Part shown: in pieces, positions 1 through 21,190 of the stretch
Layout: every line of letters starts with the position of its first letter
Numbering within the stretch: position 1 is the first letter of the stretch
IMG/VR virus record: IMGVR_UViG_3300032316_000604
Location: 1 to 21,190 of that record
DNA from: a virus
Strand: one strand, 5' to 3'
DNA: 21,190 nucleotides
The notes under the pieces: generated by a model
The model's database searches: none
What the model was told of the DNA's origin: nothing
The model's input: the letters and a program-made list of their open reading frames with translations, nothing else
Position numbers and translations under genes: made by a program

Positions 1-592
1 ACTGACGTGGGTGTAGGTATGCAGCATATAGTTCACCCATACGAGGCAATGCCTTGTTTGTGCGTAGTGATACAACAGCGTTACGGATATCCGCAACTGT
101 CATTGTGTCTACTGGTAGAACTGCAGATGATGCGGTTGGAGTAGTTCCTGTTGGACCGTTTGAGTAGATCACGTTGGTACCTGCGGACAGGACCTGACCT
201 ACAACGTTATCAATAGAATCTGCTGCGTTGTACGCGATGATGTCAGCAAGTGCTGAATCAACGTCGTTGAATGAAGTTAGGTTTAACTTCTTGGTTGTTG
301 TTACTGCTGAACCGTATTCGTTCAAAGTAACGGTAACCTGTGATGGGTTACCTAGAGCAATGGAAGATACATCTGATGTTTCTGTCAATGTTGAAGTAGC
401 TTGCGCTAAGTCTGAATAGATCGAGAAAACAACTGATGATCCTGGCATTGCCTGTTGCACCGGCTTGACGTCAGCGAGGTTACGCATAACTGGAATGGAG
501 CGAAGCGCCATTCTTACATACTGGTCGTATGCTGCAGTTACGAGTGCGCTAATCGTCGAGCTAGAGGTGGTAGTACCTGCTGGAATTGCCAC
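1..592 (-). CDS. Major capsid protein, N4-gp56 type (3' end outside window)
   Basis: This is the N-terminal 197 residues of the major capsid protein; the gene leaves the window at base 1. I translated it from a GTG at 592-590. GAAAGG lies 9 nt upstream of that codon and no nearby ATG fits. The protein opens AIPAGTTTSSST, followed by a helix containing YDQYVRMALRSIPVMRNLAD, a GSSVVFSIYSDL strand and a YAAYLHPRQ segment. This pattern is what I know from N4-gp56-family capsid proteins of actinophages, which form the HK97-fold shell. It lies directly downstream of the scaffold-like gene, the usual head-gene order. Serine codons are almost all TCN (21 of 23). The assignment rests on recalled family resemblance and gene order, not on a search. 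Confidence 0.82.
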   Translation of the reverse strand, partial: MAIPAGTTTSSSTISALVTAAYDQYVRMALRSIPVMRNLADVKPVQQAMPGSSVVFSIYSDLAQATSTLTETSDVSSIALGNPSQVTVTLNEYGSAVTTTKKLNLTSFNDVDSALADIIAYNAADSIDNVVGQVLSAGTNVIYSNGPTGTTPTASSAVLPVDTMTVADIRNAVVSLRTNKALPRMGELYAAYLHPRQ

Positions 593-619
593 TTGGTTTA
601 GCCTTTCGTTAGGATCGGA

Positions 620-1090
620 TTAGAGTCCAGACAACTTAATAAGTTCATCCAGTTCTTCTTTGCTATTTGTATTGAGTAGACGTTGCATAATGTCTGCGTT
701 ATGTTCTGGTGAAGCACCAGAGTCTGCAGTGTTTGTCATTCTCTTATACGAAGCAGCGTCGGCTGGATTCACATTAGGTGTTGCCTGGGTTTGGCCAGAT
801 TCATAGCCGAATACATCGGCGTAATCCTCTAACCATTTAGACACGGACTCCTCAGTTGGGTCAATGTCCTGTGGGATAAATGAAGCGATCTTCGGATTTA
901 TCCCGCGACTTGCGAGGGCATCCTTGATTGATCTTTCGCGCTGCGCCTTGCTTAGTCCATCGAACTGTGAACGAAGTTCAGCTAGTTCTTTATCCTTTTG
1001 CTTGGATGCTTTGCGTAGTTGTTTAACAAGGTCGTTGCCGGTGTCTTCCATTGTGAAGTCATCGTCATCCTCGTAGTCGTAATTGGACAT
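620..1090 (-). CDS. Capsid assembly scaffolding protein
   Basis: A 156-residue acidic, helical protein immediately upstream of the capsid gene. Residues 5-16 are a run of Asp/Glu. Residues about 18-55 form a charged, coiled-coil-like helix with KQLRKASKQKDKELAELRSQ. Next comes a globular-looking stretch with GINPKIASFIP and WLEDYADVFG, then a polar linker and a C-terminal helix, SKEELDELIKLSGL. Charged coiled coil, linker and short C-terminal helix is the usual plan of phage scaffolds that guide capsid assembly and then leave, and the position fits. AGGGAGAAGG precedes the ATG. The start overlaps the stop of a possible tiny upstream frame (TAATG). No protease gene was recognised nearby. Confidence 0.72.
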   Translation of the reverse strand: MSNYDYEDDDDFTMEDTGNDLVKQLRKASKQKDKELAELRSQFDGLSKAQRERSIKDALASRGINPKIASFIPQDIDPTEESVSKWLEDYADVFGYESGQTQATPNVNPADAASYKRMTNTADSGASPEHNADIMQRLLNTNSKEELDELIKLSGL

Positions 1091-1197
1091 TAGTCCTTCT
1101 CCCTATCAGTTGGTTTGATCGTTAGCCTCATATCCAATCGGGGAACTGGTATGGCTCTAACTCCTGGTCTTCTTATCGCTCCACTAGGCCAGTAGTT
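1090..1197 (-). other. Possible tiny gene between the 393-residue gene and the scaffold
   Basis: An open frame of 35 codons fills much of the gap upstream of the scaffold. It reads like protein (WPSGAIRRPGVRAIPVP, then MRLTIKPTDREKD), and its TAA overlaps the scaffold ATG as TAATG, the junction used between real genes here. The only in-frame ATG (1131-1129) would give just 13 residues and has no clear ribosome-binding site; TTG and ATA codons lie further upstream. It could be a small gene with an odd start, a decayed fragment or chance. It is not in frame with the preceding gene. Confidence 0.3.
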
Positions 1198-1204
1198 CTA
1201 GTGG
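1181..1204. other. Small intergenic hairpin
   Basis: CCACTAG (1181-1187) and CTAGTGG (1198-1204) form a perfect 7-bp stem around a 10-nt loop. It sits just after the stop of the 393-residue gene on the minus strand. No T-run follows, so it is more likely an mRNA processing or stability element than a factor-independent terminator. It overlaps the possible tiny frame described above. Confidence 0.4.
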
Positions 1205-1217
1205 CAGGTTTATTTAT

Positions 1218-2399
1218 TTAGTAACCGCCAGCTCTATCTCTAACTAGTGCTGTGCTGGTTGCGCCAGATTGACCACTAAAAGTGGCCTTCTCAAGTCCTG
1301 TAAGTTTCTTGCGCTGGGTAGCGGCTTCTGTTTTTCCACTAAGACCAAAGACTTCTGTCTCTGCTGTGGTCTGTGTATAAGGATTCTCACCGTACATTGA
1401 TGCTAGTTGTCCACCACGTGGAGCACCACCAGCTACTGTCTCAAAGCCTTGTTGTGCTTGAGCCTTAGTAATGCCAGCAGCGCCAAGTTCTTCAGCGCGA
1501 GTCATACCAGTAGTAAGTCCGGCTTGTGTGGCTGCGCCACCAATCTCTGCTGCTGTAACTTTACGCTTAATGTCGGTGATTGCATTGGCTGGATCTAGCG
1601 TATAAGCAAGAATATCGCCATTAGTAATACCAGGATAAAAGGCTTTAAGTGATGCCATCACTTCTGGGTTAGCATTAACCACACGCTGTTGCGCTGTCAT
1701 AATGCGATCTTCTAATTCGGTATTGCTTACATCATTAGCGAGAAGTTTTTCAAAACCAACTTGTCTACCAGTAGCATCTTTAGTGTAATAAGAAGCAGGA
1801 AGTCCATAGTTACGCATAACATTCTGGTAAGCATCTTCCATTTTAATATAATCTGCTGGCCTTAAAGCAGTTAGACCTTTAGCAATACGATCTTTATTAG
1901 CACTAAAACGATCTTGGTATGCTTTAGTGTTTTGTAATTGGATAGAAAATTCTGATGGATCAAAGGTACTGTTTACTAATAAGTTTTTAATATCTGAAAC
2001 CATTGTGCCAAGACCATACTTATTAAATTCTTCAAAAAGAATATTGTAAGCAGAGGTTCGCTGTGCTTTATCTGTAGCCGCAGCCGTATCCGCAGCCAAA
2101 GTTGAAGCAGCAGTGGTTGTAGTTGTTGTAGTAGCGTTGTTACCTGTTGCACCGGTGTTAGCAACTTTAGCAGCAGTTGCTGCATTAAGGTTAGCACCTA
2201 CATTGCCACCTTGAGCAACAATGGCAGCATACTCAGCATCGCTTAGGTTCTTATCTGCGCTCCAAGAATCACCATAAAAACCAGAAGCGTTAATACCGCC
2301 ACGTGCCTCAATTGATGCTGCGGTAGCAGTGCCTCGAGCAATAGCTGCTGCTTCTTTTTTAGCATCACGCTTAAATAATGGATCTACTTTAACGGCCAT
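1218..2399 (-). CDS. Structural-block protein of unknown function (393 aa)
   Basis: I do not recognise this protein by motif. It is an Ala/Thr-rich, mostly helical soluble protein without signal peptide or membrane span. Residues 1-35 are basic and helical. Residues about 70-110 are a low-complexity Ala/Asn/Thr linker that includes seven Thr in a row. Residues 115-300 look globular, with AYNILFEEFNKYGLGTMV and RNYGLPASYYTKDATG. The C-terminus is Gly/Ala-rich. It starts 3 nt after the stop of the 707-residue gene, so it is probably translated with it. Its place between the giant protein and the scaffold suggests a minor capsid or internal (ejected) virion protein. That role is inferred from position only. 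Confidence 0.6.
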   Translation of the reverse strand: MAVKVDPLFKRDAKKEAAAIARGTATAASIEARGGINASGFYGDSWSADKNLSDAEYAAIVAQGGNVGANLNAATAAKVANTGATGNNATTTTTTTAASTLAADTAAATDKAQRTSAYNILFEEFNKYGLGTMVSDIKNLLVNSTFDPSEFSIQLQNTKAYQDRFSANKDRIAKGLTALRPADYIKMEDAYQNVMRNYGLPASYYTKDATGRQVGFEKLLANDVSNTELEDRIMTAQQRVVNANPEVMASLKAFYPGITNGDILAYTLDPANAITDIKRKVTAAEIGGAATQAGLTTGMTRAEELGAAGITKAQAQQGFETVAGGAPRGGQLASMYGENPYTQTTAETEVFGLSGKTEAATQRKKLTGLEKATFSGQSGATSTALVRDRAGGY

Positions 2400-2402
2400 C
2401 TG

Positions 2403-4526
2403 TTACCCCATAAACCCAAAGTCTTGAAGCACTTGCTTGGTAGCTCTTGCTACTTCGCTGTTTGCTTGTTGCGTGTATTGCCAACGATCATCCTTGCGTA
2501 AAGTTTTCTGGTAATCGTAAAGGTTTAACTCACCTGCAGGTGTAATAGCCATACGTAAACTAGGATCATCAAGTCTAATAGAATTAGGATCTTGAATCTC
2601 TAACACGCTAGCCATAGTATTTCTGTAAGGTGCGTAAATAGTTTTTAGATCAGTTCCACTATCAATTAATTTTTTAATAGAATCTGGTTGTCCAAGTTTG
2701 GCTACTTCACGGATCTGTTGTTTAATATTTTTCACATCTTCACCACTAGCAATAGCAGTTAACCATCCAGAAATTTGGTCACCAAAGTTCTTTTGTAAAT
2801 CTAAGCCATTGTCTGAGGCCGTTTTCTGAAGGTCGGCAATTGTAGTTCCAGCAGTACCGGAGTATCTACCAGTCTTAGCATCAGCATTATACTTAAAGGC
2901 TTCATTAATCTTGGCTATACCTTCGTTGCTTCCTGCTTTTACTCCAGTATCATAAAGACTCTGAGCCAACGCTGTTAATTCTTCAGCAGTATTAGAAGCA
3001 CCGCTAATCTTTGCTTGTGATTTTAGAGCCGCTTCTATTTCAGATAGCCCACGTCCATAAGCAGTAGTTGTCTTTGCTTTAGCAATAGCGGTTGGATCTC
3101 CAGCGGCTGCCGTAATGAGTTTATCGTAAATCTTTTTATCAGCAGCGAGTTTAATCAGGTCTGCTGGTTGATCTACTACTAGGCCATTCTTTGTTTTAAG
3201 AACAGCATCTACGGCAGCTATACCTTCTTGGCTACCCAAGGCAACGCCTTTGTCATAAAGTTTTTTAGCAAGCGCTGTTAATTCTTCTGGCGTGTTTATG
3301 GCACCGTTATCTTTTGCCTTAGCCTCTAAAGCAGCAACCACTTCTTTAAGACCGCGACCATAGACAGTAGTTTCATTTGCTGCTGCAATTTTGGCAGGAT
3401 CATTACCAGCAGCAGCAATTAATTTATCGTAAACTTTTTTATTAGCGGCAAGTCTGGTTAAATCGGGTGCCTGTTCTGCTATTAAACCAGTACCTGTTTT
3501 TAGAACAGCATCTACAGCAGCAGTTCCTTCATCACTATTGAGAGGAATACCTTTGTCGTATAACTTTTTGGCAAGTGTTGTCAGTTCCTCGACAGTGTTA
3601 ACAGCGCCGCCTGCTTTTGCTTTAGTCTGCAAAGCAGCAACTACTGCGTTGAGTCCACGACCATAATCAGTTGTTTCATTGGCTAAAGCAATCTTGGCTG
3701 GGTCACCTTTAGCTTCGGTGATTAACTTGTCATAGATCTTCTTATTAGCAGCAATTTTTGTCAGTACATCTGCTTGGTCTTTAACTAATCCAGTATCTGA
3801 CTTAAAAGCGTTTTCAATTTCAGTTACTGCTTGGGCGCTATTAGCGCCAATACCTCTGTCGTATAATCTCTTAGCAATTGCTGTCAGTTCTTCATCGGTA
3901 TTAGTAGCACCACTGGATTCAGCCGATGCTTTTACAATTGCTAGTAACTCGTTTAGCCCACGACCGTAGGTGGTTGTTTCATTAAGAGTAGCAATCTTGG
4001 CCGCATCACCGGCAGCGGCTACAACTGCATCGTCATAGACTTTCTTTTCTTCTTGACGAGCATAGTACTGAGGATCTGTAGTCTTGATTGTATTGATTTC
4101 TGCTGCATAATCAATATTTTTAAGAGTCTTCTTGTAGGCAACGTTAGTTGCTAATTGATCCTTAAACCACTGTGTTTCATCTAAGCCAGTAATAGTAGTC
4201 TGGATACCAGTTTTATCTTTTATCGCATACTTCTGAGAAGCTGCACCAGCTGTTTGAGCAGCCTTTAGTAGAGGCTTCCAGTACTTTAATTCAGCAGCGG
4301 TAGCATCGCGCTTTAGTTGATCTTGGAATGTTTTGTTAATAAAAGCAGTAGCAGCGGTTGAACTAAAGATTGTTGGGTACTTATTGCTAGTAGGTTTTGG
4401 GGTAGCCGCAGGCTTAGTGCTTGCGGTTGTCTTAGCAGCAGCAGCACGAGCAATATCGGCTTCTGCTTGTGTCATTATCTTTTGAGATACAAGAAGGTCA
4501 TACAAGTCTTTAGGTCTGTCAGCCAT
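2403..4526 (-). CDS. Repeat-containing virion protein (707 aa, four 101-residue repeats)
   Basis: Residues 1-50 hold a short helix and a Thr/Pro/Ala-rich linker. Residues 55-90 (FINKTFQDQLKRDATAAELKYW) resemble the small helical unit seen in DUF4214-like and phage internal proteins. Residues 154-557 are four tandem copies of a unit of about 101 residues. Each has the order KK(I/V)YDKLI, GDPAKIA, TTxYGRGL, NTxEELTxLAKKLYDKG and a GL turn. The C-terminal 150 residues are unique and helical, ending KQVLQDFGFMG. The protein is soluble and Lys/Ala-rich. Its ATG overlaps the stop of the 1554-residue gene (TAATG), so the two are coupled. A role as a packaged or ejected virion protein is inferred from neighbours and the spectrin-like helical repeats. 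Confidence 0.62.
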   Translation of the reverse strand: MADRPKDLYDLLVSQKIMTQAEADIARAAAAKTTASTKPAATPKPTSNKYPTIFSSTAATAFINKTFQDQLKRDATAAELKYWKPLLKAAQTAGAASQKYAIKDKTGIQTTITGLDETQWFKDQLATNVAYKKTLKNIDYAAEINTIKTTDPQYYARQEEKKVYDDAVVAAAGDAAKIATLNETTTYGRGLNELLAIVKASAESSGATNTDEELTAIAKRLYDRGIGANSAQAVTEIENAFKSDTGLVKDQADVLTKIAANKKIYDKLITEAKGDPAKIALANETTDYGRGLNAVVAALQTKAKAGGAVNTVEELTTLAKKLYDKGIPLNSDEGTAAVDAVLKTGTGLIAEQAPDLTRLAANKKVYDKLIAAAGNDPAKIAAANETTVYGRGLKEVVAALEAKAKDNGAINTPEELTALAKKLYDKGVALGSQEGIAAVDAVLKTKNGLVVDQPADLIKLAADKKIYDKLITAAAGDPTAIAKAKTTTAYGRGLSEIEAALKSQAKISGASNTAEELTALAQSLYDTGVKAGSNEGIAKINEAFKYNADAKTGRYSGTAGTTIADLQKTASDNGLDLQKNFGDQISGWLTAIASGEDVKNIKQQIREVAKLGQPDSIKKLIDSGTDLKTIYAPYRNTMASVLEIQDPNSIRLDDPSLRMAITPAGELNLYDYQKTLRKDDRWQYTQQANSEVARATKQVLQDFGFMG
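2856..4067 (-). repeat. Four tandem protein-level repeats of ~303 bp
   Basis: The units lie at 4067-3765, 3764-3462, 3461-3159 and 3158-2856. Copies 2 and 3 are identical at about 71 of 101 residues by hand alignment; copies 1 and 4 are more diverged. The period is exactly 101 codons for copies 2 and 3. The DNA is clearly less alike than the protein, so this is an old, selected repeat, not a recent duplication. Confidence 0.85.
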
Positions 4527-7500
4527 TATTTACCTTCCTTTGGAACTTGAGGTGTTAAATACTTATCTACAATTAAATCTTGGGTTAAGAATCTTTCATA
4601 TATTTCGCCAAATCCAATAGGATCATCAGTCTTTAACTTGCGAACAACTGCGTCGTACACAATTCTTAGGTCAGCATTTGCTTTAGCATCAATTGATTTA
4701 GCTTCGCGCTTTCCTAATTCACCAGCAATTGCTTGACGGAAATCAAAGTAAACTCCAATGGATTTCCAAGTTGTGCTTTTGCGATTATCAGCCATAAATT
4801 TCTCATTGCCAATGATCTTGGCAAGACCGGCTACAACTCGATTGGTCTTAGATCCATCTGAATCTAGGTAATCGTCATACCAAGCTGTGCGTACAAATTG
4901 ACCAGACTTTGGATCAATCATTGGGTTGCCTTGGGCGTCAGTTTCTCTTGATAACTTAGTAATTACTGCTGTTTTAATAATAGCAAGATCTTCTGCACCC
5001 TTTTGTTGAATAGAAGTTAAACCTCGAGATATTAAAGTAGCTTCGATAGCATCACGGAACTGGCTAAATACAATCCATCCTTTTTCTGCTTCATTGTTTC
5101 TTTGAGCAACAATCGGATCTTGAGCAGATAGGAACTTCTCTCTTGAGTTAGGAGTAATATTTTTGTTGTAAAGATACTGGTAAGCAGCCTGAGAAAACTT
5201 GTAACCATCTTTGTCGTTAACAATAGTTCCAATAAGTTTTGGCTCTATGTTAGCAAGTTCAGTTATTAGGTCAGGGTATTTCTTAATATTTTCAACAGCA
5301 TTTACAGTGTAATCAACCTTGCCTGGGTTCCTAGAAGTAGACGCTGTAAAGGCAAAGAACTCTGGGAAATCGTTAAGAAACTTAGAGTCTGCATCTAAAC
5401 CAAATTGACGCTTGTATTCACGAGACTTCTCAATGTAAAACTTATATGGGCTATCAAAGCGCGGAGCAAACGGAAGTATGAGGTTAGCCCAAACACGAAG
5501 ATTCCAGTAATCTTTGGTCATCTGCATAATCTTCTCAGGCTTTACAGGAGGACGTCCATTGCGCTTGGCGCGTGTTTGCTCTGTAGCAAATATTAGATCA
5601 TAACTTCTGGCAAACTGTGGGTCATCTAATTCTTTCCAAGCGGCTCGTTTTTTGTTTACCCAAGCTGGCAACAATCCCGATGCTGCATCCTTTGTTGGAC
5701 CATAAGGCAACGCCCATTTGAAAGAATCTTCTAGCGAAGGCTTGTTCTTAACAATCTCACTAATAGGAATAGCCACATAAGGACCTACTGGGAATATATC
5801 TCCAAATATGTTTGGGTTGCCCTTGTTGTAAAGGACGTCCATTCCGCCTTGGAAAATAATATCTAGTGACTGCTTTGGGATACCAAGGTTTGTGAGTGAA
5901 TCTAACCCTGGAATACTACGAAACGCTTTTGGAAGACTTATCCAAATAACATCATTACCAGAAGTCTGACCTTCTGGGACAATGTTTCCATCTTGATCTG
6001 TTACTAGGCTGGAACGGTTAGGCGCTTGCCACACGTTGTAGCCTTGATTAACAATTGCTGGGTTAGCCACAACAAACTTCAGCCAAGTTTTGTAAGAATT
6101 CTCTTGTGCTGAGAAGAACGGGCTAATAAACTTCATAGCTGTTGCTAGGTTTGTACGGCGCTCAATGTTAAACAGGATGCCTTTCATCTCGCGCACTGCA
6201 ACCTTGTGAGAAGCAGACATAATTGCTTCTTGTTCTGCTGTAGTTAACTTACCTTCTTTTAGGCCAGTAGTAATTTCAATTCTACGGCGGGCTTCTTGAC
6301 GGTATAACTGTACATATAGTGGGTTACGTGCCCAAGTATCTTCAGGCAAAGTACCTAAAAACTTAAAAGCTGTATTAATCGCATTACGTACATTAAATTT
6401 ACTGGTATTAAACAAGGCTTCTTCTAAAACGTGGCCGTGAATGATAGGCAAAGTAGTTGGATCTGGGAAAGCAGCGCGTAAATCATTGGCAGTAATATCG
6501 CGTAACTTGTTTCGTAAGCCAGATGACTCTGGTAAATACTTGCCAAAGAATCTATTAATGTTTGTTACGTGTTCTAAAGCATCATCTGTTGTAATACCAA
6601 GACGTCGGCGTAGATCACGACCTTCTGGAGATCCTACAAGCCAGCGAGTGATATCTTCGATGCTTTCACCAGCGGCAAGTTTCTTGACAACAGCAGAGTT
6701 ACCGAATTGCTGACGCAATGTTTGTGACCATTGTTCAAAGTATCCTGGATCAGTAGGACTTACCTTGCCGAAACCTTTTGTCTGGAGTTTACGAGCATAC
6801 ATATCACTGTTGCTTTCAACCATACGCTGGAAAGTGTTACCAGATGAGGCGATTTTTCTAAACATCTCACCTAATGGGCCACCAAAGGCATCGTATAGTT
6901 GGTAAGTTGTACCATCGCTAGTAGTAATGTCATAAGTTCCGTTACCAATTCGGTCTTTTGGTGTAACAGTTCCAAACTTATTAATAATTTCTGTGTAATG
7001 GTTATAGACAGCCAGCTTTTCTTCCTGAAGAAGTTTAAGAGTGTTTACTTCACCGGCTAAATCAAGGTTATCAGGATACAAAGATAACTTTGTTTCAGCT
7101 TCAGCAATTTTAGTTTTAATATCTTTAAGATCTCTAATAACAGCAGTAGTAGATTGCTGTACATTTTTAATAGACATACCATCGTGTACTGGTAAATAGG
7201 TGTCAATTAAACGAGCAGGCACACGCACTGTGTTATTGACAATATTTTTTAGACCAGGACCTAGGTGACGCAAAGAAGTCATAGCACCAACAGATGCTAA
7301 GATACGCAACTGCGAATCAACACCGTTACGGATCGTATAACCAAGGCGAAGTAGCGCTCCAGCTTTGAACAAGTCCTGTACTAGATCAATGACACTTAAT
7401 GGCTTGTCTGTTAGTGCGCCTTTAAGTGCTTGAATTGCTGAAGAATTTTGCTTTAGTAAACGATCTAGTAAATCAAAGTCCATTATTGGAAGCTGGTTGG

Positions 7501-9190
7501 CAGTCTGAGATTCAAACTGCGGAACTTTAAGAATAGATTCATCTAGGTCAACCATAAAGCCTTTATCTTTAATAGACTTTAGAGCAGATGTGCGGTTACC
7601 TTGGCAGGCATTGTAAATCTGATCTGCTGTTTCAGCATCAATATTATATTTAGCAGCAATAGCACGAACGCCAGCACCTTCAATATTCAACATAGCTAAG
7701 CTACGTGCCTCTGGAGTGGTTGCCCCCATATAAGAATCAAGTAAAGAATTAGCCTGTTCGTCTGAAAGAACGTCAAGCCTTTTCATAGTAGCAGGCACAC
7801 CTGGTATGGCAGTACTTGTACGCAAGCGCTCAAGTGTTGCTACAACTTCTTTGTATGAATCTGGATCATTAAAATCAACTATGCCAGCAGGACGTTCGTT
7901 TTGTGCCCAAGAAATCTTTTGATATAAACGGTGGAATGGAGTTGGTTGAAATATTTCAACATCAGGAGTTCCAACAGGCTTATCGTAAAAGCGAGCAGAA
8001 CGTGCTTTTGCTACAAAATCTTCAACACCCTGAGTAAGAACGCCAGTTGTGCGAGCGAGTGAACCGCCACCTTCGCCAAGTTCCATCATCTTTGCAAATT
8101 CAGTATCTGCTTTAGCAAGTGCTGCGTAGTTAGCCTCGGCTTCAGCAATAACAGCAGGATTATCATTTAGGAATGGAATCATTCCAGTTCCATCTGGTGC
8201 GGAAAACAGTTTGTACTCATCTACTGCTGATAGATCAGCACGAGCCTTAGCAAGAGCATCTTTCATATCAGCACGAGCAAACGCAAGTTCATCCATAGCT
8301 GCTGGATCACCGGTTGCTGTGCGAAGAATCAGAGCAGTAGTGTCTTTGTCTTTAGATTCACCAAGTAGATGAGCAAGAAGCGCTGGCTGATCTGATCCTT
8401 TAATCATTGGGTGATTAATTGCGTAAATAGAATCATTAGCAGTAAAGTCATCTATTACTTTAGTAAAGCGATTTACTTCACCGTATTGCGCTTTAGTCAG
8501 ATCTTCTGCTGCTTTAGCAACGACATCTGAGTTCTTTAATACACCTGAGGCTAGGCTACTTGCCTTGACTGCTTTTACGCCAGCACCTGCACCAAGGGTT
8601 ACATCGCCAAAGATCTGAGCAAAGGTATCTACTGATCCAGATATTGCCTTACCCCAAGCACTTTTGTTAAATGCTTGTTCGCGTTCGCGTGGATCATAGA
8701 TATTAAACTTTGGGTCATACATTGACCGGTAAACATTTACAAATGATTGACCGTATGAAATCTCTTGAGCGCCTGTATAGGCTTTGCGCCACGTATTAGG
8801 ATCAAATATGTCTGTTACTGGTATACGTCCACCAAGAATATCGCCTTGTACAAGGTTAAAGGTAGTTGCTGGCTCACGAATATATTGTTGATTAACGTAG
8901 TTAATACGCTCAAGGGTTGGTTGAACGCCAGGAACTTTCATAATAGCTCCACCAGCTGATGCCAGCGGTTTAATTATGTCTTTTCTTTCTGGTGCCCAAG
9001 CATTTTTTAAGGTATTAGAAAAACCATTAAATTCCTCGGCATCATTCCAAGGCGCTGTACCAATATCCCATCCAACACGAGCAACACTGCTGGCACCGCC
9101 AAGGACTTCTCCACCAAATTTGACCGTATTTTTAGCAAGGGTCGAAGCTATATCACCAATTCGATTCCATAAACTCACTGCATATTCCAT
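4526..9190 (-). CDS. Giant virion protein, probable internal/DNA-ejection protein (1554 aa)
   Basis: The largest gene in the window (1554 residues). It is mostly helical. The N-terminal 30 residues are amphipathic, and residues about 180-240 contain a Gly/Ala-rich stretch (FGDVTLGAGAGVKAV). A long central region holds KAGALLRLGYTIRNGVD and charged coiled-coil-like helices. A conserved-looking block reads MKFISPFFSAQENSYKTWL. I see no protease, RNA polymerase, MuF or lysozyme motif. It lies between the portal side and the scaffold, where some phages encode packaged proteins, so a virion protein released with the DNA is my best guess. A tail or polyvalent effector role is possible. Its ATG lies 16 bp inside the preceding gene and its stop overlaps the next start. 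Confidence 0.6.
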   Translation of the reverse strand: MEYAVSLWNRIGDIASTLAKNTVKFGGEVLGGASSVARVGWDIGTAPWNDAEEFNGFSNTLKNAWAPERKDIIKPLASAGGAIMKVPGVQPTLERINYVNQQYIREPATTFNLVQGDILGGRIPVTDIFDPNTWRKAYTGAQEISYGQSFVNVYRSMYDPKFNIYDPREREQAFNKSAWGKAISGSVDTFAQIFGDVTLGAGAGVKAVKASSLASGVLKNSDVVAKAAEDLTKAQYGEVNRFTKVIDDFTANDSIYAINHPMIKGSDQPALLAHLLGESKDKDTTALILRTATGDPAAMDELAFARADMKDALAKARADLSAVDEYKLFSAPDGTGMIPFLNDNPAVIAEAEANYAALAKADTEFAKMMELGEGGGSLARTTGVLTQGVEDFVAKARSARFYDKPVGTPDVEIFQPTPFHRLYQKISWAQNERPAGIVDFNDPDSYKEVVATLERLRTSTAIPGVPATMKRLDVLSDEQANSLLDSYMGATTPEARSLAMLNIEGAGVRAIAAKYNIDAETADQIYNACQGNRTSALKSIKDKGFMVDLDESILKVPQFESQTANQLPIMDFDLLDRLLKQNSSAIQALKGALTDKPLSVIDLVQDLFKAGALLRLGYTIRNGVDSQLRILASVGAMTSLRHLGPGLKNIVNNTVRVPARLIDTYLPVHDGMSIKNVQQSTTAVIRDLKDIKTKIAEAETKLSLYPDNLDLAGEVNTLKLLQEEKLAVYNHYTEIINKFGTVTPKDRIGNGTYDITTSDGTTYQLYDAFGGPLGEMFRKIASSGNTFQRMVESNSDMYARKLQTKGFGKVSPTDPGYFEQWSQTLRQQFGNSAVVKKLAAGESIEDITRWLVGSPEGRDLRRRLGITTDDALEHVTNINRFFGKYLPESSGLRNKLRDITANDLRAAFPDPTTLPIIHGHVLEEALFNTSKFNVRNAINTAFKFLGTLPEDTWARNPLYVQLYRQEARRRIEITTGLKEGKLTTAEQEAIMSASHKVAVREMKGILFNIERRTNLATAMKFISPFFSAQENSYKTWLKFVVANPAIVNQGYNVWQAPNRSSLVTDQDGNIVPEGQTSGNDVIWISLPKAFRSIPGLDSLTNLGIPKQSLDIIFQGGMDVLYNKGNPNIFGDIFPVGPYVAIPISEIVKNKPSLEDSFKWALPYGPTKDAASGLLPAWVNKKRAAWKELDDPQFARSYDLIFATEQTRAKRNGRPPVKPEKIMQMTKDYWNLRVWANLILPFAPRFDSPYKFYIEKSREYKRQFGLDADSKFLNDFPEFFAFTASTSRNPGKVDYTVNAVENIKKYPDLITELANIEPKLIGTIVNDKDGYKFSQAAYQYLYNKNITPNSREKFLSAQDPIVAQRNNEAEKGWIVFSQFRDAIEATLISRGLTSIQQKGAEDLAIIKTAVITKLSRETDAQGNPMIDPKSGQFVRTAWYDDYLDSDGSKTNRVVAGLAKIIGNEKFMADNRKSTTWKSIGVYFDFRQAIAGELGKREAKSIDAKANADLRIVYDAVVRKLKTDDPIGFGEIYERFLTQDLIVDKYLTPQVPKEGK

Positions 9191-9609
9191 AACTCTTTGA
9201 TGGCAGCACGAGTTTCTGGTGACGTGTTAGGCAAGTCTGCTATGTAAGCAAGCACTGACTTTGATCCTTCAATCTTCATTCTAAATTCTGAATCATCTGC
9301 TGGTTTAGCCATCATTAAAGAATCAGATCCTAAACCTGGACCTACATCAGCGCCATTTGTTACTGGTTCATTAGGACGTGAAGTTGGATCGTATAAACCT
9401 GTTACTGGAGCCTGTGTTGCAGCAGCACGAACTTCGTTCGCTGGCATTGGGCGTTGGTTTGGAGTTGAAGCCAAAGGCGAACCTGACTGAATTGCGGCAG
9501 TTTCTACGCCTTCACCGTATGCAGTAGACCCCATACTTAATTTATCTGTACGAACAGAATACTTGCCAGGACCTGAAACTCCGGCTTTAGGGTTCATTGG
9601 TTCAGCCAT
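9175..9609 (-). CDS. Small structural-block protein, disordered N-terminus (144 aa)
   Basis: I recognise no family. Residues 1-105 are Pro/Gly/Ala/Ser-rich and probably disordered (MNPKAGVSGPGKYSVRTDKL is typical). Residues 106-144 form an amphipathic helical end (MKIEGSKSVLAYIADL, then SPETRAAIKELWNMQ). The ATG has AGGAGAAG about 7 nt upstream. It overlaps its upstream neighbour by 8 bp and the start of the giant gene by 16 bp, so it is co-translated within the head operon. A small head or connector accessory protein is plausible, but only from position. Confidence 0.6.
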   Translation of the reverse strand: MAEPMNPKAGVSGPGKYSVRTDKLSMGSTAYGEGVETAAIQSGSPLASTPNQRPMPANEVRAAATQAPVTGLYDPTSRPNEPVTNGADVGPGLGSDSLMMAKPADDSEFRMKIEGSKSVLAYIADLPNTSPETRAAIKELWNMQ

Positions 9610-9820
9610 CTGTCTCTTCTCCTAACGTCTCTAAGTCTGCGGTCATATCTTCCCAAGCACGACTAGTCTTAGTCTTTTGGTTAGAATGATAAACGGATAA
9701 CTCTAATAGTTCACTAGTCATAGCTTCAAATGTTTGAGCTAAGTTGTGAATAAAACCTGTAATTATTACTAAAAAATCAGAAGGGCGCACTGGGCGAGGA
9801 ATGTCATTGTTATCGTTCAT
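9602..9820 (-). CDS. Small hypothetical protein (72 aa)
   Basis: An unrecognised 72-residue protein. I chose the ATG at 9820-9818 because AGGAGG lies 11 nt upstream. GTG at 9823 (8 nt spacing) is an equally workable start adding one residue, whereas the GTG at 9832 abuts the AGGAGG and is unlikely. Residues 15-35 are hydrophobic to amphipathic (DFLVIITGFIHNLAQTFEAM) and followed by a charged helix ending LETLGEETDG. The segment is too mixed for a confident membrane span. It lies between a tiny basic protein and the 144-residue protein in the head operon. Confidence 0.6.
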   Translation of the reverse strand: MNDNNDIPRPVRPSDFLVIITGFIHNLAQTFEAMTSELLELSVYHSNQKTKTSRAWEDMTADLETLGEETDG

Positions 9821-9845
9821 CACCCAGTACACCTCCTATAAAAAA

Positions 9846-9986
9846 TTATCCTTTTTTAACTGCGTTGCCTTTACGTCCTGCTGGCATCATTCCAAAGAAT
9901 ACCTTGCCACCTTTTGGCTTTGAGGTATCCATCTTGCCTTCCTTTGGCTGAGCCATAGGTGCTGCTGCGCGTGATCCTTTATTCAT
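9846..9986 (-). CDS. Tiny basic protein (46 aa)
   Basis: A 46-residue Lys/Gly-rich protein: it begins MNKGSRAAAPMAQPKEGKMD and ends GRKGNAVKKG. A very strong GAGGAGG sits 7 nt before the ATG. The gene fits exactly between portal and the 72-residue gene, leaving no other coding in the gap. I see no Cys, no signal peptide and no membrane span, although FFGMMPAG forms a short hydrophobic core. A basic, Pro/Gly-containing peptide in a head operon might bind DNA or the connector, but no family is recognised. Its length would let standard gene callers miss it. Confidence 0.72.
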   Translation of the reverse strand: MNKGSRAAAPMAQPKEGKMDTSKPKGGKVFFGMMPAGRKGNAVKKG

Positions 9987-10004
9987 ATTACACCTCCTCT
10001 TTTT

Positions 10005-11768
10005 TTATGCGGCGCCGGTAATACCAGCTAGTAGTTGGGCTATATCGGGTTTTTGACCAGCAGCAGGGGCCATACCGCCTTGTGGATTTGGAGGTTGCTG
10101 CGAGGCAGGGGCGGAGGCCGCACCTGCTGCTGGAAGCTGTTCTGCGCCAGGCATACCTGCCATCTCTGGTGGCATCATTGGTTCTGGCGCCGGTGCTGGT
10201 GTAAATGCTTTTTCGATAATGTTTTCTAGTGCTTGTCCCTTTTGCCGACCTTGGATAACAGTTGCGATACGGCTGATAATCTCGGAAGGGTCTTGGCCTT
10301 GCGCTGCGAGGGCAGGAATTGCTTGAGCATACTGTGCAACAGCAACACGCAAAGAATCACGCATCTCTTCAATATCAACACGTTGTTCCTCCTGAGTAAC
10401 GTTTAGGTCCATAGGGATTTCACGACGTACATAGTCACGAGATACAAGTTTGTCTGAACGCATTTGTAGTAAAGCGATAATGGCACGGTTAGGGTCCATA
10501 CCAGACATAATTCCGTAACGTACATCTACGCCATACTCGCCTTTAATGTCACGAGATGGAATATATTTTAGTACGTAAGGTGTACCGTCATCGGTTCCCT
10601 TAATAGTCTTAGGGATTCCACCAAAGATTTTCTCATCTGCTTCAAAGCAAAGTGAGGCAAGCTCGGTAAATAATCTAGCAAACTGTGCCTGTGCTGCTTT
10701 GATCTGTGTATCAAAGCCTGCTTGTAGCGCTTGTACTCCACGACCTGTAACAACGGATGCGTCAATGTTACCTGAACGAGACTCTGGGTATCTAGCACCC
10801 ATACGAAGTTCACGTTCTAATACACCGGATTCAGTAAATACTCCAGCAGGAAGTTCTAATGGAACACGGCGGATGCCTTGCGGATTAGCAGAACGCATAA
10901 TGGCATCAGGACCGAGGGCAAGTTCCTGAACATCTTGTGGAATAGCAATAGGTGCTTGGATAGATTTCTCTGCTGCTTGGATCTGAAGGATTGCAAAACG
11001 AGCACGAGCAAGCTGAACTGAGAGCACATCATCAAACTGACCACGTGCTTCGCCATCTAAAGATGAGCGCATCACGGTACGTGCCATAGACTTACCAAGA
11101 ACGTTAGGAGTACGTGATAGTACTAGGTTCTTTCGTTCCGGTAAGTAAAGTACATCTTGGTCTTTGTCGTGGTATTTAACCATTGAGACATAAGGAGAAC
11201 CTAGTTGGTAATTGTTTCTACCAAGGATCTGCTCGTAGAACTCTGGATATTGGGCAGCTAGCGTTTCAGCATCGCTGATAATTACCTGAGTTAAAGATAA
11301 GGTGCGACCGTAACGATCTAATTCTGGATAAGTTCCAAATGGATTGAGCATACGAATACGTGGGTTGTTGTCATCGTAATCCATCTCAACCATACCAACG
11401 CACATACCATAGGTGTTATACCAGTCTGCTGCAGTATACATCTGTAGTTGAAGGTCAGAGTTTGAAACATAGAAGTTAGCAATACGGGTTCTAGTATCTG
11501 CTGCTTTACGTGCAGTATCTGAAACCATATTAGTTGCTGAACAGTTAAAGGATGGCAGTGGTGCCATCGCTTCTGCTAGGTCGCGTGCTGCTACGTCAAT
11601 GAAGTTTGCAACCAAAGGCTTTGGATAGTCCTCTGAAAACATTGAAGGAAATACCTTAGAGATATCTCCTTGACGCACCGATAGCACATCGCGCATACGT
11701 TGGTCACGTGCTGAAGAGCGCGTGCGTAAGCGCGATAACTTCGCGTCAATTTCTTTGACTGATAACAA
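10005..11768 (-). CDS. Portal protein (587 aa)
   Basis: The portal is the dodecameric ring at the capsid vertex through which terminase pumps DNA and to which the tail attaches. This 587-residue protein lies 12 nt after terL. It has the length and texture of portals: a helical N-terminus, residues about 85-240 with NPFGTYPELDRYGR and the SPYVSMVKYHDKD strand region, a long helical stem/wing (GRGVQALQAGFDTQIKAAQ), and a C-terminal crown-like helix. The last 60 or so residues are a Pro/Ala/Gly-rich tail. The start is TTG (11768-11766) with AAGGAG 5 nt upstream; no ATG is suitably placed. Assignment rests on position after terL and recalled sequence style. Confidence 0.82.
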   Translation of the reverse strand: MLSVKEIDAKLSRLRTRSSARDQRMRDVLSVRQGDISKVFPSMFSEDYPKPLVANFIDVAARDLAEAMAPLPSFNCSATNMVSDTARKAADTRTRIANFYVSNSDLQLQMYTAADWYNTYGMCVGMVEMDYDDNNPRIRMLNPFGTYPELDRYGRTLSLTQVIISDAETLAAQYPEFYEQILGRNNYQLGSPYVSMVKYHDKDQDVLYLPERKNLVLSRTPNVLGKSMARTVMRSSLDGEARGQFDDVLSVQLARARFAILQIQAAEKSIQAPIAIPQDVQELALGPDAIMRSANPQGIRRVPLELPAGVFTESGVLERELRMGARYPESRSGNIDASVVTGRGVQALQAGFDTQIKAAQAQFARLFTELASLCFEADEKIFGGIPKTIKGTDDGTPYVLKYIPSRDIKGEYGVDVRYGIMSGMDPNRAIIALLQMRSDKLVSRDYVRREIPMDLNVTQEEQRVDIEEMRDSLRVAVAQYAQAIPALAAQGQDPSEIISRIATVIQGRQKGQALENIIEKAFTPAPAPEPMMPPEMAGMPGAEQLPAAGAASAPASQQPPNPQGGMAPAAGQKPDIAQLLAGITGAA

Positions 11769-11780
11769 TGGTGCTCCTTG

Positions 11781-13646
11781 TTAAATTACTTGCATACGGT
11801 TTTGTTCAGCGAAGGCTTCATCTAAATTGATAACAGTTCGCTTGCCTATCTCTTGCCGAGATAGAAATGGATTCTTCATATGGTGGGTGGCATACTGACC
11901 ATAGTTAAGTAGTTCGCGTGCTCTGATCTCACAGAACCAGAGAGCCATAACTAAGTCGGTCTTGCCTTTAGTACTAGGTGACCAGGTAACTAGTTGCTCA
12001 ATCAAAGACTTAATGTTTTCAGTTTGATCTGATGGCAGATGTATTAGATTATCTCTATGGTGCTTGCCATCGAACTGCTTAGTGCCAAACAAGGTAGACA
12101 TAGAAGCTACACCGAAACCGGCATCCCATTTATTAGATCCAGTATGATGTTCCTTGAACTGCACTCCCTTGGATGCTAAGTGCATCCTGATACCTTCATC
12201 CTGTGTTAAGAAAGATTGGAAGGCGTTTTTTTCGACGATCCACTCTGAGGGGGAGTAGAGGGACGTCCAATCAAAAATAAGATTTCGGATAGCAGCTGGA
12301 GACGGACGGCTAATTTTAATAGCATCTACTATGTACCTTTTTTTAGTTTGGCGATCAATGGCATAACAGATAGCTGCGGTATCACCAATCATCGCTGGGT
12401 CTAAACCACAGATATAGGTGAAGCCATTTAAGTCTCTAGGATGACCAGGGTTACCAGCAACTAAGTTGCCAGACTTACGCATACCGTCAATGGAGCCACG
12501 AACACATACTGGGTCAAAGGCGGCATCATCTGAGATATCTTGTTGCTGATAGATTAAAGCCCAGGTCGAAGCATCCATAGATTGGCGCTCATTAAATAAG
12601 TTGCGGCCATTCCATCTAGGATAGAATCCAGTCTCTGGATCTTTCTCTTCTTCCTTCTGCCCATCAAATGGTTGATCTGAAGCTGGCCAAAGAGTTTCCC
12701 ATTTATCAGGTTCATCATCTACAGTTAAAAGCGCCGGCATCGCAAGATATGACCAAGGCACGATACCGCCAGGGTATCGGTCTTCGTTGCGTAGTTCCTT
12801 GTACAAGTCAACGGAAGCTACACGAGTACCGATAATAATTAACTTACCAGTAGGGTTAAGACGGGATCTAACGTCTTGGGTTAGCCACTTAATCTGTCGT
12901 TCAAAGTCATTAGCGTTAGATAAAGTAACAGCGTCATCTACAATAATCATATCGGCACGCTTGCCGTAGATCTGACCGCCGATACCAACTGCTTCGATGT
13001 TCGGGTCTTTTTCACCGGTCTCACGCAGCTCATCACCAAAGGTGATACGGGTAGCCTGCCACGAGGCAGACTTAGAGTTAAACCCTACGCCAGCAGCATA
13101 AGCGCTCTGGAGGTCTTCATACATTGGATGAGTCAGGCGTTGCTTGATGGCGTAGAGAAAGTCTGAGGCTAGGCGTTGAGTCTGGGAAACTATTAGCACT
13201 CTAAAGTTAGGGTTACGAGCTACCTGCCAAGTTACATAGTCAACCGTGATGGTCATTGACTTGGCGTGGTTGGGCGGGATATTTAGCAGAATGCGGTTGT
13301 TAGCCACTCCTGGTTCATACTTCATACTGGGGTGCAACCAAGAAGGTTTACCAGTTTCAATCATATCTACTAGGTTCTGCTGATGCGGAAAAGTGTTTGA
13401 GTGTAAGAAGCGTTTTCTAAACTCAGGAAAGGTGATGTCGTGGACATCGCCGGAAGCAAAAGACTTCTCCTTGAGACCGAGCCTAGTACGATCAATCTTG
13501 TCGCAGAAGATCTTATCGGTGCGACGGTAATACTCATAAGTCTTCATAGACTTACCGGCTGATGAACAAGCCGCGTCTATGGTCATACCTTCTGCTACAC
13601 AGCCAAGGATGATTCTCTTGGCAATATCGGCACTGTTATCTGCCAC
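11781..13646 (-). CDS. terL: Terminase large subunit with N-terminal HTH
   Basis: The packaging motor: an ATPase that drives DNA into the prohead and a nuclease that cuts concatemers. The Walker A-like loop is PPNHAKS (residues 124-130), Walker B is MIIVDD (233-238) and the coupling motif is IIGT (271-274). The RNase H-like nuclease follows, with candidate metal ligands D415 (GLDPAMIGD), E472 (VEKNAF) and D564 (KTDLVMALW). Residues about 6-55 form a predicted helix-turn-helix (VAEGMTIDAACSSAGKSMKT) like those in small terminase subunits. No separate small subunit gene is visible. The start is GTG at 13646 with GGGAGG 6 nt upstream. It is the first gene of the leftward late operon. Confidence 0.93.
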   Translation of the reverse strand: MADNSADIAKRIILGCVAEGMTIDAACSSAGKSMKTYEYYRRTDKIFCDKIDRTRLGLKEKSFASGDVHDITFPEFRKRFLHSNTFPHQQNLVDMIETGKPSWLHPSMKYEPGVANNRILLNIPPNHAKSMTITVDYVTWQVARNPNFRVLIVSQTQRLASDFLYAIKQRLTHPMYEDLQSAYAAGVGFNSKSASWQATRITFGDELRETGEKDPNIEAVGIGGQIYGKRADMIIVDDAVTLSNANDFERQIKWLTQDVRSRLNPTGKLIIIGTRVASVDLYKELRNEDRYPGGIVPWSYLAMPALLTVDDEPDKWETLWPASDQPFDGQKEEEKDPETGFYPRWNGRNLFNERQSMDASTWALIYQQQDISDDAAFDPVCVRGSIDGMRKSGNLVAGNPGHPRDLNGFTYICGLDPAMIGDTAAICYAIDRQTKKRYIVDAIKISRPSPAAIRNLIFDWTSLYSPSEWIVEKNAFQSFLTQDEGIRMHLASKGVQFKEHHTGSNKWDAGFGVASMSTLFGTKQFDGKHHRDNLIHLPSDQTENIKSLIEQLVTWSPSTKGKTDLVMALWFCEIRARELLNYGQYATHHMKNPFLSRQEIGKRTVINLDEAFAEQNRMQVI

Positions 13647-13696
13647 GTAGTGCCTCCCAGCTGAGCGCCGTGAATGGCGCGAAATGTTTTTTCTTT

Positions 13697-13813
13697 ACTA
13701 GGCAAGGTACTGCCTGAGCCGGAATCTGCGATTCCGCTTTACTAGGCAGGAAGTGATTACTAGGCGCCTGCGATTTTAATAGAACTACTAACAAAGTTCT
13801 TGAGATACTAGGC
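13697..13813 (+). repeat. Four direct repeats of TACTAGGC
   Basis: Exact copies of the 8-mer lie at 13697-13704, 13740-13747, 13758-13765 and 13806-13813, all in the same orientation, just upstream of terL. A fifth exact copy is at 16165-16172, after the clamp gene. Four copies in 117 bp is far above chance. They could be a regulator operator, replication iterons or a packaging (pac/cos) recognition site. Confidence 0.75.
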
Positions 13814-13832
13814 ATCTAGTTCTCAGAACTTT
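13781..13832. promoter_or_regulatory. AGAACT/AGTTCT dyad cluster, operator-like
   Basis: Half-sites lie at 13781-13786 (AGAACT), 13795-13800 (AGTTCT), 13818-13823 (AGTTCT) and 13825-13830 (AGAACT). The last pair forms the 13-bp palindrome AGTTCTcAGAACT. The segment 13793-13832 can also fold into a large hairpin, 8 bp plus 4 bp with one bulge, that places the fourth TACTAGGC around its inner loop. Paired dyads upstream of terL suggest a dimeric regulator site. Confidence 0.55.
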
Positions 13833-13841
13833 TGTTTGTCC

Positions 13842-13996
13842 GTCTATCGTAGATAGACCTATCCCCACTAAAAGCACCGCAGCGGGAGTAAAACTCCCGA
13901 GGGAGCTACAGCGAACTGAGGGGTAAGTCAGTGCTCGGCCTAGGGGCCTCGCTAGAGGCCAACCTGTGGTCGTAAAGTCTCTTATCCCAACTTTAC
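13842..13996. other. Series of four perfect hairpins
   Basis: The stems are GTCTATC/GATAGAC (13842-13858, 3-nt loop), CGGGAGT/ACTCCCG (13883-13899, 3-nt loop), GGCCTC/GAGGCC (13945-13960, 4-nt loop) and GTAAAGT/ACTTTAC (13972-13996, 11-nt loop). None is followed by a clear T-run. Possible roles are a structured RNA, single-strand initiation or primase loading, or a packaging site. No gene was found in the stretch on either strand. Confidence 0.55.
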
Positions 13997-14200
13997 TCCC
14001 CTACTATATATAAGGCAGAAAAAATAACGCATTTACCGCTTTTAGTACTGTGTTTCGTGTCACACTATTATTACAGTGTATAACCGCAGGTCAGAGGTTT
14101 ATCCCGTTTCACTTTAGGAAATATATTTGTGTGGGGAGTATATGCCACCCCAGCATAAAATTCAGCAACGGGGGGTCGCCTCGCCCGACCGCGTTGCCAG

Positions 14201-14243
14201 CTGTCCACAGTTTTGTCCACAGTGTGGATAAGTCTGTGGATAA
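14201..14243. other. DnaA-box cluster, candidate replication origin
   Basis: Two boxes read on the plus strand (CTGTCCACA 14201-14209, TTGTCCACA 14213-14221). Two read on the minus strand, where each is TTATCCACA (14231-14223 and 14243-14235). Spacing within each pair is exactly 12 bp, and the pairs meet in the dyad TCCACAgTGTGGA (14216-14228). TTATCCACA is the classic DnaA box and TTGTCCACA the actinobacterial form. An A/T-rich segment follows (TTATTGTAAAAAAC). Origin function is inferred. Confidence 0.75.
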
Positions 14244-14287
14244 GTTATTGTAAAAAACTGGAGGGCGGACTCTAGATCTGGCAGACC

Positions 14288-14354
14288 TAACCGCTAACCC
14301 TTACCTAATTAAGTAATGACCTAGAGCTTGAACACTTAACACGATAACCGCTAA
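14288..14354 (+). repeat. Two copies of TAACCGCTAA in the early leader
   Basis: Exact 10-mers at 14288-14297 and 14345-14354, 57 bp apart, lie upstream of the first rightward gene. They could be operator half-sites for the early operon. A CCGGC/GCCGG hairpin follows just before the ribosome-binding site. Confidence 0.4.
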
Positions 14355-14408
14355 GCCGGAGTAATACCTATAACCGGCAGACCGCCGGCTATTAAGGAGA
14401 ATAGAATT

Positions 14409-14630
14409 ATGGACGCGAACACTCACCCTCTCGCTTACCGGCTACCGGTTAGCTCTACTCACGCCCTTATCTGGTGGACGATTAGCTACGCGATCGCGCA
14501 CCCTGAAAGTGTTACCGATATCGGTATCGCTAAGGCGTGGCAAGGCGATCAAGCAGACCGGCGCGCAGCTGCGCTGCTATCTGCCACGCGACACGGCCGG
14601 CCGATAGTGTTGCATAGTTATGCTAACTAA
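14409..14630 (+). CDS. First early gene, hypothetical protein (73 aa)
   Basis: A 73-residue protein of unrecognised family, the first rightward gene after the control region. AAGGAG lies 9 nt before the ATG. It contains a central hydrophobic/aromatic helix (HALIWWTISYAIAHP), then IGIAKAWQGDQADRRAAALL and a strand-like end RPIVLHSYAN. The compact alpha-beta look suggests a small soluble protein. First position in an early operon is often used for host-takeover proteins, but nothing in the sequence shows that here. Codon use (AGC, CGC, CTA, TTA) is like the clamp gene and unlike the structural genes. Confidence 0.65.
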   Translation: MDANTHPLAYRLPVSSTHALIWWTISYAIAHPESVTDIGIAKAWQGDQADRRAAALLSATRHGRPIVLHSYAN

Positions 14631-14692
14631 TGCTATCGTGACGCCGTGAGCGAACTACCTAACCAGCTCACAAGAATAGAGAGAGTAGAGAG

Positions 14693-15061
14693 ATGACATA
14701 TATATCAATAAAGGCGCAACTAAAGGGCATTAGCGATAAAGAATTAGCTAAGCAGACTCTATTAAAAGATTATATAAGTGAAGATAATTTAACTATTTAC
14801 ACGGTATTAAGATCGGTTAGCTCTAGCGGTATGACCCGCCATATCTCATTAAAGTTCGCGCAGGGTAATGACATCTATGATATAACTTACTTAGCTGCGG
14901 AAGCTATGGGTGACCGTGTAAGTGAACGTAATGGCTACAACACTATTAAGGTTAGCGGTACAGGTATGGATATGGGATTTCATCTAGTCTATAACCTCTC
15001 TAGCGTATTATTTCACGGGCAAGAGCGCGCAGGTTACAAGCTCTCGCAACGGTGGCTCTAA
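14693..15061 (+). CDS. Conserved actinophage-type protein of unknown function (122 aa)
   Basis: The central block VLRSVSSSGMTRHISLKF (residues 38-55) and the C-terminal GMDMGFHLVYNLSSVLF with GYKLSQRWL (91-122) match a small protein type I recall as widespread in actinobacteriophages, with no established function. The fold looks alpha/beta. Purine-rich GAGAGAGTAGAGAG precedes the ATG. Its stop overlaps the next start (TAATG), so translation is probably coupled. A GTGAGC/GCTCAC hairpin (14646-14671) lies in the leader. The family resemblance is recalled, not searched. Confidence 0.75.
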   Translation: MTYISIKAQLKGISDKELAKQTLLKDYISEDNLTIYTVLRSVSSSGMTRHISLKFAQGNDIYDITYLAAEAMGDRVSERNGYNTIKVSGTGMDMGFHLVYNLSSVLFHGQERAGYKLSQRWL

Positions 15062-15279
15062 TGAGCACCTATACAGACTTTAGATGTAACGGGTGCGGGG
15101 AGAATTGCGTAATGCCCGATAACTTTAGACCCGTCCACTTTACGGGCTCACTAGCTCACCTATCGCGGGGCTATTGCACTATTAGCTGCGCCCGTGTTGA
15201 ACTTAATCGCCTATTAGTAGAGAGGGCTAAGGCGTGGCACTTAGACCGTGTATTAGGGGAGAGTGATCTATATGCGTAA
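15061..15279 (+). CDS. Cys-rich, probable zinc-binding mini-protein (72 aa)
   Basis: A 72-residue protein with Cys at 9, 12, 16, 39 and 43: CxxCxxxC in the N-terminal half and CxxxC in GYCTISCARVELNR. This spacing suits a small zinc-binding fold, with the second half helical (RLLVERAKAWHLDRVL). I chose the ATG at 15061, overlapping the upstream stop as TAATG; a GTG 9 nt upstream is the only alternative. Its 3' end overlaps the next gene by 8 bp. The function could be nucleic-acid or protein binding and is unknown. Confidence 0.68.
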   Translation: MSTYTDFRCNGCGENCVMPDNFRPVHFTGSLAHLSRGYCTISCARVELNRLLVERAKAWHLDRVLGESDLYA

Positions 15280-15421
15280 GCTCATTAAGGGCGCGCTTAT
15301 CGCGCTACTGGTAACCGCTCTAGTGCTAGCGATCGCCGGTCTAGTCTGGTACGTGCCGGCCACGCCTGAGCGCGGCGGTCACTATTGCATAGGCTCGCTT
15401 ATAAGCTGCTTAGGATCTTAG
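15272..15421 (+). CDS. Single-pass membrane peptide (49 aa)
   Basis: A 49-residue protein: a basic start (MRKLIKG), a clear transmembrane helix at residues about 8-29 (ALIALLVTALVLAIAGLVWY), then a short tail with two Cys (HYCIGSLISC). It overlaps the upstream gene by 8 bp, the junction style used throughout this operon, which supports it as a real gene despite its length. The positive-inside rule predicts N-in and the Cys-containing tail outside. It could be a host-membrane modulator or, less likely given its position far from the lysin, a holin-like peptide. Confidence 0.62.
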   Translation: MRKLIKGALIALLVTALVLAIAGLVWYVPATPERGGHYCIGSLISCLGS

Positions 15422-15428
15422 CTATTGA

Positions 15429-15460
15429 CTATCGGTCACCGCTTACGCGGTGGCCGGTGG
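15429..15460 (+). repeat. Hairpin element, copy 1 (upstream of clamp gene)
   Basis: A stem of GGTCACCGC (15434-15442) with GCGGTGGCC (15447-15455) around TTAC, 9 bp with one G-T pair, followed by GGTGG. It matches copy 2 at 28 of 32 positions. The stem base change at 15442/15447 is compensated. It lies in the leader of the clamp gene, followed by a CCGGT/ACCGG hairpin. Confidence 0.75.
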
Positions 15461-15499
15461 CCGGTATCTAACCGGATCTAATGAGAGAGAGATAACACT

Positions 15500-16111
15500 A
15501 TGGACACTATGACAGATCAGGGGCTGACCTTAACGATTAAGCCCGCCCTGCTTAATGACCTATTGACCGGCGCACTGGTGGCCACCGATAAGGCCGCGCC
15601 TAACGGCCTTGTAAGTGTGCTGCTAGTAAGTGACGGCCAGACCTTAACGGCTACCGCTACAGATCGCTATCGCTTAATAACCGGCAGCGTGGCCGTAACC
15701 GGTGGCACTTTCACCGCGCTAGTTAGCGCGGCAGATATAACCCGCATAATTAAGGCAGCTAAGGATCAAGCCACCGGCGCAGATCTAACCCTATCCCTTA
15801 TCGGTGATCTATTCACCGTTAGCGGCAGCGGTAACACGATCACCGCTAGGGTTATGAGCGATCGCTATCCGCCTTATGAGCAGCTATTCACCCGTAAGGT
15901 GGCCGTAATTAAGCCGGCACCGGTGGAAAATAGCGGCATAGTTATCGGCCTTAATTCTAAGCTGCTCGCCACTTTCGATAAGGTGCCGCACACTAAAGGC
16001 GCACCTATGAGTTTAGACCTTGTAAGTGCTAACGATCCGGTACTAATTAAGATCCCGCACGATTCGATCACGTGGCGGGCGATCCTTATGCCTATGAGAT
16101 ACGCAGAATAG
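15500..16111 (+). CDS. Short DNA polymerase sliding clamp (DnaN-like, 203 aa)
   Basis: This is a beta-clamp relative, the ring that tethers the replicative polymerase to DNA. Signatures are TLTATATDRYRL (residues 48-59; compare ATDGHRL in E. coli DnaN domain 2), RVMSDRYPPYEQLF (117-130; compare the DGRFPDY segment) and the terminal ILMPMR (195-200; compare VVMPMRL). Cellular beta has about 370 residues in three domains. Here domain 1 is absent, domain 2 looks complete (about 10-130), and only the last half of domain 3 is present (147-203). That is three beta-alpha-beta units. The gene starts after GAGAGAGA and is flanked by twin hairpin elements. A decoy of the host clamp is the main alternative. 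Confidence 0.85.
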   Translation: MDTMTDQGLTLTIKPALLNDLLTGALVATDKAAPNGLVSVLLVSDGQTLTATATDRYRLITGSVAVTGGTFTALVSAADITRIIKAAKDQATGADLTLSLIGDLFTVSGSGNTITARVMSDRYPPYEQLFTRKVAVIKPAPVENSGIVIGLNSKLLATFDKVPHTKGAPMSLDLVSANDPVLIKIPHDSITWRAILMPMRYAE

Positions 16112-16127
16112 CCGGCATAGTGGCGTA

Positions 16128-16159
16128 CTATCGGCCACCGGTTATCCGGTGGCCGGTGG
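16128..16159 (+). repeat. Hairpin element, copy 2 (downstream of clamp gene)
   Basis: A perfect 9-bp stem of GGCCACCGG (16133-16141) and CCGGTGGCC (16146-16154) around TTAT, followed by GGTGG. It is the partner of copy 1, and the two lie 699 bp apart in the same orientation. A TACTAGGC copy follows at 16165. No T-run, so not a classic terminator. Confidence 0.75.
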
Positions 16160-16223
16160 TCTGCTACTAGGCAGACCCCTATCCCGTGAGTGCGGGAGAG
16201 GGCGAGAGAGAGAGGGCGAGCGC

Positions 16224-16349
16224 GTGAGCGTAACCATTAAAGTACCGCAGCAATTAAACAAGGATCAAATACTAGCGATCCTAGACACTTACCTAGACGG
16301 GCTAGAGCGCGGCTACGTATTAACTATGAGAGAGGGAGAGGGTAAGTAA
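16224..16349 (+). CDS. Tiny hypothetical protein (41 aa)
   Basis: A 41-residue protein beginning (GTG) VSVTIKVPQQLNKDQILAIL and ending YVLTMREGEGK. One beta strand and one amphipathic helix are apparent. I chose the GTG at 16224 because AGAGGGCGAG lies just upstream and the protein-like sequence begins there. The frame continues open further upstream, but only through low-complexity Arg/Glu codons made by the GAGAG tract. The EGEGK tail is encoded by the ribosome-binding site of the next gene, whose ATG overlaps this stop (TAATG). Function unknown. Confidence 0.58.
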   Translation: MSVTIKVPQQLNKDQILAILDTYLDGLERGYVLTMREGEGK

Positions 16350-16543
16350 TGAATAAAGAAATACTTATTGAGGCGTTAGAAATTGCTATTAGTAATTTTG
16401 ATTACGATAATGAGTGGGATAAGGCAGATGAAGTACGCGATTACTTAGACGAGATCAAGAAAGAGAGTGAGGGCGATGACGTGGAAAGCGTGTCGTGGTC
16501 AAGCTCTAACCCTACGGGAGAGAGAGCGCGTAATGACATATAA
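16349..16543 (+). CDS. Small acidic helical protein (64 aa)
   Basis: A 64-residue acidic protein with a helical N-terminal two-thirds (NKEILIEALEIAISNFDYDN, then ADEVRDYLDEIKKE) and a polar Ser/Arg tail. It starts at an ATG overlapping the previous stop and overlaps the next gene by 11 bp. GAGAGGGTAAGTA before its start recurs almost identically at 16701. No Cys, no membrane segment and no recognised family. Acidic helical phage mini-proteins are often inhibitors of host enzymes, but that is speculation here. Confidence 0.6.
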   Translation: MNKEILIEALEIAISNFDYDNEWDKADEVRDYLDEIKKESEGDDVESVSWSSSNPTGERARNDI

Positions 16544-16712
16544 ATATGATCTAGGCAATACCGCCAATATGAGTAATCAAGAATTACTTAACGCATTAAT
16601 GGCGCGAGAGATCGCGCCACGCACAATAGTAGGCACGGGATACAAGAACGGTAGGCAGGCAGCTATTGACTATCTTAAAGAGATGATCGAGAGAGAGAGT
16701 GAGGGTAAGTAA
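16533..16712 (+). CDS. Small hypothetical protein (59 aa)
   Basis: A 59-residue protein: MTYKYDLGNTANMSNQELLN, then LMAREIAPRTIVGTGYKNGRQAAIDYLKEMI. I placed the start at the ATG at 16533, preceded by GGGAGAGAGAG. An upstream in-frame ATG at 16467 would add 22 residues that merely read the neighbouring gene in another frame. Its ESEGK tail is again the ribosome-binding site of the next gene (TAATG overlap at 16710-16714). No family recognised. Confidence 0.58.
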   Translation: MTYKYDLGNTANMSNQELLNALMAREIAPRTIVGTGYKNGRQAAIDYLKEMIERESEGK

Positions 16713-16936
16713 TGGAGTGGTTTGAAGTTGAAACTATGAAAGATCTAGAGTTATGGGTAAAGATTAAGTTCCCTAACGGCGCAATAGTGAGTGAGGGCGA
16801 GAGCGGGATAATAATAAATACTGGATTAGAGTCCAGTATGGGCGGTTACTTATCCCCTATCGGGGCAGAGTGCGCTTATTGTGAGAGCGGAATAGCTGAG
16901 ATCCATAACCACGAGAAAGAGGGAGATAATGACTAA
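16712..16936 (+). CDS. Small hypothetical protein with a CxxC pair (74 aa)
   Basis: A 74-residue protein: an N-terminal MEWFEVETMKDLELWVKIKF, a beta-rich middle (GAIVSEGESGIIINTG) and CAYCESGIAEIHNHEKEGDN with a CxxC pair and two His near the end. These could bind one metal ion together. The ATG overlaps the upstream stop and the 3' end overlaps the next gene by 8 bp. The acidic GDND tail comes from the next ribosome-binding site. No family recognised. Confidence 0.6.
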   Translation: MEWFEVETMKDLELWVKIKFPNGAIVSEGESGIIINTGLESSMGGYLSPIGAECAYCESGIAEIHNHEKEGDND

Positions 16937-17099
16937 ACTAGATAGTGTGCGAGAGCTAGACGGCGCTACTTTACAAGATGATTTCGGGCGCTATTATTGG
17001 AAAGATATAGATAATAAAAAATACTATGGATACAGCGCTCATATGTCTGGCGCTTGGGTCTGTTACACCTGCGGCCACTTATGCGAGTGTGGCGAGTAG
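16929..17099 (+). CDS. Tiny zinc-ribbon-like protein (56 aa)
   Basis: A 56-residue protein with an aromatic-rich middle (FGRYYWKDIDNKKYYGYSAH) and a C-terminal Cys cluster, CYTCGHLCECGE, giving CxxC, CxxxxCxC spacing with one His. A single zinc site is likely. AGAGGGAGATA precedes the ATG, and the gene overlaps its upstream neighbour by 8 bp, which supports it as coding. The following 117 bp are non-coding, with a small GCAAG/CTTGC hairpin, so it ends this translationally coupled run. Function unknown. Confidence 0.65.
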   Translation: MTKLDSVRELDGATLQDDFGRYYWKDIDNKKYYGYSAHMSGAWVCYTCGHLCECGE

Positions 17100-17216
17100 T
17101 AACCTATCACCGGTTATGCTAACCTAGCGCAAGTGGTAGCTTGCCTATCCTCTCTCATAGGTAGTGGGAGAGGGTGGGGAATAGATCACTATTCCACTAA
17201 CGAGAGAGAGCAAGAA

Positions 17217-17426
17217 ATGATTGGAACAGTAAAGGAACTAATCAAAGAATTAAAGCAGCGTGATCCCAATGAAACCTTAATTTATAGCTATTGGGGAGAT
17301 GAGGACTACAAGGATTACAAGGATCAAGATCAAGCTATAAGTCTAATAGATGACGGATTAGATAATTGTATCGGTCACGTGAACGAGTATTTAGAAAGTC
17401 AATATCAAGAGGGAGATGATGACTAA
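17217..17426 (+). CDS. Small acidic phage protein (69 aa)
   Basis: A 69-residue protein that begins MIGTVKELIKELKQRDPNET, a start I recall from many small phage proteins (helix, DPN turn, then a strand LIYSYWGDED). It continues with an acidic middle (YKDYKDQDQ) and an amphipathic helix ending QYQEGDDD. I chose the ATG at 17217 behind GAGAGAGAGCAAG; upstream in-frame codons are non-coding in character. It restarts the coupled run after the 117-bp gap, and its stop overlaps the next ATG (TAATG). Function unknown. Confidence 0.62.
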   Translation: MIGTVKELIKELKQRDPNETLIYSYWGDEDYKDYKDQDQAISLIDDGLDNCIGHVNEYLESQYQEGDDD

Positions 17427-17602
17427 TGAGCGAGCCAACTAAAGAATACCTACTGGCTAAAGCCAATATGTGCCGGAACCTAGCACTCACCCAGATCAAT
17501 GCGGGAGAGGGCGAGAAGGCAGCTGAGAATCTAATGCGTATGGTTAAGGCGTTAGGCGAAGTCGGAATAATCAATGAGAGAGAGGGCAAGGATAATGAGT
17601 AA
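17426..17602 (+). CDS. Small helical protein (58 aa)
   Basis: A 58-residue, nearly all-helical protein: MSEPTKEYLLAKANMCRNLA, then INAGEGEKAAENLMRMVKAL and a polar tail EREGKDNE. The start overlaps the upstream stop (TAATG). The last 8 bp overlap the next gene and contain its AGAGAGAGGG ribosome-binding site. It has a helix-turn-helical hairpin look, but no DNA-binding signature that I trust. No family recognised. Confidence 0.6.
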   Translation: MSEPTKEYLLAKANMCRNLALTQINAGEGEKAAENLMRMVKALGEVGIINEREGKDNE

Positions 17603-17771
17603 AGAATACAAATGCGAACTATGCGGATCGGGCGTCTGGCGTGTGCTACACGCCGGAGATGAAAGTAATTGCGAGTGCGAGGGCGAGTGCCTGCGTGTCT
17701 GCGATAATCCAGAGTTAGAGGACGGCTGCGACGGCGTAGCTGAATTAGTAGAGGGAGAGAGCAATGAGTAG
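17595..17771 (+). CDS. Cys-rich mini-protein, likely zinc-binding (58 aa)
   Basis: Cys at 7, 10, 27, 29, 33, 37 and 45 in 58 residues: CELC near the N-terminus, then CECEGECLRVC and DGCDG. The first pair plus the second cluster could form a zinc ribbon. It is very acidic overall, and the tail GESNE encodes the next ribosome-binding site. I used the ATG at 17595; an in-frame ATG at 17574 would add only RERARI read from the GAGAG tract. It overlaps neighbours by 8 bp on both sides. Function unknown. Confidence 0.62.
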   Translation: MSKEYKCELCGSGVWRVLHAGDESNCECEGECLRVCDNPELEDGCDGVAELVEGESNE

Positions 17772-17916
17772 AGTAACTGGCTTTACTATTTTCGATAAGG
17801 CAACTGGCAATAAACTAGCAACGCTACCCCTTACAATCCCTATTGGATCAACGGTGGAAGCGTATGAACGGGCAGGACATACCGTAGGTTGGGGTTGGGT
17901 GGAGAGCAATGAGTAG
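17764..17916 (+). CDS. Tiny hypothetical protein (50 aa)
   Basis: A 50-residue protein: MSRVTGFTIFDKATGNKLAT, then PLTIPIGSTVEAYERAGHTV and GWGWVESNE. Two strands and one short helix are likely. GAGGGAGAGAGCA precedes the ATG. It overlaps both neighbours by 8 bp using the same ATGAGTAG-type junction (stop TAG after the next ATG). The IFDKATG strand-turn is plausible as folded protein. No family recognised. Confidence 0.58.
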   Translation: MSRVTGFTIFDKATGNKLATLPLTIPIGSTVEAYERAGHTVGWGWVESNE

Positions 17917-18151
17917 TTTTCACCCAACCAGCACGGGTCTAATCAACCTATACGAAGTAGTAGATAGAACCGGCACTCCCCTATGGGGCGGTGCTTCGGC
18001 GTATGAAGCGATTAAAGAGCTGCGTAATTCGCCGGTGAATTGCCGGTTGCTAGTATCAGCGTGGGATAGTGATGCAGAGGACGCTCACCTAGTAGGGCAA
18101 GCCATAGATATAACAAGTGCGGTAGTATCTGCTATCGCTTTCAGTAGATAA
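17909..18151 (+). CDS. Small hypothetical protein (80 aa)
   Basis: An 80-residue protein: LINLYEVVDRTGTPLWGGAS, AYEAIKELRNSPVNCRLLVS and AWDSDAEDAHLVGQAIDITS. The order strand, helix, strand, helix suggests a small alpha/beta fold, and a pattern like this is common in phage early proteins, but I cannot name a family. The ATG follows GGAGAGCA and overlaps the upstream gene by 8 bp. A 12-nt gap with AGAGGGAGAGA leads to the next gene. Confidence 0.6.
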   Translation: MSSFHPTSTGLINLYEVVDRTGTPLWGGASAYEAIKELRNSPVNCRLLVSAWDSDAEDAHLVGQAIDITSAVVSAIAFSR

Positions 18152-18163
18152 TAGAGGGAGAGA

Positions 18164-18247
18164 ATGAGTTATTTAATAGGGATCATAGCTGTATTAGTGA
18201 TAGCCTACCTACTTATAGTGGGAGAGGATAAGTTAAATGGGCGTTGA
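18164..18247 (+). CDS. 27-residue membrane peptide
   Basis: A 27-residue peptide: MSYLIGIIAVLVIAYLLIVG followed by EDKLNGR. Almost all of it is one transmembrane helix. AGAGGGAGAGA stands directly before the ATG at good spacing, and its 3' end overlaps the next gene by 11 bp, which supports translation. It could be a membrane-acting regulator or a small holin-like peptide, given that a transglycosylase lies shortly downstream. It is too short for most gene finders. Confidence 0.52.
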   Translation: MSYLIGIIAVLVIAYLLIVGEDKLNGR

Positions 18248-18521
18248 GAGAAGGATCGAGAGCGCGGTAAATCGTGCGGTCTGGTTCCGGAACTACCAGA
18301 GGGCGAGGGCGAGGGCTATGACTAAACTAACCCAGCTCTACCCTGAAACCTATAAGCAGCTATTCGAGATTGAGAGATCAATAGATGAGCAAGAGGGCAA
18401 GAGTTGGATTGATATTACTGGCGCTAATCGTATGGTTGCTAGTGCCGGCGCACCGAGTCGGGATACTGCCAGTACCAGAGAAACCAGTAGCCAAGCACGC
18501 AACGATGAAGGAGAAGCGTGA
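18237..18521 (+). CDS. Small basic phage protein (94 aa)
   Basis: The N-terminal 60 residues are Arg-rich and helical (NYQRARARAMTKLTQLYPET, then EIERSIDEQEGKSW), matching a small actinophage protein type I recall with an RARxRA...LxxxYPExY core and no known function. Residues 50-94 (Ser/Ala/Arg, probably disordered) are read from DNA that also encodes the membrane anchor of the lytic transglycosylase in another frame. GGGAGAGGATAAG precedes the ATG, and it overlaps the 27-residue peptide by 11 bp. The low-complexity tail fits a sequence constrained by the overlapping gene. Confidence 0.68.
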   Translation: MGVERRIESAVNRAVWFRNYQRARARAMTKLTQLYPETYKQLFEIERSIDEQEGKSWIDITGANRMVASAGAPSRDTASTRETSSQARNDEGEA

Positions 18522-18792
18522 AAACATACACGTTTCGAAGCGTTACGCTTACCTCATATACGGGTGGGGGAGAGAGCAACAAGCCTGTCTTGTCACCCTT
18601 TGGACCCGTGAGAGCAGGTTTGACCACAAAGCGGACAATCCCAGATCTAGTGCTTACGGAATTGCTCAGTTACTTAGAGAAAGAAAGCAAGATCCTAGAG
18701 AACAAATTATCAGCGGTCTCAAATACATTGAGCACCGATATTCAACCCCGTGTAAAGCACTTAGTTTCCACAACAGAAAGCATTGGTACTAA
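18385..18792 (+). CDS. Membrane-anchored lytic transglycosylase (135 aa)
   Basis: A lysozyme-like (SLT-type) peptidoglycan-cleaving enzyme. Residues 8-20 are a hydrophobic N-terminal anchor or signal (LILLALIVWLLV). The catalytic region has CLVTLWTRESRFDHKADNP with likely catalytic E76, then SSAYGIAQ (88-95). The C-terminal GLKYIEHRYSTPCKALSF and HWY end matches actinobacterial and actinophage transglycosylases. The 15-residue hydrophobic segment and the catalytic motifs lie in one frame, supporting the ATG at 18385; an internal ATG at 18505 would give a soluble form. The first 137 bp overlap the upstream gene. It could be an endolysin with a signal-anchor export route or a virion-associated wall hydrolase. 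Confidence 0.82.
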   Translation: MSKRARVGLILLALIVWLLVPAHRVGILPVPEKPVAKHATMKEKRENIHVSKRYAYLIYGWGREQQACLVTLWTRESRFDHKADNPRSSAYGIAQLLRERKQDPREQIISGLKYIEHRYSTPCKALSFHNRKHWY

Positions 18793-18795
18793 GTT

Positions 18796-19392
18796 ATGAA
18801 AGTGTTACTAGCGTGCGAGGAAAGCCAAGCTGTTACTAAAGAGTTCAGAGATAGAGGACACGAAGCTTATTCGTGTGACATATTACCCTCATCTGGCAGC
18901 TTGCCTGAATACCACTTGCAACAAGATGTAATCCCTTTGCTAAAACAGGATTGGGATTTGATTATTGCCTTCCCACCTTGCACCCATTTAGCTAGCTCCG
19001 GAGCTGCTTGGTTTGCTGAAAAGCGCAGAGATGGCAGACAGCAAGAGGGCATAGATTTCTTTATGCTCTTTACTAATTTGAACTCGCCTAAAGTGGTGAT
19101 AGAAAACCCAGTAGGTATTATGAGTAAGCTATACCGTAAACCAGATCAGATTATCCAGCCTTGGTGGTTTGGTGATCCATTTGAGAAGCGCACTTGTTTA
19201 TGGCTTAAAGGCGTAGAACCTTTAGTAGCAACCAATGAAGTAGAACCAGCACCTAGATCTGAGTACGCTAGTGGGAGAACAATGCCCACTTGGTACGCAG
19301 ATGCTTGGAAACTACCTCCAGCTGAAAGATCTAAAGCTAGATCAAAAACTTTTTCTGGTATTGCTAAAGCTATGGCAGAACAATGGGGATAA
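18796..19392 (+). CDS. DNA cytosine-C5 methyltransferase-like protein (198 aa)
   Basis: The protein starts MKVLLACEESQAVTKEFRDR, with a DIL acid at position 28 after strand 2 of a Rossmann-like fold. It carries FPPCTHLASSGA (59-70) with the PPC catalytic Cys (C61 or C62 by count) and ENP (103-105), the order of C5-cytosine methyltransferase motifs I, IV and VI. At 198 residues it is about half the usual Dcm length and lacks an obvious large target-recognition domain, like the short phage versions I recall. It begins 3 nt after the lysin stop, and its ATG overlaps the stop of a discarded alternative frame. It may protect phage DNA; loss of activity cannot be excluded. Confidence 0.78.
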   Translation: MKVLLACEESQAVTKEFRDRGHEAYSCDILPSSGSLPEYHLQQDVIPLLKQDWDLIIAFPPCTHLASSGAAWFAEKRRDGRQQEGIDFFMLFTNLNSPKVVIENPVGIMSKLYRKPDQIIQPWWFGDPFEKRTCLWLKGVEPLVATNEVEPAPRSEYASGRTMPTWYADAWKLPPAERSKARSKTFSGIAKAMAEQWG

Positions 19393-19433
19393 GTATGTTA
19401 CAATAAACTATTGAACGCTCTCTCGTTCATACC

Positions 19434-19473
19434 GACGAAGCCCTGCCTAGCCCATTCTAGGTGGGGCTTTGTC
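19434..19473. terminator. Strong bidirectional hairpin terminator
   Basis: A 17-bp stem (19434-19450 with 19457-19473, three wobble pairs) around the loop CCCATT. Its core is AAGCCC/GGGCTT and CCTAG/CTAGG. It sits between converging operons: methyltransferase from the left, zinc ribbon from the right. ATTTCTT follows on the plus side. The zinc-ribbon stop codon overlaps its right edge. A smaller TGAACG/CGTTCA hairpin precedes it (19412-19429). Confidence 0.88.
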
Positions 19474-19651
19474 ATTTCTTATTGTCGGTAGTGTAAAAGC
19501 CTTTGCCACTGAAGGTGACAGGGGGCGATGACCAGAGACGGTTCATAGTTTCGTGGCAGTTAAAGCACATAGGATCACTAGCTTCAGCGTGAATAGAACG
19601 CTCAATAGTTAGTTCGCTGTTGCACTTCTCGCACTTGTAATCGTAGTTCAC
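19472..19651 (-). CDS. FmdB-type zinc ribbon protein (59 aa)
   Basis: A 59-residue protein starting (GTG) NYDYKCEKCNSELTIERSI, then DPMCFNCHETMNRLW and the ending PPVTFSGKGFYTTDNK. The two CxxC knuckles, the Y-x-Y-x-C-x-x-C start and the FxGxGFYxTD end are the hallmarks of the FmdB/CxxC_CxxC_SSSS zinc-ribbon family, small proteins annotated as putative regulators. The GTG at 19651-19649 overlaps the upstream stop by 4 bp (GTGA), so it is coupled to the PD-(D/E)XK-like gene. It is the last gene of the leftward operon, and its stop lies at the edge of the terminator stem. Confidence 0.85.
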   Translation of the reverse strand: MNYDYKCEKCNSELTIERSIHAEASDPMCFNCHETMNRLWSSPPVTFSGKGFYTTDNKK

Positions 19652-20031
19652 AGTTGTACCGCTTCCTCAATCGGGAGATAACCTACTAACTTATCAATCT
19701 TATTATTCCTAGCAAACTCAGTAGTCGCTGGCATACGGTGAGTAAACCACTCAGGTTCCGGTACGTCCATCAGATCAAAAGAAAAGACACCCTTGGGTGT
19801 CGAGTTAATATAAAACGGGATTAGATCTCGCTCAGCTGCTTGCGTTATTAACTTTCGGTACTTCATCTCCTCGATCAGCAAGGTATCGTAGTGAGTGTGC
19901 CGGCACTTGAGTTCTATGTAATGACCAGCGTGTGCTGAGATACAATCGAATGAATCGTAGATGCCAACAGACTTCTCTAAGTCTGGGTATAGGTTAGATT
20001 TAAGGTAATCAAATAACTCTGTCTCTTTCAA
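19648..20031 (-). CDS. PD-(D/E)XK-fold nuclease-like protein (127 aa)
   Basis: Residues 27-60 carry SFDCISAHAGHYIELKCR, giving D29 and E40-x-K42, the spacing and hydrophobic strand context of the PD-(D/E)XK nuclease active site. EEMKYRKLITQA follows as the usual helix and IPFYINSTPKGVFSFDL as the next strands. Length (127) fits a single minimal nuclease domain with no added DNA-recognition domain. It overlaps the methyltransferase gene by 4 bp upstream and the zinc ribbon by 4 bp downstream. The pairing suggests a restriction-modification-like or DNA-processing role; a Holliday-junction or repair nuclease is possible. Catalytic activity is inferred. Confidence 0.6.
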   Translation of the reverse strand: MKETELFDYLKSNLYPDLEKSVGIYDSFDCISAHAGHYIELKCRHTHYDTLLIEEMKYRKLITQAAERDLIPFYINSTPKGVFSFDLMDVPEPEWFTHRMPATTEFARNNKIDKLVGYLPIEEAVQL

Positions 20032-20768
20032 GACAACCTGCTTTCTGCTATTAAGCAGTAGTCTTTGCTTATCTCGCTACCAATATAATTCCTGCCAAGT
20101 GAGCGAGCTGCCAGTGCTGTTGTACCAGATCCAATAAATGGATCATAGACTAGATCACCTTCATTACTCCAAGAAGTAATATGATCTTTAATCAAAGACT
20201 CTGGAAACACAGCTGGGTGCTCAGTCTCATTCTTAGCAACAGCACATTCCCAGATGTTATCCTTGTACCGTTCACTATTAATGTTAAATGTCTTTTTAAC
20301 TCTGACCTTACCGGTAGTCTTTAACTTAGCAGTATAGTCATAGAGTTCACCAGCTCTTTTGTTTGGCTGCGTTAAAGGATTAAAAGTTTTAGGCTGTCCT
20401 TTGGACAAGATAAACATATATTCAAAGACATCAAAGTAACGCTTATGTTTGAACTTTGGCATAGGGTTTGCCTTGCGCCAGATCATAGTATCGTGCAAGT
20501 TAAAACCTGCTTCTTTGAAACCTAGTGCTTGCCGAAAAGAAGTACCAGATTCGCTACCTTTTATAGTCGAATCACCAACAATCCATACTAAAACACCGCC
20601 TTGTTTGGTTATTCGATGGAGTTCAAAAGCAACAGCTTCAAAGTTAAATGAATACCCATTGTAAATTCTAAGATCGTCATAGGGTGGGGAAGTAACAGTA
20701 AGATCTATGTAGTTATCTGGCATCTCTTTCATAGTTTCTAAACAATCTTCATTGTAAATTATGTTCAT
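20028..20768 (-). CDS. SPPY-class DNA amino-methyltransferase (246 aa)
   Basis: A site-specific N4-cytosine or N6-adenine DNA methyltransferase of the beta (circularly ordered) type. The catalytic motif TSPPY is at 26-30, NEDCLETM at 6-13 and the SAM-binding motif DPFIGSGTT at 209-217, followed by GRNYIGSEIS. Catalytic motif before SAM motif defines the beta class. EHPAVFPESLI (183-193) is a usual family block. Length is complete, and the target-recognition region is about 60-180. Its ATG overlaps the stop of the sigma-like gene by 4 bp, and its stop overlaps the nuclease-like gene by 4 bp. It probably protects phage DNA against restriction. N4 versus N6 cannot be decided from SPPY alone. Confidence 0.92.
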   Translation of the reverse strand: MNIIYNEDCLETMKEMPDNYIDLTVTSPPYDDLRIYNGYSFNFEAVAFELHRITKQGGVLVWIVGDSTIKGSESGTSFRQALGFKEAGFNLHDTMIWRKANPMPKFKHKRYFDVFEYMFILSKGQPKTFNPLTQPNKRAGELYDYTAKLKTTGKVRVKKTFNINSERYKDNIWECAVAKNETEHPAVFPESLIKDHITSWSNEGDLVYDPFIGSGTTALAARSLGRNYIGSEISKDYCLIAESRLS

Positions 20769-21190
20769 TGGAAAGGACTCACTCCACCTAAGATATCCTG
20801 TAACCGGCGCATAGCGTTATCAATCCTGCGATCAGCAGTAGATACTGAACACTCATAGTGGTTGGCTATCTGCTGTAAGGTAAAGGTATCTAAGTAGCGG
20901 ATACGCAACAAAGTCTGATCCTCAACCTCAAGTTTAGTGTAGCCAACCTTAATATCTATTAGATTAGCAAGCAGGTTGCCACCTTCAGATGGACTAGATG
21001 AGCCACGTGGTAGCCCATCTTGAATCATATCTTGGATCTGTTCTAGTACTGTGTTATCAACGACAGATGCAATAACATACGGCAACAACTGACCTAGCGT
21101 GTAGCCTTGGTAGTAAGCCTCATCAGTTATCTGATAGCCAGACTTGGTAGCCTTCTCACGTCTAGCGTAGCGCTCAGCAGCACGTCTCAT
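20765..21190 (-). CDS. Sigma-region-4-like HTH DNA-binding protein (may start outside window)
   Basis: At least 141 residues. The C-terminal LLRIRYLDTFTLQQIANHYE (94-113) and CSVSTADRRIDNAMRRLQDI (114-133) form the sigma-70 region-4 type helix-turn-helix. The N-terminus is basic and helical (RRAAERYARREKATKSG). I see no region-2 motifs, so it is not a complete sigma factor but resembles phage transcription regulators of the RinA/ArpU or sigma-like type. The ATG falls on the last bases of the window, so the true start may be further right. It is the first gene seen in the leftward operon and could regulate late transcription. Confidence 0.7.
   Translation of the reverse strand: MRRAAERYARREKATKSGYQITDEAYYQGYTLGQLLPYVIASVVDNTVLEQIQDMIQDGLPRGSSSPSEGGNLLANLIDIKVGYTKLEVEDQTLLRIRYLDTFTLQQIANHYECSVSTADRRIDNAMRRLQDILGGVSPFQ

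Follow-up and report, generated by a model that had tools for sequence, protein, structure and literature searches.

The window analysed here is a 21,190-base virus contig from IMG/VR. It encodes a 203-residue protein, referred to as the mini-clamp, which is composed of three units joined through a linker and carries the residues of a docking pocket. The features of the locus are the following:

14693..15061, + strand: upstream gene of 122 residues, phrog_12365, function unknown, also located 5' of the mini-clamp gene in relatives G001 and G006
15483..15491, + strand: probable ribosome-binding site GAGAGAGAG, assigned from the sequence, a purine run about 8 bases 5' of the ATG
15500..16111, + strand: mini-clamp gene, open reading frame of 203 residues with an ATG start
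15527..15694, + strand: unit 1 (residues 10-65), first unit of beta domain 2 (2a), from the AlphaFold2 model and the beta alignment
15659..15676, + strand: pocket segment T54-L59 (TDRYRL; E. coli 172-177), mapped from the published list of pocket residues (PMC11139829)
15707..15853, + strand: unit 2 (residues 70-118), second unit of beta domain 2 (2b), from the AlphaFold2 model; the PF02767 match ends here
15854..15943, + strand: linker (residues 119-148), with low pLDDT in blocks 131-150; the beta alignment jumps about 65 residues
15869..15886, + strand: pocket segment P124-L129 (E. coli 242-247), from the mapping of pocket residues
15944..16087, + strand: unit 3 (residues 149-196), second unit of beta domain 3 (3b), an orphan, from the AlphaFold2 model and the PF02768 second half in relatives
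15953..15955, + strand: pocket residue N152 (E. coli N320), from the same mapping
16082..16099, + strand: pocket segment I195-R200 (ILMPMR; E. coli 360-365), from the same mapping

The linker bears the pocket motif PPYEQL and takes the place of the absent 3a unit of domain 3. Runs of the GAGAG or AAGAG type likewise precede the mini-clamp starts of many relatives. The phrog_12365 protein is a possible functional partner of the mini-clamp. GC-rich GGTGGCCGGTGGCC-type repeats are located on both flanks of the gene (window 15451-15470 and 16134-16160) and may form regulatory hairpins.

The mini-clamp is confirmed as a relative of the beta clamp with three β-α-β-β-β units, equivalent to 2a, 2b, and 3b, and the match to beta is far beyond chance. 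The domain 2 profile PF02767 matches the window protein with an E-value of 2e-3, under the curated cut-off, and 27 of 41 family members, the best at 4e-10. The profile of processivity factor PHROG_947 (368 positions) matches at 1.6e-12, in an alignment that starts only at profile position 130. In the relatives, only positions 71-121 of the 121 in the domain 3 profile PF02768 match, which is its second half. Thermotoga beta 1vpk gives a profile match (4e-11) that covers domain 2, passes over the opening half of domain 3, and stops at the C-terminal MP-[MI]-R motif. Profile matches in the PDB reach 1e-16. These alignments bear out the claim of the original prediction that the protein is without domain 1 and without the first half of domain 3.

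The AlphaFold2 model of the monomer, based on an alignment of 41 relatives, has a pLDDT of 87.7 and a pTM of 0.86 and contains units at residues 10-65, 70-118, and 149-196, with a poorly defined linker between units. An earlier model from four sequences was worse (pLDDT 71). In this model, the strand ahead of helix 3 (residues 147-151) is hardly formed. VIA-align places residues 8-203 on residues 134..402 of Mycobacterium tuberculosis beta (3rb9), with 183 residues aligned, an rmsd of 2.1 Å, and a Z-score of 18.7, and aligns 188 residues to residues 123..366 of E. coli beta (Z 19.1); Z-scores of the structural alignments to beta clamps reach 19.6 overall. The range of the beta chain exceeds the aligned count by about one unit, a difference that corresponds to unit 3a, and the Thermotoga alignment independently jumps the same stretch. 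The predicted count of three units per chain is thus upheld by the model and the structural alignments. A PCNA-like chain with four units is ruled out by the three helices, and hence three units, of the AlphaFold2 model. The trimeric clamps PCNA and T4 gp45 have a similar chain length and the same basic unit, but are built from two domains with four units per chain. It is also ruled out that another phage gene encodes the missing units, since the domain 1 profile PF00712 gave nothing above the cut-off in 14 records, with weak matches falling inside the mini-clamp frames, and PF02768 matched only mini-clamps in the phages, again only with its second half.

The mini-clamp resembles DnaN (PF00712/PF02767/PF02768) in the fold of its three units (Z 18-19, 2.1-2.5 Å), its pocket, and its C-terminal MPMR. 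Unlike the canonical DnaN chain of three domains and six units, it has half the units and no known dimer interface, and it has additional conserved lysines at predicted channel-side positions. The dimer interface of beta is formed by Ile78 and Phe106 with Ile272 and Leu273, and by ion pairs (PMC11139829). The units bearing these residues are lost from the mini-clamp, and the canonical interface is absent. The interface and pocket residues lead us to infer a unit order of 1b-1a-2b-2a-3b-3a around the ring, in which the retained 2b-2a-3b form one contiguous arc. The original prediction had also suggested a decoy role through pairing with the host clamp. This has become less likely, as the pairing units (1b and 3a) are those missing; any decoy role would run through the kept pocket, in competition for the ligands of the host clamp.

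The initial search gave three relatives of 199-211 residues, and two rounds of profile search identified at least 166 in IMG/VR, from which 85 open reading frames were extracted. All 85 are 189-215 residues long and free of internal stops. Homolog length had been proposed as a check, and it identifies the short form as the real length rather than a deletion. Neither four units per chain nor full-length homologs were found, the two outcomes that the original prediction had named against itself. The ratio dN/dS is 0.16-0.33 across seven pairs, which indicates purifying selection. A pseudogene, an assembly deletion, or a degenerate remnant is ruled out by the constant length (n = 85) together with these ratios. 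The notion that the mini-clamp is what decay or faulty assembly has left of a full-length phage clamp could draw on the annotation of Bcep781 gp15 as a "fragment" and on the homologous sequence of phage SPI1, which is spread over two reading frames. It is nevertheless extremely improbable, given 85 intact relatives of the same length under such selection, diverse hosts, and a conserved pocket. In Skermania phage SPI1 (L033:4508-5195), the two frames with mini-clamp homology are annotated as two open reading frames; a frameshift, a sequencing error, and a real split are candidate causes.

The same core is present in actinophages, namely Gordonia Jace gp60, Rhodococcus REQ2 Orf51, Mycobacterium Tortellini gp57, and Gordonia Horus gp57, and the three-unit build is thus found in phages of mycolic-acid actinobacteria. 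A search with the protein of phage yong1 gave 261 phage records, mostly from phages of Salmonella, Escherichia, Klebsiella, and Vibrio, and several of these phages were propagated on E. coli K-12 MG1655. Examples are EP23, 64795_sal3, a Hafnia lambdoid phage with the gene placed between cII and O/P-like genes, and Bcep781 (annotated as "DNA Pol III b subunit fragment"). By alignment, the proteins of EP23 and 64795_sal3, Bcep781 gp15, and the four named actinophage proteins are members of the family itself. PHROG_3007 and PHROG_12598 share the three-unit build and the pocket by alignment and belong to the same family. Two scans of bacterial genome contigs gave no prophage relatives, and the yong1 gene had no DNA match in E. 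coli genomes.

The relation of the family to beta is already known from GenBank, where its members are mostly named DNA polymerase III beta subunit or sliding clamp. Many records are instead labelled "RusA-like resolvase". The mini-clamp is a "RusA-like Holliday junction resolvase" in RefSeq NC_004333.2, NC_016652.1, NC_041888.1, NC_047974.1, and others, a label that probably derives from the names of PHROG_3007 and PHROG_12598. Both of these profiles are called "RusA-like resolvase" and match the window protein at 0.13 (PHROG_3007) and 5e-8 (PHROG_12598); other members score better. The resolvase label is ruled out, as a Pfam scan to an E-value of 10 gives PF02767 alone. Bcep781 has a distinct gene annotated as Rus (gp22) besides the mislabelled gp15. 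In the literature that could be searched, we found no description of the three-unit build, its range, or its host-matched pocket, and the remark in the original prediction that it knew of no such architecture is a fair one.

In beta, domain 2 and the final part of domain 3 together build the pocket that receives clamp-binding motifs, and a review lists the pocket residues (PMC11139829). All 18 of the 18 E. coli pocket residues map onto the window protein. Mean entropy is 0.63 in the pocket columns and 1.63 in the alignment as a whole, and 20,000 random draws of columns never gave a value as low. At the positions equivalent to E. coli 152, 174, and 175, actinophage mini-clamps mostly carry L, R, and Y/F, and the same pocket type occurs in actinobacterial DnaN (Tsukamurella and a Streptomyces plasmid DnaN). 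The mini-clamps of proteobacterial phages have R, G, and H at these positions, the same as E. coli DnaN. From this pocket type, we infer that the host of the window phage is an actinobacterium.

In a tree from all columns, each phage group falls near the DnaN of its host type. After removal of 32 pocket-region columns, all mini-clamps are on one side of a branch that separates them from full-length clamps (97/96). The DnaN sequences in the trees are a small sample that includes plasmid paralogs. An AU test between a single clade and an origin of the two groups from their hosts rejected neither (p 0.18 and 0.12). Since the pocket agrees with that of the host under either history, the ligands of the mini-clamp pocket are probably host proteins. 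Clamp-binding motifs are not in excess in the phage open reading frames, and no motif-bearing partner was found in the window family, some of whose contigs are fragments, which likewise points to partners that are probably encoded by the host.

The position of the mini-clamp gene differs among phages. In the lambdoid phage yong1 it is located between cII and O/P-like replication genes, and in Serratia phage Eta it precedes the helicase gene. Within the family of the window phage, it belongs to a divergent arm of small open reading frames, away from the helicase and Toprim genes, a location that also suits a host-takeover protein. The relatives G001 and G006 (38-40 kb) are apparently complete genomes with circular permutation, as the capsid gene at one end of G001 is followed, at the opposite end, by the gene that comes next in G006. 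Both carry genes for a DnaB-like helicase and a Toprim protein; G001 also has those for a PD-(D/E)XK nuclease and a sigma-70 region 4 protein. Neither G001 nor G006 contains a detectable polymerase of family A or C or an AAA protein of a clamp loader. PolA or PolIII-alpha was found in 0 of 19 records and a clamp loader in 0 of 14, some of the contigs being fragments. The phages nearest the window therefore probably borrow the host replicase. The lack of a polymerase is not universal, since EP23 encodes a family A polymerase of its own.

By alignment to beta, the residues predicted to line the channel side are largely basic in the window family. A lysine occupies the position of E. coli Gln149 in 93% of the window family; Gln149 is a reported DNA contact (PMC11139829). 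Lysine or arginine is present at positions 201, 202, and 208 of helix 2b in 95, 80, and 98% of the window family, respectively. Position 329 is a lysine in 100% of the window family and basic in 88% of the proteins from proteobacterial phages. Full-length clamps are basic in 0-29% at positions 149, 201, 202, 208, and 329. The conserved lysines suggest DNA binding and seem to argue against a purely soluble decoy. The window-family proteins are near neutral, with net charges of -6 to +2. REQ2 has a net charge of +14 and Tortellini of +8, with C-terminal tails rich in Lys, Ala, and Pro, and Horus has a basic N-terminal tail; the window family is without such tails. The basic tails of REQ2, Tortellini, and Horus (L030:19962-20762, L031:19971-20672, L032:19887-20603) resemble histone H1-like tails.

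We tentatively hypothesize, at slightly less than even confidence, that the mini-clamp works on phage DNA and gathers host replication proteins through its pocket. The kept arc 2b-2a-3b carries the complete pocket for clamp-binding motifs, with the units of the known dimer interface lost. Bound to phage DNA, the protein may recruit polymerase III alpha, the delta subunit of the clamp loader, and others, and serve as an alternative processivity hub or steer host proteins to phage templates. The polymerase of EP23, the near-neutral charge of the window family, and the divergent arm of small open reading frames count against this proposal.

An alternative, which we consider unlikely, is a soluble decoy that stays off the DNA, imitates the pocket of the host clamp, titrates its ligands (polymerase III alpha, delta, Hda, repair polymerases, and MutS/MutL), and stops host replication or repair at takeover. 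In its favor, the retained units are exactly those of the pocket, which is host-matched and more conserved than any other part, the dimer-interface units are lost, and the window-family genes are located in a small-ORF arm typical of takeover genes. Twort gp168 is a precedent for phage targeting of the host clamp (PMC11139829); like the proposed decoy, it is a phage protein directed at the host clamp system, but it binds the host clamp channel and is not described as a clamp fragment. A decoy would, however, have no need for conserved channel-side lysines or basic tails, the yong1 and Eta genes are in a replication operon, and it would backfire on any phage dependent on host polymerase III unless the timing differed.

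The orphan unit 3b would most likely pair with 3b of a second chain, since it has lost its intertwined partner and the strand leading into its helix hardly takes shape in the monomer model. The 3b:3b' pairing would produce a C-shaped half ring of six units, and the union of two such half rings at the free 2b edges would form a 222-symmetric ring of 12 units, equal to six domains. Ring closure may matter, as a monomer mutant of E. coli beta still bound DNA and did not support processive replication (PMC11139829); without it, the mini-clamp may be unable to work as a clamp of the classical kind.

A closed tetramer of four three-unit chains, with 12 units and 222 symmetry, is one form that the activity on phage DNA could take; its geometry is possible, although we regard it as rather improbable. 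Its ring would consist of 3b:3b' pseudo-domains and 2b:2b' edges and expose two identical faces with four host-type pockets, an arrangement to which we assign an equally low likelihood. Three units per chain divide 12, in keeping with the six-domain rule of known rings (PMC9690074), the model retains the 2a-3b geometry of beta at 2.1 Å, and the hardly formed strand 147-151 fits a strand awaiting a second chain. Against the tetramer, no phage clamp loader was found, the host loader would face an unfamiliar interface, and both new interfaces are hypothetical.

It is also conceivable, if unlikely, that the mini-clamp is an open non-ring factor by analogy with the herpesvirus proteins UL42 and UL44, present as a monomer or a C-shaped dimer that charge would hold on DNA. 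Positively charged non-ring clamps of viruses without clamp loaders bind duplex DNA directly (PMC9690074). UL42 and UL44 have a clamp fold able to work without a closed ring or a loader; unlike the mini-clamp, they have four units per chain and pair with the polymerase of the virus. The conserved lysines, the basic tails, and the missing clamp loader of these phages favor the open form. The virus-encoded polymerase that UL42 and UL44 partner was, however, not detected in the phages nearest the window, and the net charge of the window family is near zero. The open factor and the tetramer are specific forms of the general proposal of activity on phage DNA, and their likelihoods are not to be added to it.

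To our knowledge, every well-described clamp ring consists of six domains from two or three chains. A widespread, host-matched chain of 1.5 domains is a new ring that breaks this rule, a clamp relative that functions without a ring, or a mimic that steals ligands, and each of these outcomes would be new. If the tetramer is true, hundreds of phages carry a ring hidden under the names "beta subunit" and "RusA-like resolvase". The assignment corrects a common misannotation. The mini-clamp also marks the minimal piece of a clamp that selection retains for docking, and the docking pocket is the target of clamp-directed antibiotics.

The proteobacterial members of the family differ from the window protein in their E. 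coli-type pocket and in a few more residues after the third helix. About 5-7 residues are added there after the helix of unit 3 (L104, L106, L107, L115-L117); they bring the length closer to that of "a"-type units and may be linked to self-pairing. In proteobacterial phages, the mini-clamp gene is accompanied on the same strand by a gene of about 255-274 residues (L104:5080-5844, L116:4143-4964, L107:4789-5598, L115:3675-4490, L117:2241-3056), which is annotated as a ParB-like partition protein in Serratia phage Eta.
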